This document shows, in pieces, positions 1 through 64,000 of a DNA stretch of 64,000 nucleotides (its first letter is position 1; each line of letters opens with the position of its first letter). The notes beneath the pieces were generated by a model, which ran no database searches, was not told the origin of the DNA, and worked only from the letters and a program-made list of their open reading frames with translations. The translations under genes and the position numbers were made by a program. Source of the stretch: Actinomycetota bacterium (GTDB lineage Bacteria > Actinomycetota > Actinomycetes > Actinomycetales > Dermatophilaceae); NCBI GenBank assembly GCA_020161845.1, contig JAIUNK010000007.1, positions 62,001 through 126,000 of the forward strand, read 5' to 3'.

Positions 1-1
1 C

Positions 2-865
2 GACACGGTCCCCTCGCTGGTGCAAAAGCACGTCATCCTGCTCACCGACGGCGAGAACCAGCACGAGTCGCCCGAGCAGCTGACCCGCTCCATCAACACC
101 GTCCGGGGGCGGTTCCAGTGCGATTGCCGCGGGCTCGGGGCGGCGTGGCAGGTGGAGGAGGTACGGCGGATCGCGCAGGCTCTGCTGGGTACCGTCGACC
201 TGATCCCCCGACGCGAGGACATGGCCACGGAGTTCGAGTCGCTGATGCGCACGTCCATGGGCCGCGGCGTGGCCGAGGCGACGCTCAACGTGTGGGCGCC
301 GCAGGGGGCGCAGGTGCTGTTCGTGCGGCAGGTCTCGCCGACACTGGAGGATCTGACCGCCCGGCGGCGGGAGGTCAACCCGTTGACCGGGGCGTACCCG
401 ACCGGCTCCTGGGGCGACGAGACCCGCGACTACCACGTGGCGGTTCGCCTGGCGCCTAAGGGGATCGGCCAGGAACAGCTGGCCGCGCGGGTGCAGTTGA
501 TGGTCGGCGGCCAGATGGTGACGCAGGGGCTGGTCAAGGCGAAGTGGTCCGGTGACTCGGGCCTGACCACGCAGATCAGCCCCGAGGTGGCGCACTTCAC
601 CGGGCAGACCGAGCTGGCGTCGTCCATCCAGGAAGGGCTGGCGGCCAAGGCGGTCGGGGACGACGCGACGGCGACGGCGAAGCTGGGTCGGGCGGTGCAG
701 CTGGCGGCGCAGACCGGCGACGAGGCGGCCACCGACCGACTGCGGCGGGTCGTCGAAATCGACGACGCGGCGACCGGCACGATCCGCCTTCGCCGGGACG
801 TGGCCAAGCTGGACGAGATGGCGCTGGACACGGCCTCGACCAAGACGACCCGGGTGAAGAAGTGA
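2..865 (+). CDS. VWA domain-containing protein, 3' part
   Basis: The reading frame is open from the window edge and ends with TGA at 863-865, so the N-terminus is missing and 287 residues are visible. The first visible residues run into HVILLTDGENQH, which matches the late metal-binding loop (TDG) of a von Willebrand A fold; the DxSxS loop must lie upstream. The last 90 residues look helical and repeat-like (EGLAAKAVGDDATATAKLGRAV). No membrane segment is visible in this part. VWA proteins beside FHA proteins are common in actinobacterial Ser/Thr phospho-signalling loci, and an FHA gene starts 8 bp downstream, so a joint operon is likely. The family call is firm; the role is not determined. 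Confidence 0.85.
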   Translation, partial: DTVPSLVQKHVILLTDGENQHESPEQLTRSINTVRGRFQCDCRGLGAAWQVEEVRRIAQALLGTVDLIPRREDMATEFESLMRTSMGRGVAEATLNVWAPQGAQVLFVRQVSPTLEDLTARRREVNPLTGAYPTGSWGDETRDYHVAVRLAPKGIGQEQLAARVQLMVGGQMVTQGLVKAKWSGDSGLTTQISPEVAHFTGQTELASSIQEGLAAKAVGDDATATAKLGRAVQLAAQTGDEAATDRLRRVVEIDDAATGTIRLRRDVAKLDEMALDTASTKTTRVKK

Positions 866-872
866 ACCTGCC

Positions 873-1964
873 GTGAGCCGCTGCCCCGCCGGACACGAGT
901 CCGCCTCCGCCGATTACTGCGACACCTGCGGGTCGCCGATGGTGGCGACGGTGACGCCTCCCGCGTGGGCGGGATCGGCTGCCGCCGGGGCGGATGCCGC
1001 TACCCCGGCGGGATTGGGTGAGTCGTCGGCGGCGGCGCGCAGCGCGAGCGAGGTCGAGACCCGGACCTGCCCCCATTGCGGGGCGGTTACCAGCCCGGCG
1101 CACTTGTTCTGCGAGGACTGCGGTTACGACTTCACCACCGGTGCCCTGCCCCGACCCCTGACCGAGGGTCTGGCGGCGATCGATACCCGGGTCCCGATCG
1201 CGACCCCGGACCCCGCCGTACCGCTCACCGCAGCACCCCCTATACCACGGTATGAAGAGGGCAGCGACGAACGGTCAGCCCAGGCAGCCGAGGAGGCGCC
1301 GCCAGCCGAGGTGGCGCCTGCAGTCGAGGAGGCGCCGCCAGCCGAGGAGGCGCCGGAAGCCGAGGAGGCGCCGCCAGCCGAGGAGGCGCCGGAAGTGCCG
1401 GCAGTACCCGAGCCCGCCGTACCGCTCACCGCACCAACCCCCATACCACGGTATGAAGAGGGCAGCGACGAACGGTCAGCGTCGCTCGACCCGCCCTCCG
1501 CGCCGGCCACGGGCGCGCGCCCGACCAACCAGGCGCCCTCCCGTCGCGCGGTCGGCAACTTCGTCGTCGAGGTGTGGATCGACCCGGCGTGGTTCGAGGT
1601 CCAGAGCAGCGATGAGGCCTGCCCGTCTCCCGCCGTACCGGACATCGTGCGGATCAGCGGCAAGGCGCTGATCGGCCGGTACTCCGCCAGCCGCCGCATC
1701 GTCCCCGACGTCGACTGCGGCGCGGACTCCGGAGTCAGCCGGCGGCACGCGGAGTTCAGCACCGACGGGCGCCGGTGGTGGGTGGAGGATCTGGGGTCGA
1801 GCAACGGCACGTACGTCGGGCCGGCCAGCGGGCCGCTCCCCAGCGTCCCCATCCCCGCCGGTCAGCGGGTTGAGGTCGATGACGACGACCGCATCTATGT
1901 CGGCGCGTGGACCCGGCTCGTGGTGCGGCCCGCGACGGCGAGCGAGATCGCCGGCACCGGCTGA
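873..1964 (+). CDS. FHA domain protein with N-terminal zinc ribbons
   Basis: 363 residues, GTG start. Two Cys clusters come first (CPAGHE...CDTCG near residues 4-20 and CPHCG...CEDCG near 68-88), suggesting zinc ribbons. An acidic Ala/Pro/Glu linker follows (about 134-176). A C-terminal forkhead-associated domain has its hallmark residues GRYS (about 265), SRRH (about 288) and SSNGTYVG (about 309), which in the family bind phosphothreonine. A 65-bp block encoding PLTA..IPRYEEGSDERSA occurs twice in frame (1215-1279 and 1416-1480) and brackets the linker. With the VWA gene just upstream it is likely part of a kinase/phosphatase signalling cluster outside the window. The partner is unknown. Confidence 0.88.
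   Translation: MSRCPAGHESASADYCDTCGSPMVATVTPPAWAGSAAAGADAATPAGLGESSAAARSASEVETRTCPHCGAVTSPAHLFCEDCGYDFTTGALPRPLTEGLAAIDTRVPIATPDPAVPLTAAPPIPRYEEGSDERSAQAAEEAPPAEVAPAVEEAPPAEEAPEAEEAPPAEEAPEVPAVPEPAVPLTAPTPIPRYEEGSDERSASLDPPSAPATGARPTNQAPSRRAVGNFVVEVWIDPAWFEVQSSDEACPSPAVPDIVRISGKALIGRYSASRRIVPDVDCGADSGVSRRHAEFSTDGRRWWVEDLGSSNGTYVGPASGPLPSVPIPAGQRVEVDDDDRIYVGAWTRLVVRPATASEIAGTG
1215..1480 (+). repeat. In-frame direct repeat bracketing an EEAPPAEEAP array
   Basis: Nearly identical 65-bp blocks lie at 1215-1279 and 1416-1480, exactly 67 codons apart. Between them are imperfect repeats of gccgaggaggcgcc (PAEEAPE). The arrangement lets the linker expand or contract by recombination without losing frame. 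Confidence 0.85.
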
Positions 1965-2041
1965 CCCGAGAGCCGGAGCGGTCGGGTCGTCTCGCGCGGG
2001 TCGTCTCGCGCCTGTGGTCTCGCGCCTGTGGTCTCGCGAGT

Positions 2042-2109
2042 GTGGGCACGCCAGTGGGCGCACAAGACGCTGTCAGAGCAGCAACTTCTGCGCCCACATC
2101 GGTGCCCAC
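2042..2109. terminator. Nested inverted repeats between convergent genes
   Basis: Outer arms gtgggcac (2042-2049) and gtgcccac (2102-2109) enclose inner arms gtgggcgca (2054-2062) and tgcgcccac (2089-2097). The site lies between the end of the FHA gene and the end of the methyltransferase gene, so a bidirectional terminator is the simplest reading. Just upstream (about 1980-2040) are 14-bp imperfect tandem repeats containing gtctcgcgc. No T-tract is present. Confidence 0.5.
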
Positions 2110-2142
2110 TCCAGCGGATCGGGGCAGCGCTCAGCAGCCGGC

Positions 2143-2799
2143 CTAACCGAAGTTGAAGCCGCCCTTGCCGGTTTCGCGGCGCCGCGCCCGGAACAGCACG
2201 TCCCAGGCCACCCGAGGCCCCTGGTCGGTGTCCACCTCGCGAGCCACTCGGTCGGCCCGCTCCACGTCGAGCACCCCGGAGGAGATCATGTCCTGCAGAT
2301 CGGCGCTGATGTCCTTGGCGGAATACAGCAGCTCACGGTCCTGCGGCCCGCCGTACCCCTCCGTCAGGTTCGTCGCGTCGTGGCCGATGATGAGCAGCAC
2401 CCCGCCCGGCGCCAGCGTGCGCGCGGCCGCCCGCATCAGGGGGGTCCGCTCGTACGACTCCAGGTGCACATACGACACCAGCGCCAGGTCGTACTGGGCG
2501 CTGACCGTGCCCTCCTGCGTGATGTCGGCGACCACCCACTCGATGTCCAGCGGGCCGAACTCGGCCTCGGCCGCCGCCGCCGATTCCCGGGCCCGCTGCA
2601 GCGCGACCTCGGCGAAGTCGACCGCCACGACCGACCACCCCTGCTCCGCGAGCCAGATGGCGTTGCGACCCTCGCCGCAGGCGACGTCGATGGCGCGACC
2701 GGTCGCGGCACCGGAGAGCTCGTGGACCACCCAGCGGTTCGGTTCCGTCGACCAGACTCGTCCGGAGCTGTAGCGCGCATCCCAGGCCTTGGCATCCAT
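2143..2799 (-). CDS. Class I SAM-dependent methyltransferase
   Basis: 218 residues from ATG at 2799, chosen because ggagga sits 6 bases upstream; an in-frame ATG 21 bases further out lacks a ribosome site. The N-terminus MDAKAWDARYSSGRVWS is typical of small bacterial methyltransferases of the tellurite-resistance TehB/UbiE-like group. Motif I is AIDVACGEGRNAIWLA (about residues 34-49), followed by an acidic residue in VVAVDFAE. The substrate cannot be deduced. The gene lies on the same strand as arcA but is separated from it by a repeat-filled gap. Confidence 0.88.
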   Translation of the reverse strand: MDAKAWDARYSSGRVWSTEPNRWVVHELSGAATGRAIDVACGEGRNAIWLAEQGWSVVAVDFAEVALQRARESAAAAEAEFGPLDIEWVVADITQEGTVSAQYDLALVSYVHLESYERTPLMRAAARTLAPGGVLLIIGHDATNLTEGYGGPQDRELLYSAKDISADLQDMISSGVLDVERADRVAREVDTDQGPRVAWDVLFRARRRETGKGGFNFG

Positions 2800-2920
2800 G
2801 TTCCGTCCTCCGATCCTCACGGTGTCACCCCGAACACCTCGGCACGCAGTCTTCCCGACGCGGAGCGGGTCGGCGCCGCGGGGGGTACCCCACGTGCGTC
2901 ACACCCGTCACCCGTCACCC

Positions 2921-2980
2921 GTCACACCGCATCGCGCTCGGTCACCCGTCATCGCGCTCCGTCACACCGCATCGCGCTCG
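2921..2980. repeat. Three tandem 20-bp units across the arcA stop codon
   Basis: Units 2921-2940 and 2961-2980 are identical (gtcacaccgcatcgcgctcg); the middle unit 2941-2960 is a degenerate copy. The last unit contains the arcA stop (2962-2964) and its final codons, so the 3' end of arcA has been copied twice into the spacer. Shorter gtcaccc repeats extend the array to about 2899. Confidence 0.85.
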
Positions 2981-4185
2981 ATCGGGCAGGTCATGCAGCG
3001 GGGGCCGCCACGGCCCCGGCCCAGCTCGGACCCGGCGATGGTGAGCACCTCGACGCCGCACGAGCGCAGAAAGTCGTTCGTGACCGTGTTCCGCTCGTAC
3101 GCGACCACCACCCCCGGCTCGAGCGCCAGCACGTTGTTGGCGTCGTCCCACTGCTCGCGCTCGGCGGCCCGCGGGTCCTGCGTGGCGGTGAGCACCCGGA
3201 CCGAGTCGCGGCCCATCGCGTGCGCGATCACCGTCATCATCTGCTCTGGCTCGTACGCCGTGACGGTGAGGCTCCCGGCTTCTGAGCCCGCCCTCAGCAC
3301 GAAGGTGCGCAGGTCGGCCAGCCCGCCATAGCGCGTGAACGTCTCCGCGTCGACCATCGTCATCACGGTGTCCAGGTGCATCAGGGCCCGGGTACGGGGC
3401 ATGTCGACCGCCACGACGGTGTGCACCTGCCCGGCGGCGATGACCCGCGCGGCGAGCCGCTCGACACCCTGCGGGGTGGTCCGTTCGCTGACCCCGACGA
3501 GCACGACGCCGGGGCTGATCACCAGGATGTCGCCGCCCTCCGTGGTGGCCGGGCCGCCGGCGCTGCCGGGCCCCCACCAGGAGAACTCCTCACGGGCGAA
3601 CATCGGGTGGAACCGATAGATGGCCTCGAAGTGCACGCTCTCGCGCATCCGGGCGGGTTTGCTCATCGCGTTGACGCTGACGCCGCCTGCCACCCAGGCG
3701 GAGGTGTCCCTGGTGAACAGGTGGTTGGGCAGCGGCGGGAGCACCAGCCCGTGCGGGTCCAGCTCGGCGTACCGCAGCGATGGCGGCGGCGCGATGTGTT
3801 CGTCGAGCTCGGTCTTGGTCAGGCCGGCGATCAGGGTGTCCGCGAGGGCGGCGGCGTCGAGGTCGGCCAGGGCCGTCCGCAGCGCGTCCGCCAGCGGGAC
3901 CCCGAAGATCTCCTCGTCGAGCACCTCGGCGCAGACGTGGGCGCGGGCGGCCGGGTCGGCCAGGGCCTGGCGCAGCAGGTCGCGCAGCGGCAGCACCTCG
4001 ACCCCGCGATCGACCATCACCTGAACGAACCCGTCGTGCTCGCGCTGGGCCTGCTCCAACCAGAGCACGTCGTCGTAGAGATAGGAGTCCATGTTGCCGG
4101 GGGTCAGCCGGCTCATCTCCCGGCCCGGACGATGCACGATCACTCGGCGTAGCCGCCCGACCTCTGAGTCCACGCGAAGGGTCAC
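2962..4185 (-). CDS. arcA: Arginine deiminase
   Basis: 407 residues, GTG start, full family length. It converts L-arginine to citrulline and ammonia in the cytoplasm. Family landmarks are present in order: VIVHRPGRE near the start, LFTRDTSAW, FHPMF, TEGGDILV, MHLDTVMTM and the C-terminal nucleophile region CMTCPIERD ending the protein. These cover the guanidino-binding Asp/Glu residues, the catalytic His and the catalytic Cys of the guanidino-modifying fold. No arcB, arcC or arcD lies next to it, so citrulline handling must be encoded elsewhere or the enzyme serves mainly for acid neutralisation by ammonia. A cytochrome bd operon diverges from it. Confidence 0.95.
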   Translation of the reverse strand: MTLRVDSEVGRLRRVIVHRPGREMSRLTPGNMDSYLYDDVLWLEQAQREHDGFVQVMVDRGVEVLPLRDLLRQALADPAARAHVCAEVLDEEIFGVPLADALRTALADLDAAALADTLIAGLTKTELDEHIAPPPSLRYAELDPHGLVLPPLPNHLFTRDTSAWVAGGVSVNAMSKPARMRESVHFEAIYRFHPMFAREEFSWWGPGSAGGPATTEGGDILVISPGVVLVGVSERTTPQGVERLAARVIAAGQVHTVVAVDMPRTRALMHLDTVMTMVDAETFTRYGGLADLRTFVLRAGSEAGSLTVTAYEPEQMMTVIAHAMGRDSVRVLTATQDPRAAEREQWDDANNVLALEPGVVVAYERNTVTNDFLRSCGVEVLTIAGSELGRGRGGPRCMTCPIERDAV

Positions 4186-4216
4186 GGCACCCAGGGTGTC
4201 ACGATGTCAAGGGGGG

Positions 4217-4232
4217 TGTGTGCAAGTTCACT
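4217..4232 (+). promoter_or_regulatory. Possible Rex-like operator upstream of cydA
   Basis: tgtgtgcaagttcact resembles the actinobacterial Rex operator TGTGAACnnnTTCACA at most defined positions, but the left half is degraded. It lies in the divergent arcA-cydA spacer, and Rex control of cyd genes by NADH/NAD ratio is established in Streptomyces. This is a pattern match only. Confidence 0.3.
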
Positions 4233-4363
4233 CGAGAGTGTCCGGTTACTTTTCAGTACCCCAGACTGCGGCCGATAAGGGGATCGGCGGTCTGCTCATC
4301 ACGCCGAGCAGCCGCGTTGAATTGTTGAAAGGACCTTGGTCCCGAGACACACCGGACCGCCAG

Positions 4364-4382
4364 CTGACCATAATGTGGTCAG
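4364..4382. promoter_or_regulatory. Palindrome overlapping a -10-like box before cydA
   Basis: ctgacca-taatg-tggtcag has two perfect 7-bp arms around a 5-bp centre, and CATAAT inside it resembles a -10 element. It leaves a leader of about 100 nt before the cydA ATG. Placement fits a repressor operator; the regulator is unknown. Confidence 0.45.
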
Positions 4383-4483
4383 AGACGGCGCACGCCGCCT
4401 TTGCCGCCACGTCCCAACGACAGGGCGACCCGGTGGGCTCGCGAACAGCTCCCGCGGCAGCCCACCCGATCGACAGGAGAGCC

Positions 4484-5935
4484 ATGGACGCGCTCGACCT
4501 CGCGCGATGGCAGTTCGCCATCACGACGGTCTATCACTTTCTCTTCGTGCCGATCACCATCGGCATGTCGGCCATCGTGGCAGGATTCCACACCGCCTGG
4601 GTGCGCACGCACAACCCCCAGATGTACAGGTTGACGAAATTCTTCGGCAAACTTTTCGTCATCAACTTCGCGCTCGGCCTGGTGACCGGCATCGTCCAGG
4701 AGTTCCAGTTCGGCATGAACTGGTCGGACTACTCCCGCTTCGTCGGTGACATCTTCGGGGCGCCGCTGGCCTTCGAGGCGCTGCTCACGTTCTTCCTGGA
4801 GTCCACCTTCCTGGGTCTGTGGATCTTCGGCTGGGGCCGGATCCCGGAGAAGCTGCACGCCGCCACGATGTGGCTGGTCCACATCGGCACCGTGATGAGC
4901 GCCTACTTCATCCTGGCGGCCAACTCGTTCATGCAGAACCCCGTCGGGTTCACGTTCAACGAGAAGACCAACCGCGCCGAACTCACCGACTTCGTGGCCG
5001 TGCTGACCAACAAGGTGCAGCTGGTCACGTTCCCGCACGTGATCACCGCCGCCTACATGACCGGTGGGGCCGTCGTCATGGCCGTCGCCCTGTGGCACCT
5101 GCGTCGCCCGATGGTCGGCGCCAACGCCCCGATGTATCGCTCGGCCGCCCGCGTCGGCGCCGTGATCACGCTGGTCGCCTCGCTGGGCGTCATCGTCACG
5201 GGCGACCTGCAGGGCAAGGTGATGACCGAGGTGCAGCCCATGAAGATGGCCGCGGCCGAGGGGCTCTACGAGAACCAGACGCGCGCGCCGTTCTCGATCC
5301 TGTCCATCGGACCGCTCGACGGCAGCAAGGCCACCCGGATCATCGAGGTCCCCGGCCTGCTGTCCTTCCTGGGCCACGGCTCCTTCGACGCCGAGGTCAA
5401 GGGCATCAACCCGGTCCGCGACGAATACCAGGCCCAATTCAGCCAGGGGAAGTTCACTCAGGACGCCACCACGGCGTACACCCCGAACATCCCCACGACG
5501 TACTGGACCTTCCGGCTGATGATGGGCCTCGGCTTCGTGGGCCTCGCGATCGCCCTGCTCGTCCTGTGGGGCACCCGCAAGGGCGCCGCCGAGAACCAAC
5601 TCGCCCCGAAGTGGTGGCACTGGGCGGCGATCGCCGCGCCGTTCATGCCGTTGTTCGCCAACTCCTTCGGCTGGATCTTCACCGAGGTGGGCCGGCAGCC
5701 GTGGATCGTGCACAACCTGATGACCGTGCAGAACGCCGTCTCGCCGCGCGTATCGGCCGCCGAGGTGGCCGTCTCGATGGTGATCTACACGCTGCTCTAC
5801 GCCGCGCTGGCGGTCGTCGAGGTGAAGCTCTTCCTGAAGTACGTCCGACTGGGCGCCGAGGCGATCCCGGACCCCGACCACGACGCCGATGCGGCACGCG
5901 ACGACGCGGACGCGCCGCTCGCGTACGCCTACTGA
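4484..5935 (+). CDS. cydA: Cytochrome bd ubiquinol oxidase subunit I
   Basis: 483 residues. The start is ATG 4484, with aggaga 3-9 bases upstream and the canonical N-terminus DLARWQFAITTVYHFLF; the frame stays open upstream but that part is not conserved. The subunit binds haems b558, b595 and d and oxidises quinol at low oxygen. Visible hallmarks are the His in TTVYHF, the quinol-loop region GDLQGKVMTEVQPMKMAAAE, and the signature VGRQPWIVH near residue 400. The Q loop is the short type usual in actinobacteria. Multiple membrane helices. First gene of cydAB-cydDC. Confidence 0.97.
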   Translation: MDALDLARWQFAITTVYHFLFVPITIGMSAIVAGFHTAWVRTHNPQMYRLTKFFGKLFVINFALGLVTGIVQEFQFGMNWSDYSRFVGDIFGAPLAFEALLTFFLESTFLGLWIFGWGRIPEKLHAATMWLVHIGTVMSAYFILAANSFMQNPVGFTFNEKTNRAELTDFVAVLTNKVQLVTFPHVITAAYMTGGAVVMAVALWHLRRPMVGANAPMYRSAARVGAVITLVASLGVIVTGDLQGKVMTEVQPMKMAAAEGLYENQTRAPFSILSIGPLDGSKATRIIEVPGLLSFLGHGSFDAEVKGINPVRDEYQAQFSQGKFTQDATTAYTPNIPTTYWTFRLMMGLGFVGLAIALLVLWGTRKGAAENQLAPKWWHWAAIAAPFMPLFANSFGWIFTEVGRQPWIVHNLMTVQNAVSPRVSAAEVAVSMVIYTLLYAALAVVEVKLFLKYVRLGAEAIPDPDHDADAARDDADAPLAYAY

Positions 5936-5964
5936 AGTCCCGGCCCGGGTGAAGGAGATCTGAC

Positions 5965-7017
5965 ATGAGTTATGAGCTGCTGCAGAACCTGTGGTTCCTG
6001 CTCATCGCCGTCCTGTGGATCGGCTACTTCTGCCTCGAGGGCTTCGACATGGGTGTCGGCATGCTCATCGGGCTGATCGGCAAGGACAAGAACGGCGACC
6101 CCCAGGAGACCGAGCGGCGCAAGCGCCTGATGCTGACCACGATCGGTCCGCACTGGGACGGCAACGAGGTGTGGCTGCTCACCGCGGGCGGCGCGACCTT
6201 CGCGGCGTTCCCGCACTGGTACGCCACCCTGTTCGCCGGCTTCTACCTGCCGTTGCTGCTGATCCTGGTCGCGCTGATCCTGCGCGCGATGGGCCTGGAG
6301 TACCGCGGCAAGGGCGACTCCGACACCTGGCGGCGCAACTGGGACATCGCGATCATGGTCGGCTCGTTCCTGCCCGCGCTGCTGTGGGGCGTCGCGTTCG
6401 CGAACATCGTCAACGGCGTGCCGATGACCGGCAGCGCGCCGGCGCTGGAGTACGCCGGGACGCCGGTGCTCTCGCTGCTCAACCCGCTGGGCCTGATCGG
6501 CGGGCTGACCACCCTGTTCCTGTTCCTCACCCACGGCGCCCTGTTCGTCGCCCTGAAGACCGACGGCCAGATCCGCCACGACGCCCGCGCGTTCGCCCTC
6601 AAGGCCGGCCTGGTCACGGCCGTGTGCGCGGTGATCTTCCTGGGCTGGACCAATGTCAACACCGGCACGGCCCTGTCCTGGGCGCTGACCGTGCTCGCCG
6701 CGGTCTGCCTGCTGGCCGCGCTCGCGGCCGTGAAGGTCGCGCGGGACGGGTGGGCCTTCACCGGCACCTTCGTCTGTACGGCACTCGCGGTGGCCAGCCT
6801 GTTCGTGGCGCTGTTCCCGGACGTCATGCCCAACTCGATCGCCGGCGGTCAGCCGCTGACGATCGCGAACGCGTCGAGCTCGCAATACACCCTGCAGATC
6901 ATGACCGGCGCGGCGGTGGTCTTCGTGCCGATCGTGCTCGGCTACCAGATCTGGACGTACTGGGTCTTCCGGCGCCGCCTGACCACCCGGCACATTCCCG
7001 CAGCCGCGCACTACTGA
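5965..7017 (+). CDS. cydB: Cytochrome bd ubiquinol oxidase subunit II
   Basis: 350 residues, ATG with gaaggagat 8 bases upstream, 29 bp after cydA. The N-terminus WFLLIAVLWIGYFCLEGFD is the conserved first helix of CydB, including the Glu-Gly-Phe-Asp motif, and GPHWDGNEVWL is the second family landmark. Multiple membrane segments follow; the C-terminal tail is short and basic. CydB pairs with CydA to form the oxidase. A strong hairpin follows, so cydAB may be expressed more highly than cydDC. Confidence 0.97.
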   Translation: MSYELLQNLWFLLIAVLWIGYFCLEGFDMGVGMLIGLIGKDKNGDPQETERRKRLMLTTIGPHWDGNEVWLLTAGGATFAAFPHWYATLFAGFYLPLLLILVALILRAMGLEYRGKGDSDTWRRNWDIAIMVGSFLPALLWGVAFANIVNGVPMTGSAPALEYAGTPVLSLLNPLGLIGGLTTLFLFLTHGALFVALKTDGQIRHDARAFALKAGLVTAVCAVIFLGWTNVNTGTALSWALTVLAAVCLLAALAAVKVARDGWAFTGTFVCTALAVASLFVALFPDVMPNSIAGGQPLTIANASSSQYTLQIMTGAAVVFVPIVLGYQIWTYWVFRRRLTTRHIPAAAHY

Positions 7018-7054
7018 CGGGCGCTCCTGACGGGCAGCACCGCCAGGAGTACGT

Positions 7055-7092
7055 CGTGCCGGGTCGCCCCGTCGAAGGGGCGACCCGGCGCG
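7055..7092 (+). terminator. Hairpin between cydB and cydD
   Basis: gccgggtcgcccc (7058-7070) pairs perfectly with ggggcgacccggc (7077-7089) around a 6-nt loop, and a G-T wobble plus two more pairs extend the stem to 7055-7092. No T-run follows, as is common in actinobacteria. It could terminate cydAB transcripts or attenuate read-through into cydDC. Confidence 0.7.
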
Positions 7093-7240
7093 TTATGTCG
7101 CCCTTTCGACGCACGAGCCGTGTCCGATGCGGGAATTCCGCTGGTGGTGAGTGAGACTCGGAGGTGGGCGGACGAACAGGTGGCTCGATCCGCCCGCGTC
7201 GCTGACGGCCCCGCCACCGCCGATCGTCGAGGACGCCACC

Positions 7241-8998
7241 GTGAGACCCTTCGACCCGCGCCTGCTGCGGATCGCGCCCCAGGCGCGCGCCGGCGTGATC
7301 GGACTCTTCCTCCTTGGCGCCGTTCAGGGGCTGGCCGCCATCGCGTCGGCCTTCGCCATCGCCGCCCTGGTCGTGGCCGTCGCCCAGGCGCAACCGTGGC
7401 AGCCTGCGGCGCTGGCGACGCTGGTCGCCTTCGCGGTGCGCGGCCTGGCCGCCGGGGCCGCGGAGCGCTGGGCCGCCCGCACCGGCGCCCTGGTGTCCAC
7501 CACGATTCGCCGCCGGATCCTGGCGGCGGCGCTGACCCACGACGCCGCGGAGTCGCGGTCCGGCTCCCCGGGTTCGGCGGCGGGCGCGGGTGAGGCTGCG
7601 GGCGCGGGTGAGGCTGCGGGTGATGCTTCGGGTTCGGGTTCAGATGGCCCCCCGCCCAGCGACCGGTCGGGTCGCCTCGTGACCCTCGCCGGCCAGGGCG
7701 CGACGAGCATCGAACCGTACGTCGCGCGCTACCTGCCGACCCTGGCGACGGCGGCGATCCTGCCGCCCGCCGCGATCCTCGCCATGCTGATCCTGGACTG
7801 GCGGACCGGCCTGATCCCCGTGCTCACGGTCCCGCTGCTGCCCGTCTTCGCCGCGCTCATCGGCTCGGCGACGGCCCGCGCCACGGATCGGCGCTGGCGC
7901 ACCCTGGCGGCGTTGTCCGGGCACTTCCTCGACGTCATGCGGGGCCTGCCGACGCTGGTCTCCTACGGCCGGGCCGAACGCCAGGTCGCGGTGATCCGGG
8001 AGGTCAGCCACGAACACCGGCTCGCCTCGATCGCCACCCTGAAGTTGGCGTTCCTCAGCTCGGCCGCGTTGGAACTGCTGGCGACCATCTCGGTGGCGAT
8101 CGTCGCGGTCTGGGTGGGCATCCAGCTGGCCCAGGGCGACATGGCCCTCTCCCTCGCGATGCCGCTGATCCTGCTGGCCCCCGAGGCCTATTGGCCGATT
8201 CGCCGGGTCGGCGCCGAGTTCCACAACGCCGCGGACGGAGCCGCCGCCCTCGCCGATGTCGCGGCGGCCCTCGACGTACCCTCGACCGCAGCCGCAGCCG
8301 CACCGGCGTCGCCCGCCCACGCCGCGCCGCAGTCCGTTTCCACGCCGGCGGCGGGACCGGATCCCGAGGGCGCCGGGGAGCCGGTGCGGATCGAGAACCT
8401 GTCCTACACGTACGACGGGGCGAGCGCTCCCACCCTGGCGGGGCTGTCCACCGACCTGCCCCATCCGGGTCTGACCGTCGTGACCGGCCCGTCCGGGGTC
8501 GGCAAGACCACGCTGCTGGAGATCGTCGCCGGGCTCCGCCGCCCCCGCAGCGGGGTGGTCCGGGGGCCCCGGGGCTACCTGGTCACGCAGCGCCCGTTCC
8601 TGGCGGCGGGGACGCTGCGCGACAACCTGCTGCTCGGCGTGCCCGATCGGGACGTTGGCCCGCCCACCGACGGACACCTCAACAAGGCGCTGGCCGACGT
8701 CGGCCTGGCGGAGTTCTCCCGGAGCCTGCCGAACGGCCTGAACACCCCGATCGGGGACGACGGCTTCGGCCTCTCGGCGGGCCAGCGGGCCCGCGTCGCG
8801 CTCGCCCGTGCGCTGCTCGCGGACCCCGCGCTGCTGCTCCTCGACGAGCCCACGGCCCACCTCGACGGCGAGTCCGAGCAGATCGTGCACGAGGTCCTGA
8901 CCGAGCTGGCGCGCACGCGAACCGTCGTCGCCGTCACCCACCGGGCGGGCCTGGTGAGCCGCGCGGCCTATCGACTCGAGCTGGCGGCGGTGTCATGA
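7241..8998 (+). CDS. cydD: Thiol reductant ABC exporter CydD
   Basis: 585 residues from GTG 7241, chosen because gagga lies about 7 bases upstream and VRPFDPRLL fits the family start. It is half of the heterodimeric CydDC exporter, which moves cysteine and glutathione out of the cytoplasm and is needed to assemble cytochrome bd. An N-terminal six-helix domain is followed by an ATPase domain with Walker A GPSGVGKTT, signature LSAGQRARV and Walker B ALLLLDEP. An unusual Gly/Ala/Ser-rich insertion (about residues 105-145, with repeated GAGEAA) splits the membrane domain. The stop overlaps the cydC start. Confidence 0.95.
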   Translation: MRPFDPRLLRIAPQARAGVIGLFLLGAVQGLAAIASAFAIAALVVAVAQAQPWQPAALATLVAFAVRGLAAGAAERWAARTGALVSTTIRRRILAAALTHDAAESRSGSPGSAAGAGEAAGAGEAAGDASGSGSDGPPPSDRSGRLVTLAGQGATSIEPYVARYLPTLATAAILPPAAILAMLILDWRTGLIPVLTVPLLPVFAALIGSATARATDRRWRTLAALSGHFLDVMRGLPTLVSYGRAERQVAVIREVSHEHRLASIATLKLAFLSSAALELLATISVAIVAVWVGIQLAQGDMALSLAMPLILLAPEAYWPIRRVGAEFHNAADGAAALADVAAALDVPSTAAAAAPASPAHAAPQSVSTPAAGPDPEGAGEPVRIENLSYTYDGASAPTLAGLSTDLPHPGLTVVTGPSGVGKTTLLEIVAGLRRPRSGVVRGPRGYLVTQRPFLAAGTLRDNLLLGVPDRDVGPPTDGHLNKALADVGLAEFSRSLPNGLNTPIGDDGFGLSAGQRARVALARALLADPALLLLDEPTAHLDGESEQIVHEVLTELARTRTVVAVTHRAGLVSRAAYRLELAAVS

Positions 8999-10875
8999 CC
9001 CCACCGACCGGCACCCCACCCACCGGCACCCCAGCCACGAAGACGGGCACGGGCTCGCGGGTGGCGGGCACCCCGACGGTCCCGCTCGACGCCACGGCCA
9101 CTGCGGTCGGGCCCGCAGCCACCATCCGGCCGTTCGGGCGGCCCCGCGTCGTGACCGGCATCCTGCCCGCCGCGCTGGTCGGCGGCCTGGCCCTGACCTG
9201 CGGGGTGGCCCTGACCACGACGGCCGGGTGGCTGATCGTGGCCGCGTCGTACCGGCCGCAGATCCTCACGCTGCTCGCCGCCATCGTCCTGGTCCGGGCG
9301 TTCGGCATCGCGCGGCCCGCGTTGCGCTATGCCGAACGGATCCGCAGCCACGACGCGGCGCTGCGCTTCCTGGCGGACGAGCGCGCGACGACGTACTCCC
9401 GCCTGATTCCGCTCACGCCGGCCCGGCTCGGCCGACGCAGCCGCGGCGACGTCCTCGCGGGGGTGGTCGACGACCTCGACGACATCGCCTACGCGCAGGT
9501 ACGAGTCGTCGTACCGGTCGTGGCGCTGCTCTTCGCGGGCCTGCTGGCCGCGGTCGCGAACGCCCTGTTCTGCTATCCGGCCGCCGTCGTGACGCTGGTT
9601 CAGATCGGGATGACGCTGCTCGTGGGGTGGGTCGGCCTGCGCGCCGAGCGGTGGGCGCAGCGCGACCTCGTCGCGGCTCGGGCGCAGGTGTCCCGCGTCA
9701 CCGCGCTGGTGGCCGGAAATGCGCCGGAGCTGGCCGCGATCGGCGCCGGCGACCAGGCCCTGACCTGGCTCGACGACGGGCAGCGGCGGTTGGCGGCGGC
9801 GCTGGCTCGGCAGGGCCGCGCCCGAGCCCTGGGCGTGACTGCGATGCCCCTGCTCACCGCCGCCCACGCGTGCGCCATGGCCGCCGTCGTCGTGGCCAAC
9901 AGCGATCGGCTCACCGCGCCCGTCGCGGCCTTCCTGCTGCTCACCCCCATCGCGCTGGGCGAGGTGGTCGCGGCGATCCCGGACGCGATGGGGGCGCTGG
10001 CTCGCGCTCGCGGCGCCGGCTCTCGCCTCGACGTGCTGCTCGGCGCGATCCCGGCCGTTCGCGACCCGGCGCCGCCGGAGGCCGGGACGAACACCGGAGC
10101 GAGCGGCGCGAGCGAGGCCTGGCGCGACGTGGGCCAGACCCGGTCGCGGGCGGCGGAGAGCCGGCGCACCGAGGCCGACCGGACCTCGGAGCGGGGCGTG
10201 GAACTGGCCCTGCACGGCGTGACCGCCACCTGGGACGGCGAGCGCGCCGCCCTGGCCGGGTTCACCGACCGCATCGAGCCGGGCAGCCGCGTCGCCGTCG
10301 TCGGCGCGAACGGCAGCGGCAAGTCGACGCTGCTGGCCGTCCTGGCCCGGCACCTCGACCCGGCCACCGGCAGCTACCGCATCGGCGGCCAGGACGTCAC
10401 CCGCATGCCCCTGGCCGCCTCCCGCGCGCCCCTGGCCCTGGTCGACGACGAACCCCACGTGTTCGCGTCGACCTTGCGCGAGAACCTGCGGTTCGCGCGC
10501 CCCGAGAGCAGCGACGACGACCTCGTCCGGGCGCTGCGCCTGGTCGGACTCCGGGACTGGTGGGAGGCCCTGCCCGGCGGGCTGGACACCCCCCTAGGAG
10601 CCACCGGCCGGGGCGTCTCGGGCGGCGAACGCGCCCGGTTGGCACTGGCTCGGGCGGTCCTGTCCGAGCGCGCCGTGCTGCTCCTCGACGAACCCGTCGC
10701 GCACCTGGATCAGCCGACCGCGTCGGCGGTGCTGCGGGACCTGTGGGAGGCCACCACGGGGCGCACCGTGGTGCTGGTCGCGCACCGTCCCGAGGGGCTC
10801 GACGAGGTCGATCGGGTGATTCGGCTCGGCGACCCGCAGGACGGTCCCGGTACGCCGTGGGCCGGGCCGCGCTGA
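8995..10875 (+). CDS. cydC: Thiol reductant ABC exporter CydC
   Basis: 626 residues. ATG 8995 overlaps the cydD stop by four bases (ATGA), which decides the start. After a low-complexity Thr/Pro/Gly leader (MTPPTGTPPTGTPAT) come six membrane helices and an ATPase domain with Walker A GANGSGKST, signature VSGGERARL and Walker B AVLLLDEP. It is the partner of CydD in thiol export and bd oxidase assembly. The leader is longer than usual for the family and looks like a repeat expansion (accggcacccca copies). Confidence 0.95.
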   Translation: MTPPTGTPPTGTPATKTGTGSRVAGTPTVPLDATATAVGPAATIRPFGRPRVVTGILPAALVGGLALTCGVALTTTAGWLIVAASYRPQILTLLAAIVLVRAFGIARPALRYAERIRSHDAALRFLADERATTYSRLIPLTPARLGRRSRGDVLAGVVDDLDDIAYAQVRVVVPVVALLFAGLLAAVANALFCYPAAVVTLVQIGMTLLVGWVGLRAERWAQRDLVAARAQVSRVTALVAGNAPELAAIGAGDQALTWLDDGQRRLAAALARQGRARALGVTAMPLLTAAHACAMAAVVVANSDRLTAPVAAFLLLTPIALGEVVAAIPDAMGALARARGAGSRLDVLLGAIPAVRDPAPPEAGTNTGASGASEAWRDVGQTRSRAAESRRTEADRTSERGVELALHGVTATWDGERAALAGFTDRIEPGSRVAVVGANGSGKSTLLAVLARHLDPATGSYRIGGQDVTRMPLAASRAPLALVDDEPHVFASTLRENLRFARPESSDDDLVRALRLVGLRDWWEALPGGLDTPLGATGRGVSGGERARLALARAVLSERAVLLLDEPVAHLDQPTASAVLRDLWEATTGRTVVLVAHRPEGLDEVDRVIRLGDPQDGPGTPWAGPR

Positions 10876-10950
10876 TCCCCGCCGGATCCCGCCTGACCCC
10901 CGGCCCGATCCCCGCCTGATCCCCGGCCCGATCCCGGCCCGATCCCCGCG
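10866..10950. repeat. Short tandem repeats of gatccccgcc type after cydC
   Basis: The spacer after the cydC stop is built from imperfect copies of ggcccgatccccgcctgat, several containing the cydC end-like string. No gene or clear promoter is seen here apart from the short leader before the next ATG at 10989. Confidence 0.7.
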
Positions 10951-10988
10951 AAGGTGCGCACTGCGCGCGGCAGCGTCATGATCGGAGC

Positions 10989-11738
10989 ATGACCGCGTGG
11001 ACCGACGACCTGCCCCAGCTGGCGGAGCTGGCCGAGATCGCCCGGCGCGTCGACGACGACGAGAACGTGCATTCGGTGTTGCTCACCGGCTCGTACGCCC
11101 ACGGCATGGCCACCTCCGACTGCGACATCGACCTGCACGTGGTTCTGGACCGCGCCGACGACACGTGGCGCACCGGAAGCGCGGGGCGGGTGGACCTGCG
11201 CGTCGCCGACCGGCGGATGTTCCGGCGGATCCCCGCCCATCCCTCGAACTGGTGGGACCGCTACCGCATCGCCCGGGGCCGGATCCTGATGGACCGCACC
11301 GACGGCGACTTCGAACACGACCTGCGGTGTTGGGGCCAACTGACCGGGGACGAGCAGCTGGACGCCCTCGACTACTACCTCGACCCCTATGTGACCTACA
11401 GCCTGCGCTCGCTGCACGAGTTCCAGGCCGGCGAGACGCGGGTCGCGCATCTCGACGCGCTGGAGGCGCTGCCCTGGGCGTTGCGGCTGATCTTCGCGCT
11501 GCACGGGCGCGTGCGGCCGACCAATCGCTATCTCGAGTGGGAGCTGACCCATCACCCGCTGGACGGGCCGGAGTGGGCCGCGGACTGGCTGCTCGGCGCG
11601 TGCGACGACCTGCGCCGGACCGGCTCGCCGCAGGCGCAACGGGAGTTGTTCGCGCGGATCGAACCCTGCCTGCGCCGCCGTGGCTTCGGCGGCGCCCTGG
11701 ACGGCTATCCGAAGGCCATGAGCTACTTGCACGGCTGA
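10989..11738 (+). CDS. Nucleotidyltransferase domain protein
   Basis: 249 residues, ATG start. The segment LLTGSYAHGMATSDCDIDLHVVL (residues about 35-57) carries the GS...DxD motif of the polymerase-beta/minimal nucleotidyltransferase superfamily, and a later region is helical. Such proteins transfer nucleotides to small molecules (aminoglycoside type) or to proteins (MNT antitoxin type). No HEPN partner gene is adjacent, which argues against a MNT/HEPN module. The substrate is unknown. The stop lies inside a 12-bp tandem duplication. Confidence 0.8.
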   Translation: MTAWTDDLPQLAELAEIARRVDDDENVHSVLLTGSYAHGMATSDCDIDLHVVLDRADDTWRTGSAGRVDLRVADRRMFRRIPAHPSNWWDRYRIARGRILMDRTDGDFEHDLRCWGQLTGDEQLDALDYYLDPYVTYSLRSLHEFQAGETRVAHLDALEALPWALRLIFALHGRVRPTNRYLEWELTHHPLDGPEWAADWLLGACDDLRRTGSPQAQRELFARIEPCLRRRGFGGALDGYPKAMSYLHG

Positions 11739-11753
11739 GGTCACGGCTGAGGT
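11730..11753. repeat. 12-bp exact tandem duplication across a stop codon
   Basis: cacggctgaggt occurs at 11730-11741 and again at 11742-11753. The first copy carries the stop of the nucleotidyltransferase gene, so the second copy is a non-coding echo. Confidence 0.85.
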
Positions 11754-11839
11754 CGCGGTCCCGCGGGGAGGCGACCCGGCGGACGGGTTGGTCTGTGCCA
11801 GAGTGGGACCCGAAGCAGCCGCCACGGGAGGAGCGGGCG

Positions 11840-13207
11840 ATGGCCCACGAGGAGCAGGACGGTCGGCGCAGGGACGACGAGGAGGCGCCGCAGGTGCATC
11901 CGGGGTGGGATCAGCAGCCGCAGGCCAGCTACGACGCGGCCGTCTCCGGCGGCTGGGGTGGTCCCGGTGTCGCCGAGACCGGCCCGATCACCCTGACGGG
12001 CGAACCGGGGTATGCCCAGCCCGCCGACCCGGACTATGCCCAGCCCGCCGACCCCGGGTACGCGCAGGCCGCCGACCCCAGCGAGGACGGGTACCAGCCG
12101 CCGTACGACGCCGGTGCCAGCGGGGACGACGGCACCGGGACCGTCTACTCGGGCGGCCCCAGCCACGACCGGTCGCTGGCGCAGTCCTTCGACCGGCCTA
12201 CCGAGGCCGTCACGGACACCTCGATCTACCAGTCCAGCTACGTTGAGCAGGCGACCGTTTCGGAGCAGTCGCCCTACTCGGGACCCTATGACCAGTTGGC
12301 TCCAGAGGGTGGCGACGACCTCGCCGTGACCGAGCCGAGCGGCGCCGGCCAGCTGCGGGGTGCGCCGAGCCCCGGCCCGAACGGCTCCGCCGACGACGCC
12401 GACGGCTCGTTCGCCGTGGAGCCACCGTCGTACGGCCCGCAGCCCGGCCACCAGAGCGGCTACCAGAGCGACTACGGCACCGAATCCGACCCCCCCGGCG
12501 CCGACTCGGCCGGCCTCGACACCACGCAGTATGTCGCCGCGCCGGGCGAACCGCAGTCCTCCTTCGCCGCGCCGGGTCCGCAGCAGCAGTTCTCCGCCGG
12601 GGCCCCCGCGGCACCGTACGGCGCAGGCCCGCAGCAGCCGTCCTATGGTGCCGGCCAGCAGTCCTACGGCGGAGGCCAGCAGTCCTACGGCGCCGGCCAG
12701 CAGTACGGCGTGGCCGCGCACCAGGCGCCGTACGCGGGCCCTGGCCCCCAGCCGCCCACCGGCTACCCCGCCGCGCCCGGGCCCACCTCGTGGGCGCCCC
12801 CGAGCGGCGCTCCCGGTGGTCCGGGCGGCGGGCCCTGGTCGCCGCACCAGCCCCCGCACCAACCGCAGCAGCACCATCACCAGCCGCAACAGCACCAGCA
12901 GCAGACCCGGTCCCGGCCGAGTGCGTCCGGCCTGGCCGCGGTGTTCGACTTCTCGTTCGTGGCCAGCGCCACCCGGGCCCTGGCTCGGCCGCTGTTCTGG
13001 CTGGTCGTGGCCTGGGCCGTCATCGACCTCATCGCGGTCATCGTCACGATGGCGACGGTGCGCACGGGCCTCAACGCGGGCTACGTGCTGGTCGGATTCC
13101 TGCAGGTGCTGCTCGCCGGGGCGGTGAAGATCGCCGTGGCCCGGCTGCTCCTGGAGTTGTGCGTCAACGTCGCCGACCTCGCCCAGCGGCGCTCGTCGCA
13201 GCGGTGA
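11840..13207 (+). CDS. DUF4282 domain membrane protein with Gln/Tyr/Pro-rich N-terminus
   Basis: 455 residues from ATG 11840, with gggaggag 7 bases upstream. About 360 residues form a disordered region with repeated DPGYAQPAD-like, QQSYGAGQ-like and His/Gln-rich (PQQHHHQPQQHQQQ) segments. The C-terminus from FDFSFVASATRALARPLFW carries two hydrophobic helices and ends LLLELCVNVADLAQ, matching DUF4282. Membrane location is clear; function is not known for the family. The gene overlaps the next by four bases, so co-translation with a tyrosine phosphatase is likely; the many Tyr residues are worth noting. Confidence 0.85.
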   Translation: MAHEEQDGRRRDDEEAPQVHPGWDQQPQASYDAAVSGGWGGPGVAETGPITLTGEPGYAQPADPDYAQPADPGYAQAADPSEDGYQPPYDAGASGDDGTGTVYSGGPSHDRSLAQSFDRPTEAVTDTSIYQSSYVEQATVSEQSPYSGPYDQLAPEGGDDLAVTEPSGAGQLRGAPSPGPNGSADDADGSFAVEPPSYGPQPGHQSGYQSDYGTESDPPGADSAGLDTTQYVAAPGEPQSSFAAPGPQQQFSAGAPAAPYGAGPQQPSYGAGQQSYGGGQQSYGAGQQYGVAAHQAPYAGPGPQPPTGYPAAPGPTSWAPPSGAPGGPGGGPWSPHQPPHQPQQHHHQPQQHQQQTRSRPSASGLAAVFDFSFVASATRALARPLFWLVVAWAVIDLIAVIVTMATVRTGLNAGYVLVGFLQVLLAGAVKIAVARLLLELCVNVADLAQRRSSQR

Positions 13208-13725
13208 GCCCGCGCACGCCGTACCGCATCTGCGTCGTCTGCTCCGGCAACATCTGCCGCTCGCCCATCGGTGAGGTGGTGTTGACGGAGCAGCTGAAGC
13301 GGGCCGGACTCGCCGACCGGGTGGTGGTGGACTCCGCGGGCACCGGGGCGTGGCACGTCGGGGACCGCGCCGACCGGCGGGCGGTGGCGGCGCTGCGGGC
13401 GGCCGGGTACGACGGGAGCGCGCACCGCGCGCGGGAGTACGACGTGGCCTGGCTGGCCGACCACGATCTCGTGCTGGCGGCCGACCGGGGGCATCTGCGC
13501 ACGTTGACGCGCTGGGCCGCGCAGGAGGGCTACCAGGTGGGGCCCGACGGCGATGTGGACATTCGGCTGCTGCGGGAGTTCGATCCGGCCGCCGTGGCCG
13601 CGGGTGAGCTGGAGGTGGACGACCCCTACTACGGGTCGCAGCGCGATTTCGACAGGGTGCTGGCCGAGGTGGAATCCGCCGCGGCGGGCTTGGTCGACTG
13701 GCTGAGCGACCACCTGGATTCTTAG
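13204..13725 (+). CDS. Low-molecular-weight protein-tyrosine phosphatase
   Basis: 173 residues. GTG 13204 overlaps the preceding stop (GTGA), which fixes the start. The P-loop VVCSGNICRSP near residues 8-18 is the CX5R active site and DPYYG near 140 supplies the general-acid Asp. Length and order match the LMW-PTP family, which dephosphorylates protein tyrosine, often on exopolysaccharide kinases or envelope proteins. The overlapping upstream membrane protein is Tyr-rich and is a possible partner (inference only). Confidence 0.95.
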   Translation: MSPRTPYRICVVCSGNICRSPIGEVVLTEQLKRAGLADRVVVDSAGTGAWHVGDRADRRAVAALRAAGYDGSAHRAREYDVAWLADHDLVLAADRGHLRTLTRWAAQEGYQVGPDGDVDIRLLREFDPAAVAAGELEVDDPYYGSQRDFDRVLAEVESAAAGLVDWLSDHLDS

Positions 13726-13991
13726 CCTCCGTCGGACGTGGGTCTCTCTCGGCGGCGCCCCGACTGTCTCGCGACGCCTGGTCGCCGGTTCGCTGCCCCA
13801 GGGGGTGACGGCCTGCCACAATGGTGCCGCCCGTCAGGATCATGTCTGTCGGATCTCAGCCGAAGAGGCTGGTGTCAGACTCTGACCTGGACCACATGAT
13901 GAGCTGGCCGCGACATCGTCAGATCGGGTGAACTTACCCTGGTAGCTCACTCCAGCGGGTGCCCGTCCATGCTGAGTAGGGGAGGCAAGCC

Positions 13992-14177
13992 ATGACTCAA
14001 ATGCCAGCGTTTGGGCACCAGCGGTCGTCGTACCCTGCATTCGGCACCCCGTTCGCCGGTCAACGGCGGACTCCCACGTACTCCCAGGTCGTGGATCTAT
14101 CGCTCGATCGCTTGCGGAGCGGCAATGCCTCCTCGCGGTTTGTCGAGGACACCCCCCGCTTCACGGTGTCGCGCTGA
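13992..14177 (+). CDS. Small hypothetical protein
   Basis: 61 residues, ATG preceded by aggggagg about 6 bases upstream, which is the main support. The sequence (MTQMPAFGHQRSSYPAFG...) is rich in Ser, Arg and Pro, has no membrane segment and matches nothing I recognise. It sits in a lower-GC patch with decayed toxin-antitoxin genes downstream. The 266 bp upstream of it (13726-13991) hold no other gene that I can support. Confidence 0.45.
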   Translation: MTQMPAFGHQRSSYPAFGTPFAGQRRTPTYSQVVDLSLDRLRSGNASSRFVEDTPRFTVSR

Positions 14178-14206
14178 CTGTCGGCGGGCTCTTATAGCTT
14201 GATCGG

Positions 14207-14569
14207 GTGACGTCGCCGAGCCCACCTTGTGTCGACTGGCGTGCCGCCCAGCGCGAGGATCGAGAGATCATTCGAACGTTCCCATGCGCGCTGCCTTGGC
14301 CCAAGCGCGGCCTGCGCAAGCATCCGATTCACCCCCAGCACTGGGAATGGCAGGCGCAAGCACGCATTCGTGAGGCCAAGCCGCCTCGCCCGGCTACGGA
14401 GATCCTCTCACTTGGGTTTGCGGGGACCAGCCTGGTTGCGGTCGTCTGGACGTTGGTGGACGTGCGCCTCGTGAGCGAGCTGTTCCGCGGCGCCCCTCGC
14501 GTCGACCGCGACCGGTTCCGGCGGGACCTCGATGAAGCGGTCGACCAGAGGCTGGAGCCCCGTGGCTGA
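14207..14569 (+). pseudogene. Chimeric relic: GNAT-like piece fused to an antitoxin C-terminus
   Basis: Open frame of 120 codons from GTG 14207. The middle (ILSLGFAGTSLVAVVWTLVD) resembles a short stretch of a GNAT acetyltransferase, while the end (VDRDRFRRDLDEAVDQ) resembles the toxin-binding tail of VapB/Phd-type antitoxins. The stop overlaps the GTG of the broken vapC downstream, exactly where a cognate antitoxin should end. I read it as a deletion fusion of two unrelated genes, not a working antitoxin, because no DNA-binding N-terminus is present. Matches are from memory of the families. Confidence 0.45.
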
Positions 14570-14982
14570 GCGTCTGGCCGCCGGGTTGCTGGACACATCC
14601 GTGGTCATCGACCTCGACGTCATCGAGCCGGACGCGCTTCCGCTGACCGTCGCCGTCAGCGCGATCACCATGGCCGAGCTGGCGGCCGGCCCGGCGGCCG
14701 CCCAGGAAAGCACCGAACGGGCCCGTCGGCAGGATCGGCTGCAACGCGCCGAGGCGGCGTTCGAGGCGATCCCCTTCGGCGGCGACGCAGCCCGTGCCTG
14801 ACGCAGCCCGTGCCTACGGGGGAGTCCACGCGGCCGTGATGGCCACGGGGCCTCAGCCGCGCAGGAGATTTGCGGAGCTGCTGATCGCGGCAGTCGCGGT
14901 CGCCGAGGGGCTACCGTTGCTGACTCGAAACCCGCAAGACTTCGCAGGGCTGGAGGATCTGGTGGTCGTCGTCTCCGTGTGA
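14562..14982 (+). pseudogene. vapC: VapC-type PIN domain toxin, frameshifted by a 16-bp duplication
   Basis: The start GTG 14562 has ggag 5 bases upstream and overlaps the preceding stop. The first frame encodes LLDTSVVIDLDVI (first catalytic Asp of the PIN nuclease) and ISAITMAELAAGP (Glu), then ends at 14801. The rest (RRRFAELLIAAVAVAEGLPLLTRN..DFAGL), with the later acidic residues, continues in another frame to 14982. The break is caused by the exact tandem repeat gacgcagcccgtgcct at 14784-14799 and 14800-14815; removing one copy restores a single frame reading GGDAARAYGGVHAAV. PIN toxins cleave tRNA or rRNA, so loss of function is expected unless the repeat contracts. Confidence 0.85.
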
Positions 14983-15071
14983 CGTCCTGCGATTCCCTGG
15001 CGCCCGGTTGGTCAGCTGGGATCTGACCCGAGCCACACCCCACGCACCTGTTGGCCATTGGAAGGAAGCCC

Positions 15072-15563
15072 ATGAGCATCGTCGATCGGCTGCTGAGCAA
15101 CAACGAGGTCTACGCGCAGGGCTTCTCGGGTCCGCTGCCCCTGCCGCCGTCGGGGCACCTCGCCGTCGTCGCGTGCATGGATGCCCGCCTGGACGTCTCC
15201 CGGGTGCTCGGGATCGCCGAAGGCGAGGCGCACGTGATTCGGAACGCGGGCGGCGTCGTCACCGACGACGTACTTCGCTCGCTGGCCATCAGCCAGCACC
15301 TGCTTGGCACTCGCGAAATCGTCCTGATCCACCACACGGACTGCGGGATGCTCACGTTCACCGACCAGGGCTTCCGCGACGACCTGGAGCAGCAGGCGGG
15401 CACCCGGCCGAGCTGGGCGTCGGCCGCCTTCACCGATCTGGACGCCGACGTGCGGTCCTCGATCGCCCGCATCATCGCCGATGTCCATGTCCCGCATAAG
15501 GACTCGATTCGCGGTTTAATCTTCGACGTCGCCACCGGTCGGCTGCGCGAGGTCTCTGCCTGA
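15072..15563 (+). CDS. Beta-class carbonic anhydrase
   Basis: 163 residues from ATG 15072, with ggaagg 6 bases upstream; an in-frame codon 21 bases earlier is less likely. Zinc ligands are visible as CMDAR (Cys and the Asp/Arg dyad, about residue 35) and HHTDCG (His and Cys, about 88-93). It interconverts CO2 and bicarbonate in the cytoplasm. The short length and the VIRNAGGVVTDDVLRSL segment match the small actinobacterial beta-CA subgroup. It stands alone upstream of purB; bicarbonate supply for purine synthesis is a possible but unproven link. Confidence 0.93.
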   Translation: MSIVDRLLSNNEVYAQGFSGPLPLPPSGHLAVVACMDARLDVSRVLGIAEGEAHVIRNAGGVVTDDVLRSLAISQHLLGTREIVLIHHTDCGMLTFTDQGFRDDLEQQAGTRPSWASAAFTDLDADVRSSIARIIADVHVPHKDSIRGLIFDVATGRLREVSA

Positions 15564-15640
15564 CCCAGGGCCGCGGCCGAGGTCCGCAGCGCACGACGTA
15601 CCGGCGCGTCTCGCCGTACCGGCGGTGGAAGGATGAACCC

Positions 15641-17095
15641 ATGGGTACCCTCGCCGACGCCACCCCCCCGATCGCCCTAGGCGCGCTGGACGGCCGCTAC
15701 CGCGCCGTCGTCGCGCCCCTCGTGGATCACCTCTCCGAGGCGGCGCTGAACCGGGAACGGGTCGCGGTCGAGATCGAGTGGCTGATCCACCTCACCGACG
15801 CGGGCGTGGTGCCCGGTGTGCGGGCCCTGACGGCCGACGAGCAGGCCCAGCTGCGCGACGTCGTCACCCACTTCGGCCCCGCCGACGTCGCGGAGCTGGC
15901 GGCCATCGAACGCGAGACGGTCCACGACGTGAAGGCGGTCGAATACTTCCTCAAGGACCGCCTCACCCGCATCGCCCCCGACGAGTCGGACAGCGGGCTC
16001 GCCGAGCTCATCCACTTCTGCTGCACCAGCGAGGACATCAACAACCTGGCCTACGCGCTGATGATCCGCGGCGCCATCACCGCCGTATGGCTGCCGAAGG
16101 CGACCGCCGTCGCCGACCAGATCGCGCAGCTCGCGCACGCCCTCGCCGACGTACCCCTCCTCGCCCATACCCACGGCCAGCCCGCGACCCCCACCACGAT
16201 GGGCAAGGAGCTGGCGGTCCTCGCCCACCGGCTGCGCCGCCAGCTGGCCAGGATCGGCCGCCAGGAATACCTGGGCAAGCTCAACGGCGCGACCGGCACC
16301 TACGGCGCGCACCTGGCCGCCGTCCCCGACGCCGACTGGCCGGCCATCTCCCGCGCGTTCGTCGCCGACCGGCTCGGGCTGACCTGGAACCCGCTCACCA
16401 CCCAGATCGAGAGCCACGACTGGCAGGCCGAGCTGTACGCCGACGTCGCGCGCTTCAACCGGATCCTGCACAACCTGGCCACCGACGTGTGGACCTATAT
16501 CTCGATGGGCTACTTCGCCCAGGTCCGCGGCCAGGGCACCGTCGGGTCCTCCACGATGCCGCACAAGGTCAACCCCATCCGCTTCGAAAACGCCGAGGCC
16601 AACCTAGAGGTCAGCAACGCCCTCCTCGACGTGCTCGCCGCCACCCTCGTCACGTCCCGCCTGCAGCGCGACCTGACCGACTCCTCGATGCAGCGCAACG
16701 TCGGCACCGCCCTGGGCCACAGCCTGCTGGCCCTCGACAACATCGCGCGCGGGCTGGCCGGGCTCGACGCGGTCCCCGCGGCGATGGCGCGCGACCTCGA
16801 CGCCAACTGGGAGGTCCTCGGCGAACCCATCCAGTCGGCGATGCGCGCGCTCGGGGCGCGGGGGGTCGCCGGGATGGAAAACCCCTACGAGCGCCTCAAG
16901 GAGCTCACCCGCGGCCGCCGGATCGGCCAGGCCGAGCTGGTCGAGTTCGTGCGCGGGCTCGGGCTGCCCGCGGCCGTCGAGGAGCGGCTGGCGGGGATGA
17001 CCCCGCAGTCGTACGTCGGGCTGGCCCCCCACCTCGTGCGCGACTACCTGCGCGCGGAGGTGGGGGGCCAAGACCCTGCCGATCAGACCTTGTAG
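15641..17095 (+). CDS. purB: Adenylosuccinate lyase
   Basis: 484 residues, ATG with aagga 8 bases upstream. It performs two eliminations of fumarate in purine synthesis (SAICAR to AICAR and adenylosuccinate to AMP). The signature loop [16 protein letters not shown] (near residue 305) is intact, as are [15 protein letters not shown] with the catalytic His and TSEDINNL with the substrate-binding residues. The longer form with the E. coli-like ending is present. The last 13 bp overlap the end of the convergent chemotaxis gene, so no terminator fits between them. Confidence 0.97.
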
Positions 17096-18723
17096 GAACC
17101 CGCCAGGTCCTTCAGCGTGGCGGCCTGAGCGCTGAGTTCGTGAGCCGCAGCGGCCGTGCTGGCCGCGGCCCCGGTGGACTCCCGCGCCTGCGCCGCGGCC
17201 TGGGTCACCGTCGTGGTGATGGCCTGCGAGCCCTCGATGATGTTGCGCACATTGCGGCTCATCTCGTTGGTGGTCGCGGTCTGCTCCTCGACCGCCGAGG
17301 CGATGGTGGCCTGGGTGTCGTTGATCTGCGCGATGATGCTGGAGATCTCGCTGATCGCGGCCACCGCGGCCTCGGTGTCGATCTGGATCTGCTCGACCCG
17401 GTGACTGATGTCCTCGGTCGCCTTGGCGGTCTCCTGGGCCAGATCCTTGACCTCGTTGGCCACCACCGCGAAGCCCTTGCCGGCCTCCCCGGCCCGAGCC
17501 GCTTCGATCGTGGCGTTGAGCGCCAACAGGTTGGTCTGTTCCGCAATCGAAGTGATGCTCTTGATGACATCGCCGATCTGCGCGCTGGACTCGCCGAGCT
17601 TGGCCACCGTCTGGTTGGTCCGCTCGGCGACCTGCACGGCGCCCGCAGCAACGCTCGCGGCGTCGTTGGCGTTCTTGGCGATCTCCCGGATGCTCGACGT
17701 CATCTCCTCGGTGCCCGCGGAGACGGTCTGCACGTCGTGGACGACCTCTTCGGAGCGACCGATCACGCCGTCCAGGGTGCTCGCGGTGGAGTCCGAGGTG
17801 CGGTTGACGTCCTCGGAGACCCGGGACAGGTCTTCGGAGGCGCCGCTGAGGTTGCCCGCCGAGTCGCTGATTCCCGCGATCAGGATGCGCACCCGGTCGA
17901 CGGCCACGCGCAGCGAGCTTCCCATCGCGCCCAGCTCGTCGCCGTCGGCGACCTTCGGGCCCCGGGTCAAGTCACCGGCGGCCACGGCATCCAGCGAGCC
18001 GCGCATCTCGGTGAGGTCGTGGTGGAAGGCCCGCACCGTCAGCGCGGTCACCACGGAAGCGGCGATGCTGGTCAGGATCAGGATGACGATCTGGGCCAAC
18101 CGGGCCCGGTCGGCGTCGGCGCGGGCTTCGGTGCCGATGCCGGCGACGCGAGTGTTGATGGCGCCGTTCAACGCGGCGGAGTCGGCGACCGTCTTCTGAT
18201 AGGTCGCGGCGGCCTGCTTGAGCAGGATGGTGTCACCCGCGCTGAGCGCCTGCGCACCGCCGCTCGAATAGGCCTGCACCGCGGCGGCGTCCTGCTCCTG
18301 GAAGGTCTTCCAGGAATCCGAGAGGCTGGTGAACTTGGCCTTCTCGGCGTCGGTGAGCACGGCGACCGGCATCTTCTTCAGGTTCGCCTGCAACCCCTCG
18401 ACGGCCTTGAGATAAGCGGCGCGCTCCGGAGCGTTCGGCGCCAGCGCCTTGTCCACGCCATCGCGATGGATCGCCCACGCGTAGCCCTCCTGCGCACCGA
18501 TCACCTCGGCGCCGCCACGCTGCAGACCCGAGGAGACGATCGCACCCTGGCGGATCGTGTTGATGGAGTCCAGCCGGTCGTTGTATTGATCCTGGGATCG
18601 CACCGACAGAAATCCGATGAGCAAGGCTCCCACAGCGCCGATGGCGGCGACGACGACGACCTTCTGCACGATGCTGAGCCTCTTGCGGCCCTGGGCGCGG
18701 CCAACTGCATTGCGTTTCTTCAC
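17083..18723 (-). CDS. Methyl-accepting chemotaxis protein
   Basis: 546 residues from GTG 18723, chosen because ggaagga lies 9 bases upstream; more upstream codons in frame have no ribosome site. Helix 1 is [19 protein letters not shown] (about residues 20-38), then a periplasmic-type four-helix sensor, helix 2 [19 protein letters not shown], a HAMP domain, and the cytoplasmic coiled-coil with the invariant hairpin [19 protein letters not shown]. It relays ligand signals to CheW/CheA. There is no CheR/CheB docking pentapeptide at the end (GSYKV). No che or flagellar genes lie nearby, but presence implies a taxis or Che-like pathway. Confidence 0.95.
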
Positions 18724-18897
18724 GCTGACCCATCCTTCCGAGGAGACTGGCGACCACTGGGGTCCTCCAGGGCGCAGGTCGTTAATCGGCGGATTCGCCT
18801 GCGAGACAAGGTTGTTAACGGCATTAATCTCACATCGCACCAGGCCGCGGCCGGTGAATCGCTGCGGCGCAGCCGCCGCCTGGCTACAGTGACCCCC
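18724..18897. promoter_or_regulatory. Divergent promoter region, MCP and barstar/RNase genes
   Basis: A 174-bp spacer with an AT-richer core (gttaatcgg, gttaacggcattaatc) drives genes on both strands. No site matches a sigma consensus well enough to assign. The AT-rich strings are clearly unlike the flanking coding DNA. Confidence 0.4.
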
Positions 18898-19380
18898 ATG
18901 TCCGCCCCCGCGCCGCCGTACCTTGCGGACGTCATTCCGGGGCTGCGCGGGCGCGGCGTGGTGCTGGCCGATCCGGCCGATTTCGCCGACATCGCGCTGA
19001 CCCTGCTCGGCGCCGGATACACGGTGTGCGAGATCGACGGCGGCGAGCTGACCACCCGACGCCTCGTCCTGCCGGCGCTTGCGGACGCGCTGCACCTGCC
19101 CGGCGCCGCGGACCGCAACCTCGACGCCCTGATGGACACCCTGCGCGACCTGCCGGACCGGTGGCCGCGGGCCGACCGCCTCGTGCTGCTGTGGCGCGCG
19201 GCGGAGCAGTTCATCGAGGGCGAGCCGCAGGTCTGGGAGGAGGTCGCCGACATTCTGCGGCAGGCCTCCCGGGAGCTGCGCGGCGCCGCGTTCGCGTTCG
19301 AGACCGTGGCGTTCGTGGACGGGTACGACGTGCCGCCGCTGCTCCTCGGCGTACCGCACCATCCGGGATCGGTGCCGTGA
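18898..19380 (+). CDS. Barstar-family ribonuclease inhibitor
   Basis: 160 residues from ATG 18898. The segment [22 protein letters not shown] followed by [15 protein letters not shown] is the barstar pattern (strand, helix, then the N-x-D-A-L-x-D loop that plugs the RNase active site). It is longer than classic barstar (about 90 residues), with extra N- and C-terminal arms. It overlaps by four bases a gene for an RNase Sa/barnase-type ribonuclease, so it very likely serves as the cytoplasmic immunity protein. Order (inhibitor first) fits a protective arrangement. Confidence 0.88.
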
Positions 19381-19952
19381 AGCCCGGCGCGAAGGGGGCG
19401 TTGGCCAAGACGTTCGGCTCCCCCTCGTTGTGGCCGCTGTGGGCGATCCTGCTGATCGGGGCCGTGCTGCTGCTCGGCCGGGGCTGCGCCCCGGGAGCGG
19501 CCCAGCGGCCCTCGGCCGCGGCGACGACCACCGTGACCAAGACCGTGACCGTGCCGGCGACCGCCCGCGGCGGCAGCTCGGCGGCCACGGCGCTGTCCGG
19601 CGAGCCCGCCCGCGGCCCGGCCGGCGCGCCGGTCACGGCCACCGAACGCAGCGTGGCCCGGTGCGACATCGACCGACTGCCCACCGAGGCCCGGCGTACG
19701 GTCGACCTCGTCACCGCGGGTGGCCCCTTCCCCTACCCGCGCAACGACGGCGTCGTCTTCCGCAACGCCGAGCGACTGCTGCCGGCGAAGCCGGCCAACT
19801 ACTACCGGGAATACACGGTGGACACGCCTCAGGAGGACAGCCGCGGGGCCCGGCGGATCGTCACCGGTGGGGGTTCGGCGCGGGCCCCCGAGCAGTGGTA
19901 TTACACCAACGACCACTACCAGTCGTTCTGCCAGATCACCGGCCTGCCCTGA
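19377..19952 (+). CDS. Secreted or membrane-anchored guanyl-specific ribonuclease (RNase Sa/barnase type)
   Basis: 191 residues from GTG 19377, fixed by GTGA overlap with the barstar gene. A hydrophobic segment ([15 protein letters not shown], about 19-33) is followed by a Thr/Ala-rich spacer and a ribonuclease domain starting [11 protein letters not shown]. Catalytic residues line up with RNase Sa: Glu in YYREYTV, Arg in ARRIVTGG and His in [23 protein letters not shown] is the guanine-binding region. The protein would cleave RNA outside the cell, either for phosphate scavenging or as a weapon against competitors. The anchor may be an uncleaved signal or a signal peptide; the RGC is not a classic lipobox. 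Confidence 0.92.
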
Positions 19953-20005
19953 CCCGGGCCCACCGATCGCTGAGCCCCGATCGCCCGGCCCCGATCGCCC
20001 GGCGC

Positions 20006-20647
20006 TCAGATCGTGATCTGGCCCGTCGGCGTGTCGAAGGTGACTGACAGCAACCCGGCGTGCCCCTTGGGGGCCAGGAACGTGAAGTCGATGACCGAGG
20101 AGGTCGCGTCGGCGGGGAGCCCGAGCCAATCGCAGACCCGCTGCGGATCGCCGGCGATCGTCAGCCCCGAGATCGTCACCTTGGGCTCGATGTCGAGCGC
20201 TCCCGAGGGGTGCAGCTCGGGGTTGGTGAACTCCACGAAGAACGGCAGTTGTGGGTCGTTGAGCAGACCGTTCACGCCGACCTGGCGCCAGTCCAGGCGG
20301 CGACCGTCGGGGAAGACCCGGTGTCCCTCCGCGCACTCTCGGCCGAGCCGGCGCTCCACGGCGGCGATGTCGTCGACCCGGACCACCCACCCCAGCCAGC
20401 CGCCGCCCTCCCCGCAGGCCGCCTTGACGGCCTGGCCGAAGAGGGCCTTGTCGGTGGCGGGGTGTTCGAGCGGCTCGACCACTTCGACGTATCGCTCGTG
20501 CGCCATCGGCAGGATCATGTTGCGGGTGCCGAAGGGCGGATGCACCCCGCCGTTGACGGCCCGAACGCCGAGCTGCTCGGCCAGTCGGTCCGCGGTCGCG
20601 CGCACCCCGTCCGGTTCCGCGGCGTAGGACACATGGTCGACTCGCAT
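20006..20647 (-). CDS. VOC superfamily (glyoxalase-like) protein
   Basis: 213 residues from ATG 20647 (MRVDHVSYAAEPDG); a more distant in-frame ATG has no ribosome site. DHVSYA at the start and YVEVVEPLEHP later match the glyoxalase-like domain family with a paired beta-alpha-beta fold. Substrate unknown. It is convergent with the ribonuclease gene and lies 37 bp after the start of a SpoU methyltransferase gene on the same strand. Confidence 0.8.
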   Translation of the reverse strand: MRVDHVSYAAEPDGVRATADRLAEQLGVRAVNGGVHPPFGTRNMILPMAHERYVEVVEPLEHPATDKALFGQAVKAACGEGGGWLGWVVRVDDIAAVERRLGRECAEGHRVFPDGRRLDWRQVGVNGLLNDPQLPFFVEFTNPELHPSGALDIEPKVTISGLTIAGDPQRVCDWLGLPADATSSVIDFTFLAPKGHAGLLSVTFDTPTGQITI

Positions 20648-20684
20648 GCGGCCATCGTGGCACATCACGGGGGTGACTCCAGAA

Positions 20685-21515
20685 TCACCCCGGGCTCGTG
20701 GCGGCGCGTGCCGCCAGCCGCTGGCGGACCGCCTCGTAGAGCACGATCGCGGCGGCGGTGGCCACGTTGAGGGAGTCGGCGCGGCCGGCCATCGGGATGC
20801 GGACCCGGTGCGTCGCCGCGTCGAGCGCGACGGCGTCGAGGCCGGTCTGCTCGGTGCCGACGGCCACGGCCACCGGGCCGGTCAGATCGACGTCGGTGTG
20901 CCGCAGATCGGTGTCGGGCGTGGTGGCGACCAGGGCGATGCCACGGTCGGCGAGCCACCCGAGCGTCTCGGCGGTGGTCGCGGCGGCGACCGGTACGGCG
21001 TAGACGGTGCCCTTGCTGGCCCGGATGACGTTCGGGTTGCCCCAGTCCGTGACCGGGTCGGCCGCGATCACGGCCGCGACCCCGGCCGCGTCGGCGGTGC
21101 GCAGCATCGCGCCGAGGTTGCCGGGCTTCTCCACCCCTTGACTGAGCAGCAGGAGCGGAGCGGCCGGCAGCGTCAGGTCGGCGAGGGCCCGCCCGGGCTG
21201 GGCCGCGACCGCCAGCACCCCGTCCGGCCCCTCCCGGTAGGCGACCTTGTCGAAGACCGCCCGGGAGAGCCGCACCACCTCGCCGCCGGCGGCCCGGACG
21301 GCGGCGGCCAGCGGTACGGCGTCCTGCGGCGCCGCCATCAGTTCCTCGCACAGGTAGAGGGCGTGCGGCCGCACCCCGGCGGCGACGGCCAGGCTCGTTT
21401 CGGCCAGCCCCTCGATCAGCGTGTGGCCGGCCGCGTCGCGGGCACGTCGCCGCCGCAGCGCGACCAGCGCCTTGACCCGGGGGTTGGCCAGGCTGGTGAT
21501 CTGCAGATCCGTCAT
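20685..21515 (-). CDS. SpoU/TrmH-family RNA 2'-O-methyltransferase
   Basis: 276 residues, ATG start. An N-terminal substrate-binding domain (ITSLANPRVKALVALRRRR) precedes a trefoil-knot SPOUT domain with its three motifs: EKPGNLGAMLRTADAAG, VAVAVGTEQTGL and IPMAGRADSLNVATAAAI. It methylates a ribose in rRNA or tRNA using SAM. Which nucleotide is targeted cannot be said; thiostrepton-resistance-type 23S methyltransferases are close relatives. Upstream is a strong hairpin and a G-rich repeat field. Confidence 0.93.
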   Translation of the reverse strand: MTDLQITSLANPRVKALVALRRRRARDAAGHTLIEGLAETSLAVAAGVRPHALYLCEELMAAPQDAVPLAAAVRAAGGEVVRLSRAVFDKVAYREGPDGVLAVAAQPGRALADLTLPAAPLLLLSQGVEKPGNLGAMLRTADAAGVAAVIAADPVTDWGNPNVIRASKGTVYAVPVAAATTAETLGWLADRGIALVATTPDTDLRHTDVDLTGPVAVAVGTEQTGLDAVALDAATHRVRIPMAGRADSLNVATAAAIVLYEAVRQRLAARAATSPG

Positions 21516-21546
21516 GGTGCCCCCAGCATTCCATCTCCCCGGAGCG

Positions 21547-21586
21547 CCCGAACGCCCCCGACGCTGGGGCGTCGGGGGCGTTCGGG
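21547..21586 (-). terminator. 18-bp perfect hairpin
   Basis: cccgaacgcccccgacgc (21547-21564) pairs with gcgtcgggggcgttcggg (21569-21586) around a 4-nt loop. It lies on the minus strand after the small gene ending at 21792 and before the methyltransferase start, consistent with a terminator; no T-run. Confidence 0.65.
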
Positions 21587-21644
21587 GCGTCTGGGGTCTG
21601 CAGGCCGCCGGAGTCGTCAGCGGGTGGGCGCTGCTCGGGCCGCT

Positions 21645-21729
21645 GGCCGTCGGGTGGGGTGCCGGTGGCCGTCGGGTGGGGTGCCGGTGGTGGCCGTCGG
21701 GTGGGGTGCCGGTGGGGTGCGGGTGGGGC
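21645..21729 (+). repeat. Three 22-nt G-rich repeats with G-quadruplex potential
   Basis: ggccgtcgggtggggtgccg(gt) occurs at 21645-21666, 21667-21688 and 21692-21713. The tail continues ggggtgcgggtgggg, giving five G-runs of three or more with short loops on the plus strand. The stretch 21516-21791 holds no gene. Confidence 0.8.
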
Positions 21730-21791
21730 GTTCGAGCGGCGCTTTCGTGGGGCGGTGCGCCAGCGCTTGCTGGAGTTCGCGGCTGGTGGGA

Positions 21792-22049
21792 TCAGCGCTC
21801 GTGCGGGAAGAACATCCCGCCCGGGCACAGATCTCCGGCCACCAGCGCCTCGGACAGGTCGGACATGGCCCGTGCGTAGCCGCGCAGGTATTCGTCGTCC
21901 GGCCCGGTGCCGTCGGTGTGCGTCTCGGCCAGGAGGCGCTGCGACAAGCTCGCGGCGAAATCGGCGATGCGCAGATGGTTGGCGAAGAGGGGATCGGCGG
22001 CGCTAGCCCCGTCCCAGCCCACGCCTCGGGTGTCGGCGGAAATCAGCAA
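21792..22049 (-). CDS. Small hypothetical protein, probable non-ATG start
   Basis: About 85 residues. A perfect aaaggagg lies just upstream of TTG 22049 (4-nt gap), CTG 22046 (7-nt gap) and ATT 22043; TTG or CTG is preferred to a far ATG at 22094, which would put the ribosome site inside the gene. The product (...LRIADFAASLSQRLLAETH...GYARAMSDLSEALVAGDLCPGGMFF) is acidic and probably helical with no membrane segment; I do not recognise it. A -35-like ttgacg with a 17-bp gap to attgat lies at 22098-22126 on this strand. Confidence 0.55.
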   Translation of the reverse strand: MLISADTRGVGWDGASAADPLFANHLRIADFAASLSQRLLAETHTDGTGPDDEYLRGYARAMSDLSEALVAGDLCPGGMFFPHER

Positions 22050-22248
22050 AGCTCCTCCTTTCGAGAAACTCGTCGTGACGAAGTGGTGTAGCACTGGATC
22101 AATCGACCCATATTCCCCGCCGTCAAGGATTCCGCGGCCACGAATTCACAACTGGCATCTATCGCAGAAGTCGCAGGTCGGAGCAGGTGTCGCAGTCAGA
22201 CGAGTGACCTTTCTAGGCGACATTGAGGGGCCCAAAGAATGCGGGTGC

Positions 22249-22274
22249 GTCCAATACGGACGGCCGTTCTGGAC
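22249..22274. promoter_or_regulatory. 26-bp imperfect palindrome in a gene-free spacer
   Basis: gtccaatacggac/ggccgttctggac is symmetric at about 20 of 26 positions. It lies in the 269-bp spacer (22050-22318) between the small hypothetical gene and the HAD gene. It could be an operator for the minus-strand gene. Nothing else is evident in that spacer. Confidence 0.35.
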
Positions 22275-22318
22275 GCTGGTGAATTGCGGAGAATAGCGGC
22301 GGTCAGAGCCAATCGAGC

Positions 22319-23224
22319 TCAGGCGCAACAGCTTCCGGAACACGCCGGCGGCAGCGCCCGGAGCACGTCCGCGACACCGTCGGCCAGGACGTGTCCGGTG
22401 ACCAGCTTCGCGACCGCCTTCACTTCGTCGGGTGCGTTGCCCATGGCCACCCCGCAGGCGGCCCAGGCGAGCATCTCGCAGTCGTTGCGCTGGTCCCCGA
22501 CGGCGACCGTACGCCGCCGCGGGATCCGCTCCCACCGACGCACCCGCTCCAGCCCGGACGCCTTACTGACGCCCTCCCCGGCGATGTCGAGCCAGGCCGT
22601 GAAGCCGACCGCGTAGTTCACGCCGGTCAGGCCGACCCGCTCGACCAGGTCCAGGAAGTCCTGCGCGGTGCCACTCGGGCTGCGGAAGGTCACCCGGGTC
22701 GCGGGCCCGGCGACCAGCTCCGCCCAGTCGACGACCCGGACCGTGCCGTCGAGTTCGCCGGGGTCGAATTCGGCGCTCACCTTGAACCCCAGACCGACCT
22801 CTTCGACCGCGACCCGCGCATCGGGCCAGGAGTCGCGCAGCACGGCGAGGGCCGGCGCGGGATCGAACGTGTGGGTGCGCAGCACCCGGGCGCCGTCGGG
22901 GGCGGCCGGGTCGAGCTCGGCCAGCACCGCGCCGTTGCTGGCCACGACGTACCCCTCGGTCATCCCGAGCGATTCCGCCACGGGCCGGGCGGCCACCAAC
23001 GAGCGCCCGGTGGCGATGACGATCTCGTGCCCGGCAGCGCGGGCCGCGGTCACCGCGTCGGCCACGACCGGGGACAGGGTGCCGTCGTGGTGCAGCAGGG
23101 TGCCGTCGATGTCCAGGGCGACGAGGTGCCGGCCGTGGGCCGTGGGCAGCGTGACGCCGGCGGCGGGCCACGACGGCGCCCCGCGCCGCGCGCCGGCCGC
23201 CTGAGGCAGCGTCTCCACGCGCAT
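22319..23224 (-). CDS. HAD-superfamily Cof-type phosphatase
   Basis: 301 residues, ATG with aaggggg close upstream. HAD motif I is LVALDIDGTLLHHDG (nucleophile Asp, about residue 38), motif II lies in VIATGRS and motif IV in VAVGDQRNDCEM. The Cof-type cap between motifs II and III is present. Relatives dephosphorylate sugar phosphates, pyridoxal phosphate or nucleotides; the substrate cannot be named. It ends CSGSCCA, an unusual Cys-rich tail. Confidence 0.92.
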   Translation of the reverse strand: MRVETLPQAAGARRGAPSWPAAGVTLPTAHGRHLVALDIDGTLLHHDGTLSPVVADAVTAARAAGHEIVIATGRSLVAARPVAESLGMTEGYVVASNGAVLAELDPAAPDGARVLRTHTFDPAPALAVLRDSWPDARVAVEEVGLGFKVSAEFDPGELDGTVRVVDWAELVAGPATRVTFRSPSGTAQDFLDLVERVGLTGVNYAVGFTAWLDIAGEGVSKASGLERVRRWERIPRRRTVAVGDQRNDCEMLAWAACGVAMGNAPDEVKAVAKLVTGHVLADGVADVLRALPPACSGSCCA

Positions 23225-23361
23225 CGGCCCCCCTTGCTGAACCTCGTGGTGTGCGGACCGAACGGCAGGTCGCCGATCAGCCCTCCCCGATCGACGGGTC
23301 GCCGATCAGTGCTCCTCCTATCGGCGGGTGACGACCGGTCGTGCACGGGATGTGCCGGCCA

Positions 23362-23430
23362 CGCCACGCAGCCCGACGCCCCCGCCAGCACAGGACCGCC
23401 GGACCCGCCACGCAGCCCGACGCCCCCGCC
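23362..23430. repeat. 25-bp direct repeat pair
   Basis: cgccacgcagcccgacgccc (plus ccgcc) is found at 23362-23386 and 23406-23430, 44 bp apart, in the 254-bp spacer between the HAD gene and the ABC permease gene. No gene is seen in this spacer. Confidence 0.8.
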
Positions 23431-23442
23431 GGGGCGGGGGCG
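23421..23442 (-). terminator. GC hairpin after the ABC exporter operon
   Basis: cgcccccgcc (23421-23430) pairs with ggcgggggcg (23433-23442). It sits 37 bp beyond the permease stop on the minus strand and may end the exporter transcript. The arms are nearly continuous, so the innermost pairs would open to form the loop. Confidence 0.5.
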
Positions 23443-23478
23443 CCAGTTTTCCGGTGGCTCGCCGTGTCGTCAAGAGCC

Positions 23479-24771
23479 TTAGTCGGCGCTGCGCATCGCC
23501 TGCCGCCAGGACACCCGGCCGCCGCCGGCGAGGATGCTGCGCCGGTAGACCTTTTCGCCGAGCAGGATGGCCAGCGCCGCGAAGACGAGGGTGATCGCCA
23601 GCGCCGCGAGCGTCTGCCACAGCGGCACGCCCCCGCCCAGCATCCGCATCGGCATCGCGACCCCCGAGACGACCGGCACGAACGACAGCACCTGCTGCAC
23701 GCTGCCCTGGGCGAACGTGCCGCCCATGAACGCCACGAGCAGCAGCAGCTGCATCGGCTGGGTCGTCGTGGACAGGTCCTCCTGCCGGCTGGACAGCGAC
23801 CCGGCCACGGCCCACAGGCAGGCCAGCGCGATGAACCCGACGACGAAGAACGCGACGAACCAGCCGACGGGTCCGCTGACCGCGGTGACGAACTCCTTGT
23901 ACGGCGTGAACTGGAGCCCGATCAGCCCGGCCGCGACGAAGAGGACCATCTGGCCGAACGCCAGCACCGTGTTGCCGAGCACCTTGCCGGTGAGCAACTG
24001 CCGCAGCGGGATGGCGCTGGCGATGATCTCCACGATCCGGGACTGCTTCTCCTCGACCACGCTCTGCGCGATCGCTAGCCCGAACATCAAGCTGACCATG
24101 TAGAACATGACGCCGAGCACCAGACCGGTGATCATGCGCACGATCATCTCGGTGCCGCTGCCCTCCAACTGGTCGGTGCGCAGGGCGGTGCCCTGGTTCA
24201 GCGCCTCGAGCGTCGTCCCGGCGGCCTGGGCGTTGCTGGCCAGCGCCTCGGCCCGGACCGTCTGCGCCGCGACGGCCTGCAGCGCGCTGGGCGGGGTGTC
24301 GTTCTTGGTGGTCAGCGTCCACGCTCCGTCGCGCTGATGCAGGTAGACATCCGCGGATCCGTCGCGCAGCTGGGCCCGGGCGGCCTCGTCACCGGCGGCA
24401 CGACGGACCTGCACCGAGTTCTTGTCGTCCGCGGCGTGCGCGGCGGTGCCGATGCGCCCGGCCAGGTCCTGCGCCGACTGGGTGGTCGTCACGACGTTCC
24501 ATTGCGCGCCCTTGCCGAGGATGAAGCCCTGCACGGCGAAGATCGCCAGCATGATGACCATCGTCATCAGCGTGGAGACCAGGAAGTTCTTGTCGGTGAT
24601 GCGGACCTGGATCTCGCGGACGGCCACCACCGGCCAGGCGCGGATGCCCCGCGTCGGCGACTCGACCGCGCCGGCGTCGGGCCGGGATGCGCGCTCGGCC
24701 GCGGCGACCGTCGGGTCGCCCGTCGAGCCGGCCGAGTGGTCGGTGTGGCGGTGTTCGGTCGTGCTGCTCAT
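23479..24771 (-). CDS. ABC-2 type permease, NatB-like
   Basis: 430 residues, ATG. A polar N-terminus (MSSTTEHRHTDHSAG) precedes a first helix (STLMTMVIMLAIFAVQGF), a long extracytoplasmic domain, and five or more helices after residue 230, ending in a basic tail. This is the NatB/YhaP layout of sodium or drug-extruding ABC-2 exporters. The start overlaps the stop of the ATPase gene by four bases, so the two proteins form one transporter. The substrate is unknown. Confidence 0.88.
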   Translation of the reverse strand: MSSTTEHRHTDHSAGSTGDPTVAAAERASRPDAGAVESPTRGIRAWPVVAVREIQVRITDKNFLVSTLMTMVIMLAIFAVQGFILGKGAQWNVVTTTQSAQDLAGRIGTAAHAADDKNSVQVRRAAGDEAARAQLRDGSADVYLHQRDGAWTLTTKNDTPPSALQAVAAQTVRAEALASNAQAAGTTLEALNQGTALRTDQLEGSGTEMIVRMITGLVLGVMFYMVSLMFGLAIAQSVVEEKQSRIVEIIASAIPLRQLLTGKVLGNTVLAFGQMVLFVAAGLIGLQFTPYKEFVTAVSGPVGWFVAFFVVGFIALACLWAVAGSLSSRQEDLSTTTQPMQLLLLVAFMGGTFAQGSVQQVLSFVPVVSGVAMPMRMLGGGVPLWQTLAALAITLVFAALAILLGEKVYRRSILAGGGRVSWRQAMRSAD

Positions 24772-25649
24772 GCCGTCACCTCGCGGTAGATCTCGGACAG
24801 GGTGGGGATCAGCGGCCCGAACTCGACCACGTCGCCCCTGCGCAGGGCCTCGGTCAGCAGGGCCCGGTCGGCACCGGCGGCGACCAGCTCGAGCACCGCC
24901 GTCCGACCGTCCACGTCGATCACGCTCACCCCGGCGATGTCGCGGGTCCAGCCGGCATCCCCGGAGAGCACCAGCCGGTGCCGGCTGCTCCCGGCGCCGC
25001 GCAGCTCCGCGACGGTGCCGCGCGCCGCGACCCGCCCGTGCGCGAGCACCACCAGCCGGTCGCAGAGCCGCTCGACGAGGTCGAGCTGGTGGCTGGAGAA
25101 GAGCACCGGCACCCCCTCCCTGGTGCGTTCCCGCAGCAGGCCGACCATCGCGTCGACGGCCATCGGGTCGAGCCCGGAGAACGGCTCGTCGAGGACGAGC
25201 GCCTGGGGGCTGCCGAGCAGCGCCGCGATGATCTGCACGCGCTGCTGGTTGCCCAGCGAGAGCTTCTCGACCTTGTCCTTGGCTCGGTCGGCGAGGCCGA
25301 ACCGCTCCAGCGCGTCGGTGGCCTCGCGCCGCGCCGCCTGCGCCTCCACGCCGTGCAACCGGCCCAGATAGACGAGCTGGTCCAGCACGGGCTGCTTCGG
25401 ATAGAGGCCGCGCTCCTCGGGCATGTAGCCGAACCGGCGCCGGTCCAGCGCCGTGATCGGTCGCCCGTCCCAGCGGACCTCGCCGTGGTGGATGCCGAGC
25501 ACCCCCATGATCATCCGCATCGTGGTGGTCTTGCCCGCGCCGTTGCCTCCGACGAAGCCCACCAGTTCCCCGGCGGGAACCGTGAAGCTCACCTGGTCGA
25601 CGGCCGTCAGGTCGCCGTACCGTCGGGTCAGTTCGTGCACGTCCAGCAT
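24768..25649 (-). CDS. ABC transporter ATP-binding protein, NatA-like
   Basis: 293 residues, ATG. Walker A is GGNGAGKTTT (about residue 38), the Q-loop lies in MPEERGLYPKQPV, the signature region reads LSLGNQQRV and Walker B is ALVLDEPFSGLD. The EERGLY segment and the C-terminal beta-rich extension (about 220-293) are typical of NatA/YhaQ-type ATPases. It powers the permease encoded immediately downstream. A 30-bp palindrome lies about 95 bp upstream. Confidence 0.94.
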   Translation of the reverse strand: MLDVHELTRRYGDLTAVDQVSFTVPAGELVGFVGGNGAGKTTTMRMIMGVLGIHHGEVRWDGRPITALDRRRFGYMPEERGLYPKQPVLDQLVYLGRLHGVEAQAARREATDALERFGLADRAKDKVEKLSLGNQQRVQIIAALLGSPQALVLDEPFSGLDPMAVDAMVGLLRERTREGVPVLFSSHQLDLVERLCDRLVVLAHGRVAARGTVAELRGAGSSRHRLVLSGDAGWTRDIAGVSVIDVDGRTAVLELVAAGADRALLTEALRRGDVVEFGPLIPTLSEIYREVTA

Positions 25650-25741
25650 GTCTGGCGCCCCTTTCCGTCCGGTGCTGGGTTCACCGTACGGCGGGTGCTG
25701 CGGGCACCGGATCCCCGTCAGGGCGGAACCGGCAGGCGGAG

Positions 25742-25771
25742 GGCGGGTGGTTTGCGCGCAAACCCTCCGCC
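25742..25771. promoter_or_regulatory. 30-bp palindrome upstream of the NatAB-like operon
   Basis: The core ggtttgcgcgcaaacc (25749-25764) is a perfect 16-bp palindrome, and ggcgg...ccgcc extends the symmetry to 25742-25771 with two mismatched pairs. It lies in the spacer before the exporter ATPase gene, where a TetR- or LuxR-type regulator could bind. No regulator gene is directly adjacent, but a two-component pair lies 600 bp upstream. Confidence 0.5.
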
Positions 25772-25781
25772 GAAAGGATGA

Positions 25782-25867
25782 GTCAGGCGCTCCCCGACGT
25801 CAGGCGCCAAGCCGACGTCAGGCGCCAAGCCGACGTCAGGCGCCAAGCCGACGTCAGGCGCTCCCCG
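25782..25867. repeat. 18-bp tandem repeats continuing from a gene's 3' end
   Basis: gacgtcaggcgccaagcc is repeated exactly at 25796-25813, 25814-25831 and 25832-25849, followed by a partial unit that contains the stop of the DUF6489-like gene (25854-25856). The string tcaggcgctccccg flanks the array on both sides. The gene end has evidently been copied outward. Confidence 0.9.
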
Positions 25868-26180
25868 AGCCGTCGCCCTCCGCGGACTCCCCGCCCTCGG
25901 CGTCGGCGCGCCGCTTGCTGCTGCTCCCGCGACTGCCGCGCGCAGTCCGGGCCGCCGCGCTGGCCCCCTGCGTGAACGCCCCGAACAGCGCCTGCTGCGC
26001 GGCCCCCATCGGCGTGAGCCATTCCTTCATGATCGCGGTCGGCGACATGAGATCCATCGCGCTGATCATGCGGCGCTGCATCTCGGTGAGCACCGCCTGC
26101 TGCATCGGTTCGAGGTCCGGCAACCCCATGAACGTGCGCAGTTCCTTCGGCGTGCAGTCGATGTCGAGCGAGATCTTCAT
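25854..26180 (-). CDS. DUF6489-like protein
   Basis: 108 residues, ATG. The first 65 residues (MKISLDIDCTPKELRTFMGL...MQQAVLTEMQRRM...MKEWLTPM) match a small conserved protein seen in many bacteria (DUF6489), with the FMGLPDLEPMQ motif. The C-terminal 40 residues are low-complexity Ser/Ala/Gly/Arg/Glu and poorly conserved. No function is established. The 3' end merges into an 18-bp repeat array. Confidence 0.75.
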   Translation of the reverse strand: MKISLDIDCTPKELRTFMGLPDLEPMQQAVLTEMQRRMISAMDLMSPTAIMKEWLTPMGAAQQALFGAFTQGASAAARTARGSRGSSSKRRADAEGGESAEGDGSGSA

Positions 26181-26225
26181 GGGGCCTCCTTGCCGTCGCG
26201 GCCCACAGTAGCCGGGTCTGCGGCC

Positions 26226-27023
26226 TCAGTCGCCCGGGGCGACCAGGCCCCCCTCGTACGCCGTGACGACGGCCTGCACCCGGTCCCGCACCCGCAGCTT
26301 GGACAGGCAGCTGCTGACATGCGTCTTGACGGTGGCCTCGCCCAGGAACAGGGTCTTGGCGATCTCCGCATTGCTCAGGCCCTTGGCCACGAGCACCAGG
26401 ACCTCCCGCTCGCGCTCGGTGAGCAGGCCCAGGCGTGCGGCGGCGGAGGGGTCGGTGGGGTCGCCACCGACACTCGACGTACCGGCACCCGAGGCACCCG
26501 CACCCGACGTACCCGCGGCCGACCCGGCGCCGCGCGCCGCCGAGCTGCCGGCCGGGCCGCCCGCCACCAGCTGCGCGATCACGCGCCGGGTGACCTCCGG
26601 GGCCAGCAGGGCGTGGCCGTGCCCGACGGCCCGGACGGCCTCGACCAGATGCTCGGGGTCGGCGTTCTTCAGCAGGAAGCCGCTGGCGCCGGCCCGCAGC
26701 GCGTCGAACAGGTAGTCGTCCCGGTCGAACGTGGTCAGCACGATGACCTTGGCGAGGTTCTCGGCGACGACCTGGGCGGTGGCGGCGATGCCGTCGAGCA
26801 CCGGCATCTGCACGTCCATGAGGATGACGTCGGGGCGCAGCTCGCGGGCCAGGACCAGCGCGGCCGCCCCGTCCGCGGCCTGCCCCACGACGGTGATGTC
26901 CTCCTCCACCGACAGGATCAGCGAGAAGCCCGACCGGACCAGCTGCTGGTCGTCGACGAGCAGGACCCGCAGCGGGGCCTCCCGGCCGTCCGGCGGGGGC
27001 GTCTCCCCGATCGTCACGGTCAT
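26226..27023 (-). CDS. NarL/FixJ-type response regulator
   Basis: 265 residues, ATG. The receiver domain ([16 protein letters not shown]; phospho-acceptor Asp in VILMDVQMP; Lys in FLLKNADP) is followed by a LuxR-type helix-turn-helix ([23 protein letters not shown]...). The linker is enlarged by a Gly/Ala/Ser repeat (about residues 160-190, [15 protein letters not shown]). Transcribed with the kinase upstream (ATGA overlap). It probably regulates a nearby membrane system such as the NatAB-like exporter (inference). Confidence 0.94.
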
Positions 27024-28483
27024 CCTCTCGATCCGCTCGGGGCCGTCCCCGAGGTCTGCATCGCGGCGTCGGCCGCCCGGCTGGTCGACGCCACCACGGC
27101 CGGCCGGCCGTCGGGCGCGGCGACGGTCCTGTCCAGCGGGAACCGCACCCGCACCCGGTAGCCGCCGGTCAGGCGCGGGCCCACGTCCAGTTGCCCGCCG
27201 TGCGAGGCGATCCGCTCGCGCATCCCCAGCATCCCCAGCCCGGTGCCCGACGTGGCCCCCAACGGCCGGCCGTCGTCGACGACCTCAGCCTCGACATACC
27301 GGTCGCGCTGCGTCTCCACCCGCACCACCACGCTGACCCGGGTGGCGCTGGAGTGCTTGCGCACGTTGGACAGGGCCTCCTGGACGATGCGGTAGGTGGA
27401 CAGCGCGAGTGGCGCCGGGACGCGCGCGGCGGCGTCGGGAACGTCCTCGACCAGCTCGTACGTCGGGAGGAAGCCCACCCCGGCCGCGGCGGCGACCAGG
27501 GCGGCCAGGTCGCCGAGGCCGGGGTCTGGGGCGCGATGCACCGGCCCCTCGCCCGCGGGATCCGACGCCGTCGCGGGCTCGCGCAGGGTGCCGAGCAGGG
27601 CCCGCTTCTCCCCCACGGCCGATCGGGACGACTCCTCGACCGAGGCCAACGCTTCGGCCGCCGCAGCCGGATCCCGCGTCAGCACGCGTCGGGCGGCGGC
27701 CGCCTGGACACCCATGACGGAGACGTGATGGGCGACCACGTCGTGCAGCTCGCGGGCGATCCGCAGCCGTTCCTGCACCACCGCCTGGTCGCGCAGCCCG
27801 GCCGCCTGCGCCGCGATGGTGCCGGCCTGATCCTGCAGCTCGGCCATCTGATGGGCGGACCGCCACGAGCTGCGGCCCCACAGCAGGGCGCCCCCGAAGT
27901 AGGCGGCGTTGATCAGGAAGGCGTAGCTCACGCTGGCGGCGAAGCGCCCGATCAGGCCCTGACCGTCCGGATAGTCCTGCGCCATGATCGAGTCGTAGGC
28001 GTTGCCCAGGGCGTAGGACCAGACGAACCAGCCGAACATCAGCACCAGCACCCCGCCCACGGCGTACACCGCCGCGCGGCGATCCCGCGCCCAGGCGACC
28101 CCGGAGTACAGCGCGAAGAAATACACGACCTGCATCGTGAACTGGTAGGCGACGGCGTCGAGCCAGATGCCGGCGGCGAACAGGTGCGCCTGCAGCAGCA
28201 GCATCACGCTGATCGGATAGCGCCGCCGCCAGATCAGCGGGGCGGTGCCCAGCGCGAGCACGAGATATTGCGCCAGGATCGGGGATTGCGCCTCGTGCAG
28301 CAGGCCCATGCTGCGGGTGAGCTCCAGACCGATGGCGCCGAAGACGAAGAACGCCAGGGCGATCCCGGCGTCGGCGCGCATCCCGGCCGGCCCGGGGTCG
28401 GGGCGGGTCCAGTCGGCGTCGACGTCGAAGATCGACCACACCAGGTCCCCGATGCGGCGCCGCAGCGTCCCCGATTCCGCCAT
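27020..28483 (-). CDS. Sensor histidine kinase, HisKA_3 type
   Basis: 487 residues, ATG. Six hydrophobic helices in the first 215 residues form the membrane sensor. The phospho-acceptor block is [20 protein letters not shown] (about 245-265), followed by the ATPase domain with [15 protein letters not shown] (N box) and [13 protein letters not shown] (G box). An in-frame tail (about 455-487) after the G box is low complexity. It phosphorylates the regulator encoded four bases into its end. The signal is unknown. Confidence 0.94.
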
Positions 28484-28574
28484 GGGACCAGCCTAAGGGA
28501 GGCGCCGCGGGCTCCCCCGGCCCCCAACGTCGTGGCCGGCCGGCGGCCGCCGCCCCCGACGGGCGGGCCGGCGG

Positions 28575-28736
28575 CACGTTGTAGCCCGTGGTCTTGTGCG
28601 TGCCCGAGTAGAGCTCCGGGTGATTGCGCCATGCCCAGCACGGAAGCAGGGTCCCGTCGAGGATGTGGACCGCTTGGGGGTGCAGCTCTTCGGGCAGGGG
28701 GAATCGCGGCTGACAGCACGGTTTGCAGGCTGGTGG
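28575..28736 (-). pseudogene. IS5-like DDE transposase fragment
   Basis: 54 codons, with a stop directly before them on this strand and unrelated sequence after. The translation contains LPEELHPQAVHILDGTLLP and then HPELYSGTHKTTGYNV, which matches the first catalytic-Asp region of DDE_Tnp_4/IS5-family transposases. No other part of the enzyme is present, so it is a dead fragment. A hairpin lies nearby at 28780-28809. The family match is from memory and needs a search. Confidence 0.6.
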
Positions 28737-29139
28737 TCACCGCGTTGATGACCCGGCCGCCCTTTATCGTCGCGACACGAGCAGGGAAAGCCCCGCATTT
28801 CCCCTGTTCGGTTATTCCGGATCACGCCGCTGAATGAGCCTCTATGTACATCGCACCGCTGAACACCTTCGCCCCTACCTGGCCCTTCTTGACCGTTACC
28901 ACCGGCTGACAGGCAGGATCGCGCGACCCCGTGGGTGAGGCTCAACGACCTTTTGCGCCCCAACGCGGAGCAGACGGTCCAGCGGGGTTTCTGCCCCTCG
29001 CCGGATCGGTTATTTTCGTGCTCAAAGCCACCGTCAGGCAACCTGAACGACGTCTCAGGACTCTTACTAGTGGGCGCAGGCTACATCTGCGTCCCCACTC
29101 CAACGCCCCAAGGAAACCGTCGACCCTGGAGGAGATCGT
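28737..29139. other. Gene-free, lower-GC stretch
   Basis: About 400 bp without a supportable gene, visibly AT-richer than its flanks (ctctatgtacatcg, ggttattttcgtgctc, ctcttactagtgg). It holds a hairpin with gcagggaaa/tttcccctg arms at 28780-28809 and presumably the promoter of the LPXTG gene downstream. The composition and the transposase piece suggest an insertion/deletion scar. Confidence 0.5.
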
Positions 29140-29781
29140 ATGCGTAACGCCGAATCCGAACAGCCGTTCAATATTGACCCCAAAACGCCATCCGTCGGCC
29201 ATGTATGCGGGGCCGACGGTTGGCCCTCGTTGCCGTTTTGGGGGGCTCGCTGATTCCGGCCGCCGCGCCGACCGCCTCGGCCTATGGCCTGCTGGAAGAC
29301 ACTTCTTCCGTTCCCATGGCGTGGATGCACGTGCAGACGGCTACCTCCGCGGCGGCCACGATCACGCTGCCACCCGACGCCAACGGCACGACCAAGCCCC
29401 CGCCATGCCCTACCCCCGCCTACCCGGGCGGCCCCGTCGCCGACATCGGGCGGCTGCCTGCCTGCCCCGGCGAACACCCCTACAGCGGCCACGATCACGC
29501 TGCCACCCGACGCCAACGGCACGACCAAACCCCCGCCATGCCCTACCCCCGCCTACCCGGGCGGCCCCGTCGCCGACATCGGCGGCTGCCTGCCTGCCCC
29601 CAGGACCACGCGCGTAGCGACCAGCCCCGCAGCGACCACACCTGCCGCCCAGTTGCCCTATACGGGGCATCCAGGAAGTGTGCTTCTCCTTTCTGGCGGA
29701 GCGCTCATCGCGGGGGGGACCGCACTCCTAGCGGCTGGACGGAGGATGCGCAGCAGGCAGTCCTGCAAAGCCGATAAATAG
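29140..29781 (+). pseudogene. LPXTG-anchored secreted protein, frameshifted
   Basis: ATG 29140 has ggaggag 5 bases upstream, but that frame stops after 37 codons. A signal peptide (MRGRRLALVAVLGGSLIPAA...ASA) is read from 29205 in a different frame, and the cell-wall sorting signal LPYTG, hydrophobic helix and Arg-rich tail (ending 29781) are in the first frame again. Between them a 44-residue unit (ATITLPPDANGTTKPPPCPT...) occurs twice. Copy 1 reads atcgggcgg where copy 2 reads atcggcgg, so one extra G at 29448-29450 accounts for the second shift. Either a pseudogene, a phase-variable gene or sequence error. Sortase would anchor the intact protein to peptidoglycan. Confidence 0.75.
29353..29602 (+). 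repeat. Direct repeat encoding a 44-residue Pro/Thr-rich unit
   Basis: Copy 1 starts at 29353 and copy 2 at 29486 (cggccacgatcacgctgcca...). The period is 133 bp instead of 132 because copy 1 carries an extra G at 29448-29450. The two copies are otherwise almost identical through gacatcgg. Confidence 0.88.
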
Positions 29782-29886
29782 GCGGTTTGGATTTGAGTGG
29801 GCGATCCGGCGCTGCCTGCTCGATGCTCTGCACGCGTCGTGATGAACCGGCCCGGCTGCCGCCTTAGCAGGACGGTCAGAGCCCGG

Positions 29887-30843
29887 TCAGAGCCGGGGCA
29901 TCCGGCCCTGCGGCAGCAGCAGCTTGGCCTGGGCGGTGACGACCCCTTGCGCCTCGGCGATCGGGCTCTCGGGCAGCCGCACGGTGTAGATCGCCACGGC
30001 GTACCGCCCGCGATCGACGTAGCCCACACTCGGCGTACCGACCACGTCGGACGGATCGGAATCGCCGCCCCACCCCTGCTTGACGACCGCCATCGAGTCG
30101 GCGGCGCGCAGCCCGAACATCTGAGAGGTGCCGTCGAGCGCGTTCGGCTCCATCTGGATCATCGTGTCGATCAGCCACGTGCCCACCCGGGGCTCGTGGT
30201 AGGCGGCAGCCAGGAAGGTCACCATCGCCAGCGGGGTGACCTGCGTGCTGCCCCACTGGCCGGCGCCGCGCACCGGCGGCGTCCCGGGATCGGAGAGGCG
30301 GTAGTGGGCACCGATCCAGGCGATCAGTCCGTCGCCGCCGACCGAGGCGTAGAGGGAGCTGGCCGCCGCGTCGTCGGAGAGGGTGAGCATCCGGCGCGCG
30401 ACGGGCTCGGTCGCCCCGGTCAGCCTCCCCTCGGCGAGCAGGCGGGCCGCGATGAACAGCTTGACCGTGGACTCGGTGCGGAAATAGCCCTCGGCGTCCC
30501 CGGCCACCGTGACCTCACCGGTGACCAGGTCCTTGATGGCGATCCCGGAGCGCCACCCCTGGGCCTGGGCGTAGTAGACGGCCCGGTCCGCGGCGCGCTG
30601 CCGGGCCCCCGGGGAGGCATCGATGGCGGTCGTGGTGGCCGGCGACGTGGGCGCCGCCCCAGTGCCGCCCTTGGTGGGGACCCCGGCGCCGCCGGTCGTC
30701 GCGCGTGTCGCGCCCGTCGCGGCCGGCTGGGTCAGCGGCGCGGCGAAGGAACCCACCTCGGGCAGGCGGTCGGGGGCATAGACAGCCAGGCCCATTCCGG
30801 CGACGGCAGCCAAGCCCCACGTCACCAGGGCCGAACACCACAT
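29887..30843 (-). CDS. Class A beta-lactamase-like serine hydrolase
   Basis: 318 residues. A hydrophobic N-terminal signal/anchor (LVTWGLAAVAGMGLAVYAP) and a Thr/Gly-rich spacer precede the hydrolase fold. The active-site Ser-x-x-Lys is ESTVKLF (about residue 125), SDDAAASSLY resembles the SDN loop and VKQGWGGD occupies the KTG position. ATG 30843 lacks a close ribosome site; gggggagg 20 bases upstream would suit a CTG further out. Extracytoplasmic. Related proteins include D,D-peptidases and LpqF-like proteins; true beta-lactamase activity is not certain because the SDN and KTG motifs deviate. Confidence 0.85.
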   Translation of the reverse strand: MWCSALVTWGLAAVAGMGLAVYAPDRLPEVGSFAAPLTQPAATGATRATTGGAGVPTKGGTGAAPTSPATTTAIDASPGARQRAADRAVYYAQAQGWRSGIAIKDLVTGEVTVAGDAEGYFRTESTVKLFIAARLLAEGRLTGATEPVARRMLTLSDDAAASSLYASVGGDGLIAWIGAHYRLSDPGTPPVRGAGQWGSTQVTPLAMVTFLAAAYHEPRVGTWLIDTMIQMEPNALDGTSQMFGLRAADSMAVVKQGWGGDSDPSDVVGTPSVGYVDRGRYAVAIYTVRLPESPIAEAQGVVTAQAKLLLPQGRMPRL

Positions 30844-30933
30844 GCGTGCGGTCCTGCTCAGGTTGCCTCCCCCTCTCCCTACCCCTCTCGTCCGGGCGGA
30901 CCGAACTCTGAGAGGTTGGCCGGGGCAGCCCGT

Positions 30934-32154
30934 TCAGAAGTAGTCGCGCACGGCGAAGCCCCGCCCGGCCGTCGCCGTGGCGATCGCGTCGAGCGCGTCG
31001 GGAGCGGGCTCCGCGCTCAGCTGCCCGGCGAGGCGGAGCAGCCGCGGTGGGCAACCGGCGTACAGCATCCCGAGACCCGCCGCGGTCAGCCGCGGCGTCC
31101 CCTCGGCGGCACCCGCTGTCCCCTCAGCCACGTCGCCGAGCCGCTCGACGTGGGCCCGGCCGTCGGCGATCTCGAGGCGGTAGCGGCCGTCCTGGCCGGG
31201 CACGACCAGCCCCTCGACCGCGACGGTGGCGGCGGCGCGCACGGTCGGCGCCCAGCCGCGGGCCGCCAGGGCGCCGGCCACGTCGAGGATCGCGAGCTGA
31301 TAGGGCCGCTGGTCGATCGGGGTGACGTCCTTGGTGGGCAGGAACCACGGCAGCAGATCCTCGCCCGCGCCGAGCAGGTGGGTCTGCGGGGCGGCGCTTG
31401 CCTGCGAGCCCAGACTGCGCAGCAGGGCGCGCGCAGCATCGGCCGTCGTGGCGACGAGATCGCGCACCTCCAGGAGTCCCTGCTCGCCGAGCCCGCCGGT
31501 TCGGGTCCACGCCGCATAACCGACCGCGCTCCCGGAGGCGTCGCGGGCCAGCGTGATGCGGTGCGACGCGATGTCGACCGACGGGGTCGGGTAGCCGTCG
31601 TCGTCGCGGGACAACGGGCCGTCGTGGTCGCGCGCCCACGCCGTATAACAGGCCAGCAGCTCCGGCCAGGCGTGCTCGTCGACCCGCTCCAGCAGTACGT
31701 CGTGGGCCGGCGGCCGCACCGCCGCCAGCGCCGCGGTGGGCACCCGGACCCAGGTGTAGGTCCCGACGACACCGAAGCCGAGACCCCGGTAGATGGCCGG
31801 CGCCGTCGGATAGAGCGTCGAGATCACGGCGCCACGCGCGTGGGCCTGCTGCAGGGTGTGCCGCAGCAGGGACTTCGCCACCCCGCGACCGCGCACCTCC
31901 GGCTGGACGGCCACGCTGGCGATGCCGCTGGTGGGCACGCGCCGCCCGCCGTACCAGCTCTCGTACGGCCGGTCGCACGCCTTGCCCACCACTCGCCCGC
32001 CCAGCTCGGCGAACCAGGTCGGCTTGTGGGCGGCCGTGGGGTCGGGGGGCTGCTCGGGAAGCACCTGCGGCGCCCCGAACGCCTCCTGGCTGAGCAGCGC
32101 CGACACCCGGGCCTCGTCGGGGCGGGCCGGCCGGATCGTGAGCTGGTCGGGCAT
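30934..32154 (-). CDS. eis: Eis-family GNAT N-acetyltransferase
   Basis: 406 residues, ATG, full family length. The N-terminal GNAT domain has the acetyl-CoA loop VQPEVRGRGVAKSLL (about 84-98), then ISTLYPTAPAIYRGLGFGVVG, a second GNAT-like domain and a C-terminal sterol-carrier-like domain. The chain ends FAVRDYF; in Eis the terminal Phe carboxylate is catalytic, and it is preserved here. Family members acetylate aminoglycosides or protein lysines. Actual substrate unknown. Confidence 0.92.
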   Translation of the reverse strand: MPDQLTIRPARPDEARVSALLSQEAFGAPQVLPEQPPDPTAAHKPTWFAELGGRVVGKACDRPYESWYGGRRVPTSGIASVAVQPEVRGRGVAKSLLRHTLQQAHARGAVISTLYPTAPAIYRGLGFGVVGTYTWVRVPTAALAAVRPPAHDVLLERVDEHAWPELLACYTAWARDHDGPLSRDDDGYPTPSVDIASHRITLARDASGSAVGYAAWTRTGGLGEQGLLEVRDLVATTADAARALLRSLGSQASAAPQTHLLGAGEDLLPWFLPTKDVTPIDQRPYQLAILDVAGALAARGWAPTVRAAATVAVEGLVVPGQDGRYRLEIADGRAHVERLGDVAEGTAGAAEGTPRLTAAGLGMLYAGCPPRLLRLAGQLSAEPAPDALDAIATATAGRGFAVRDYF

Positions 32155-32190
32155 GCCCCCGACCCTAGAGCGTGCACTCAGCCGCGGCGC

Positions 32191-33084
32191 TCAGCTCTCG
32201 GCCGACCACGGCGGGTCCGCGGGCCGACCTGGCTCGATGACGAACGGCGTACCGTCTCGCTGCCCCACGATCAGCACCCGAGCCCCGGCCGTGACGGGCG
32301 TGGCCCAGACCCGGTCGCCGGGGGCGGGCATCGCCGCGTGGGCCATCGCGGTGAGCGTGCTCGTCGACCTCGCCGGCCAGCTGTAGAGCAGGCCGTCGGG
32401 ACCGCGGACGCGCAGACCGTACGGGGTGGCCGGCCCGATCTCGACGACGGCGAGCGGCCCCTGCGCGGCGTCGTCGTACAGCCCGATCCGCCGCCGCAGC
32501 GACCACCAGGCCAACCCGAGCGTCCCCAGCAGGAGGCCCACGCGGCGCCGCCGCAGCCCGGCCGCCCGCTGCCGCAGGATCAGCCGCACCTCGTCCTCGG
32601 TCAGCCCGGTCCCCGCCGTCACATCGACGGGAGCGATGACCGCGGCGTCCAGGATCGGGCGACGCCCGCCGGGGTGCGCGCCGCGGACCAGCTCCACGCT
32701 GCCCTCCTTGGCCCAGATCACCTCGATCCCGCCCGGCTCGACGTGCTGGCGGGCGATCGCGCAACCGACCTGTCGGTCCGAGGCGGGGTCGGTGCACCAG
32801 ATGACCGACCCCTTGGGCACCCAGACCGGGCCCTGCCAGTCCCACGAGTAGACCGAGCCGTCCGGGAGCGTGAACTCGTGGTGGTCGACCCACCGGTCGT
32901 AGACCGCCTCCCCACTGGGGTGCCGGATCGTGCGCACCTCGAATGCCGTGGTCACCGGCAGGATCGGCTCGGTGGGGTCGATGGCCCGACCGGCCGCGAA
33001 CGGGCCCCGCGGGCGGTAGCCGCGCAGCAGCCGCTCGGCGTCCTCGCGGGGCGGCGCGGGTCGGTGGGTCGGCGGCTCGCTCAC
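32191..33084 (-). CDS. Uncharacterised membrane protein, paralogue 3 of a tandem trio
   Basis: 297 residues from GTG 33084, fixed by GTGA overlap with the gene upstream. Layout: an N-terminal beta module (LPDGSVYSWDWQGPVWVPKG, then VIWCT), a basic helix (TEDEVRLILRQRAAGLRRRR) leading into one membrane helix (GLLLGTLGLAWWSL), and a second beta module (GPDGLLYSWPAR ... PGDRVWATPVTAG ... FVIEPG). The DG-x-x-x-W-P ... VWAT motif recurs in both neighbours. I know of no named family. The module order differs from its two paralogues, which begin with the helix/membrane part. Confidence 0.72.
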   Translation of the reverse strand: MSEPPTHRPAPPREDAERLLRGYRPRGPFAAGRAIDPTEPILPVTTAFEVRTIRHPSGEAVYDRWVDHHEFTLPDGSVYSWDWQGPVWVPKGSVIWCTDPASDRQVGCAIARQHVEPGGIEVIWAKEGSVELVRGAHPGGRRPILDAAVIAPVDVTAGTGLTEDEVRLILRQRAAGLRRRRVGLLLGTLGLAWWSLRRRIGLYDDAAQGPLAVVEIGPATPYGLRVRGPDGLLYSWPARSTSTLTAMAHAAMPAPGDRVWATPVTAGARVLIVGQRDGTPFVIEPGRPADPPWSAES

Positions 33085-34133
33085 GCGGGCGGCTCGTTGG
33101 ACGCCGCCCGCGATGTCGGCGCCTGCGAGGTCGGCGCCTGCGACGCCGGCGCGAGAGGGTCGATCACCACGACGTCGCCGGCCGAGGTGGGGGCGACCAG
33201 GCGGATCGACTCGCCCGCTTCGCCGCGGGTGGCCCAGGCCGTGCTGCCGCGGTCCGGCCAGCGTTCCATCGTGACCGGCCAGGTCAGCCGGGTGCCGTCG
33301 GCGCGCCGGATCGTGATGTCCGCGCGGCGCGGCGCGTACGCCGACGGCGGCGGGGAGTCGATCGTGACGATCTCCAACGGTACGTCGGGTGGGGTGACCG
33401 CCCGGCGCCCGTCGGCGGATCGCAGCGCGGCCCGGGCTTGGGACTCGTCGATGCCGTCGGGGCAGGGCATGGGCGGTGGCCCGAGCGGTCGGATGGCCAG
33501 GGGCCGGGGCGGTTGGCCGGGTCGCGCCCCCGCGACTGACCCGGGCGGTGACCCGGCACCCGACCCGGCGACAGACCCAGGCCGTGACCCGGCACCGGAC
33601 CCCAACGCGTCCTGCACGACATCCGGACCGAACACGCTGGGCACGGCGCCCGCCGGCACCACCAGCCGGGCGGGGGTCACGCTCACCACCGGTTCGCCGC
33701 GCTGCTGGAACCGATCCCACGCGACCCCGATCAGCCGCTGGCCCGGCCGGGGGTTCGCGAACCAGACCTGGTCGCCCGCGTTGAGCACGGCACCCTTGTC
33801 GTCCGCGAGGGACGCGTCGAGCAGGGCCCCGTCGGGCAGCCGGATGCGCAGGCCGCGCCCGCCCACGCCGTACGGGTGCACGACCCGGCAGACGACCAAG
33901 GCGCCCGAGGCATCCATGCGTCGGGTGATCCGCCACATCAGCAGAAACATCGCGCCGTAGATGAGCGGCAGCAGCTGTTCGCCGCGGAAGGCGCCCTCCT
34001 GGGCGTAGCTCACGCCGGCGGCGATCATGCTGCCGAGGAACACGACGCCGAGCAGCCCCAGGGCGAACCGTTGCTGCAGCCGGCGGCGCTTCAGCGCGGC
34101 GCGCAACTCCCGCCTGGCCTGCTGCTCGTCCAT
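33081..34133 (-). CDS. Uncharacterised membrane protein, paralogue 2 of a tandem trio
   Basis: 350 residues, ATG. Layout: basic helix (EQQARRELRAALKRRRLQQR), two membrane helices (LGLLGVVFLGSMIAAGV and LLPLIYGAMFLLMW), module 1 (RLPDGALLDASLAD...GDQVWFANPRPG), a Gly/Ser/Pro-rich repeat linker (SVAGSGAGSPPGSVAG, about 185-215), a helix (DESQARAALRSADG) and module 2 (RADGTRLTWPV...STAWATRGEAG...VVVIDPL). It ends with repeats of ASQAPTS. The architecture matches the gene upstream at 34378. The role is unknown; a membrane-attached regulatory or binding function is only a guess. Confidence 0.72.
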   Translation of the reverse strand: MDEQQARRELRAALKRRRLQQRFALGLLGVVFLGSMIAAGVSYAQEGAFRGEQLLPLIYGAMFLLMWRITRRMDASGALVVCRVVHPYGVGGRGLRIRLPDGALLDASLADDKGAVLNAGDQVWFANPRPGQRLIGVAWDRFQQRGEPVVSVTPARLVVPAGAVPSVFGPDVVQDALGSGAGSRPGSVAGSGAGSPPGSVAGARPGQPPRPLAIRPLGPPPMPCPDGIDESQARAALRSADGRRAVTPPDVPLEIVTIDSPPPSAYAPRRADITIRRADGTRLTWPVTMERWPDRGSTAWATRGEAGESIRLVAPTSAGDVVVIDPLAPASQAPTSQAPTSRAASNEPPA

Positions 34134-34203
34134 CCCACCAGCCTAGATCGGACCGGCCGGGCCCGCGCCGCTCGGAGCGCGAATCGCCCGGCCCGGCGCC
34201 GAT

Positions 34204-34257
34204 GCTCCGACCGGTCTGTTGAGGTGGCTGGGACCCCAACAACGCACCGATCGGAGC
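34204..34257. repeat. Dispersed 54-bp palindromic element, copy 1
   Basis: gctccgaccggtctgttgag...accgatcggagc forms an imperfect hairpin. Its reverse complement matches 61295-61348 at about 43 of 54 positions and has exactly the same length. The element lies in a spacer between genes 2 and 1 of the trio. It resembles a REP-like element. Confidence 0.7.
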
Positions 34258-34298
34258 GCTGGCGAGCCGCCACCGTGTATGGGCGGGTGGTGCGGGTC

Positions 34299-34346
34299 GC
34301 AGGTGGGGCGGCGGGCAGGTGGGGCGGCCGGCAGGTGGGGCGGTTG
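34299..34346. repeat. Three tandem 16-bp G-rich units
   Basis: gcaggtggggcggcgg-type units occupy 34299-34314, 34315-34330 and 34331-34346. Together with the 54-bp element they fill the 244-bp spacer 34134-34377, in which no gene is seen. Confidence 0.85.
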
Positions 34347-34377
34347 GGCGGGCCGCGGGGCGGTGCACCGTGCGCGA

Positions 34378-35262
34378 TCAGTCCTCCGGGGCCGCGCCGG
34401 GAGTGTTGCCGACCGCGGGGCCGGCGGGCCAGATCAGCTCGGCCCGCCGACCCTCGTCCAGGGTCGCCACGAGGACGACGTACAGCCCCTCCTCCACCCG
34501 CGTCGCCCACACCCGGCGGCCCTGCCCCAGCAGCACCGCGTCCTTGGCGACCGGCCAGGAGAAGCGACGACCATCGGTACGGCGGATGACGGCGCGGCGC
34601 CGGACGTACTCGGCCACCTCGACGACGTCCAGCACCGGCTCGGTCCCGATGTCGGCGAGCGCGGCCCGCCGCCGCGGGGACAGTTTGCGCGGCCCGGAGA
34701 GCAGTCCGACCTCGTGGGCGAGAAAGGCCTGCGCCTGGCCCAGGGACAGCTCGGTCGTTTCGGGGGCAGCCACGGCGGCGAGAGGCGCCACGAACGAGGT
34801 CGGCGCCGGCCGGTAAAGGCGGCAGTCGGACCCGGCCAGCGGCTCCCAGGCCTCGGTCACGGGGTTGCGTCGGGCCGCCACGACCGACCCGGGGGCGGGC
34901 ATCGGCAGCGTCAGCTCCTCCCCCCGGCGCAGCCGTCCCACGGCTTGCAGGGCGGCCACGAAGCCCCACAGCGCTCCGTCGTCCAGCCGGATGATCACCT
35001 CCCCGGCGACCACCCGCTCGACGGTGGCGACGCGCAGGGGGCCGCGCAGGTCCTGCGGCATGCGGCGGCGTTGCGTCACGATCAGCAGGGCGAGGAAGCA
35101 GCAGGCCAGCAGCAGGGTCACCGGGCGGGGCCACGGCAGGCCGGCCACGAGGATCGCCGGCAGGACATAGACCAACACCCAGGTCCGGCCCTCCGCGCGA
35201 GCGGACCTGCGGGCCTGGCGCAGCGCGCGGCGTACCTGCGCTTCCTCCCCCGGGTCCAGCAC
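34378..35262 (-). CDS. Uncharacterised membrane protein, paralogue 1 of a tandem trio
   Basis: 294 residues, GTG with gaggggg about 8 bases upstream. Layout: basic helix (EEAQVRRALRQARRSARAEG), two short membrane helices (VYVLPAILVAGLPWP, TLLLACCFLALLIV), module 1 (RLDDGALWGFVAAL...PAPGSVVAARRNP), a helix (LSLGQAQAFLAHEVG) and module 2 (RTDGRRFSWPVAKD...GRRVWATRVEEGLYVVLVA...AELIWPAG). The order of parts is the same as in the gene at 33081. It is the first of the three in transcription order and lies next to serS. I do not recognise the family. Confidence 0.72.
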   Translation of the reverse strand: MLDPGEEAQVRRALRQARRSARAEGRTWVLVYVLPAILVAGLPWPRPVTLLLACCFLALLIVTQRRRMPQDLRGPLRVATVERVVAGEVIIRLDDGALWGFVAALQAVGRLRRGEELTLPMPAPGSVVAARRNPVTEAWEPLAGSDCRLYRPAPTSFVAPLAAVAAPETTELSLGQAQAFLAHEVGLLSGPRKLSPRRRAALADIGTEPVLDVVEVAEYVRRRAVIRRTDGRRFSWPVAKDAVLLGQGRRVWATRVEEGLYVVLVATLDEGRRAELIWPAGPAVGNTPGAAPED

Positions 35263-35295
35263 GTGCGCCCCCTCATCCGCCGGGATGGCCGGCGG

Positions 35296-36627
35296 TCAGC
35301 GGCCCCCCGCCACCAGCTTCTCCACGCCGAGATAGGGCTGCAGCGCCGCGGGCACCGTCACCGACCCGTCGGCGTTCTGGTGATTCTCCACCAGCGCGAC
35401 CAGCCAGCGCGGCGAGGTCGCCAGGGTCCCGTTCAGGGTCGCGACGATCTCGGTGCGCCCGTCGCGCTTCTCCCGGGTGCCCAGCCGGCGTGCCTGGAAC
35501 GTCGTGCAGTTCGACGTCGAGGTGACCTCCCGGTACTTCTCCTGCGTCGGCACCCACGCCTCGCAGTCGAATTTGCGCGCCGCCGGCCCGCCGAGGTCGC
35601 CGGCCGCGACGTCGATGACCCGATAGGGCACCTCCATCAGATCCAGCATCGCCTTCTCGAAGCCGAGCAGCCGGGCGTGTTCGGCCTCCGCATCCTCGGG
35701 GCGGCAGTAGACGAACATCTCCACCTTCTGGAACTGGTGGACCCGGATGATGCCGCGGGTGTCCTTGCCGTAGCTGCCCGCCTCGCGCCGGTAGCAGGTC
35801 GACTGCGCGCAATACCGCTTCGGCCCGCCGCTCAGGTCGAGGATCTCGTCCGCGTGGAAACCGGCCAGCGCCACCTCCGACGTACCGGTCAGGAACAGGT
35901 CGTCCGCGTCGAGGTGGTAGACCTCCTCCTCGTGGGCGTCGATGAAGCCCGCGCCGGCCATCGTGGGGCGGTTGACGAGCGTGGGTACGGCGAGTTGGGT
36001 GAACCCGTTGTCGTACGCCGTGGCCAGCGCCAGGTTCATCAGGGCCGACTCCAGGCGCGCGCCCTGTCCGACCAGGTAATAGAACCGCGACTCGGCGACC
36101 TTAACGCCGCGGGCCATGTCGACCGCGCCGAGGCCCTCCAGGATCTCCAGGTGGTCCCTCGGGGCGAAGCCGTCGGCTGCGAAGTCCCGGGGCGTCCCGC
36201 GCGTCTCCAGCACGACGAAGTCGTCCTCGCCCCCGGCGGGCACCCCGTCGATGATGACATTCCCGACCCGACGCATCAGCGCGCCCAGCTGCGTGTCCGC
36301 CTCTGCCGCCTGCGCCTCCAGCGACTTCACCCGGTCCGACAGCTCCCCCGCGAACCGGCGGGCGGCGTTGGCCGTGCCCTCCAGCCGGGCCAGCACGTCG
36401 GCCGGCTCGCCGGCCTTCTTGGCCGCCTGGAATTGGCCCATCGCCGCGCCGACGTCCCGGCTGGTGGCCTTCTGTTCGGCGCGCCGCTGTTCGAACTCGG
36501 CCAACGATTCCCGGCGCCGCTTGTCGGCATCAAGGATCGCATCGACGAGTCCGGCGTCCTCCCCCCGCGCCACCTGCGAGGCGCGCACCGCGTCCGGATG
36601 GTCCCGCAACCACTTGATGTCGATCAC
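35296..36627 (-). CDS. serS: Serine--tRNA ligase
   Basis: 443 residues from GTG 36627 ([14 protein letters not shown]), the conserved N-terminus; longer in-frame extensions are not homologous. The N-terminal coiled-coil arm (about 28-100) binds the long variable arm of tRNA-Ser. Class II motifs are visible: [34 protein letters not shown] (motif 2) and [19 protein letters not shown] (motif 3). It charges tRNA-Ser and tRNA-Sec where present. The downstream gene starts 33 bp later on the same strand. Confidence 0.97.
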
Positions 36628-36733
36628 GCCCGCCAGCGTATCGGCGCCGCCCCACCTGACACGAATAGGTATGCCGGCCAACGCCGCCCGGGAGGCACGA
36701 TTGAAACGCCCCTGTTCAGGGTAGTTTCGGAGA

Positions 36734-37876
36734 GTGAATGACCCCAGCGGCCTGATCGCCATCGCCGTGCTCGTCATCGTGGTGATCGTCGTGGCCCTCG
36801 TGAGCACCCGCTCCGGAAGGCAGGTACCGGTGCCCATCAACACCCCGCCCCAAGAGCAGGCGCCCGGCGACGGCAAACTCGTCGCCGTCGTCGTCAACCC
36901 GACGAAGTTCGAGGACATGGACCAGGTCCGCCGGACCCTGGAGCGCGTCTGCGAGGAGCGCGGCTGGCAGCCGCCGCTGCTCATCGAGACCACCGAGGAG
37001 GACAACGGCACCGGCCAGGCGAAGGAGGCCATGGACAAGGGCGCCGACCTGGTCTGCGCCCTTGGTGGCGATGGCACGGTGCGGGCGGTGGCGGCCTCGC
37101 TGGTGAACTCCGGCACCCCGCTGGGGCTGTTGCCCGGCGGCACCGGCAACCTGCTGGCCCGCAACCTGGACCTGCCCATCGACGACATCGCCGAGGCGTT
37201 CCGGGTGGCCCTCGACGGCGATGATCGGGCCGTGGACGTGGGGCTCATCAACGTCGTCGTGCCGGGCAGCACCCAGGACCAGCCGAAGGACTACATTTTC
37301 CTGGTCATGGCGGGGGTCGGATTCGACGCCGACGTGATGGCGGAGGCGCCCGAGGACCTCAAGGCCCAGGTGGGCTGGGCGGCCTATCTGGTGTCCGGGG
37401 CCAAGAACCTCAGCGGGAAGCGGTTCGGGGCGCAGTTGTCCTTCGACGGCAAGCCGGCCACCCACCGCCGGATCCGTTCGATCATCGTCGGCAACTGCGG
37501 CCGGTTGCAGGGCGGGGTCGAGCTGCTGCCCGACGCGGAGATCGACGACGGCTCGCTGGACACGGTCGTGCTCTCCCCCAAGGGCGTCGTGGGGTGGGCG
37601 GGCGTGAGCGCCAGCATCCTGACAAAGCAGCGGCGCGGTCACCGGCAGGTCGAACACCACCGCTGCGAGAAGCTGACGGTGCGGTTGGGCGAGGGGCAGG
37701 AGGTCCAGCTGGACGGCGACCACATCGGTCCCGGCCTGGTCCTCACGTTCGCCGTGGCCCGGCACGCCCTCGTCGTCCGGGTCCTGCCCGCGGCGCCGGA
37801 GGCGACCAAGGCCGAGGCGCCGGAGGCGGCCGACGCGACCCAGGCCGCGGCAGAGGCGGCGGAGACCGACCGGTGA
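36734..37876 (+). CDS. Diacylglycerol kinase-family lipid kinase
   Basis: 380 residues, GTG. An N-terminal membrane helix ([19 protein letters not shown]) precedes the DAGK catalytic domain with VVVNPTKF, the nucleotide loop [12 protein letters not shown] (about residue 117) and [14 protein letters not shown]. The C-terminal lobe holds [18 protein letters not shown]. An Ala/Glu-rich tail follows. It phosphorylates diacylglycerol, a sphingoid base or a related lipid. It is translationally coupled to a PAP2 phosphatase gene, giving an opposed kinase/phosphatase pair for lipid phosphates. Confidence 0.93.
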
Positions 37877-38694
37877 CGGCGGAGGGTTTCGACGCCGGCG
37901 CCCGCGGTCCCGAGGAGATCCGGCGGGCCGCGGCCGAGCCGACCGAGACCGCCCATTCCGTCGCCGCCCCGACCCGCGGGGCGCGCTGGCGCTCGCTGGT
38001 GGTGGCGGCCGCACCTCGGCTCGGCCGGGGCCTGGTCACCGCGGCGATCACCTGCCTGCCGGTGGGGGTGCTCGCGGCGATCGTCACGCGCCAATGGGAT
38101 CCGCTGATCGCCCTGGACAACGACTTGATCCGGCAGGCCACCGATGTCACCCGCACCAGCGACGGCTTCCGGTCGGCGCTGATCGCGTGGCAGGAGGCCT
38201 TCGTGCCGCAGCATGTCTACCTGCTGGCGGTGCCCGCCGTGATCTGGACCTGGCGCAGCGGTCTGCGCGCCCGGGCGCTGTGGGGCCTGGTCACGATGCT
38301 CATCGGGTGGAACCTCGGCCTGCAGGTCAAGCTGATCGTGGAGCGGGCGCGGCCCGTGTATGACGACCCGGTCAGCTCCGCGCCCGGGTTCAGCTTCCCC
38401 TCCGGGCATGCGTTCAACGCGGCCATGGCGACCTGCACGGTTCTGGTGATGCTGTGGCCCCTGCTCGCGCGGCAGCCGAGCGTGGTGCGCGCCGTGGCCA
38501 TCGGCAGTGGCGCCACGTTCGTGGTGCTCACCGCCCTGGACCGGGTCTTCCTCGGCGTCCACTTCCCCTCCGACGTGACCGCCGGGATCCTGCTCGCGGC
38601 CGGCCTGGTCACGGCGTCGTACGCCGGGTTCGCCCACCGTCCCTCGCCCGCACCCGCGCCGGAGCCCTCCCCCCGGCCCGCACCCACCGCCTGA
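37873..38694 (+). CDS. PAP2-family phosphatase
   Basis: 273 residues from GTG 37873, fixed by the GTGA overlap. The three phosphatase motifs are present: KLIVERARP, FSFPSGHAFN and DRVFLGVHFPSDV, separated by membrane helices. The catalytic His residues face outside the membrane in this family. Likely substrates are phosphatidic acid or undecaprenyl pyrophosphate. An N-terminal tail (about 45 residues) and a Pro/Ala-rich C-terminus are low complexity. Confidence 0.93.
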   Translation: MTAEGFDAGARGPEEIRRAAAEPTETAHSVAAPTRGARWRSLVVAAAPRLGRGLVTAAITCLPVGVLAAIVTRQWDPLIALDNDLIRQATDVTRTSDGFRSALIAWQEAFVPQHVYLLAVPAVIWTWRSGLRARALWGLVTMLIGWNLGLQVKLIVERARPVYDDPVSSAPGFSFPSGHAFNAAMATCTVLVMLWPLLARQPSVVRAVAIGSGATFVVLTALDRVFLGVHFPSDVTAGILLAAGLVTASYAGFAHRPSPAPAPEPSPRPAPTA

Positions 38695-38737
38695 CGGCAT
38701 CGCCGGGCCCGTCGAGGGACCGGGAGAAGGAGACCCC

Positions 38738-39487
38738 ATGCAGTCGAGCCCATCGCACGATCCGCACGGCGCCACCGAGCCGCATCCCACGATCGGGGAC
38801 GTGGCTCGGTCCCTGCTCCGGCGGGCGGTCCTGCCCGGCCTGATCGCGGCGGTGGTGCTGTTCGTGATCGGCCTGCTCATCGTTCAGGTGCTGGACGGGT
38901 TGCCCGCCGAGGACGAGTTCAGCCGTCAGGTGGCGGCAGGGCGTACGCCCCTGATGGACCAGGTCACGCACGTCTGGTCCACCTCGACGGACACCTTCGT
39001 CGCGATCGGCTTGGGCATCACCTACTCCCTGCTCGTCTGGGTGCTGACGAAGAAGTGGTGGATCGCGCTCGCGCCGATCTCCGCACTGACGCTGGAGTCC
39101 TCGATCTTCGTGCCGGTCACCAACCTCACCGGTCGGCCGCGCCCGCCGAAGGAGCTGCACATGGACGCGGCACCGCCCACGTCCAGCTACCCGAGCGGGC
39201 ACACCGCCGCGGCGTTCGCCCTCTATTGGACCCTGGCGCTGCTGGCCCAACGGATCCCCCATCGGGGGCTGCGGATCGGCGTGCAGACGGTGTGCCTGAT
39301 CTGGCCGTTCCTGGTGGCGTATGCGCGGGAGTACCGCGCGATGCACCACGTCTCCGACATCGTCATCGGCGCGCTGCTGGGCATCTGGTGCGCCTGGACG
39401 ATCGCGCATGCGATCCCCGGTGCGTGGCCGTTCGGCCGCACCAAGGCCGACGAGCAGATCCTGACCGGGTCGACCGCGAGCCGCTGA
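38738..39487 (+). CDS. PAP2-family phosphatase, second copy
   Basis: 249 residues, ATG with gggagaaggaga upstream. Motifs are LTGRPRPPKEL, TSSYPSGHTAAAF and REYRAMHHVSDIVIG, in a six-helix layout. It is clearly related to but diverged from the preceding gene, with which it is probably cotranscribed (43 bp gap). A short hairpin (ggccggt-ag-accggcc) and a longer inverted repeat follow. Confidence 0.92.
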   Translation: MQSSPSHDPHGATEPHPTIGDVARSLLRRAVLPGLIAAVVLFVIGLLIVQVLDGLPAEDEFSRQVAAGRTPLMDQVTHVWSTSTDTFVAIGLGITYSLLVWVLTKKWWIALAPISALTLESSIFVPVTNLTGRPRPPKELHMDAAPPTSSYPSGHTAAAFALYWTLALLAQRIPHRGLRIGVQTVCLIWPFLVAYAREYRAMHHVSDIVIGALLGIWCAWTIAHAIPGAWPFGRTKADEQILTGSTASR

Positions 39488-39528
39488 CGGTTGCTGGACA
39501 CGGCGTTGATCACCGGCCGGTAGACCGG

Positions 39529-39613
39529 CCCAAACCGATATCGCAATGACTCGCCAGCAGAAGGCGACCAGGCCGAATACCGAGAGCAACGGTCATTGCG
39601 ATATCGGTTCGGG
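39529..39613. repeat. 22-bp inverted repeat with a 41-nt spacer between convergent genes
   Basis: Arms 39529-39550 and 39592-39613 are inverse copies with one mismatch; the core aaccgatatcgcaatga is perfect. The arms are notably AT-richer than the surroundings. Candidates are a bidirectional terminator, a small structured RNA or the remains of a MITE-like element. Confidence 0.75.
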
Positions 39614-39646
39614 CGTCCCTCTCGGCAGCCCGAGGCACGGGGGAGC

Positions 39647-41239
39647 TCAGCCCGCGGCGATCGTGGCCAGGTCGGCCTCCGGGGTGGAGATCGGCCGGAT
39701 CCCGAACTGCTGCACCAGCACATCGAGCACGTCCGGGGAGACGAACGCCGGCAGCGACGGGCCGAGGTAGATGTTCTTCACCCCCAGCGACAACAGGGAC
39801 AGCAGGACGCAGACGGCCTTCTGCTCATACCAGCTCAGCACCAGCGTGAGCGGCAGGTCGTTGATGCCACAGCCGAAGACGTCTGCGAGGGCGCCAGCCA
39901 CCTTCACGGCGGAATAGGCGTCGTTGCACTGGCCCATGTCCATGATCCGCGGGAACGGACCGATCTGGCCGAGGTCGAGGTCGTTGAACCGGTACTTGCC
40001 GCAGGCCAGCGTCAGCACCAGGGAATCGGCCGGGGTCTGCTCGACGAGGTTGGTGTAGTAGTCGCGCCCGTGCTCGCGGCCGTCGCAGCCGCCCACCAGG
40101 TAGAGGTGCTTGACCAGACCGTCCTTGATGGCGGCGACGACCTGGTCGGCGACGCTGAGCACGGCCGCGTGGCCGAACCCGGTCATCAGCTGCGAGCCGC
40201 CGTTGAGGCCGGTGAAGGACGTCGTCTCGGCGTAGCCGCCCAGCTCCTTGGCCCGCGCGATCACCGGTCCGAAGTCCTTGTGCCCGGAGGCGTCGGCGGG
40301 GATGTGCGCCAGGCCCGGGTATTCGACGACCGAGGTGGTGAAGACGTTGCTGGCGTAACTGTGCTTCGGCGGCATGAGGCAGTTCGTCGTGAACAGGAAC
40401 GCGCCGGGGACGCCCTTGAACTCCTTCTGCTGGTTCTGCCAGGCCGTGCCGAAGTTGCCCTTGAGCATCGAGTACTTCTTCAGCTCCGGGTAGGCGTGCC
40501 CCGGCAGCATCTCGCCGTGGGTGTAGATGGCGACACCCTCCGGCTCGCACTGCTCCAGCAGCATCTTCAGATCGTGCAGGTCGTGGCCGGTGACGACGAT
40601 GAACGGGCCGGGCTCGACGGCCATGCCGACGGCGGTGGGCACCGGGTGGCCGTAGCTGCCCGTGTTGGCCCGGTCGAGCAGTTCCATGCAGGCGAAGTTG
40701 TCCATGCCGAAGTCGTGCACGAGGCCGAGCCACTCTTCGACCGAGTGGTGCTTGCCGGCCTCGGCGAGGTGCCGCACCAGCGCCTTCTCGACGAGCGCGT
40801 CGCGGTAGCCGAGCACGTAGGCGTGGTGCGCGTACGCCGCCATCCCGCGCAGGCCCAGCACGATCAGGCTGCGGCAGGAGCCCTCGACGTCGGCCTTGCC
40901 GAAGATGTCGCCGGGGCCGGGGACGGCCTCCAGGGTCAGCGCGGCGGCGGCCGCCGATCCACCGATCGCGAGCCGGGCCGCCTCGACGCGGGCCGCGAGC
41001 TCGGCCGAGTTCTCGGCGCCGAAGCTGACGTTGGTGACGGTGGTGAACAGGCCCTCCATGATGAGCACGACCTGATCGGTGGTGGGCTCGGCGCCGGTGG
41101 CGGCAATGGCCGTGGCCAGGCGCATCACTTCGTAGGTCAGCTCGTCCTGGGCCGCCGCGGTGGCGGGCAGCTTGCCGCAGGTGCCCTTGGTCACGCAGCC
41201 GGTCCCGTGGGCGGTCTGCTCGCACTGATAACAGAACAT
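39647..41239 (-). CDS. hcp: Hydroxylamine reductase / hybrid cluster protein
   Basis: 530 residues from ATG 41239, chosen because aaggagcg lies 8 bases upstream and MFCYQCEQTA is the conserved start. The N-terminal iron-sulfur Cys set is CYQCEQTAHGTGCVTKGTCG. Later ligands of the hybrid Fe-S-O cluster lie in TTNCLMPPKHSY, LVGGCDGREHG, LTLACGKYRF and MGQCNDAYSA. The protein reduces NO or hydroxylamine and detoxifies nitrosative stress under low oxygen. No hcr reductase gene is adjacent. Hcp is unusual in aerobic actinomycetes. Confidence 0.95.
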   Translation of the reverse strand: MFCYQCEQTAHGTGCVTKGTCGKLPATAAAQDELTYEVMRLATAIAATGAEPTTDQVVLIMEGLFTTVTNVSFGAENSAELAARVEAARLAIGGSAAAAALTLEAVPGPGDIFGKADVEGSCRSLIVLGLRGMAAYAHHAYVLGYRDALVEKALVRHLAEAGKHHSVEEWLGLVHDFGMDNFACMELLDRANTGSYGHPVPTAVGMAVEPGPFIVVTGHDLHDLKMLLEQCEPEGVAIYTHGEMLPGHAYPELKKYSMLKGNFGTAWQNQQKEFKGVPGAFLFTTNCLMPPKHSYASNVFTTSVVEYPGLAHIPADASGHKDFGPVIARAKELGGYAETTSFTGLNGGSQLMTGFGHAAVLSVADQVVAAIKDGLVKHLYLVGGCDGREHGRDYYTNLVEQTPADSLVLTLACGKYRFNDLDLGQIGPFPRIMDMGQCNDAYSAVKVAGALADVFGCGINDLPLTLVLSWYEQKAVCVLLSLLSLGVKNIYLGPSLPAFVSPDVLDVLVQQFGIRPISTPEADLATIAAG

Positions 41240-41460
41240 GCGCGTGCGCTCCTTCATGGCGTTGATCCCGTGTTCACCCCACACCCTAGCCCGTATTCGG
41301 ACTATTTAGAGGACGTCTGGATGCGACCTGCGGCACAGCCTGGCGCGCGTCGCCGCGGGGGCACCTCCGCCGCATCACCGCAGCATGGAGGCGCTATTAC
41401 CAGGACACGGGCGGCATCGCCAGGCCCAAGGTCCTGTCCTGGCCGGCGAATAAAAAGGAA

Positions 41461-42408
41461 CTACCGCAACGTGAGCTGGCGACTCAGCAGACCGTTCTTC
41501 GCGCGGCGCTCCTGCGAGGTCAGCGGCGCGTCGGTGAGTGCGGCGGTCAGGGCCGCGGCGAGGGTGGCCAGCGGGTCCTCGTAGTCTCCCGCCGTCCGCG
41601 CCGGGTCCAGATCCCAGACCGGGCACAGCAGGCCGCCGGCACGGAACGCGCCCAGGAGCCGGGTGTGCTCGCCGAGGGAGTCGGTGCCCGCGGCGTGCAG
41701 CCGGGCCAGCGCGTCGATGGCGGCGTCCTCGTCGTGCGGCAGGATCCACCGCAGGTGGGTGCGCTCACCGACGCGACACCAGTACGCCGAGTCGGCTGCG
41801 GCCATCTTCGTCGTCGGGATGATCGCCGCGTTGGCCTCCTCCAGCGAAGCCTTCGCCTCGCCCTCCAGGGTGGTGTCCGGGGCGATCCAGAAGCCGAAGT
41901 CGTCGTGCACGGTGACGGCGAGGTCGCCGTCCGGGGCGATGAGGTCCTGCAGCCGCGGGGTCTGCGCGGTCGCGGGAGGCAGTCCGGCGACGGGGGTTCC
42001 GGGCTCGGCAGCCAGCACCGCGAGCAGGGCCTGCGCGACGTCGCGGGACGGGTCGCCTCCCGACTGCACGGTCTGCAGGGCGACGAGGGCGGCCCCGTCG
42101 GCTCGCCGCATCCCCGGCCAGGCCATCGGCAGCACGGTGGCGACGGTCACCTCGGCGGGCGCGTCGGCGGGCACGCCGGGCGCGTCCGGTCGGATCGCCA
42201 GGGTCGCGGTCGCGGCGGGGACGATCTCGCGCATCGCGACCCAGTCGCTCTCCGCGGGCAGACCGTGGAACGGGCGCGCGACGTACGGCGCCGGGATCGC
42301 CTTGGTGCCGCGCGTGCCGCGCGTGCCCTGCGCGCCCTGCGCGCCAAGCGCAACCTGCGTGTCTTGCGCGACCTGCGCCTGGCGTTTCCTGCGGGATGCC
42401 TTGCCCAT
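41461..42408 (-). CDS. DUF5926 family protein
   Basis: 315 residues from ATG 42408 (MGKASRRKRQA), the conserved family start. The N-terminus is followed by a repeat-expanded Gln/Gly/Thr segment (about 10-35), then VARPFHGLPAESDWVAMREIVPAATATL, the core DUF5926 signature. No catalytic motif is recognised; the family is restricted to actinobacteria and lacks a known role. The 221-bp spacer upstream (41240-41460), before hcp, shows no gene. Confidence 0.85.
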   Translation of the reverse strand: MGKASRRKRQAQVAQDTQVALGAQGAQGTRGTRGTKAIPAPYVARPFHGLPAESDWVAMREIVPAATATLAIRPDAPGVPADAPAEVTVATVLPMAWPGMRRADGAALVALQTVQSGGDPSRDVAQALLAVLAAEPGTPVAGLPPATAQTPRLQDLIAPDGDLAVTVHDDFGFWIAPDTTLEGEAKASLEEANAAIIPTTKMAAADSAYWCRVGERTHLRWILPHDEDAAIDALARLHAAGTDSLGEHTRLLGAFRAGGLLCPVWDLDPARTAGDYEDPLATLAAALTAALTDAPLTSQERRAKNGLLSRQLTLR

Positions 42409-42437
42409 GCGCGCCACCCTAACGGGCGCAGTCCTGG

Positions 42438-43085
42438 TCAGACTCGTCTGGAGTGGTAGGCCCACATCGCGATCTCGACTCGGTTGCGGACCCCGAGCTT
42501 GGCCATCAGCGAGGCGACATGGCTCTTGACGGTGCTCAGCCCGATGAAGAGCTCCGCAGCGATCTCGGCATTGGTACGGCCTCGGGCGAGCAGAGCAAGC
42601 ACCTCCTCCTCACGCTCGGTCAGGGGATCGACGGGCTGAGCAGGGGTCTCGGGCGCGTGGTCGACCAAGGTCGCCAGCAGCCGTCGCGTCACATTGGGCG
42701 CGATCAGCGCGTCCCCGTTCGCGGCGGCGTGCACGGCCTGGACCAGCAGGTCCGGTCCTGCGTCCTTGAGCAGGAATCCGCGAGCGCCGGCGCGCAGGGC
42801 ACCGAGGACGTACTCATCCAGGTCGAAGGTGGTGATGACCACGACCGCCATCGGGTCCGCCACGTCCGGACCCGCGAGTCGGCGCGTCACTTCGATCCCG
42901 TCGAGCCCGGGCATGCGGATGTCGACGAGCACGACGTCCGGACGCAGCCGGGTGACCACGTCGATGGCCTGTCGGCCGTCCACGGCCTCCCCGATGACGT
43001 CGATATCGGGTTGGGCGCTGAGGATCATCACGAGCCCGATTCGCACCAGGTCCTGGTCGTCAGCGACGACGACACGGATGCTCAT
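42438..43085 (-). CDS. NarL-type response regulator
   Basis: 215 residues from ATG 43085, fixed by ATGA overlap with the kinase. Receiver: VVVADDQDLVRIG, phospho-Asp in VVLVDIRMPGLDG, Lys in FLLKDAGP. DNA-binding HTH: PLTEREEEVLALLARGRTNAEIAAEL. It is the output partner of the overlapping kinase. A DUF6326 membrane protein heads the operon. Confidence 0.94.
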   Translation of the reverse strand: MSIRVVVADDQDLVRIGLVMILSAQPDIDVIGEAVDGRQAIDVVTRLRPDVVLVDIRMPGLDGIEVTRRLAGPDVADPMAVVVITTFDLDEYVLGALRAGARGFLLKDAGPDLLVQAVHAAANGDALIAPNVTRRLLATLVDHAPETPAQPVDPLTEREEEVLALLARGRTNAEIAAELFIGLSTVKSHVASLMAKLGVRNRVEIAMWAYHSRRV

Positions 43086-44221
43086 CGCGAAACCCGAACG
43101 GGGAGAACAGCCTCCACGACCCAACCACCGTGCAGCGCCGGGCCGGCGTGGAAGGAACCGCCCAGCAGGTGGACGCGCTCGGCCATGCCGGTCAATCCGA
43201 ATCCAGCGGGTGCCCCCGGCCCCGCTGGGGTGAGGCCATCGTCGGTCACGCGCAGCCTGACGTCGTCGGCCACGCGGCAGACGTCGATTCCGACATGAGT
43301 CGCACGGCGCGCGTGGCGGACCGCATTGGTCAGTGCCTCCTGCGCGATCCGGTAGACCGCAGCGTCCACGGGTCCGGGCAGCCCCGTGACGGCCTCGTCG
43401 ACCGAGACGTCCACCACCGGGGTGGCGTCCGCGCGCGCCAGCGTGCGGAGGTCGGCGACCCCTGGCCGCGGCGCGTAGGCGTCCCAACCCTCCTCCCGGA
43501 GCACGCGCACCATGGCTCGCATCTCCGCGAGGGTGCGCACCGCCTCGGCCTCGATCGTGGCAAGCACCACCGCCGCCTGCGCGGGCTGGGCGCGGACGAC
43601 CACGCCGCCGGCCTGGGCCTGAACGGCGATGGCGGAGATGTGGTGAGCGACCGTGTCGTGCAACTCGCGCGCGAGAGCGAGCCGCTCCGCATTGCGGATC
43701 TCGCGCCGCTGACGCTGCCAGAGGTCGGCGCGGGCGCGGAATATCGCTGCGAGAGAGACGACGAGCAGCAGCAAGAGGCTGCCGCCGATGATCTCCGCCA
43801 GGTCCGCTGCCGCCGCATCCATGCCGAGCGCCACCACGGCGGCAACGCACGGCAGGCCCACGGCGATCTCTCGGCCCGAGCCCCAGCGGGCCAAGGAGTA
43901 CAGCAGGATCAGGACGACCATCATTGAGGAGGGACCGAGGTCCGCGGCGTCGGTGACCAGCTGGATCACGGAGAGCAGCCCCGCGACGCCGAAGCCGAGC
44001 AGACAGGTCGTGAGCGGGTGCTGCCGGCGCCACAGGAGGACCGGCATCACGATCATGGCCAGCAGGGTGACGTAGGGCTGTCCGGCGAAACCCGGGCGGG
44101 CGATACCCTCCAGCACTGCGGCAGCCTCGAACCCGCCGACGAGAACCCAGTCCGCACGGCCCACCGGCGGGACGCCGACGGGCCGTGGCTCGCGCCAGAT
44201 GGCGCGCCAGAGGGCTCTCAC
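43082..44221 (-). CDS. Sensor histidine kinase, HisKA_3 type
   Basis: 379 residues from GTG 44221, overlapping the upstream stop by four bases. Several membrane helices (about 25-160) precede a phospho-acceptor block LALARELHDTVAHHISAIAVQ and an ATPase domain with YRIAQEALTNAVRHAR and GFGLTGMAERVHLLG. The sensor part lacks a large outer domain, which suggests it senses something in or at the membrane. Confidence 0.93.
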   Translation of the reverse strand: MRALWRAIWREPRPVGVPPVGRADWVLVGGFEAAAVLEGIARPGFAGQPYVTLLAMIVMPVLLWRRQHPLTTCLLGFGVAGLLSVIQLVTDAADLGPSSMMVVLILLYSLARWGSGREIAVGLPCVAAVVALGMDAAAADLAEIIGGSLLLLLVVSLAAIFRARADLWQRQRREIRNAERLALARELHDTVAHHISAIAVQAQAGGVVVRAQPAQAAVVLATIEAEAVRTLAEMRAMVRVLREEGWDAYAPRPGVADLRTLARADATPVVDVSVDEAVTGLPGPVDAAVYRIAQEALTNAVRHARRATHVGIDVCRVADDVRLRVTDDGLTPAGPGAPAGFGLTGMAERVHLLGGSFHAGPALHGGWVVEAVLPVRVSR

Positions 44222-44673
44222 ATCTTCAGGCTAGGGATCGCCCGTGTGCGGGGCCAGGTCCAGGCCGAGCGAAGGATCCACGCCAGGATCACCAGCTCGA
44301 GCGCGAGTCCCAGACCGTAGTAGAACGGCCACTCGCCGCCGGCCAGGTTGAACGACATCCAGGGAATGAGCAGGGCCGCTACCGCGAGGTTGGTGGTGCG
44401 GTTGGCGCCCGCGGGCAGCGTCGCCGAGAGCAGGATCATCATGGTCGGGACTGCCGACGCTGCCAGCGCGATGACGAAGAAGACCTGGCTGATGTCGAAC
44501 GTGTGGACCTTCCCCGCGAGGATGCCCTCGACGGCGCCCGGCTTGTAGAAGCCGAGCACGTCGACATAGATGTAGAGGCACATGAAGCTGATCCAGGCCG
44601 CGGAGAGCTTCAACGGGAGCGGGACCTTCTGGTCCGGGTGGGTCGTCGGGACAGCTGCTGTCTGCGTGGTCAT
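44218..44673 (-). CDS. DUF6326-like membrane protein
   Basis: 151 residues from ATG 44673, with aagga about 9 bases upstream. Four hydrophobic helices are visible (AAWISFMCLYIYVDVLGF; VFFVIALAASAVPTMMILLS; TNLAVAALLIPWM; FYYGLGLALELVILAWIL). It resembles the small DUF6326 family. The position at the head of a kinase/regulator operon with four-base coupling suggests an accessory sensor or regulated target; this is inferred. Confidence 0.8.
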   Translation of the reverse strand: MTTQTAAVPTTHPDQKVPLPLKLSAAWISFMCLYIYVDVLGFYKPGAVEGILAGKVHTFDISQVFFVIALAASAVPTMMILLSATLPAGANRTTNLAVAALLIPWMSFNLAGGEWPFYYGLGLALELVILAWILRSAWTWPRTRAIPSLKM

Positions 44674-44729
44674 CAGGCGAATCCTTCGTGAGGCGAGGAA
44701 CGGGTGTTCCACCACGATGACCGACATCA

Positions 44730-44753
44730 GCTGCGGGCTCATCAGCCCGCAGC
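44730..44753. terminator. 10-bp perfect hairpin
   Basis: gctgcgggct (44730-44739) pairs with agcccgcagc (44744-44753) around catc. It lies in the spacer between the RsbW-like gene and the DUF6326 operon on the minus strand. Possibly a second terminator behind the one at 44768. Confidence 0.5.
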
Positions 44754-44767
44754 CTCCACCTGAACCC

Positions 44768-44801
44768 GCCGAAAGGACGTCCGCAGGGTCATCCTTTCGG
44801 C
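44768..44801 (-). terminator. Terminator-like hairpin after the RsbW-like gene
   Basis: gccgaaagga and tcctttcggc form a perfect 10-bp stem with a 14-nt loop, 15 bp beyond the stop at 44816. No T-run follows. Confidence 0.6.
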
Positions 44802-44815
44802 TCTGCCCGAACGGG

Positions 44816-45271
44816 TCAGAGGCGGCGGCGGCGCGACGGGCCGCCGAGGGCCGCCCAGACGGTGCGGCCGTTCTTGTCGTCCTGCGCGCCCCATTCGTGG
44901 GCCAGGCTGCGCACGATCCGCAGGCCCCGGCCGCTGTTGGCCCAGGGCGTGGGCGGGACCGGCCGGACGGTGGTGGGTCCGCCGCCGTCGCTGACTTCGA
45001 CCTCGACCGTGCCGGACTTGACCTTCCAGCGAACCCGGACGCAGCCGTCGCCGAGCGCCTTGGCGTGCTTGACCGCGTTCGCGACCAGCTCGGAAGCCAC
45101 CGTCTCGGCCTCGCCGATGATGACGGGGTCGATGCCGCGGGCGATCAGATCCTCATGCAGGATCTGCCGGACCAACGGCACGGACTCCACCGCGTGCGGG
45201 ATCCGCACGCTGCGCTGCCCCTCGGACTCCAGCTGGCGCCTCGCGCCCGGCGCCGCAATGGTCGCATCCAC
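44816..45271 (-). CDS. RsbW-like ATP-binding anti-sigma/serine kinase protein
   Basis: 151 residues from GTG 45271 with gggaggaga 6 bases upstream. It has a GHKL ATPase fold: ETVASELVANAVKHAK (N box), VEVSDGGGP (G1) and NSGRGLRIVRSLAHEWG (G2). No HisKA or receiver domain is present, which is the pattern of RsbW/SpoIIAB-like anti-sigma kinases and of many actinobacterial regulators of development and stress. The cognate sigma factor or anti-anti-sigma factor is not in the window. Confidence 0.9.
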   Translation of the reverse strand: MDATIAAPGARRQLESEGQRSVRIPHAVESVPLVRQILHEDLIARGIDPVIIGEAETVASELVANAVKHAKALGDGCVRVRWKVKSGTVEVEVSDGGGPTTVRPVPPTPWANSGRGLRIVRSLAHEWGAQDDKNGRTVWAALGGPSRRRRL

Positions 45272-45363
45272 GTCCGTCTCCTCCCGCCGAGTGCACTGCG
45301 TTCACGCTAGCGAAACCTCGCGGCTTGCGCACACCCCGTTCGTCACACCCCTACGCTGGCGAC

Positions 45364-46020
45364 ATGGAGCTTGCCGCGGGGCGCCCGGATATCGGGCCAT
45401 TGCCGGGCAGCCGGTCGCGCCATCGGGCGGCGTTGGACTTCGAGGGCATCTACCGCGCGGATCCGGATCCGTGGGAGGTGGGCACGAGCTGGTACGAGCG
45501 CCGCAAGATCGCCTTGGTCCTGGGTTGCCTGCGGCGGGAGCGGTACGCCGTGTGCTGGGACGCCGGCTGCGGCACGGGACACCTCACGGCCGCCCTGGCG
45601 CCGCGCTGTGACGCGGTGCTGGCCACCGACGTGGCTCCGGAGGCGGTCCGGTTGACGCAGGCCCGCACGGCCGAATGGCCGGGCGTTCGCTGTGCGGTGA
45701 GTGCGCTGCCGGCGGCGCCGGCACTCGACGTACGGCCCGATCTCGTGCTGCTGTCCGAAGTCCTGTATTACCTGGAGGCGGCCGACCGCCAGGCAACTTA
45801 TGACCTGGTCACGGATCTGACCTGCCCCGATGCCGACGTGGTGGGGGTGCACTGGCGGGCGCAGGCCGAGGGTTATCGCCAACCTGGTGCGCGCACCCAG
45901 CGCGAGCTCGGCGATGCCTTGGCCGAGCGCGGCTGGACCCGGGTCGTCACGCTGACCGACGAGGAGTTCCTGGTCGGGGTCTGGTCGCGGGACCTGCCGG
46001 ACTGCGTGGGGCGTCGATGA
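45364..46020 (+). CDS. SAM-dependent methyltransferase, NodS-like
   Basis: 218 residues from ATG 45364. The segment RADPDPWEVGTSWYERRK precedes motif I (VCWDAGCGTGHLTAALA, about 59-75) and LATDVAPEAV; LVLLSEVLYYLEAAD follows. This matches the NodS/SAM methyltransferase family, often small-molecule N- or O-methylation. The stop overlaps the VOC gene start by four bases, so the two are coupled. Confidence 0.9.
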   Translation: MELAAGRPDIGPLPGSRSRHRAALDFEGIYRADPDPWEVGTSWYERRKIALVLGCLRRERYAVCWDAGCGTGHLTAALAPRCDAVLATDVAPEAVRLTQARTAEWPGVRCAVSALPAAPALDVRPDLVLLSEVLYYLEAADRQATYDLVTDLTCPDADVVGVHWRAQAEGYRQPGARTQRELGDALAERGWTRVVTLTDEEFLVGVWSRDLPDCVGRR

Positions 46021-46724
46021 CCCACGCTGCCGCACGCTTCCTCGACCTGTGGCTGGACGCCCACGACGTACCGTCCGTGGCGCGGTTCTGGGCGGCGGCC
46101 CTGGACATGCGGATGGCGTCGCCGATCGAGGGAGCGGTCCGCCTGGCGGGCCAGCACCCGTGGGACTCCCTGTGGATCCGCCAGGCGCCGGAGCACGCGC
46201 TGGGCTGCGCGATCCATGTCGATGTGTCCGCGGAGCACATCACGCGATTCCTGGAGCTGGGCGCGCAGGTGGTGGACGCGTCGTCGTACCCCTGGGTGGT
46301 CCTGGCCGGGCCCGAGGACAGTGAGATCTGCGCGTTCCCGACCGAGGCGGGCACGCGGAGCGCCGGTCGGCGCATCCTCGACCTCGTCATCGACACCCCG
46401 GACCCGGCGGACGCGGCGGCCTGGTGGGCCGACGTGCTCGGGACGGGTTATCACGCCTCCGCCGACGACGCGTACGCCTGGGTCGAGCCCGTGCCGGGAG
46501 CGGTGATCGACTCGATCGTGTTCGCCGGGCAGGAGGTGCCGCTGACGTCGGCGACCTGCCGGCTACGGCCGCGGGTGGCCACCCACGATCTGGGCGCGCT
46601 GTTCGCGCGTGGGGCCACGCGGGCTCCCGACGCCGGGCCCGGCGAGACGATGCTGGTCGACCCCTCCGGCAACGAGTTCCTGGTGCAGGTCGCCGACCTC
46701 GTGGTGCGCGCCGACGACGAGTGA
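46017..46724 (+). CDS. VOC-family protein, tandem glyoxalase domains
   Basis: 235 residues from ATG 46017 (ATGA overlap). Two vicinal-oxygen-chelate half-domains are visible, beginning LDLWLDAHDVPSVARFW and LDLVIDTPDPADAAAWW; the second ends DPSGNEFLVQV. Related proteins are small-molecule-binding or resistance proteins. It is cotranslated with a methyltransferase. Specific ligand unknown. Confidence 0.85.
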   Translation: MTHAAARFLDLWLDAHDVPSVARFWAAALDMRMASPIEGAVRLAGQHPWDSLWIRQAPEHALGCAIHVDVSAEHITRFLELGAQVVDASSYPWVVLAGPEDSEICAFPTEAGTRSAGRRILDLVIDTPDPADAAAWWADVLGTGYHASADDAYAWVEPVPGAVIDSIVFAGQEVPLTSATCRLRPRVATHDLGALFARGATRAPDAGPGETMLVDPSGNEFLVQVADLVVRADDE

Positions 46725-46771
46725 GCCGGGTCGGCGCTGGGACGCCGCGACCGACGGCGGAGAGCACCGTA

Positions 46772-46846
46772 CGGCGAGCGGCCCAGCCCATCCGCTCGGC
46801 GAGCCGCCCAGCCCATCCGCTCGGCGAGCCGCCCAGCCCATCCGCT
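46772..46846 (+). repeat. Three tandem 25-bp repeats
   Basis: Units cggcgagc(g/c)gcccagcccat... occupy 46772-46796, 46797-46821 and 46822-46846, and a partial unit follows. They lie in the 321-bp gene-free spacer 46725-47045. Confidence 0.88.
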
Positions 46847-46867
46847 CGGCAGGGATGACCCTGGCGC

Positions 46868-46929
46868 GGCAGGGCTCGAGACAGGGTTGCTGCTTCGTCC
46901 GCAACAGCGATCCTGTCTCGAGACCTGCC
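46868..46929 (+). terminator. Long nested hairpin
   Basis: ggcagggctcgagacagg (46868-46885) pairs with cctgtctcgagacctgcc (46912-46929) with one mismatch, and gttgc (46886-46890)/gcaac (46901-46905) form an inner stem. It is a strong terminator or a small structured RNA after the methyltransferase/VOC pair. Confidence 0.65.
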
Positions 46930-47045
46930 ACGCGCGAGGGCGCGGCGGGCCGGGTGGGACCTGAGCGGACATCGCCTCCGGTGGCCTCGCCGCCCTCCCC
47001 GCAGACGTGAAGCGCCTGGCCCGGGGCGCGTGCGAAGATCGCGTC

Positions 47046-47870
47046 ATGTCGTGGCTGACCGGGGTGACCGAGCTACGCCGCCGTGGGGTGCCGGGCGTGC
47101 TGGTCACAGTCGTGCAGGCGCGCGGCCACGCACCGCGTACGGCGGGCGCCAAGATGGTCGTCTCCGCCGACGCGACCTGGGGCACGATCGGCGGCGGGAA
47201 TCTGGAGTCCGTGGCGATCGAGCGGGCCCGGGCCCTGCTCACGACGGACGCCGCGCACGTGCCCACCGTGACCACCGAATCGTTCGAGCTGTCCGACAAG
47301 GCGCCCCTGCAGCACGGCGTCCAATGCTGCGGAGGTGCCGTGACCGTGCTCCTGGAGACCCTGCCCCCATCCCCGACCGTGGCGATCTTCGGCGTGGGCC
47401 ACGTGGGGCTCGAACTGGCCCGGATCCTGGCCCGGCACGACCTCGACCTGCACCTGGTCGACTCCCGACCGGAGCGGCTCACTCCCGCCATGCTTGCGCC
47501 GCTGGCCGACGCCGAGGCACAGGTGCACGTGCACGCCCTGCCGATCCTGCCCGAGGCCGCGCTGGCCGAGCTGCCGCGCGGCGCGCACATCCTCGTGATG
47601 ACGCACGATCACGCCGAGGACGCGGCGATCGTCGACGCCGCGCTGCGCACCGACGGCATCGGCTCGATCGGGCTGATCGGGTCGGCGGGCAAGTGGGCCC
47701 GGTTCCGGGCTCGGCTGCTGGCCGAGGGCGGATTCGGCGAAGCCGACGTCGACCGCGTCACCACCCCGATCGGACTCGCCGACCTGGTCGGCAAAGAACC
47801 CGCCGTCATCGCGGTCAGCGTGGCCGCCGACCTGCTGCTGAGACTGCAGACCACCCACGCCGAGGGCTGA
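47046..47870 (+). CDS. xdhC: XdhC-family protein, molybdenum enzyme maturation
   Basis: 274 residues from ATG 47046. The N-terminal XdhC/CoxI domain has SADATWGTIGGGNLES and HGVQCCGGAVTVLLE; the C-terminal Rossmann part has VAIFGVGHVGLELARIL and GSIGLIGSAGKWARF. XdhC inserts the sulfurated molybdenum cofactor into xanthine dehydrogenase and relatives. No xdhA/B or coxSML genes are adjacent, so the client enzyme lies elsewhere. Confidence 0.9.
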   Translation: MSWLTGVTELRRRGVPGVLVTVVQARGHAPRTAGAKMVVSADATWGTIGGGNLESVAIERARALLTTDAAHVPTVTTESFELSDKAPLQHGVQCCGGAVTVLLETLPPSPTVAIFGVGHVGLELARILARHDLDLHLVDSRPERLTPAMLAPLADAEAQVHVHALPILPEAALAELPRGAHILVMTHDHAEDAAIVDAALRTDGIGSIGLIGSAGKWARFRARLLAEGGFGEADVDRVTTPIGLADLVGKEPAVIAVSVAADLLLRLQTTHAEG

Positions 47871-47891
47871 CCCCGATCACTGGCGACATCG

Positions 47892-47920
47892 TTGCCACGA
47901 CTCGGAGTGTCAGGTATAGT
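47892..47920 (+). promoter_or_regulatory. Sigma-70-type promoter of the HigBA-type operon; leaderless start predicted
   Basis: TTGCCA (47892-47897) and TATAGT (47915-47920) are separated by exactly 17 bp. The expected transcription start is the A of the ATG at 47927, which leaves no room for a ribosome-binding site. This is one of the best promoter matches in the window. Confidence 0.75.
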
Positions 47921-47926
47921 CGACAT

Positions 47927-48250
47927 ATGGTCGAGGTGATCAGCACCGTGATCTTCGACCTGTGGCTACGCAAACTCAAGGACCGACAAGCCAGGCTGCG
48001 GATCGTTGACCGCATTGAACGGCTGGCACAGGGGAACCCGGGCGATGTCAAGTCTGTGGGGCACGGGGTTTCCGAGCTGCGATTGACCTACGGGCCTGGC
48101 TACCGGGTCTACTTCCTCCTGGCGAGAAGCCAACTGGTGCTATTGCTGTGCGGCGGCGACAAGTCCTCACAGCGGAAGGATGTTGCCCAAGCGCATCAAC
48201 TCGCCGACGAGTGGCGATCAGAGGAGGGCCACGATGACGCTGAACCCTGA
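47927..48250 (+). CDS. HigB/RelE-type toxin of a type II toxin-antitoxin pair
   Basis: 107 residues from ATG 47927. The sequence FDLWLRKLKDRQARLRIVDRIERLAQGN...SELRLTYGPGYRVYFLL...LLCGGDKSSQRKDV matches the Gp49-like/HigB addiction-module killer family, including the basic residues that cut mRNA on the ribosome. No ribosome site is present; the promoter position points to leaderless translation. The antitoxin gene overlaps by 17 bp. The order toxin-antitoxin is typical for this subgroup. Confidence 0.9.
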   Translation: MVEVISTVIFDLWLRKLKDRQARLRIVDRIERLAQGNPGDVKSVGHGVSELRLTYGPGYRVYFLLARSQLVLLLCGGDKSSQRKDVAQAHQLADEWRSEEGHDDAEP

Positions 48251-48536
48251 GAAGTACCGACGGTTTGATCCTGCCGACTATCTGAAGGACATCGACGACG
48301 TCGCTGCCTACCTGCAGATCGCCCTCGATGACTCACACGAGGATCCGAGCGCGGTACCTCGCGCCCTGGGTGTCATCGCTCGCTCACGGAATATGAGCGA
48401 GCTCGCTCGTCGTGTCGGCATGAGCCGCGACGGCCTCTACAAGGCGCTCTCGGACACCGGGAACCCGACGTGGTCGACGATCCTGAAGGTCACCAGCGCG
48501 CTCGGCCTGAGATTCTCGCTGCATACCGTCGCTTGA
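48234..48536 (+). CDS. HigA-type antitoxin
   Basis: 100 residues from ATG 48234 with gaggaggg 5 bases upstream, so unlike the toxin it has a strong ribosome site. It contains a helix-turn-helix (IARSRNMSELARRVGMSRDGLYKAL, about 58-82) and ends TILKVTSALGLRFSLHTVA, the pattern of HI1420-type antidote proteins. It neutralises the toxin and represses the operon in related systems. The DNA after it (48537-48670) has no gene. Confidence 0.92.
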   Translation: MTLNPEKYRRFDPADYLKDIDDVAAYLQIALDDSHEDPSAVPRALGVIARSRNMSELARRVGMSRDGLYKALSDTGNPTWSTILKVTSALGLRFSLHTVA

Positions 48537-48670
48537 CGCCGTCCTCGAAGCCGCAACGGGTTCTCGGACGCTGGCCTTCGCCGAATCTGACTGACCGCCA
48601 CCACGGTCTCGCCGGATCACGCGACGCCCATGGTCAGCACGGCCGGCCCCACCCCCGGGGTTGACCCAGC

Positions 48671-51600
48671 TCACGGTGTCGGGTGGCTGCCCGCCTTCGT
48701 GCCCGGCACGTGCCCAAACCGGTGCCTCGTGCGGCTCACCGCCTGCTCGCGCAGCATGATGAGCAGCTCCCGCCGGCCGGTGGCCAGCACCGGCCCGGCG
48801 AACACTGTCACACCATCGCCGGCGCCGCCGAGTTCGCGCAGCAGCTCGGGATCCTCGCCGATCAGCCGGATCCGACCGGCCACCTCGTCGCGGTCGACCC
48901 GAGCCACGAACTGCTCGGCCGTCTCGGCCCGGTCGACGTACGGTCCCAGCACCCGCAGGGCCGCGCTCGTGTCGTCGTCCCGGCCGTCGAGCCCCTTGAG
49001 CCAGGCCGACGTCTGCGGGTCCAGGCTGACCCGCACCGGCGTACCGGTCGCCACGCCGGCCAGCACCATCCGCAGCAGCTCGACCACCCGCGCCCCGGGC
49101 GCGGTCCGCAGCCAGACCCGCGGGAAGTTCCGGTACCGGAACACATTGGACTCCACGACCAGCCCCGACTCGTCGACCGACCGGCCGAACTCGGTCTCGA
49201 TCGCGTGCGCGTCCGAGCCGACGGCCGCCCGCAGCCACGTGCGGTCGGCGCGCTCGGCCAACAGCGGCAGCATCCCCTTGAGGGCCTGGCGGGTCGGCAC
49301 GTCGGCGTCGCCGAGACGCTGGGGCATCCCCGTCGGCCGCCACGCGCCGAACTGGGCGACATAATTCGGGCCGCCCGCCTTCGCCCCCGGCCCCATGACC
49401 GAGGCCTTCCAGCCGCCGAAGCTCTGCCGCCGGACGATCGCGCCGGTGGTGTGCCGGTTGACATAGGCGTTGCCGACCTCAACCTGCTCCAGCCAGCTCT
49501 CGATCTCGCGCTCGTCCAGGCTGTGCAGGCCGCCGGTGAGGCCGTACGCCGTGGCGTTCTGCAGCTCGATGGCCTCGCCCAGGGTGCGGGCCGTCATCAG
49601 GCCGAGAACCGGCCCGAACACCTCGGTGAGGTGGAAGAACGACCCCGGCTGCACGCCCTCCTTCAGACCCGGCGACCAGAGCCGGCCGGAGTCGTCGAGG
49701 CGACGCGGCTCGACGAGCCACCGTTCGCCGGGCTCCAAGGTCGTCAGCGCCCGGAGCAGCTTGCCCTCCGGCGGCTCGATCACCGGCCCCATCGTCACGC
49801 CGAGATCCTGCGGCCAGCCGACCCGCAGCGAGCTGACCGCGTCGATCAGCTGCCGACGGAACCGCTCCGAGGTGCCCACCGAGCCGACCAGAATCCCCAG
49901 CGACGCGGCCGAGCACTTCTGCCCGGCATGCCCGAACGCCGACCGGACCAGGTCGGCCACGGCCAGATCCAGATCCGCCGCGGGGGTGATGACCAGGGCG
50001 TTCTTGCCGGAGGTCTCGCCATACACGCGAGGCCCCCGCGGCAGCTGAGCACGCCATGAGGTGAACATCGCCCCGGTCTCGCTCGACCCGGTGAGGATCA
50101 CGGTCTCGACGTCGGGGTGGGCGATCAGCTCGCGGCCCACGTCCCGGCTGCCGACCCGCACGACCTGCAGCGCCTCGCGCGGCACCCCCGCGGCGTACAG
50201 CGCCTCCGCCCCGACCTCGACGCACCCGACGGTGGGGTGCGCGGGCTTGATGACCACCGCGGAACCGGCGGCCAGCGCCGCCAGCACCCCGCCCAACGGG
50301 ATCGCCACCGGGAAGTTCCACGGCGGCGTGACCAGCACGACCATGTCGGGAGTGAACGCCGCCCCGTCGCAGGACGGACCCTGCGCCAGCTCCAGGGCGC
50401 GGTCGGCGTAATAGGTGGCGAAGTCGATCGCCTCCGAGACCTCGGGGTCGCCCTCGGCGACGGTCTTGCCGCCCTCGTGGGCCATGATCGTCAGCAGCTC
50501 CGCGCGCCGAGCCTCCAGCTGTCGGCCGGCCTCGCGCAGGATCTCGGCCCGCTCGGTCGCCGGGCGGGCGGCCCAGCCGGCGTGCGCCTCGACGGCCGTC
50601 GCGATCGTCCGCTGCACCTCCTCGCTGGTGGCGAGCACCGGGCTGGCCAGCTGGTGCGGCGCCGCGTCGAGCGCGGCGCGGGCCCAGGCCCGGGTGGCCG
50701 GCAACGCCGGGTCGGAGTCGGGGGTGTTCGCGAACGTGTTGGTGATCGGTGGGCGCTGCGGGCTGCGACGGGCGCCGATCGGTACGTCGAGCGCCCGCGC
50801 CACACTGTCCCGGAAGCGGCGCTCCTGATCCGCCATGGCCGACCCTGACGCGCCACCGGCCTGCTCCGACGCGCCACCGGCCGACGACGGGTCCCCGCCC
50901 GGCCCGGCGAACAGCGCGTGCAGGAAGTTCTCCGGCGTGGCGTTTTCCTCCAACCGACGGATCAGATAGGCGACGGCCACGTCGAAATCCTCGGGCGCGA
51001 CGACGGGGGTGTAGAGCAGGACCGTCCCGACATCGGCCATCACGGCCCGGGACTGCGAGGGCGCCATGCCCTGCAACATCTCGACGTCCAGGGCGTGCGC
51101 CACGCCGCGCTGCGTGCTCAGCAGGTGCGCCATGGCGATGTCGAACAGGTTGTGGCTGGCTACGCCGAGCCGGACCGCGTCAACGACGTCGGGGCGCAGG
51201 CATCGTTCGACACAGTTCAGGTAGTTCGCATCGACGTCGTTCTTGGTCGGATAGGGCGCCTGCCGCCAGCCGTGGACCACCGCCTCGACCTGCTCCATCG
51301 CGAGGTTGGCGCCCTTGACCAGGCGAATCTTGATGCCCGCCCCGCCCCGAGCCCGACGCTGCTGCGCCCACGCGATCAGCCGCTCCATGGCCGGCAGCGC
51401 GTCGGGCAAATAGGCCTGCAGGACGATCCCCGCCTCCAGGCCCAGGAATTCTTCCTCGTCCAGGAGCCGCATGAACAGCTCCATCGTCAGGTCGAGATCC
51501 CGGTATTCCTCCATGTCGAGGTTGACGAAGGACTTCGGCGACTTGCTGTTGGCCACCCGATAGAGCGGCCGCAGCCGCTCGATGCACCGCTGCACGGTGC

Positions 51601-52216
51601 CCTCGGTGTCCCACGTGGAGATCTGGCTGACGAGGGAGCTGACCTTGATCGAGACGTAATCGATGTCGGCGCGTTCCAACAAGGCCGTGGTACGTCGGGT
51701 GCGGCGGGCCGCCTCGGCCTCGCCGAGCACCGCCTCCCCGAGCAGGTTGACGTTCTGCCGGAAACCCTGCGCGCGCGCCGCGGCGAGATGCTCGCCCAAC
51801 GCCGGGTCGCGGGCGTCCACCACGAGGTGTCCGATGATCTGGCGCAGCCGCCACCGGGCGAGGGGCACCACCAGCGGGGGGGCCAGCGGCGCCACGACCG
51901 AGCCCACCGCGAGCAGGCCCAGGTCGAGCTTGGGCAGGAACGATTTGGCGTTCTTCGCCGAGATGCGGGACAGGTCGCGGGCGGCCACCCGACGGTCTTC
52001 GGGGCGGGCCACCCGGTCGACGAAGGTGACGGCGAGGTCCAATCCGGTCTCGTCGCGCACCAGGGCGGCCAGCTGGCTGCTGGTGGCCCGCTCGGCCGGG
52101 GTCTGGCCGGACTCGGTCGCGGAGTACCAGCGGTGCGCCAGCGCCACCGACTCCTCGACGAGGGGGGCCAGGGACTGCGGACCGGTCGGGAGGGCGGCGA
52201 CAGACGCGTCGATCAT
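48671..52216 (-). CDS. putA: Bifunctional proline dehydrogenase / glutamate semialdehyde dehydrogenase
   Basis: 1,181 residues from ATG 52216 (MIDASVAALPTG). It oxidises proline to glutamate in two steps at the membrane. The FAD-linked N-terminal part has ISAKNAKSFLPKLDLG, YVSIKVSSLVSQI, IKIRLVKGANLAMEQVE and ASHNLFDIAMAH. The C-terminal NAD-linked part has VTPPWNFPVAIPLGG, TGSSETGAMF, the active Cys in HAGQKCSAASLG and YGETSGKN. A Gly/Ala/Ser-rich insertion (GGASEQAGGASGSA, about 470) marks the domain junction. No DNA-binding domain is present at the N-terminus, unlike enterobacterial PutA. Confidence 0.95.
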   Translation of the reverse strand: MIDASVAALPTGPQSLAPLVEESVALAHRWYSATESGQTPAERATSSQLAALVRDETGLDLAVTFVDRVARPEDRRVAARDLSRISAKNAKSFLPKLDLGLLAVGSVVAPLAPPLVVPLARWRLRQIIGHLVVDARDPALGEHLAAARAQGFRQNVNLLGEAVLGEAEAARRTRRTTALLERADIDYVSIKVSSLVSQISTWDTEGTVQRCIERLRPLYRVANSKSPKSFVNLDMEEYRDLDLTMELFMRLLDEEEFLGLEAGIVLQAYLPDALPAMERLIAWAQQRRARGGAGIKIRLVKGANLAMEQVEAVVHGWRQAPYPTKNDVDANYLNCVERCLRPDVVDAVRLGVASHNLFDIAMAHLLSTQRGVAHALDVEMLQGMAPSQSRAVMADVGTVLLYTPVVAPEDFDVAVAYLIRRLEENATPENFLHALFAGPGGDPSSAGGASEQAGGASGSAMADQERRFRDSVARALDVPIGARRSPQRPPITNTFANTPDSDPALPATRAWARAALDAAPHQLASPVLATSEEVQRTIATAVEAHAGWAARPATERAEILREAGRQLEARRAELLTIMAHEGGKTVAEGDPEVSEAIDFATYYADRALELAQGPSCDGAAFTPDMVVLVTPPWNFPVAIPLGGVLAALAAGSAVVIKPAHPTVGCVEVGAEALYAAGVPREALQVVRVGSRDVGRELIAHPDVETVILTGSSETGAMFTSWRAQLPRGPRVYGETSGKNALVITPAADLDLAVADLVRSAFGHAGQKCSAASLGILVGSVGTSERFRRQLIDAVSSLRVGWPQDLGVTMGPVIEPPEGKLLRALTTLEPGERWLVEPRRLDDSGRLWSPGLKEGVQPGSFFHLTEVFGPVLGLMTARTLGEAIELQNATAYGLTGGLHSLDEREIESWLEQVEVGNAYVNRHTTGAIVRRQSFGGWKASVMGPGAKAGGPNYVAQFGAWRPTGMPQRLGDADVPTRQALKGMLPLLAERADRTWLRAAVGSDAHAIETEFGRSVDESGLVVESNVFRYRNFPRVWLRTAPGARVVELLRMVLAGVATGTPVRVSLDPQTSAWLKGLDGRDDDTSAALRVLGPYVDRAETAEQFVARVDRDEVAGRIRLIGEDPELLRELGGAGDGVTVFAGPVLATGRRELLIMLREQAVSRTRHRFGHVPGTKAGSHPTP

Positions 52217-52291
52217 GGGCCCCAGTATCGTGCGGTCCCGGCGTCCGTGCGCGGCCAGGGCCACAGATCGGGCCGAAGGTCACAGCCTTCG

Positions 52292-53389
52292 TCAGAGCGA
52301 CGCCCGGACCAGTCCGACCATCGCCTCGATGCCGGCCGCGTTGGGGTGCACCCCGTCGGAGAGCAGTTCGTCGACCTTGCGTCCGTCGCCGCGGAACACC
52401 GCATCCCAGCCCACGATCCGCAGCTGCGGTGTGCGGGCCGCCCTGGCCTGGAGCACCTCGTTGATCCAGGCCGTATTCCGTTCGTCCGCCGCGGACTGCA
52501 CGGACGCCGGTCGGCGCGAGTCGAACGTGTTCACCCACAAGATCGTGTGCTGCGGGCCGATCCCGTCGACGATCCGGTTCATCTGCGGTTCGAACAGCGG
52601 GGGATTGAAGATGTCGTTGGTCCCGCTCATCACGATGATCCGGGGCGGCAAGCCGTGCCGCGCCTTGATGTCGAGGAGGGCGTTGGCGGTGCCCTCGGTG
52701 GCCCGCCCCGGCCAGGTGTCATAGACGCACACCTCCCCCGACGTACGGCGCAACTCCGCGACCAGCTCCGTGACCACGTACGTCGCGATGGAGTCGCCGA
52801 TGATCAGGCATCCGTTGGTCGCGCTCGCCGCCGCGCGCAGCTCGTCCGCCGGGGAGGTCTCGCGCTGGTAGAGGCCGTAGTCGCCGTGGTAGCCGCTGCC
52901 ATAGTCGCGCTCGGGGGCCCGGATGATGACCGCATCGGGGTCGCCGACCTGGTCGGTGCCGCTCGGCGGCGGGGGTTCGCTGGTGCGCGCCGCCCCGACG
53001 GGGCCGGCCGGCCCGACGGGACGGTCCGTGGCGTAGGTCGGGTCGCGTCCGTCGCCGGCCCGCAGCGATCCGGCCGCCGGCCCGGCGCCGGACGCGCTGG
53101 CCGTGGCGGACGCGCTGGCCGTGGCGGCCGGCGATGGCGGTGCCGCGGTGGGTACCCCGGTGGCGGCGAGCCCGCCGGCGGCAATGGCCGCGACGGCCAG
53201 ACCCGATCCGAGCGCCAGGAGCAGCCCAGCACCGCCCGCGGCCCAGCGCGCGCGCCCGATCAACTGCTCCTCCGGCTCCTCGAATGTCGTTCTCTCCCAA
53301 TGAAGATAGCCGGTTTTCCGGGGGCTTTGAAGAGGCCCGGGAAAGGGGTACGTCGACGCTGGCGGGCGATCGGACGGATAGCGCCGCAT
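52292..53389 (-). CDS. SGNH/GDSL-type hydrolase, membrane-anchored
   Basis: 365 residues from ATG 53389, with ggag 7 bases upstream. After a cytoplasmic tail and a membrane helix (GGAGLLLALGSGLAVAAIAAGG, about 50-70) comes an Ala/Ser/Gly-rich spacer and an SGNH hydrolase domain. Block I is IIGDSIATYV, the Asn block is VMSGTNDIF and the catalytic Asp/His block is SDGVHPN. Family members deacylate lipids or deacetylate cell-wall sugars. The domain is probably outside the membrane. Substrate unknown. Confidence 0.9.
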   Translation of the reverse strand: MRRYPSDRPPASTYPFPGPLQSPRKTGYLHWERTTFEEPEEQLIGRARWAAGGAGLLLALGSGLAVAAIAAGGLAATGVPTAAPPSPAATASASATASASGAGPAAGSLRAGDGRDPTYATDRPVGPAGPVGAARTSEPPPPSGTDQVGDPDAVIIRAPERDYGSGYHGDYGLYQRETSPADELRAAASATNGCLIIGDSIATYVVTELVAELRRTSGEVCVYDTWPGRATEGTANALLDIKARHGLPPRIIVMSGTNDIFNPPLFEPQMNRIVDGIGPQHTILWVNTFDSRRPASVQSAADERNTAWINEVLQARAARTPQLRIVGWDAVFRGDGRKVDELLSDGVHPNAAGIEAMVGLVRASL

Positions 53390-53580
53390 CAGGCGTCTCC
53401 ACCTGCGACGATGGTTCTCGATGGGTCGTCTGGTCGCCATTCTCGCGGCATTTCAGGACATTCGTCTAAGACAATGGTCCGGCAGGCCGATAGGGGATTC
53501 GGACGCACCGGGAATGCGTCCTGTGAATGGGGATGCGTCGCGCGGCGGGGGTCGTGGGCGCCTGGGGTAAGGGAATCACC

Positions 53581-53874
53581 ATGGACTCGCACAGCGCGAT
53601 GATCGGGCCGCGGACCGCGGTCTCCGCCTTGCAGACACTCCGCGACGCGGAGACGCTCGCGGCCTATATCGGCGTCTGCCCGACCTGCCTCGGCTGGGAC
53701 GACCCCGCCGCGGCGACGAGCGAGCGCACCGCGACCGCCGACCGCCCGGTCTGCCCGACCTGCGGGCTGTGCTCGGTCGAGTGGGACGTGGCCGTCGCCA
53801 TCGACGCACAGCTGGCCCGGATGCGGGGCGTGGCGGCGCTGGACGCGGCTCTTCGCGACGACGAGAACGCCTGA
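53581..53874 (+). CDS. Small double-CPTC protein, paralogue 1
   Basis: 97 residues from ATG 53581 with taaggga upstream. Two CPTC motifs (CPTCLGW near residue 34 and CPTCGL near 60) probably form one zinc site, followed by a conserved helix VEWDVAVAIDAQLARM..AALDAAL. No match to a known family. A similar gene follows at 54087, so they form a tandem pair. The spacer 53875-54086 has an AT-rich imperfect palindrome (taaacaac-gtcaaga-gttgttaa, 53968-53990) that could control the second gene. Confidence 0.72.
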   Translation: MDSHSAMIGPRTAVSALQTLRDAETLAAYIGVCPTCLGWDDPAAATSERTATADRPVCPTCGLCSVEWDVAVAIDAQLARMRGVAALDAALRDDENA

Positions 53875-53967
53875 GTCGCAGCGGCGCCCGGCCGCCGCCG
53901 CCGCCCCGCGGAGGGGTCAGGGGGCCCGTTTCCCCATGGGAAGTCAAGGGGGAAGCCAAGACGACGG

Positions 53968-53990
53968 TAAACAACGTCAAGAGTTGTTAA
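53968..53990. promoter_or_regulatory. AT-rich palindrome before the second CPTC gene
   Basis: taaacaac (53968-53975) and gttgttaa (53983-53990) are inverse copies with one mismatch, separated by 7 bp. The region is clearly AT-richer than its surroundings and lies about 100 bp before the ATG at 54087. Confidence 0.4.
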
Positions 53991-54086
53991 AGCCGCGGTT
54001 TTCCTGCTTAGCCAACCGAATTCGGGGCCGACTTGCTCGGCGTGAGGCAACCTGAAGCCTCGTCCGCCAGCAGGGGAGAAGACACC

Positions 54087-54419
54087 ATGACCCGCACGAG
54101 TGCCACGATCAGCCGGTCGACCTCCGAGCACGGCATGCGCAACGCCGCCGTCCGGTCCGGGATCAGGTGCGAGTCCCCGGCGGTCGACACCTTGGCGGCC
54201 GCCGCCACCTGCCCGACCTGCCTGGCCGCGCCGCAGGGAATCCTCGACCCGCTGCCCGGGGCGACTCACCCTGGCGTGCGGCCCGCGGCCTGCCCGACCT
54301 GCGGCGTCACCTCGATCGAATTCGGCCTCGTCGTGGCCATCGACGACGTCCTCGGCGAGATGGTCGGTTTGGACCGGCTCGCCGCGGCCCTCGACGAGCA
54401 CATCCGCCCCGGCGGGTGA
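54087..54419 (+). CDS. Small double-CPTC protein, paralogue 2
   Basis: 110 residues from ATG 54087 with ggggagaag 8 bases upstream. It shares the layout of the preceding gene: CPTCLAA, a variable loop of about 24 residues with Pro/Gly, CPTCGVTS-IEFGLVVAID, then a helix VLGEMVGLDRLAAALDEH. The loop and N-terminal arm differ, so the paralogues are old. A 15-bp terminator follows. Zinc binding is inferred from the four Cys; function unknown. Confidence 0.72.
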   Translation: MTRTSATISRSTSEHGMRNAAVRSGIRCESPAVDTLAAAATCPTCLAAPQGILDPLPGATHPGVRPAACPTCGVTSIEFGLVVAIDDVLGEMVGLDRLAAALDEHIRPGG

Positions 54420-54472
54420 CTCCTCAGACGTTTTCTCGGCGCCGTCGTGCGGTCGGCACCATCACCAGAAAG

Positions 54473-54511
54473 ACTGCGGCGGACCCATCGTGGGGGTGGG
54501 TCCGCCGCAGT
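54473..54511 (+). terminator. Terminator after the second CPTC gene
   Basis: actgcggcggaccca (54473-54487) and tgggtccgccgcagt (54497-54511) form a perfect 15-bp stem with a 9-nt loop, 54 bp beyond the stop. A short tgtgtgt run follows. Confidence 0.8.
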
Positions 54512-54566
54512 GTGTGTCCGGTAGCCCTGGGTGCCTCGCGCCAACGGGAAGCGTTGCCGAAAACAC

Positions 54567-54618
54567 GAACAGACCCGGACGATCAGGAGCGCTGCTCCTG
54601 ACGCATCCGGGCCTGTTC
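54567..54618 (-). terminator. Extended two-part hairpin
   Basis: An outer stem (gaacagacccgga 54567-54579 with tccgggcctgttc 54606-54618, one mismatch) encloses a perfect inner stem (tcaggagc 54583-54590 with gctcctga 54594-54601). It lies about 190 bp after the histidine kinase stop on the minus strand and is a strong terminator, or a structured RNA. The rest of 54512-54810 is empty. Confidence 0.65.
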
Positions 54619-54810
54619 GAGACCCGTCCCCCGTGGCGGGCGGTGACCCTTCGGTCGTGTCGAGACCCCTGTCTCCCGACCCCCTCACTATGGGCGCGGC
54701 GGCACGACGGACACCAGCCGCGCGACCGGACATCCTACGTTCGACGGCATCTAGCGGTCGTGGATCCGTCGAAAGTTGGATCGCACGTCCAAGTTGACCA
54801 TCCGGTTCGC

Positions 54811-56058
54811 TCAGACGCGGGCGGCCGCGTCGCCGGCGGGACGGTAGGGGATGCGGGAGCGCACCACCCAGCGCCCGTCCTCGCGACCGGCGCTGAATGA
54901 GCCGTCCAGCAGCGACAACCGCTCCTCGAGCCCGGACAGGCCCAGGTGCGTCGAGGAGATCTCGCCCCGCCGTCGACGGCCGACGTCCTCGTTCGCGACG
55001 ACGATCGAGAGCGCGTCGCCATCGGCGGCGACGTCGACCCAGACCCGAGCGCCCTCCGGGGCGTGCTTGACGATATTGGTCGCCGACTCGCGCAACACCC
55101 GGTCCGCGGCCAGTTCGACGCTGCGCGGCATCGACTCGGCGTGACAACTGGACTCGACGGTGTAGCCCAGCGCCTTGAGCTGGTCGGCCACCGCGTCGAC
55201 CACGACGGCGACCGAGGCCTGCTGGGCCGCGCCGACCTCCGGGACTCCGTCGCTGGTGCGCAGGACCTGCAGGAGGCGCTTCAGCTCACCGAGCGCCCGG
55301 CGCGAGGTCTCCTCGATCACCCCTCGGGCGGCGGCGAGTTCCGTTTCGTCGGTGGTCAACCGCATGAGGCTGGCCTGCATCGCAATGATGGTCAGCTCGT
55401 GCGCCACGACGTCGTGCAGCTCTCGGGCGAGCAGGGACCGCTCGCGCTCGCGGGCGAGTTGCGCCTGCTCGGCGAGTTCGGTGACCCGCGCCTCCGCGGC
55501 CTGCCGGCGCAGCACCGTGTTGCCCAATAGCCACGCGGCGACCACGACGAAGGCGACCATCGGAAACTCGATCAGCAGGATGCTGCCGGTCTCATAGGGC
55601 GCGACGACCAGATACCAGGTCTTGACACTCACAAACAGCGCGAGGCAGATCATCGTGACGCGGCGGTCCCGACGGAACCCGCCCGCACCCGCGACGACGA
55701 CCGCGACCAGCGTGAGCATGGGGGCCACTGACCCGAACCGCGCGCTGTCCAGGAAAGCCACGTCGAGGACGAAGAGGGCCGCAGCCACGGCCATGCCGGC
55801 CAGGCTCCACCACCGCCGGCCCAGCGCCACCGCGATGACCGCCATGGTGGGGCCGATGGACAGGGTGGCCACCACGATCCGCTCGGTGGTCGCCACATCG
55901 ATCACGAGCGCCTTGCGGATGTCGGACATCGCCTGCAGCGACGCCCACACGATGAGACCCAAGGTGAGCCACCAACGCATCCCGCGCGCACCGCGCGCAG
56001 GGCTGATCTGGAGTCGTCGATTCTCGACGAGAAGGCCCGAGAGTTTCTCGTCCCTCAT
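54811..56058 (-). CDS. Sensor histidine kinase, HisKA_3 type, next to a secreted peptide gene
   Basis: 415 residues, ATG without a clear ribosome site. Five or six membrane helices occupy residues about 28-180, with no large outer domain. The phospho-acceptor block is [21 protein letters not shown] (about 215-235), with DRVLRESATNIVKHAP as N box and HLGLSGLEERLSLL as G box. A helical linker (RRQAAEARVTELAEQAQLARER) precedes the kinase core. The kinase, a 67-residue secreted peptide gene on the same strand and a divergent response regulator gene form a compact locus that looks like peptide sensing. The link is inferred from position. Confidence 0.93.
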   Translation of the reverse strand: MRDEKLSGLLVENRRLQISPARGARGMRWWLTLGLIVWASLQAMSDIRKALVIDVATTERIVVATLSIGPTMAVIAVALGRRWWSLAGMAVAAALFVLDVAFLDSARFGSVAPMLTLVAVVVAGAGGFRRDRRVTMICLALFVSVKTWYLVVAPYETGSILLIEFPMVAFVVVAAWLLGNTVLRRQAAEARVTELAEQAQLARERERSLLARELHDVVAHELTIIAMQASLMRLTTDETELAAARGVIEETSRRALGELKRLLQVLRTSDGVPEVGAAQQASVAVVVDAVADQLKALGYTVESSCHAESMPRSVELAADRVLRESATNIVKHAPEGARVWVDVAADGDALSIVVANEDVGRRRRGEISSTHLGLSGLEERLSLLDGSFSAGREDGRWVVRSRIPYRPAGDAAARV

Positions 56059-56173
56059 GGTGACAGGCTGGGACGATGCGGCGCCGTGGACACGGAACCT
56101 ACCCGATCACCCCGAGCTGAGGAATGGCTCCCGACGGTCTGCGGAGCGGCACGATGCGGAGGCGGTGCCGTGC

Positions 56174-56377
56174 TCAACGGCAGCCGGGCCACCACGGAAA
56201 GGCGCTGCACCAGTCATCCCAGCCGTAGGGCTGGGCCACCCCGGAGCCGGCCAGCTGGGCGGCGGTGGTGACGGTGGCCGTGGCGGGCGCGGCGGTGGCC
56301 GCGGCTGCGGTGCCGGGCAGCGAGGTGCTGAAGAGCACGGCGACGACCGCTGCGGTGGTCAAGAGGCGAGTACGCAT
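56174..56377 (-). CDS. Small secreted Trp/Cys-rich peptide
   Basis: 67 residues, ATG with aggag 6 bases upstream. A clear signal peptide (MRTRLLTTAAVVAVLFSTSL..GTAAAA) is followed by an Ala/Thr spacer and the striking C-terminus GWDDWCSAFPWWPGCR, with four Trp and two Cys. The ending is ribosomally encoded and could form a disulfide loop of about ten residues. The gene lies 115 bp upstream of a kinase gene on the same strand, with a weak hairpin between (cggcac 56147-56152/gtgccg 56165-56170), and the regulator gene diverges. It may be a pheromone, bacteriocin or envelope peptide. No named family is recognised. Confidence 0.75.
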   Translation of the reverse strand: MRTRLLTTAAVVAVLFSTSLPGTAAAATAAPATATVTTAAQLAGSGVAQPYGWDDWCSAFPWWPGCR

Positions 56378-56419
56378 CGATGCTCCTGGTGGGGCGAAGC
56401 ACTGTGGGGTGGGCGAAGC

Positions 56420-56434
56420 GACGACAATGTCGTC
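56420..56434. promoter_or_regulatory. 15-bp palindrome between the peptide and regulator genes
   Basis: gacgaca-a-tgtcgtc has perfect 7-bp arms. It sits midway in the 97-bp divergent spacer and is flanked by direct repeats of gggcgaagc, so it may be the binding site for the adjacent regulator. Confidence 0.5.
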
Positions 56435-56474
56435 TCAACGAGGTTAACCCAGCGAAGCAGGAACGGATATACCC

Positions 56475-57185
56475 ATGTCCCCGACCAGGGTCGTCATCGT
56501 GGACGACCAACAGCTCATGCTGCAGGCCCTCAAGGTCTTCGTCTCCCAGGCGCCCGACATGACCGTCGTCGGCACCGCGCACAACGGTGTCGCGGCCATC
56601 GAGGTGTGTGCGCAGCTCGACCCCGACGTGGTCCTCATGGACCTGCAGATGCCGGTCCTCAACGGGATCGATGCGACGCGACGCATCACCACGTTCAAAC
56701 CGCACGTCAAGGTCATCGCGGTCACGACCTTCGCCGGGCCCGAGGCCGTCGTCCCCGCCCTGCGCGCCGGCGCGGCCGGCTACCTGCTCAAGGACAGCGA
56801 GCCGGAGGTGCTGGTGCAGTCGATCCGGGACGTGCTGGAGGGGCGCAACGTCCTCTCCCCCGCGGTCACCGCCGCTCTGGTCGCCTCGGTCCGGTCAACC
56901 CCCGGGCCGCCGGGCGCGGTGCCGCTGGAGGTAGCGCCCGAGTCGCTGGTCGCCAACTTGACCGACCGCGAGGTGCAGGTGCTGGAGCTGCTCGCCGAGG
57001 GCTTGTCCAACGGTGAAATGGCGGTGGAGCTGGGCCTGACGGAGTCGGCCGTGAAGTCCCGCGTCAGCCAACTCACCCAGAAGCTCGGCGTCGAGAGCCG
57101 GGTGCAGGTGCTCGTGCGCGCCTGCGAACTGGGGCTGGTCCGGCCACGGCTGCGTCGGCCCCCAGCCGACAACCCACCCACGTGA
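56475..57185 (+). CDS. NarL-type response regulator
   Basis: 236 residues, ATG. Receiver with VVIVDDQQLMLQAL, phospho-Asp in VVLMDLQMPVLNG and Lys in YLLKDSEP; the linker is moderate in length; the HTH is NLTDREVQVLELLAEGLSNGEMAVEL. It is divergent from the peptide and kinase genes and is followed 68 bp later by an ABC exporter. Likely the output of the 54811 kinase and a candidate activator of the exporter and the peptide gene. Confidence 0.94.
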   Translation: MSPTRVVIVDDQQLMLQALKVFVSQAPDMTVVGTAHNGVAAIEVCAQLDPDVVLMDLQMPVLNGIDATRRITTFKPHVKVIAVTTFAGPEAVVPALRAGAAGYLLKDSEPEVLVQSIRDVLEGRNVLSPAVTAALVASVRSTPGPPGAVPLEVAPESLVANLTDREVQVLELLAEGLSNGEMAVELGLTESAVKSRVSQLTQKLGVESRVQVLVRACELGLVRPRLRRPPADNPPT

Positions 57186-57253
57186 CGGATGTCAGGGGTA
57201 CGTCGTGACAACCGCACCGGGCGCCCCAGGTCGCTGACCGACAAGCTCGAGGC

Positions 57254-58192
57254 ATGACGATCAGCCCGACCGACACCCCGTCGGCCACCCCCGACGCGCT
57301 CAGCCTGACCGGGCTGACCCGCAGTTTTGGGGCCGTCCGCGCGGTCGCCGGCCTCGATCTGAGCGTCCGGCCCGGCGAGGTGGTCGCCTTCCTCGGCCCC
57401 AACGGTGCCGGCAAGACCACGACCATCGACATGATCCTGGGCCTGGGGCGACCCGACGCCGGCTCCGTGCGGGTCTTCGGCATGACGCCCCGTCAGGCCG
57501 TCGACCGCGGGCTCGTCGCGGCCGTGCTGCAGACCGGCGGCCTGCTGCCGGACCTGTCCGTCCTGGAGACGGTGCAGCTGACCGCGAGCCTGTTCCCCGC
57601 CGCGATCCCCGCCACCGCGGCGTTGCAGCGGGCCGGCATCGCCGAGCTGAGCTCCCGCACGGTCAGTAGGTGTTCCGGCGGCGAACAACAGCGGCTCCGC
57701 TTCGCCATGGCGCTGGTCAGCGAGCCGGCGCTGCTGATCCTGGATGAGCCCACGACCGGACTCGACGTCGAAGGGCGGCGCCGGTTCTGGTCGGCCATCC
57801 ACGCCGACGCCGAACGCGGCCGAACGGTCCTGTTCGCGACCCACTACCTGGAGGAGGCCGACGAATACGCCGACCGGATCGTCCTGATGGCGCGCGGCCG
57901 GGTCGTCGCCGACGGGACAGTCGCGCAGATCCGCGCCGCCGTGGGGGGCCGGACCGTTCGAGCCACCCTGGGCTCACCGGACCTGACGCCGGACCTGACG
58001 CCAGTGCGCACCGCGCTGAGCGGGCTGGACGTGAGCGGACTCGACGTACGCGGCCGCACCCTCACCATCACCACCGGCGACTCCGACGCCGTCGCCCACG
58101 CTCTGCTGCGCGACCGGCTCGCCCACGATCTCGAGATCACCACGCGCGGTCTCGACGACGCCTTCCTCGCCCTGACCGGAGACCCCCGATGA
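57254..58192 (+). CDS. ABC exporter ATP-binding protein, DrrA-like
   Basis: 312 residues, ATG. Walker A is GPNGAGKTTT (about residue 48), the Q-loop follows in VLQTGGLLPDL, the signature is SRCSGGEQQRLRFA and Walker B LLILDEPTTGLD. The C-terminal extension after about 235 is beta-rich, as in DrrA/CcmA-type drug exporters. It is cotranslated with the ABC-2 permease (ATGA overlap). The signature has Cys before SGGEQ, a small deviation. Confidence 0.95.
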   Translation: MTISPTDTPSATPDALSLTGLTRSFGAVRAVAGLDLSVRPGEVVAFLGPNGAGKTTTIDMILGLGRPDAGSVRVFGMTPRQAVDRGLVAAVLQTGGLLPDLSVLETVQLTASLFPAAIPATAALQRAGIAELSSRTVSRCSGGEQQRLRFAMALVSEPALLILDEPTTGLDVEGRRRFWSAIHADAERGRTVLFATHYLEEADEYADRIVLMARGRVVADGTVAQIRAAVGGRTVRATLGSPDLTPDLTPVRTALSGLDVSGLDVRGRTLTITTGDSDAVAHALLRDRLAHDLEITTRGLDDAFLALTGDPR

Positions 58193-59025
58193 ACGCCCTC
58201 GCCGCCGCCGACCCGGCGCACGCACGCCCCGACGTCCCGCACCTCCTCGACACCACCGCGGTGACCAGCCGCCCCGCCGGCCGGCACGGCCTCAACCCGA
58301 CCCTGCTACGGATCGAGGCGCGCCGGGCCCTGCGCAACCGCAGCGGGCTGATCTTCGCCGTCATCATGCCGGTGGCGTTCTTCCTGATGTGGGGGCGCAA
58401 CCCGCAGTACGCCGACATCGGCTACGGCCGCGGCACGGTCAGCGCGACGATCATGACCGGAATGGCCCTCTACGGCGCCCTGATCGCCACGATCTCGGCC
58501 GGGGCCGCCGTCTCGCTGGAGCGTTCCACCGGCTGGAGTCGCCAGCTGCGGCTGACGCCGCTGTCGCCGACGGCGTACATCGCCCTGAAAGGGGCCGCCG
58601 GGATGCTCACCGGCGCGCTCGCGGTGGCGGCCGTGTACGCCGTGGCGGCCGGCACCGGAGTGCGCCTGCCGGCGGACCTGTGGCTGGCGACGGGCCTGGT
58701 CACGTGGCTGGGATCGGCGGTCTTCGCGGCGTTCGGGCTGTTCCTGGGCTACCTCTTCACCTCCGAGAACGCGATGCGGATCGTCGGGCCCGCGATGGCG
58801 CTGCTGGCCTTCCTCGGTGGGCTGTTCATGCCGCTGGACCAGATGGCCGACATCATCCAGTCGATCGCGCCGTACACCCCGATGTACGGGATTCACCAGC
58901 TGGCGCTCGCTCCCTATGGCGCCGGGGACTTCAGTTGGGCTGCCGTCGCCAATGTCACGGCGTGGTTGGCGGTCTTCGGCAGCGGCGCCGCATGGCTGAT
59001 GAGCAGGGACACCGAGCGGGTCTGA
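58189..59025 (+). CDS. ABC-2 type permease
   Basis: 278 residues from ATG 58189. A soluble N-terminus (about 45 residues) is followed by six membrane helices, including FAVIMPVAFFLMWG, MALYGALIATISAGAAV, GMLTGALAVAAVYAVAAG and AMALLAFLGGLFM. It pairs with the ATPase above and lies upstream of a kinase/regulator pair, the usual arrangement of drug- or lantibiotic-immunity exporters. Confidence 0.92.
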   Translation: MNALAAADPAHARPDVPHLLDTTAVTSRPAGRHGLNPTLLRIEARRALRNRSGLIFAVIMPVAFFLMWGRNPQYADIGYGRGTVSATIMTGMALYGALIATISAGAAVSLERSTGWSRQLRLTPLSPTAYIALKGAAGMLTGALAVAAVYAVAAGTGVRLPADLWLATGLVTWLGSAVFAAFGLFLGYLFTSENAMRIVGPAMALLAFLGGLFMPLDQMADIIQSIAPYTPMYGIHQLALAPYGAGDFSWAAVANVTAWLAVFGSGAAWLMSRDTERV

Positions 59026-59127
59026 CGGGCCGGACCGGCGGTGGGCGATGATCGAGGCCGAACGAGAAGCCCTACCCAGAAGCCGAACTCCAGCCCAGGA
59101 CCCCAGCACAGGAGCGTGACGCCGCCG

Positions 59128-60375
59128 ATGGCCCTTCCCGGAGCAGAGCCCGCCCCCGGCACCGCGCCGCGCGCGCGGGTGGCCCGCGGGACGACGTGGG
59201 GCCCGGTGATCGGCGTCGTCTGGATCATCTTCTGGCTGGTCATGCTGATGCAGTCGGTCACCGCGGCGGTCGCCCGCGGCGACGACCGGGGGTGGCTGGC
59301 GACGGGCGCGTACGTCGTGGGGGCTGCGGCGTACAGCGTGGCCTGCTTTCACGGCTTCGTCCGCCGCCGCCACGGCGAGACGGTCCGCTCGGCCGTGGTC
59401 GCCGCCGGGGTCGGCGCTGTCGCGACCGCGGTGGCTGTCGCGGCCATCGGGGCGCCGGGCTACGACCTGGTGCCCTATGTCGCGGTGGCCCTGGTGGCGG
59501 CGCTGCCGCTGCGCTACAGCCTGCCGTTCACCGGCACAGCGCTGATCGGCCTGTGGGTGGTGCTGCTGCGGGTGGACCAGCTGGAGGACACCAGCGGCAT
59601 GTTCATCGGCGCCGTGATCGCGACGCTCGGCACCGGGATGGGCCGGTTCTCTGTGGAGCGGGGGCTGGCGGCGCAGCGGTACGCGGAGGAGGCCCACGAA
59701 CTGCAACTCCAGGACGAACGCAACCGGATGGCCCGCGACCTGCACGACATCCTGGGGCACTCGTTGACCGTGATCGCCCTCAAGGCCGACCTGGCCGGCA
59801 AGCTCGTCGACCGGGATCCGGGTGGGGCGAAGCGCGAGCTCGGCGAGCTGCAGGGGCTGGCCCGTTCGGCGCTCGCCGACGTGCGGGCCACCGTGCACAA
59901 CTACCGGGAGATGTCGCTGTCGGCCGAGCTGGTGCGGGCCCGGCAGGCGCTGACCGACGCCTCGATCCGGGCGGAGCTGCCGGGCACTGTCGACGACGTG
60001 AACCCGGAGCTGCGGGAGCTGTTCGCCTGGGCGGTCCGCGAGGCGACCACGAACGTCGTGCGGCATTCCGGCGCCACCCGCTGCCGGATCACCCTGGCTC
60101 GGGACCGGTTGGAGGTGACCGACGACGGGCGTGGCCCCATCGGGCCGGCCGACGGACATGGCGAGGGACACGTCGGGGGCCATGGGCTGGCCGGGCTGCG
60201 GGACCGGGCCGCTCGGGTCGGGGCCCTGGTCGAGACCGGGCCGGCGGACCCGGCGGGGCAGGCGGACCGGTCGGGGCCGGCGGGCCGGTCGGGGCCGGCG
60301 GGCCGGGTGGGGCCGGCGGGCAGCGGCGGGCCGGCCCGGCCCGGATTCCGGCTGGTCGTGCGGGAGGGACTGTGA
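59128..60375 (+). CDS. Sensor histidine kinase, DesK-like
   Basis: 415 residues with ATG 59128 assumed. A GTG at 59116 is in frame but only one base from aggag, so the choice is not firm. Membrane helices fill the first 165 residues. The phospho-acceptor is MARDLHDILGHSLTVIALK; the N box is WAVREATTNVVRHSG and the G box GHGLAGLRDRAARVG. Between the G box and the final strand FRLVVREGL lies an unusual collagen-like insert (about 372-402) with repeated GPAGRSGPAGR. It probably controls the exporter upstream. Confidence 0.92.
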   Translation: MALPGAEPAPGTAPRARVARGTTWGPVIGVVWIIFWLVMLMQSVTAAVARGDDRGWLATGAYVVGAAAYSVACFHGFVRRRHGETVRSAVVAAGVGAVATAVAVAAIGAPGYDLVPYVAVALVAALPLRYSLPFTGTALIGLWVVLLRVDQLEDTSGMFIGAVIATLGTGMGRFSVERGLAAQRYAEEAHELQLQDERNRMARDLHDILGHSLTVIALKADLAGKLVDRDPGGAKRELGELQGLARSALADVRATVHNYREMSLSAELVRARQALTDASIRAELPGTVDDVNPELRELFAWAVREATTNVVRHSGATRCRITLARDRLEVTDDGRGPIGPADGHGEGHVGGHGLAGLRDRAARVGALVETGPADPAGQADRSGPAGRSGPAGRVGPAGSGGPARPGFRLVVREGL

Positions 60376-60394
60376 CACGAGGCAGGCTGGGCCC

Positions 60395-61018
60395 ATGACG
60401 ATCCGGGTACTCCTGGCCGACGACCAGGCGTTGGTCCGTGGGGCGCTGGCGGCGTTGCTGACGTTGGAGTCCGACCTGGAGGTGGTCGGGCAGGTGGGGC
60501 GCGGCGACGAGGTGGTCGCGGCCTGCCGGGCCTGCACCCCGCCGCCGGACGTCGTCCTGATGGACGTCGAGATGCCGGGGATGGACGGGCTCGCCGCGAC
60601 CGCCGAGCTGCGCCGGGCGATGCCCGCGGTCAAGGTGCTGATCGTCACGACGTTCGGTCGGCCGGGCTTCCTGAAGCGCGCGATGAGCAGCGGGGCCGCG
60701 GGGTTCGTCGTGAAGGACACCCCGGCGGACGAGCTGGCGGCGGCGGTCCGGCGGGTGGCGGCCGGGCTGCGGGTGGTGGACCCGGCGCTGGCAGCGGACT
60801 CGCTGGTGCTCGGGGACTCGCCGCTGACTCCGCGCGAGGCCGAGGTGCTGCAGGCCGCGGCGGACGGCGCGACGGTCGCGGTGATCGCCGGCCGGGTACA
60901 TCTGTCGGAAGGGACGGTGCGCAACCACCTCTCGGCGGTGATGGGCAAGACCGGCGCCGGGACGCGCGCGGAGGCCGTGCGGGTCGCGATCGCCAACGGC
61001 TGGATCGTCGCCACCTGA
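60395..61018 (+). CDS. NarL-type response regulator, DesR-like
   Basis: 207 residues from ATG 60395, 19 bp after the kinase. Receiver with VLLADDQALVRGAL, phospho-Asp in VVLMDVEMPGMDG and Lys in FVVKDTPA. The HTH region is PLTPREAEVLQAAADGATVAVIAGRVHLSEGTVRNHL. Partner of the DesK-like kinase. The spacer after it (61019-61452) contains only repeats and hairpins. Confidence 0.94.
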   Translation: MTIRVLLADDQALVRGALAALLTLESDLEVVGQVGRGDEVVAACRACTPPPDVVLMDVEMPGMDGLAATAELRRAMPAVKVLIVTTFGRPGFLKRAMSSGAAGFVVKDTPADELAAAVRRVAAGLRVVDPALAADSLVLGDSPLTPREAEVLQAAADGATVAVIAGRVHLSEGTVRNHLSAVMGKTGAGTRAEAVRVAIANGWIVAT

Positions 61019-61069
61019 CGAGTCCCCCGCCCGCAGCGAGCCGCCCCCGTGACCCCCGGTTGCCCCCGT

Positions 61070-61129
61070 GACCGCTCACGACCTGCACTTATAGCACCAT
61101 GGTGCCAAAGGGGCAGGTCGTGAACGGTC
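61070..61129. terminator. Nested palindromes after the regulator gene
   Basis: gaccgctcacgacctgc (61070-61086) and gcaggtcgtgaacggtc (61113-61129) are inverse copies with one mismatch. The 26-nt loop contains the perfect palindrome gcaccatggtgc (61094-61105). It could be a terminator or a dyad operator. Confidence 0.55.
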
Positions 61130-61152
61130 GCCCTGGGGATAACTCCCCGGGA

Positions 61153-61212
61153 CACGGCTTCGCTCACGGCTTTGCTCACGGCTTCGCTCACGGCTTCGCT
61201 CACGGCTTCGCT
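61153..61212 (+). repeat. Five tandem 12-bp units
   Basis: cacggcttcgct is repeated five times (61153-61212), the second unit carrying one change, then decays into cacggcggg. It lies in a gene-free spacer and is a likely length-variable minisatellite. Confidence 0.92.
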
Positions 61213-61294
61213 CACGGCGGGCGCCACCCGCGGGTTGGTTCCACACGCGGGCCGGCTCCTCGGTGCCACCCAAGAGGTCGAGCGGACCCCCCAG

Positions 61295-61348
61295 GCTCCG
61301 ATCGGTGCCTGGTGGGGGTCCCGGCCCCACCAACGCTCCGATCGGAGC
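61295..61348. repeat. Dispersed 54-bp palindromic element, copy 2
   Basis: gctccgatcggtgcctggtg...ccaacgctccgatcggagc folds into a hairpin with about 24-bp arms. It matches the reverse complement of 34204-34257 at about 43 of 54 positions. The terminal gctccgatcggagc (61335-61348) is itself a perfect palindrome. Confidence 0.7.
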
Positions 61349-61452
61349 CCCGGGCGCCGCTGCGCCGCTGCGCCGCGTCGTACCGTCGGTGGACCCCGCG
61401 CTCCGACCTGGGGTGGACGCGCTCCGCCGCCACCGCGGCCTAGCCTGACGGA

Positions 61453-62760
61453 GTGAGGATCCGCGACGCCCCTGGTTGGTGGGCCGCCCACCCGATGGCG
61501 GGCGACGCGTTCTGGGCGCTGGTCGTCATGCCGATCGTGCTGATCTCCGCCACCGACGCCACGGTCGGCGGGCTGCGCGGCGCGCAGGGTCTGGTGCTGG
61601 GCGCGATGATCCTGGTCCCGATGCTGTGGCGGCGTACCCACCCCGACCTCTTCGCGGGATCCGTCGTGGCGGCCCACCTGGTGATCCTCGTCGCCAGCGA
61701 CCGGTTCAGCCCGCTGTCCATCGCGGTGCCGATCGTGCTGTATGCGGTGGCGGCGTACAGTCCGCACCGCTGGTACCGGGCCTGGCTCCTCGTCGCGGTC
61801 CTCGGCTCGCTCGCGGCCGGTCTGCGGTGGGCGGTCCCCGAACCGGGAACCCCGCAGCGCGTCTTCGCCTTCCTGGTCGTGACGGTCTTCTGCCTCGCGG
61901 TGGTGGCGGCCTCCTGGGTCGCCGGGGAGCTGGCGCGGCAGCGGCGCGACAACCTCACGGCGCTGCGGGAGCGCGCGGAGGCCCTCGAACGCGAGCGCGA
62001 CCAGCGCATCCGCCTCGCCGCCGAGGAGGAACGCTCCCGGATCGCCCGCGAGATGCACGACGTGGTCGCGCACAATCTCTCGGTGATCGTGGTGCAGGCG
62101 GACGGGGCGCGGTACGCCGCCACCCACGGCGCGGACCCGGCGGCCCGGGCCGAGATCGCCGCGCGCGCCCTGGACACGATCGGGGCGACGGCCCGCGAGG
62201 CGCTCGCCGAGACGCGGCGCCTCGTGGGGGTGCTGCGCAGCGACGCCGAGGCGGCGGACTACGCGCCCCGGGCCACCCTGGAGCAGATCGGGGAGTTGGT
62301 GGCCCGGATGGCGGCGGCGGGCGTGCCCGCGACGTACGCCGTGACCGGCGAGCCCGCCGCCCATCCCGTGCTGACAGCCGGCGCCGAGATGACCGCCTAT
62401 CGGGTCGTGCAGGAGTCGTTGACCAATGTGGTCAAGCACGGTGGACCGGGCGCGTCGGTGCACGTCCAGGTCGACCACCGCCCGGAGGCCCTGGTCGTCG
62501 CGATCGCCGACACGGGCCGGGGATCGTTCGGCGGCGCCGCGGACGACGGGGCCGGGCATGGGCTGATCGGGATGCGCGAGCGGGTCACGGCGTACGGCGG
62601 GACGCTGCTGGCCCAGGACCGGATGGCCGGCGGCTTCGAGGTGATCGCGACGATGCCGACGGGTACCCGCCGTGAGGCGACCCGGGCCGACATGAATCTT
62701 CGGGACACGACTCTTCAGGACACGACTCTGCACGACACGAATCGGGAGGCTGAGGGATGA
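61453..62760 (+). CDS. Sensor histidine kinase, HisKA_3 type
   Basis: 435 residues, GTG. Helices occupy residues about 18-165 in a five- or six-pass sensor. The phospho-acceptor is SRIAREMHDVVAHNLSVIVVQ, with YRVVQESLTNVVKHGG and GHGLIGMRERVTAYG as nucleotide boxes. The C-terminal tail has three DTTL/DTN-like repeats (LRDTTLQDTTLHDTN), again from short tandem DNA repeats. Coupled to the next gene by ATGA. Confidence 0.94.
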   Translation: MRIRDAPGWWAAHPMAGDAFWALVVMPIVLISATDATVGGLRGAQGLVLGAMILVPMLWRRTHPDLFAGSVVAAHLVILVASDRFSPLSIAVPIVLYAVAAYSPHRWYRAWLLVAVLGSLAAGLRWAVPEPGTPQRVFAFLVVTVFCLAVVAASWVAGELARQRRDNLTALRERAEALERERDQRIRLAAEEERSRIAREMHDVVAHNLSVIVVQADGARYAATHGADPAARAEIAARALDTIGATAREALAETRRLVGVLRSDAEAADYAPRATLEQIGELVARMAAAGVPATYAVTGEPAAHPVLTAGAEMTAYRVVQESLTNVVKHGGPGASVHVQVDHRPEALVVAIADTGRGSFGGAADDGAGHGLIGMRERVTAYGGTLLAQDRMAGGFEVIATMPTGTRREATRADMNLRDTTLQDTTLHDTNREAEG

Positions 62761-63461
62761 TCCGGCTGCTGTTGGCCGACGACCAGGCGCTGGTGCGGGC
62801 GGGGTTTCGGATGGTGCTGGACGCCCAGCCCGACATGAGCGTGGTCGGGGAGGTCGGCGACGGTCAGGCGGCCGTCGACGCGGTGAGCGCCGCGGCCGCC
62901 GCCGTGGCGGCCGGCGCCTGCGGAGCGGCGCTGCCCGATGTCGTCCTGATGGACATCCGGATGCCGGGGCTCGACGGCGTGGCGGCCACCCAGCGCATCG
63001 TCGACTCCGGGGTCGCCACGAAGATCCTGGTGCTGACGACGTTCGACCTGGACGAATACGTGTTCGCCTCGCTGCGGGCCGGCGCCTCCGGCTTCCTGCT
63101 CAAGGACGCCGGCCCGGAAGAACTGCTCACCGCCATCCGCGCCGTACACTCCGGCGACGCCGTCGTGGCGCCGAGCGCGACCCGGCGACTGCTGGACCGA
63201 TTCGTCCCCACGCTGCCCGCCACCGTCGAGGAGATGCGTTCTCCCGACGAGCGGCTCGCGGCGCTGACCGAGCGGGAGCGCGAGGTCTTGGCCGCGGTCG
63301 GGCGGGGGCTGACGAACGCCGAGATCGCCGCGGACCTGTTCCTGGCCGAGGCCACCGTGAAGACGCACATCGGGCACATCCTGGCCAAACTCCAGCTGCG
63401 CGACCGGGTGCAGATGGTGGTGCTGGCGTACGACACCGGCCTGGTCCACCCCGCCCGCTGA
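62757..63461 (+). CDS. NarL-type response regulator
   Basis: 234 residues from ATG 62757 (overlap with the kinase). Receiver: LLLADDQALVRAGF, phospho-Asp in VVLMDIRMPGLDG, Lys in FLLKDAGP; the receiver has an Ala-rich insertion (SAAAAAVAAGACGAALP). [29 protein letters not shown]. Probable regulator of the ABC genes that follow. Confidence 0.95.
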   Translation: MIRLLLADDQALVRAGFRMVLDAQPDMSVVGEVGDGQAAVDAVSAAAAAVAAGACGAALPDVVLMDIRMPGLDGVAATQRIVDSGVATKILVLTTFDLDEYVFASLRAGASGFLLKDAGPEELLTAIRAVHSGDAVVAPSATRRLLDRFVPTLPATVEEMRSPDERLAALTEREREVLAAVGRGLTNAEIAADLFLAEATVKTHIGHILAKLQLRDRVQMVVLAYDTGLVHPAR

Positions 63462-63477
63462 CCGCGCCACCCGGCCC

Positions 63478-63501
63478 GGCGTACGACCGCAGTCGTACGC
63501 C
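63478..63501. promoter_or_regulatory. 10-bp inverted repeat before the last ABC gene
   Basis: ggcgtacgac (63478-63487) and gtcgtacgcc (63492-63501) form a perfect stem with a 4-nt loop, 17 bp after the regulator stop and about 95 bp before the ABC start. It may be a terminator or an operator. Confidence 0.5.
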
Positions 63502-63594
63502 GCGGATCCACCCGCCGCCCGATCCGCCGGTAGTCCCCGCCTTCGTAACGTCGTGAGCAGCACAGATCCGACTCCACGACACCGAGCAGGGGAC

Positions 63595-64000
63595 ATGAAA
63601 CCCATCGCACCGGCGGCCACGCCGAGCAGCGCCGCGGCACCAGGCACCCAGATCCGCCCCGCGATCCGCACCCACGACCTGACCAAGACCTACGGCGTCG
63701 GCCCCACCGCCGTCACGGCCCTCGACGCGGTCAGCGTCGACATCGCCGCCGGCGCGTTCACCGCCATCATGGGCCCGTCGGGCTCGGGCAAGTCCACGCT
63801 GATGCACGTCGCGGCCGGGCTCGACGAGGCCACCGCCGGCCGGGCCTGGATCGGCGACGTCGAGATCACCGCGCTGTCGGACGACGACCTCACCAGGCTG
63901 CGCCGCGACCGGGTCGGCTTCGTCTTTCAGACGTTCAACCTCATGCCGACGCTGGACGCCCGCGCCAACATCCTGCTGCCGACCAAGCTGGCGGGTCGCC
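63595..64000 (+). CDS. MacB/LolD-type ABC ATP-binding protein, 5' part
   Basis: ATG 63595 with cagggga just upstream; the window ends after 135 codons. After a polar 20-residue N-terminus, THDLTKTYGVGPTAVTALD leads to Walker A GPSGSGKSTLMHVAAGLD (about residue 60) and a Q-loop region GFVFQTFNLMPTLDARANI, the exact pattern of MacB/LolD/SalX ATPases. These work with MacB-type permeases (expected just downstream) to export peptides or lipoproteins or to sense antimicrobial peptides with a kinase. Signature and Walker B lie outside the window. Confidence 0.95.
   Translation, partial: MKPIAPAATPSSAAAPGTQIRPAIRTHDLTKTYGVGPTAVTALDAVSVDIAAGAFTAIMGPSGSGKSTLMHVAAGLDEATAGRAWIGDVEITALSDDDLTRLRRDRVGFVFQTFNLMPTLDARANILLPTKLAGR

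Follow-up and report, generated by a model that had tools for sequence, protein, structure and literature searches.

The locus

The window (the whole stretch of 64,000 nucleotides analysed here, taken from contig JAIUNK010000007.1 of a member of the Dermatophilaceae) carries, between a sensor kinase gene and a divergently oriented response regulator gene, a gene of 67 codons, whose signal peptide, strong ribosome-binding site and Cys- and Trp-containing end had been pointed out in a preliminary description and were confirmed by reading of the frame. The same holds for the arrangement described around it: the kinase lies on the strand of the peptide gene, the regulator diverges across a palindrome and two ABC transporter genes follow downstream of the regulator. 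The features are the following:

56174..56377, minus strand: secreted-peptide gene, precursor of 67 aa (frame reading, family alignments)
56383..56387, minus strand: AGGAG ribosome-binding site, five bases 5' of the peptide ATG (sequence)
56297..56377, minus strand: Sec-type signal peptide, about residues 1-27 (cleavage site placed by eye, not by a program)
56222..56296, minus strand: variable linker, ending in GVAQPYG, possible processing region
56177..56221, minus strand: C-terminal core WDDWCSAFPWWPGCR, candidate mature signal (sequence, family alignments)
56180..56209, minus strand: Cys57 to Cys66, candidate disulfide ring, C-x8-C
54811..56058, minus strand: DesK-type HisKA_3 sensor kinase, 415 aa (Pfam HisKA_3 4e-14; hydropathy; PDB profile match to DesK)
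56475..57185, plus strand: NarL/LuxR-type response regulator, 236 aa, divergent (Response_reg 2.1e-27, GerE 6e-15)
56420..56434, no strand: palindrome GACGACA-A-TGTCGTC between the peptide and regulator genes, possible regulator site
57254-58192, plus strand: ABC ATPase, downstream of the regulator (Pfam)
58189-59025, plus strand: ABC2 permease, after the ABC ATPase (Pfam)

The signal peptide reaches a hydropathy of 2.57 over 12 residues, and WDDWCSAFPWWPGCR, with two Cys and four Trp, forms the very end of the precursor. The kinase gene begins 115 bases past the peptide gene, and an intergenic region of 97 bp separates the peptide gene from the divergent regulator gene. The palindrome in this region should be regarded as only mildly unusual, since a perfect arm at least as long as its own appeared in 17 of 500 base shuffles of the 97 bp. 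No sigma-70-like promoter or terminator was found within 54400-57300, no attenuator between the peptide and kinase genes (z 1.39) and, by eye, no motif across genera that could be a common regulator site; promoter-like words are conserved inside genera. In the intergenic regions of ten g122 loci (L203-L218) a TATATAAG-like word is situated shortly 5' of the peptide ATG, which suggests very short leaders in these loci.

Two further groups of genes surround the unit. On its one side, two small CPTC...CPTC zinc-ribbon-like proteins are encoded at 53578-53874 and 54087-54419 (plus strand), neither matching a Pfam family at cut-off; related copies exist at the syntenic loci of the genomes G001 and G003. 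On the other side, 57254-61018 (plus strand) comprises the ABC pair, which is DrrA/DrrB-like, followed by a second HisKA_3/NarL pair, to which the ABC pair may belong.

Search for related peptides

When the full-length window peptide was compared with 58 genomes, only the window itself and weak matches were obtained, the best other match (4.1e-4) being a 198-aa frame in G033 with neither a kinase nor a two-Cys end. This plain homology route, which also included tblastn against plasmids, yielded no usable homologue, because matches resembling signal peptides dominate and the core is variable.

The kinase served as the second query. Among 149 genomes of the family, 105 had some kinase match at 1e-20 and 30 loci were examined; in G108, G121, G084, G112 and G126 the interval from the kinase to a divergent regulator contains a small frame with a two-Cys end. 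More extensive searches brought in G207, G298, G351, G211 and G751 as well as three named Paeniglutamicibacter/Arthrobacter strains, and the locus L072 of G482 carries the peptide too. Paeniglutamicibacter psychrophenolicus (L091) and Micrococcus lylae (L101) are named species in which the system occurs. In family f6 the kinase was found at 1e-35 in 47 of 178 genomes, and the peptide was present in 43 of the 46 examined (G1168, whose kinase lies on a contig end, being excluded). Class-wide, a kinase search with alignment A1 had matches in 7 of 394 genomes, of which G751 alone carries the peptide, and a search with the broad alignment A4 matched 76 of 197. The kinase of Arthrobacter sp. C2 found nothing in family f19 (0/199 at 1e-40), which was the wrong family.

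The family can also be reached from the peptide. With the kinases ignored, 396 genomes were searched with a profile built from 14 peptides; the best 30 matches were followed and gave 29 new loci, five of them training members and 24 others. A HisKA_3 kinase is in reach at two of the 24, and both possess a two-Cys core: G474 (L178) shows the full layout with divergent regulator and the core MFCKLAGWLCPK, and G071 (L185) has a core-like end, NWFCQMFPRFCR (L185:1498-1650), before a kinase on the same strand. At L185 the regulator is in tandem, the kinase falls outside the clade described below, the start is unclear and the signal peptide is not convincing; this locus suggests that the peptide is able to accompany other kinases too. 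The remaining 22 loci have neither kinase nor regulator and match mainly over the signal peptide.

At E 0.1, Pfam contains no family for the window peptide, and a scan of 14 members returned no fitting family, the best matches being scattered and weak (NCBIfam 0.0072, Pfam 0.0091). Solved structures matched the peptide profile weakly (best 0.0015), none of the matches extending to the first Cys. Such peptides are not described in the titles and abstracts of the open literature searched, a search lying mostly outside subscription papers, and an actinobacterial peptide of this kind is not mentioned in the available portions of PMC8467076, PMC8895600, PMC3466318, PMC4748050 and PMC13220807. A family of small secreted peptides beside one kinase type in many actinobacteria is apparently undescribed.

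Position-specific recurrence

For counting, a uniform rule was applied to distinct kinase loci with a match of at least 60 bits: an ATG or GTG frame of 25-100 aa with a hydrophobic start and two Cys near its C-terminus, with 300-1100 bases between its end and the kinase core downstream. Weaker loci were excluded (for example L055 in G113, which is divergent and without a visible peptide), of the peptide-first loci L165-L193 only L178 was counted and the tandem set does not include L185. By this rule, 53 of the 62 divergent kinase/regulator pairs possess the peptide, and L036, which starts with TTG and is missed by the rule, is the 54th. The preliminary description had proposed to look for homologues beside HisKA_3 kinases, and this is where they are (54/62), which supports its idea of the peptide as a ligand. 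The opposite strand of the divergent windows gave 3/62 and shuffled windows 63/1240; in tandem kinase/regulator loci the rule found no peptide (0/94), and neither did it in the tandem loci of a second control from the A4 search (0/28), made up of 29 loci plus the window (28 tandem, one other, one too short; 0 peptides). The recurrence of a two-Cys signal-peptide frame at the same place is more than chance.

Of 11 loci that have a different layout or no regulator in reach, four were positive (Pseudopropionibacterium massiliense, Arachnia propionica, Micrococcus lylae and G1136), all four resembling real members; in M. lylae the regulator is upstream on the same strand. In P. massiliense a gene judged transposase-like by eye lies between kinase and regulator (L086:7863-8984). 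In 1.93 Mb of DNA, counting loci that overlap, a strict core combined with a signal-like start was present in 47 distinct frames, and each of these lies upstream of a HisKA_3 kinase; this shows specificity rather than an independent rate, since the DNA was enriched for such loci and the rule had been learnt from them.

Conserved frame and variable ring

Exactly two Cys are present in 55 of 58 peptides, spaced by six residues in 45 of them, by eight in six (including the window), by five in four and otherwise in three; the second Cys lies at most two residues from the end in 54. The two Cys are the sole invariant columns among 48 aligned peptides. The typical core can be written as C-x2-[YFW]-[GP]-x2-C: of the 37 different rings with six residues, 36 have Gly or Pro as their fourth residue and 30 have Tyr, Phe or Trp as their third, and the position two before the first Cys is most often occupied by Trp (20/37). 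Aromatic residues make up 26.6% of the rings versus 3.7% of the linkers. Most members, as judged by eye, appear to carry cleavable AxA-type signal peptides and a variable linker. Four g92 peptides (L231:2376-2528, L232:2213-2365, L236:3160-3312, L237:1952-2104) have an apparently uncleaved membrane helix and a similar core, beginning with CRAFP, and the G121 peptide is only 32 aa long. A Gly is found at -4 to -13 before the core in 52 of 57 peptides (shuffled mean 41.4), most distinctly in f6 loci, which have Pro-Ala-Gly at -10; as a sign of a processing site this is suggestive at most.

Selection was measured in relatives, the window copy having no close relative for comparison. The ratio pN/pS for signal, linker and core was 0.17, 0.30 and 0.14 at nine loci of g357 (the genus of the Paeniglutamicibacter and Arthrobacter sp. 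C2 sequences), 0.26, 0.51 and 0.48 at ten g122 loci and 0.51, 0.71 and 0.50 at six g346 loci; no segment reaches 1 in any of the three genera, which shows that the frame is selected as a protein in these relatives. Within this fixed frame the ring residues vary: the ring differs in each of the ten g122 species while its Tyr-Gly is invariant, and in g357 one ring is common to seven of nine loci. Specificity groups would be expected to show such a pattern.

The window peptide itself stands at the margin of the family. In leave-one-out tests the full profile placed it first of 922 frames with a weak E of 4.4e-4, the core alone also placed it first but weakly (E 0.11), and with a five-row core model it was outside the four best frames. 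Its core is therefore an outlier, and its membership rests on place and pattern together; it fits the definition of the family as a signal-peptide precursor with two C-terminal Cys between a divergent NarL-type regulator and a kinase of the clade.

Kinase clade and conserved neighbours

The window kinase shows five hydropathy peaks before the phospho-His and no visible large outer domain; the sensors of 13 kinases examined have three to five such peaks. A search of the kinase profile against PDB matched DesK (3gig, 3.6e-26) and VraS (4gt8, 7.1e-8), and models of LiaS and UhpB match the window system far below their cut-offs. In a FastTree phylogeny of 168 kinase cores, a single clade of 69 (branch support only 65) takes in all 58 kinases linked to a peptide; the remainder of it consists of eight divergent peptide-less kinases, two others and one tandem (labels of peptide-less loci assigned by hand), and 94 of 95 tandem kinases are outside; with L185 added, 58 of 59 peptide-linked kinases are inside (support 64). 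The peptide is thus nearly restricted to one kinase clade.

Among 23 flanks (22 with peptide; genes of at least 90 aa), kinases and regulators each recur as a family in 22 loci, followed by ABC ATPases (6/23), and no exporter, protease or modifying enzyme of at least 90 aa is conserved. Kinase and regulator being the only conserved neighbours, the ABC exporter is to be placed outside the unit.

Distances between peptide cores correlate with those between kinases (r 0.60 for the sensor, 0.70 for the catalytic part). Given the catalytic part, the partial correlation of sensor and peptide was -0.09 (4709/5000 permutations as high) and that with the ring only 0.04 (1032/5000 permutations as high); the catalytic part stays correlated with the peptide (partial 0.46; 0/5000 permutations). 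An extra coevolution of sensor and peptide was rejected on this negative partial Mantel test, the sensor, whose distances are high (mean 0.77), adding nothing beyond the catalytic part.

Relatives without the peptide

The genome of the window shares its GTDB genus with G001, in which the kinase match is 43%, the same as in Austwickia chelonae (contig NZ_BAGZ01000016.1). In the two nearest relatives, G001 and G003, kinase and regulator are kept and the peptide is absent at the syntenic locus, which has the order of the window (PutA, GDSL protein, CPTC proteins, named by eye, kinase, regulator) and a gap 274 bases shorter. The DrrA/DrrB-like pair is absent there as well; a distant ABC ATPase (27-28%) is found further on, behind another kinase/regulator pair. 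According to the preliminary description, close relatives that keep the two-component genes and lack the peptide would speak against a signalling locus; this is the situation in G001 and G003, whereas the family as a whole does not show it.

The clade contains six more divergent loci with no peptide, one in each of three g92 species (out of seven), in G002, in G415 and in a Rothia MAG, so that the complete set is L032/L061, L033/L062, L038, L077, L090, L224, L225 and L233. A 48-peptide profile was run on twelve whole genomes, including seven of the eight peptide-less ones and excluding the Rothia MAG; three expected positives were recovered, and in the seven peptide-less genomes all matches end before the first Cys. 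Based on their gene content, it is possible that these are receiver-only species.

Alternative explanations

That the short frame is spurious, or a non-coding stretch in the leader of the kinase, might be argued as follows: chance frames abound in high-GC DNA, the full-length search of 58 genomes returned no homologue that held up and selection is not measurable on the window copy. The position-specific recurrence, the purifying selection in three genera and the discovery of members from the peptide side largely contradict it, and we regard it as extremely improbable. The Trp-rich core with two Cys and the adjoining ABC efflux pair could instead point to a bacteriocin-like antimicrobial, the own kinase of which senses the peptide or its damage; a bacteriocin with its own immunity exporter had indeed been suggested for this locus. 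This suggestion found no support, as only kinase and regulator are conserved in the 23 flanks, with no immunity, exporter or processing gene of at least 90 aa (a tiny immunity gene could be missed at this size), and as the ABC pair has no counterpart at the syntenic loci of G001 and G003 and would more probably be a partner of the second kinase/regulator pair. An antimicrobial therefore appears quite improbable.

The peptide could also be a small envelope-bound accessory protein, which sets or inhibits the kinase of the same cell, rather than a signal between cells. The close pairing of peptide and kinase would fit such a modulator in cis, as would the four g92 members that keep a membrane helix with no clear cleavable signal, and a core at the extreme C-terminus could dock directly on the sensor. 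However, most members combine an apparent cleavable AxA-type signal peptide (by eye) with a variable linker, and ring residues differ between sister species, which is more in line with a released signal that bears specificity; we consider a modulator in cis unlikely.

Comparison with known systems

In ComQXPA of Bacillus, a secreted peptide gene lies beside genes for a multi-helix membrane kinase and a LuxR-type regulator, and ComX carries a prenylated Trp. ComP senses the modified ComX peptide (PMC8895600). The peptide locus of the window resembles ComX-ComP-ComA in having a multi-helix membrane HisKA_3 kinase with a NarL-type regulator, but its order is divergent regulator, peptide, kinase, the peptide has a Sec-type signal sequence and two Cys, and no ComQ-like isoprenyl transferase gene is conserved in the 23 flanks (genes of at least 90 aa). 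The agr system of staphylococci likewise combines a variable ring peptide on a conserved frame with its own membrane kinase; its ring is a thiolactone and its regulator of the LytTR type. The present family shares the variable rings on a conserved frame and the pairing with a membrane kinase, whereas, in comparison to AgrB-AgrD-AgrC-AgrA, the linked genes of the 23 flanks include no third conserved neighbour that could be AgrB, the regulator output domain is of the GerE/LuxR type, the kinase core is DesK-like and the ring would be a disulfide.

The double-glycine pheromones (ComC/Blp type) of streptococci are short peptides with a kinase and a regulator, and so far the likeness holds; the peptides described here, however, have a Sec-type signal peptide and no GG leader, no exporter is conserved with them and the DrrA/DrrB-like ABC pair of the window scores below the cut-offs of the DrrA and DrrB models. 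With respect to two-component systems in general, the kinase profile matches DesK and VraS, in line with HisKA_3 kinases of the DesK/LiaS/VraS type and their NarL-type regulators; unlike the peptide locus of the window, tandem loci of this type are peptide-less by the uniform rule in both tandem sets, the exception being L185, found peptide-first. A class II bacteriocin locus would include an immunity gene and a dedicated exporter; no exporter is conserved in the 23 flanks, while a tiny immunity gene could be missed among genes of at least 90 aa.

Proposed mechanism and significance

Judging from gene content and sequence, the three genes probably constitute a self-contained peptide-pheromone module with a Sec-exported, disulfide-ring peptide. 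The precursor would be exported by the general Sec route and its signal peptide removed; the C-terminal part of about 15 residues, presumably after trimming in the linker, would close into a small ring via the two Cys, with an aromatic-[Gly/Pro] turn inside. The neighbouring DesK-type kinase would bind and read this ring peptide outside the cell through its membrane-embedded sensor and would in turn phosphorylate the divergent NarL-type regulator, and the latter may control the divergent promoter region, and with it its own module, as well as other genes as output. A Sec-exported peptide requires no dedicated exporter, and no maturation enzyme was found linked to the peptide gene in the 23 flanks (genes of at least 90 aa). 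What is conserved is the gene with its place, order and orientation.

On balance, we lean towards a widespread, previously undescribed pheromone family of actinobacteria, whose Sec-exported disulfide rings would share an aromatic-Gly/Pro turn and carry species-specific ring residues, with one DesK-type clade as reader, no dedicated exporter or maturation enzyme and some species, including the nearest relatives of the window, as receivers only. If this is true, the occurrence of a compact peptide-kinase-regulator unit in several families would open peptide communication in this phylum to direct tests; candidate signal sequences could be read from genomes and specificity groups predicted, and the peptide-less relatives would represent natural receivers without the signal.
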